Of a DNA stretch of 6,338 nt, positions 1-6,338 are shown piece by piece (position 1 is the stretch's first letter; the number at the start of each line of letters is the position of its first letter). A program made the translations under genes and the position numbers. The stretch lies in contig JABIQT010000810.1 in NCBI GenBank assembly GCA_018667995.1, positions 1 to 6,338 on the forward strand, written 5' to 3'. Source of the stretch: Candidatus Latescibacterota bacterium. GTDB lineage: Bacteria; JAAXHH01; JABIQT01. The notes below the pieces were generated by a model. The model was not told the DNA's origin. It made no database searches and saw only the letters and a list, made by a program, of their open reading frames with translations.

Positions 1-170
1 CTGATTGGGCCAGTCCCATCCGGCGCACCCACCACTTTCAGTGATGGATCTGGTGGATCCGTCGGACCGTACGAGCTCTGAAGCGTTTTGTGGGCAATAC
101 GCCCATATCGCCGCAACTCGGGCGTTTCGTATTTTGAAATTCCTTGTGTCTTTACACGATCGGTTTTCAC
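1..170 (-). CDS. Candidate lasso-type RiPP precursor peptide, 3' end cut by window edge
   Basis: Small gene read leftwards; 56 residues are visible and the frame is still open at the window edge. The start is GTG at 168-170: an in-frame TAA lies one codon upstream and a GAAAGGA Shine-Dalgarno sits 7 bases before the GTG. Seen in the protein: Y14-x2-P17-x-L19-x3-G23-x5-T29 (YETPELRRYG, then RIAHKT). This is the leader pattern of lasso precursors, which is bound by the PqqD-like RRE protein; such a protein is encoded just upstream in the same direction. The leader is basic and the part after T29 is rich in Pro, Gly and Asp (QSSYGPTDPPDPS, later GAPDGTGP). By the family rule that Thr is the penultimate leader residue, the core would start at Q31, with D38 at position 8 as ring acceptor. 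Gln at position 1 would be unusual. It could also be a related RiPP that is not threaded. The leader call is fairly secure, the product class less so. Confidence 0.75.
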   Translation of the reverse strand, partial: MKTDRVKTQGISKYETPELRRYGRIAHKTLQSSYGPTDPPDPSLKVVGAPDGTGPI

Positions 171-177
171 AAATTAG

Positions 178-184
178 TCCTTTC
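178..184 (-). promoter_or_regulatory. Shine-Dalgarno GAAAGGA that sets the GTG start of the precursor gene
   Basis: On the minus strand GAAAGGA is followed by 7 bases (CTAATTT) and then GTG. It is the only good ribosome binding site near the leader-motif frame. Because TAA closes that frame directly upstream, it effectively fixes the start. Confidence 0.65.
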
Positions 185-260
185 ATTATATTCTAACGTG
201 ATTGTAGACAATCCCCCCAATGAACTGAGATACATCTGGAAGGTACTTCTCCTTTCTCTA

Positions 261-294
261 TTGTGGACACAACGCTGTCTCGTCGGTATACCGA
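261..294. promoter_or_regulatory. Two inverted repeats in the 164-base gap before the precursor gene
   Basis: The gap 171-334 between the cyclase stop and the precursor start has no gene of its own. It holds a perfect 12-base palindrome, TCGGTATACCGA (283-294), and an inverted repeat TTGTG/CACAA with a 2-base centre (261-272). A short hairpin CACCA/TGGTG with loop CCAT lies at 309-322, just after the cyclase stop; it has no T-tract, so it is a poor intrinsic terminator. The palindromes could be an operator or a processing site giving the precursor separate expression. That is inference from symmetry alone. Confidence 0.3.
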
Positions 295-334
295 TCTCAA
301 CGAAGTGACACCACCATTGGTGACATTCCGGTTT

Positions 335-2257
335 TCAAGATGATCTGACCAGGCGGTTGAATGCGCCACCTACCTCCATGGCCCTCAGCCACCCCTCCAG
401 GCAGATTATGAAGGATAGGTACATCGTGCTCATATAGTTATCGGTGCGCTGCAATGAATCGTAAAACGTCTTTGGCACCACATATCCTCGCTCAAAAATA
501 TGGACCACCGGCGCCTCTGTAAACCAACGTCTGACAGTCTCTGGACAGACACTATCCTCGATTGCCGAACTGAATTCTACGCCCCGGTTCTTTACCCTCA
601 CACGCTCCGGAAGAATACCTCTGAGCGCCTTTCTGTGATGGGATCGATTTGCCAGATGCGGGTCAGACTCGTCATGGTTCCATTTCATATCCTGGGGCAT
701 CGAGAGTGATGCCTGGATGAGGCGACGATCCAAATAGGGATGTCGAGGCTCGACCGGTTGCGCGTATTGGGTGAGCACTGTCAGGTTCGGCGAAGTGAGG
801 CCGGCCACAGTTTCCCTAAGAGGCGACGACCTCAGTTGATTTCCATTTATTTCCTCGGCGAGGATGACATGATCCATGTCCTGAATACGACGCTGAACGG
901 AACTGGTGATATATGAAGGAAGATCAAGTATCGCTGCTGCACGCCGTTTCTGTGATAGTACGCCGCTGTTAATCCAAGACATGGGTGCAGCAAGTGGCAA
1001 CAGACCATATTTCAGAAACGACCGCCACGCCCTCCGGCCGTACCTTGCACGATCTACTTTGAATCTGCGTAACGCCTCGCCAACTCGAAACCTTCTCATA
1101 AGATCGTAGTAGACAAGGTAGTTGCCATTATTGACCTCATTGCCGTAACGACCAGTCAGGACCGAGCGACATCCAGCCTCCTCTGCAATATCGTATAGCC
1201 CGTGAATAGCAGGCGGTATGCTGATTTCTAACGGCCCCATTATTTGGCGGGGATACCAATCTGAATCCAGACATTGAGGCGCATACATGCCATCGGCAGT
1301 GAGAAAGTGCGGAGTCATCTTCGGGTTACGGTCGAGCACTGCTTGAATGCACGGACGTTCGTCCACATTTTTCGCTTTCTCGAATACATCGGACAAGGTG
1401 TGTATTGAAAGTCCCAAGGCTTCCGAGATTGGACCGGCAACACTGACCACAGACGTCGAATCCAGGCCTCCGCTAAGTTCCATCCCCACATTCTTTTGGC
1501 GACTTCGCAACCGGCACCGCACAGATTCCTTCAATGTGGATAGGTAGGATTCCACGACCTCATCCTCTGACAATTTTTCCCGGCCTGATGTTTCCCAGAA
1601 CCAATACTGACGGATACTCATCTCTCCATCAGCTGCCCGCATGGCCGAACCCGCCGGCAGAACGTTAAGGTTACGAAAGTACCCTTGATCCCAGCCGGAC
1701 CGGGACAGGAATGTAGTCGTCAATTGGCTTAGAAACTGATCCTCGTCCACTTCACAGGGGATGGCGGGATCTTGAAAGATCTGCGTCCTGTCTGAAGCGA
1801 CCAATAGTCGCTCCCGATCGCTATAGTAGAACAGCGGTCTAACCCCAGAAGGATCTCGAGCAGCAAAGAGCGTTCTGGTTTTCGTATTCCAAATAGCAAA
1901 GGCAAAGTCACCGATCAACTTCTCCGCGCAGGCCTCGCCAAATGCTTCATAGGCGGCCAGGATCAGTGCCGTGTCGGTACCGTTAACCGGGCTACGGCTT
2001 CCAAGAATCCCTAGTACCTCTTCTCTGTTATCTATGCGGCAACTCGCTACTATTCTCAATGCACCTGAAACCACCGGTGAACCAGGCTCATCTTCGGGGA
2101 GTGTCGCCAGATCCGCCTGCGCCAAGCCAACAGCCCCATCCATCCACTTCCAGGCGCCATCAGGACATCGATGGCGAACACAGCCTATTGCTGAATCCAG
2201 AACGGACGGATCGACAGGTTTGCCTTGCCAGTGTATAGACGCAAATATAGCGCTCAT
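335..2257 (-). CDS. Asparagine-synthetase-like lasso peptide macrolactam cyclase (C protein type)
   Basis: 640 residues with the asparagine synthetase B layout: an N-terminal class II amidotransferase fold (about 1-210) and a C-terminal ATP-dependent synthetase domain (about 235-620). Visible motifs are RIDNREE (74-80), GDFAFAIW (116-123), RDPSGVRPLFYY (134-145), the PP-loop SGGLDS (262-267), TGRYGNE (368-374), RHPYLD (505-510) and a late basic segment around KALRGILPERV (543-553). The N-terminus reads MSAIF: the Cys2 nucleophile for glutamine hydrolysis is absent, as in lasso cyclases and beta-lactam synthetases, so free glutamine-derived ammonia is probably not used. In lasso pathways this enzyme adenylates an Asp/Glu side chain and joins it to the core N-terminus. 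The RRE gene lies 14 bases upstream and the leader-bearing small gene downstream, which favours this role over ordinary asparagine synthesis or an exopolysaccharide amidotransferase. Upstream of the ATG the site is weak (GGTG and GG within 12 bases), so translational coupling to the preceding gene is likely. Confidence 0.8.
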   Translation of the reverse strand: MSAIFASIHWQGKPVDPSVLDSAIGCVRHRCPDGAWKWMDGAVGLAQADLATLPEDEPGSPVVSGALRIVASCRIDNREEVLGILGSRSPVNGTDTALILAAYEAFGEACAEKLIGDFAFAIWNTKTRTLFAARDPSGVRPLFYYSDRERLLVASDRTQIFQDPAIPCEVDEDQFLSQLTTTFLSRSGWDQGYFRNLNVLPAGSAMRAADGEMSIRQYWFWETSGREKLSEDEVVESYLSTLKESVRCRLRSRQKNVGMELSGGLDSTSVVSVAGPISEALGLSIHTLSDVFEKAKNVDERPCIQAVLDRNPKMTPHFLTADGMYAPQCLDSDWYPRQIMGPLEISIPPAIHGLYDIAEEAGCRSVLTGRYGNEVNNGNYLVYYDLMRRFRVGEALRRFKVDRARYGRRAWRSFLKYGLLPLAAPMSWINSGVLSQKRRAAAILDLPSYITSSVQRRIQDMDHVILAEEINGNQLRSSPLRETVAGLTSPNLTVLTQYAQPVEPRHPYLDRRLIQASLSMPQDMKWNHDESDPHLANRSHHRKALRGILPERVRVKNRGVEFSSAIEDSVCPETVRRWFTEAPVVHIFERGYVVPKTFYDSLQRTDNYMSTMYLSFIICLEGWLRAMEVGGAFNRLVRSS

Positions 2258-2271
2258 GAATACCGCACCGA

Positions 2272-2571
2272 TCAGGTGATTTCAATAAGTCCAACATCCG
2301 ACAGTTCCGCGAGCAATGCCAGCACATCTGTCTCGCACCGCTCCTGATCGATCCCGTATTTATCCATCAATATGGCGACGATCTCATCCAACTTCCGCGG
2401 CTGCTGAATATAATCCCAAATATCCGCACCCACTGGATTCATTCCAAAGTACTCTCCGGATTTCATATCCAGGATGATTTTCTCGTCACCCAAGACATTC
2501 GACACCTGGTCTCCGGCAGCGGCGAAACTGCGGTCTCGCAAATCAGTTATGTTCAATTCGGCTTGGTTCAT
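2272..2571 (-). CDS. PqqD-like RiPP recognition element (lasso B1-type leader-binding protein)
   Basis: 99 residues, the normal size for a free-standing PqqD-family protein. The N-terminal half is beta-rich and carries the typical core: a hydrophobic strand KIILDM (31-36), then SGEYFGMNPVGADIWDYI (38-55), the 'G-x-Y-F-x-x-N-x-x-G-x-x-I-W' signature of the family. The C-terminal half (about 60-97) is helical (LDEIVAILMDKYG, then VLALLAELSDVGLIEI), giving the winged-helix-like RRE fold. In lasso and related pathways the domain has no enzymatic activity; it binds the precursor leader (Tyr, Pro and Leu of YxxPxL) and presents it to the protease and cyclase. It is the first gene of the leftward set. 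The start ATG at 2569-2571 has only a weak AAGAAG-type site about 10 bases upstream. The lasso role rests on the neighbouring cyclase and leader peptide; PQQ synthesis is unlikely because no pqq genes are nearby. Confidence 0.88.
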   Translation of the reverse strand: MNQAELNITDLRDRSFAAAGDQVSNVLGDEKIILDMKSGEYFGMNPVGADIWDYIQQPRKLDEIVAILMDKYGIDQERCETDVLALLAELSDVGLIEIT

Positions 2572-2658
2572 AAAATTGAGGCTTCTTCTTAGTAAAGTTT
2601 TGGGAATGGAATCTATACACTTCAGCTAATCTATTATTAACAGGACTATCGCTCAATC

Positions 2659-2699
2659 GGGAATAACCTTAGAAAACTTGTTATTATCCCTTAGTTTTC
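2659..2699. repeat. Overlapping inverted repeats upstream of the recognition-protein gene
   Basis: Two inverted repeats interlock here. GGGAATAAC (2659-2667) can pair with GTTATT plus CCC (2680-2690) leaving a 2-base bulge. GAAAACT (2672-2678) is a perfect 7-base inverse of AGTTTTC (2693-2699). The left arm of the second sits in the loop of the first, so in RNA they would be alternatives or a pseudoknot. If leftward transcription starts to the right of this point, the structure lies in the 5' leader, roughly 90-130 bases before the ATG. The region is AT-rich, so chance is a real explanation. Confidence 0.3.
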
Positions 2700-3053
2700 G
2701 AATGGCTCACGTAAGTAGCCGTTGTACTGCCCTGATACTCTCGCAGGATTCGTACCAACATTTCGATCCAATTCAGAAATATTGATAATAGAGTGTAACT
2801 AATTGTAAATTGGTTTTTTAAATCTTCCGAACATGGTTAATTGCCTCATCAGAGATGACAACATGTATGATTTCTCATGTATAGATTGTACACAGTTTGA
2901 GCCCACGGTGGGTACGTATGCCCCGGTAACCTGAAAAACGGCTAGTTCCGATTGGGAGAGCGCTGAACGAGGAAAGCTATTTCAAAAGCTTGCTTTCAGC
3001 TGTTTTGCCTATAAATTGTCAACGCGAAGGCTTTAGCTGTTGGTATTCTTGTA

Positions 3054-3060
3054 GAGAGGA
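3054..3060 (+). promoter_or_regulatory. Shine-Dalgarno GAGAGGA that supports the TTG start of the SGNH gene
   Basis: GAGAGGA lies 8 bases before the TTG at 3069-3071, near-ideal spacing. No ATG occurs in this frame until after the first membrane segment, so the TTG is preferred. Confidence 0.7.
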
Positions 3061-3068
3061 AAATAGGT

Positions 3069-4355
3069 TTGGAGAATCGATCATATAGGGATGTGTTTCT
3101 AATCGGTACAGGAACGATAGCCATCATCCTCGGACTCTATTATAACGAATGGATTTTCGCGCCTATTCTTGATCCAGATGGTATCATATCTGGTTGGTCC
3201 AGAATGGCCATTTGGTTGCTTGATCTGAGCCTTCTAAGTATTGGGTGCACTTTGATTCTATTTCGGCACAGAATCCCACCCGAAGTATCGCTTAATATGG
3301 CCTTGGTTTGTGTAGCCATCGCATTTTGTTACGGTATCGGCGAGTTCTACGTGAGATCATTGGGGGCGATGATGGACTATCGCTTTCACTCAGGATTGCG
3401 ACTGGGCGACGATTATCTGCATCACAAACTCGGCCGGAGTCTCTCTACAGTGGCCTCCGGGCGACCCTATCACACCAATTCTGCCGGATTCAGGGATGGA
3501 AGCGCTCGCGAACTGAAGAAAACAAAGGATACGGGATCGAGACTGGTCATTCTCGGGGATTCCTTCACTGAGGCGCCCGACGTCGACTGGGAGGACACCT
3601 ACCTTTCCCGCCTAGAAGGTCTGTTTTCGGCCGATGGCCAGGATTTGGAGATTTTGAACGCCGGTGTGGTCAGCTATGCACCCGGTCTGCACTACAGAAG
3701 GTTAAAGACGTTTCTCGACGAAGGTTTCGGCGCGGACGGTGCGGTGATGATGCTGGATATCTCAGATATTGAGGACGAAGCAATTGTCTACGATGATTGG
3801 GAGGATCGCTGGCGCCATGAGCATTGGACAGCTCTATTCGACCTGAAACCTCGTTTTGTGGTCTTCGTCCGTGACAGAATTCGGACCATGCTGCATCCAG
3901 AAATCGACTATAATCCTATGCCCGAACTCAACATAATCGATATGACCGGGGACCCAAGGCTCTCAGCCAGGGGAAGCTGGACAGAATCCGATAGTTTATT
4001 TACCGAGTGGGGAGCCAAAGGTATTGAAGGCTGCAAGGAGCATATTCTGGAGGTGGCTACACTCTGTGCAGAGAATGATATGAGCTTCGCGCTGGCTATT
4101 TATCCATGGCCACAACAGCTCATGAGCAATGCCAGGCCGTCCAAACATCAAGTAATTTTCGAAGAATTTGCCCGAGAGAACAAGTTGGATTTCTATGACT
4201 TCTTTCCAGCGTTCTACGGTTTGCCAGACTGGGACTCACACTTCATTCCCGTTGATGTACACTGGAATGAAGCAGGGCATAAACTGGTCGCAGACACACT
4301 CTTCAGGTTCCTGACCAGAACTGATATCGAAACAGAGCCCAGTTTAACAGAATAA
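3069..4355 (+). CDS. Membrane-anchored SGNH/GDSL-type hydrolase or O-acyltransferase-like protein
   Basis: 428 residues. Three hydrophobic segments at about 8-30, 46-65 and 73-95 form an N-terminal membrane part; the rest is soluble, probably periplasmic. The soluble part starts with NSAGFRD (137-143), a common lead-in of this group. It continues with SGNH block I GDSF (163-166; nucleophile S165), a block II-like NAGVVSYAPG (197-206) and block V DVHWNEAGH (396-404; likely catalytic D396 and H398). The block III region reads LDISDIEDE (229-237) and lacks a clear GxND, so the oxyanion Asn is uncertain. Family members cleave or transfer ester-linked acyl groups, often acetyl groups on exported polysaccharides; the substrate here is unknown. 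Start is TTG with GAGAGGA 8 bases upstream. The gene is divergent from the lasso-type set and 73 bases upstream of the receiver gene, possibly co-transcribed with it. The SGNH fold is fairly sure, the reaction is not. Confidence 0.75.
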   Translation: MENRSYRDVFLIGTGTIAIILGLYYNEWIFAPILDPDGIISGWSRMAIWLLDLSLLSIGCTLILFRHRIPPEVSLNMALVCVAIAFCYGIGEFYVRSLGAMMDYRFHSGLRLGDDYLHHKLGRSLSTVASGRPYHTNSAGFRDGSARELKKTKDTGSRLVILGDSFTEAPDVDWEDTYLSRLEGLFSADGQDLEILNAGVVSYAPGLHYRRLKTFLDEGFGADGAVMMLDISDIEDEAIVYDDWEDRWRHEHWTALFDLKPRFVVFVRDRIRTMLHPEIDYNPMPELNIIDMTGDPRLSARGSWTESDSLFTEWGAKGIEGCKEHILEVATLCAENDMSFALAIYPWPQQLMSNARPSKHQVIFEEFARENKLDFYDFFPAFYGLPDWDSHFIPVDVHWNEAGHKLVADTLFRFLTRTDIETEPSLTE

Positions 4356-4428
4356 CAACTGTTGGAGTCGGTGCTCCCATGGACCATGGTTTCCGAATTT
4401 CAAGTTCGATCGAGAGGAATAATAGCCT

Positions 4429-4863
4429 ATGTCGATTCCGGATCAAGTCAGCCAGGATCCCAGTGAGCAGGAGCCGCACAAGATACTGGTTGTAGATGAC
4501 GACACCCGCTTCCTGAATCTCATGCACGACGTGCTACTGGCTCAGGGTTACCGAGTCATTAAAGCTGCAAACGGCGCCAGCGGCGTAGCACAGTTTCAGG
4601 ATGAGAGCCCGGATATGGTATTCCTGGATCTCAGTATGCCCGATATGAATGGTCTTCAGGTGCTCGAGGCTATGCAGGAGATAAATCCCGATGTTAAAGT
4701 GGTGGTGATTACCGCATACGGAACCGTAGAACTGGCCGTTGCCGCCTTGCAACAAGGCGCCTGTGACTTCGTTGAGAAGCTCGATTATTCTACGAATTTC
4801 CAAGAGACTTTGTTCAAGAAGGTCAGGGCCGTTCTCGAAGGCGTCGACGAAGACAATATGTGA
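4429..4863 (+). CDS. Stand-alone response-regulator receiver protein (CheY/NtrC-like REC)
   Basis: 144 residues made of one receiver domain (about 17-138) after a short polar N-terminal extension, with no output domain. The switch residues are present: acidic pair D23-D24 in ILVVDDD, phospho-acceptor D67 in FLDLSMPDMNG, T95 in VITAYGTVE, and K117 in DFVEKL. TAYGTVELAV resembles NtrC-family receivers. The usual Pro after the conserved Lys is Leu118. It would accept phosphate from a histidine kinase and act by protein contact; no kinase is encoded in the window. A GAGGA site lies 10 bases before the ATG. The stop codon is 4 bases before the next start, so it is almost certainly translated with the oxidoreductase, an unusual partner. 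Family call is very secure; the target is unknown. Confidence 0.92.
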   Translation: MSIPDQVSQDPSEQEPHKILVVDDDTRFLNLMHDVLLAQGYRVIKAANGASGVAQFQDESPDMVFLDLSMPDMNGLQVLEAMQEINPDVKVVVITAYGTVELAVAALQQGACDFVEKLDYSTNFQETLFKKVRAVLEGVDEDNM

Positions 4864-4867
4864 GTCT

Positions 4868-6007
4868 ATGGACATTGTTCGTTACGGTATTATTGGAATC
4901 CAGGGCGTCGGCGAAACCCATCTTCGCCTCGCACAGAAACATCAGAAAGTCGAGCTGACGGCGCTGGTAGACATCGACTCCGATGCCGTCAAATATCAAG
5001 CTCAGGAATTGGGGATACGGAGCTTCACCGACTACCGTGACCTACTCGACGCCGATCTGGTTGACGCTGTGTCCATTGCGACCCCGCATAATCTCCATGG
5101 AGAAATCGGTCTTGCTTGCCTCAATGCCGGCATACACATCTTCGTCGAGAAACCTCTGGCAAATACAGTCTCTGCGGCAGACGCCATGCTCTCCGCCGCA
5201 CTACTATCCGATCTCAAAATCTGTGTAGGCCACCAGTACCGTACCTATCGTACGCCGCAGCGTATGAAAGAAATAATCGACTCAGACATTCTAGGCCCAC
5301 TGCACCGAATCCTGTGGACGTGGCTGGAATTTCGTCCCGACAGCTACTACAAGAGGGACCCATGGCGCACGAATTGGCGCCAGGCGGGGGGTGGGGTGCT
5401 TCTGAATCAGACCAGTCATGATCTCGACCTGATCTGCTGGCTCGCAGGTGCTCCGGTTGAGGTCTCGGCACAAATAGGGAAGCAACTTCATAGCTATCTC
5501 GAAGTAGAGGATGTTGCTTGCGCGACAGCCCGGTTTGAGGGCGGGGCACTAGCTTCGTTTCAAGGCAGTGTCAATCAGCCAGGGGCATTCAGCTTGAGGC
5601 AGCTAGCCGGGGACCGGGCGATGATGGTGATACAGGATGTGAAGAGTTTGACCGGGGACCAGACTGATGAAATCCTACTCGGACATTACGGTGATGCGCT
5701 CTCGAGTCTGACGGCCAGTATCGAACCTATTTCCGGGCAGCCGCCGATCACCTGGGAGTCCATAAACACGGAGCCATCCTCAACGGACAGTCCGACCGGT
5801 CATGAACTGCTTCTCCACAGTTTTGTTATGGCAATTCTGCAGGGCGGAGAGCCATATGTTACTGGTCAGAGCGCTCGGACAACAGTCGAATTCATCAATG
5901 CCATCGTTCTGTCTGCCCTGAAGAAACGGACCGTCGAATTGCCTCTGGATCCGGCCGAATACGATGAGCTCTTCTCTAAGCTCGTGAACGGCGAAATGTC
6001 CCTGTAA
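4868..6007 (+). CDS. Gfo/Idh/MocA-family NAD(P)-dependent oxidoreductase
   Basis: 379 residues from the ATG at 4868, normal for the family. Earlier in-frame starts would overlap the receiver gene and add residues before the Rossmann strand, so they are not used. N-terminal Rossmann domain (about 1-120): GIIGIQGVG (7-15), D35 at the end of beta-2 (suits NAD), SIATPHNLH (69-77) and the family EKP (94-96). The C-terminal alpha/beta domain has GGGVLLNQTSHDLD (174-187), with H184 and D187 in the usual HxxD and the 'NQ' variant in place of the common D-x-G, then WLAG (191-194). The end GQSARTTVEFINAIVLSA (333-350) is also typical. Such enzymes oxidise or reduce a hydroxyl or keto group on sugars, inositols or nucleotide sugars; the substrate cannot be read from sequence. 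It follows the receiver gene by 4 bases and meets a sulfatase gene tail to tail, consistent with carbohydrate work. Confidence 0.92.
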   Translation: MDIVRYGIIGIQGVGETHLRLAQKHQKVELTALVDIDSDAVKYQAQELGIRSFTDYRDLLDADLVDAVSIATPHNLHGEIGLACLNAGIHIFVEKPLANTVSAADAMLSAALLSDLKICVGHQYRTYRTPQRMKEIIDSDILGPLHRILWTWLEFRPDSYYKRDPWRTNWRQAGGGVLLNQTSHDLDLICWLAGAPVEVSAQIGKQLHSYLEVEDVACATARFEGGALASFQGSVNQPGAFSLRQLAGDRAMMVIQDVKSLTGDQTDEILLGHYGDALSSLTASIEPISGQPPITWESINTEPSSTDSPTGHELLLHSFVMAILQGGEPYVTGQSARTTVEFINAIVLSALKKRTVELPLDPAEYDELFSKLVNGEMSL

Positions 6008-6075
6008 TCGCGCCGAACCAAAGACGGGCGCCCAAAGCTGCGCCTCGTGTACTTTATCCTCACTCTGTCTTCACA

Positions 6076-6338
6076 TTAGCCCAGATAGCGATTATCCTTG
6101 AACGGTGACACCAGTGGATCCTCGGGGCAGAACAGTTTGCCATCTTTCACCCATCCACAGTCCCTCGACTCCAGTTCCAATATAAGAAACCCCTTCCAGG
6201 TGGACACCTCTCTGGCACGAGCAGGATCGTCAATGAGATTCTTGCACTCCCCCGGGTCACGGTCCAGATCGAAAAATTGTTCGACACCTAATCTCGGCAA
6301 CCAGATGAACTTGCGATGACCATCGGTTACGTACTGCA
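6076..6338 (-). CDS. C-terminal end of a type I (arylsulfatase-like) sulfatase, 5' part outside window
   Basis: Minus-strand frame open from the right edge to TAA at 6076-6078; 86 residues are visible. A TTG inside could mimic a start, but the frame runs on upstream (YVTDGHRKFIW), so this is the tail of a larger gene. YVTDGHRKFIW followed by EQFFDLDRDPGECKNL is the standard sulfatase ending: a strand with the 'D-G-x-x-K-x-I' pattern, then 'x-F-D-L-x-x-D-P-x-E-x-x-N-L'. The last 40 residues include GWVKDGKLFCPEDPL and finish at RYLG. The catalytic formylglycine motif (C/S-x-P-x-R) would be in the missing N-terminal part, so activity cannot be judged. Members remove sulfate esters from glycans or small molecules, usually outside the cytoplasm. 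It converges on the oxidoreductase gene with a 68-base gap and no convincing terminator. Confidence 0.85.
   Translation of the reverse strand, partial: QYVTDGHRKFIWLPRLGVEQFFDLDRDPGECKNLIDDPARAREVSTWKGFLILELESRDCGWVKDGKLFCPEDPLVSPFKDNRYLG

What the first reader, a model, noticed from the sequence alone, without database searches (positions are those of the whole stretch)
1..170. Unmarked GTG-started lasso precursor candidate at the window edge
The minus-strand frame carries Y14-x2-P17-x-L19-x3-G23-x5-T29 at the exact spacing of lasso leaders, preceded by GAAAGGA and a GTG start. It lies on the same strand as, and downstream of, an RRE protein and a Cys2-less asparagine-synthetase-like cyclase. 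Short length, the non-ATG start and position after the cyclase would make it easy for gene finders to miss. The peptide sequence after the leader is not one I recognise from a described lasso peptide.
Basis: partly seen in the sequence, partly recalled or inferred. Interest (0 to 1): 0.82.

Follow-up and report, generated by a model that had tools for sequence, protein, structure and literature searches.

The report
Truncated lasso-peptide precursor beside its cyclase
The short reading frame at the window's left edge is very probably the precursor of a knotted (lasso) peptide, an ordinary kind of gene in an ordinary place, but the enzyme beside it belongs to a rare branch of lasso cyclases that has lost a lysine found in nearly all its relatives.

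Summary
The minus-strand frame 1-170 starts with GTG behind GAAAGGA and carries Y14-x2-P17-x-L19-x3-G23-x5-T29. A leader profile built only from other genomes picks this frame alone out of the window (E 6e-5), and 0 of 3000 shuffled windows score as high. Four precursors elsewhere in the same genome share the extended leader. The frame runs off the contig end, so its stop codon and full core remain unknown.

The lasso interpretation is supported (about 0.85). The neighbours are an RRE (PqqD) and an AsnB-type cyclase with Ser2. The predicted core starts with Gln1 and has Asp8 as ring acid: QSSYGPTD-PPDPSLKVVGAPDGTGPI... Placement after the cyclase is normal: 65 of 78 related loci have it. B2 is not on the contig.

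New here: the cyclase belongs to a rare, well-supported clade (7 proteins, 5 genomes). All members have Gly559 where 86 of 89 other cyclases, and E. coli AsnB, have the Lys reported as essential in AsnB. Members outside this genome sit next to ordinary lasso cores. A sister cluster in the same genome has three precursors without a ring acid at positions 7-9. I rate it a new variant of a known kind; product, activity and topology are untested.

The parts
1..170 (-). Lasso precursor A, GTG start at 170..168, runs off the contig end (stop unknown)
   Evidence: sibling precursors
178..184 (-). GAAAGGA, Shine-Dalgarno-like, 7 nt before the GTG
   Evidence: Read directly from the sequence
84..131 (-). 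Leader motif Y14-x2-P17-x-L19-x3-G23-x5-T29 (Y at -17, T at -2)
   Evidence: published position numbering YxxPxL = -17 to -12 in PMC10368454
57..80 (-). Predicted ring of the core: Q31(1)-S-S-Y-G-P-T-D38(8)
   Evidence: T(-2) rule; acid at 7-9 in 89 of 100 related cores; D8 or D9 in every member of the clade outside this genome. Inference for this peptide
3..56 (-). Predicted tail of the core, incomplete: PPDPSLKVVGAPDGTGPI...
   Evidence: 3' end missing
335..2257 (-). Lasso-type cyclase C (640 aa), AsnB fold, Ser2 instead of Cys2, intact SGGLDS
   Evidence: NF033535 E 1.8e-95 (320.9 bits, cut-off 525); PF00733, PF13537; model pLDDT 91, TsnB9/AsnB/beta-lactam synthetase folds
1457..1474 (-). 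SGGLDS pyrophosphatase (ATP) motif of the cyclase, residues 262-267
   Evidence: S262, G263, G264, D266, S267 invariant in the aligned cyclases
581..583 (-). Gly559 of the cyclase, in place of the Lys of AsnB and of 86/89 other cyclases
635..640 (-). His540-His541 of the cyclase, invariant in the clade, absent from all other cyclases aligned
2272..2571 (-). B1: PqqD-type RRE protein (99 aa)
   Evidence: PF05402 72.9 bits (gathering 23.4); NF033536 69.6 bits (cut-off 80); solved relatives 9x90 and TbiB1 5v1u

Best explanation
Window 1-2571 (-) is the B1-C-A part of a lasso-peptide gene cluster cut off by the contig end. B1 (RRE) binds the YxxPxL leader of A. A B2 peptidase, not on this contig, cuts two residues after Thr(-2) is reached, giving a core that starts with Gln1. 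The AsnB-like cyclase adenylates Asp8 and joins it to the amine of Gln1, closing an 8-residue ring around the tail. Shown by sequence: the genes, the leader, the spacing, the acid at position 8, the cyclase fold, intact ATP motif and clade. Inferred: the cutting site, Gln1-Asp8 closure, threading, the source of B2, and how the cyclase copes without the catalytic Lys (perhaps by His540/His541).
For: Leader profile from other genomes finds only this frame and beats 3000 shuffles. Sibling precursors in the same genome share the leader. RRE and cyclase family matches. Closest relatives outside the genome (49-50% cyclase identity) have B1-B2-C-A order with ordinary cores GTGGVRLD... and GTGGIQRD.... 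Acid at 7-9 in 89/100 related cores against 28% expected from composition. Precursor lies downstream of C in 65/78 loci. The AsnB-family fold of the cyclase is supported by a confident model.
Against: Core residue 1 is Gln, which 8 of 100 related predicted cores have but no proved product that I know of; Asn1 has been shown once, in metanodin (PMC12670498). No B2 on the contig. The cyclase lacks the near-universal Lys. Three sibling precursors in C855 share leader and xSSY but have no acid at 7-9. The 3' end of the gene is missing.
Confidence: 0.85

Rival explanations
1. The leader and RRE are lasso-like, but in this genome the Lys-less cyclases make something other than a 7-9 residue lasso ring, for example a ring closed on a later acid (Asp51 in the window, the Asp of RGWD in the siblings) after a different cut, or an unthreaded cycle.
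For: C855 cores TSSYDPGTT..., TSSYSTIGP... and QSSYAPQRR... have no D/E at 7-9. The C-terminal block RKRxxRGWDKRRRR of two of them is under strong purifying selection (pN/pS 0.16). A loose alignment places an Asp in common (D51).
Against: The window core does have Asp8, and all clade members outside this genome have D8 or D9. The D51 alignment rests on gaps and few sequences; the window/C855-c tails show pN/pS 1.08.
Confidence: 0.1
2. The frame is a decayed or chance frame: a leftover of a duplicated precursor, not translated.
For: Non-ATG start, no stop in view, NF033521 below its cut-off, no B2 next to it.
Against: Frame open over 56 codons with a ribosome-binding-like sequence; profile E 6e-5; mostly synonymous change against siblings; intact RRE and cyclase frames upstream; same position as in relatives.
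Confidence: 0.05

Closest known systems
Lasso peptide clusters with split B1/B2 (cyanobacterial/Chloroflexota/Acidobacteriota type, NF033521 leader, NF033535 cyclase, NF033536 RRE)
   Same: Leader YxxPxL...T(-2), PqqD RRE, AsnB-like cyclase with Ser2, precursor downstream of C
   Different: No B2 on the contig; Gln1; cyclase scores below the NF033535 cut-off and lacks the Lys
Clusters of Chloroflexota MAGs L052 (CP_BM_RX_R8_21), L150 (G152), L151 (G159) and Prochloraceae L053
   Same: Same cyclase clade (41-50% identity, Gly559, His540-His541); precursor after C
   Different: B1-B2-C-A order in L052, L150 and L151 (window has C directly after B1); cores start with Gly or Ser and have D8 or D9; L150 adds an HPr-kinase-like gene, ABC transporter and nucleotidyltransferase
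Clusters C855 and C1103 of the same genome
   Same: Leader Y..P.L.R.GR....TL; C855 cyclases 48-51% identical; both have B2
   Different: C855 cores lack an acid at 7-9; C1103 core NTQQPTGPD has Asn1 and D9 and an HPr-kinase-like neighbour
Metanodin (PMC12670498)
   Same: Non-canonical, amide-bearing residue 1 inferred from T(-2)
   Different: Asn1, not Gln1; product made and supported by mass spectrometry
E. coli asparagine synthetase B, beta-lactam synthetase
   Same: Fold (VIA-align Z 30.0 and 26.5), SGGxDS motif
   Different: Catalytic N-terminal Cys of AsnB absent (Ser2); AsnB Lys450 (Met-numbered; K449) aligned to Gly559

Membership tests
Lasso peptide precursor | Leader YxxPxL at -17..-12 and Thr at -2 | tested here: met
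   numbering from PMC10368454
Lasso peptide precursor | Asp/Glu at core position 7, 8 or 9 | tested here: met
   Asp8; 89 of 100 related cores comply
Lasso peptide precursor | Usual small residue (Gly, Ala, Ser, Cys) at core position 1 (typical, not strictly defining) | tested here: not met
   Gln1. 25 of 100 related predicted cores have Gly1, 8 have Gln1; Asn1 shown in metanodin
Lasso peptide precursor | Complete small frame with stop codon | tested here: inconclusive
   Contig ends inside the frame
Lasso peptide cluster | RRE protein B1 (PqqD) | tested here: met
   PF05402 72.9 bits against 23.4; NF033536 slightly below its cut-off; TbiB1 match
Lasso peptide cluster | B2 leader peptidase (Transglut_core3) | tested here: inconclusive
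   None on this contig; the genome has two, in C855 and C1103
Lasso cyclase | AsnB-like fold with intact SGGxDS motif and no N-terminal catalytic Cys | tested here: met
Lasso cyclase | Lys equivalent to AsnB K449 (conserved in 86/89 others; not a formal criterion of the family) | tested here: not met
   Gly559 in window and six clade members; Lys essential in AS-B per PMC6748925
Lasso peptide | Threaded macrolactam product | not testable with these tools
   Needs product isolation, MS/MS, carboxypeptidase and heat tests or NMR

The most novel reading that the evidence does not exclude
The window's cyclase represents a mechanistically distinct clade of lasso cyclases that forms the isopeptide bond without the lysine held essential in asparagine synthetase B, probably with clade-specific residues (His540-His541, Arg476, Arg590) taking over, and in this genome the clade has spread to precursors whose cores cannot form the usual 7-9 residue ring.
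Probability: 0.3. Interest if true: 0.65.

Novelty: new variant of a known kind. Interest (0 to 1): 0.42.

Why it matters
It adds a probably Gln1 lasso precursor from an uncultivated lineage. It also points to a small set of lasso cyclases, linked in relatives to ordinary lasso cores, in which a supposedly essential catalytic residue has been replaced. That makes the role of this lysine in macrolactam formation directly testable with natural proteins, and the sibling precursors without a ring acid test how far the lasso rule holds.

Tried and rejected
Finding the missing B2 near a contig end: only the C855 and C1103 copies exist. Finding close relatives with the single cyclase in genome contigs gave none; the alignment did. 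Precursor profile in the 15 other genomes of the phylum: only chance-level matches (E 0.12 or worse). More members of the cyclase clade: none further among 400 Chloroflexota and 388 cyanobacterial genomes at E 1e-120 or in viral contigs. Another precursor upstream of the RRE: no second leader in any frame of the window. The idea that the ring uses Asp51 was kept only as a rival, because the alignment is weak. The idea that the downstream position is unusual was rejected. Promoter and terminator scans gave nothing above chance that bears on the question. No solved lasso cyclase stood out in the fold searches: the best rows are TsnB9, AsnB and beta-lactam synthetase. Literature searches for mutational work on this Lys in lasso cyclases found nothing usable.

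Full report
The object. The window is one complete contig (G000:C127, 6338 bp) of a draft genome of 6.06 Mb in 1165 contigs, 85% complete. On the minus strand it holds an RRE protein (2272-2571), an asparagine-synthetase-like protein (335-2257) and, 164 nt further on, the frame in question (170 to the contig end). The other genes are unrelated in appearance: an SGNH hydrolase, a response regulator and a Gfo/Idh oxidoreductase on the plus strand, and the end of an arylsulfatase on the minus strand.

Noticed in passing
L032 (G000:C855) 5640-11856: Lasso-like cluster with two cyclases, one RRE, one B2, two ABC transporters and three precursors whose cores lack an acid at 7-9; two share a conserved basic end RKRxxRGWDKRRRR.
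   Followed up: partly
L033 (G000:C1103) 236-3639: A further lasso cluster with B2, RRE, an HPr-kinase-like protein and precursor MKVYSRPVLRRLGRVEDVTLNTQQPTGPDAQIYADDPYGPV (Asn1, Asp9); its cyclase runs off the contig.
   Followed up: partly
L054, L069, L070, L082, L083, L090, L118, L122: 11 of 100 related precursors have no acid at core 7-9; most of them share a motif like NK(K/E)(L/F)GxxD with the acid at 10-15, suggesting a second core type or a different cutting site.
   Followed up: no
L058, L144, L100: Three other lasso-type cyclases lack the AsnB Lys (Ile, Arg, Leu); L058 and L144 belong to the sister lineage of the Gly559 clade.
   Followed up: partly
window 6076-6336 (-) and L032 11940-13412 (-): An arylsulfatase gene lies near both lasso clusters of this genome: about 3.5 kb upstream of the RRE in the window, directly upstream of the cluster in C855.
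   Followed up: no
L090 9694-11059: Three precursors in a row in a Dehalococcoidia MAG, one with core TWWWWRKRSGPGDQYF.
   Followed up: no
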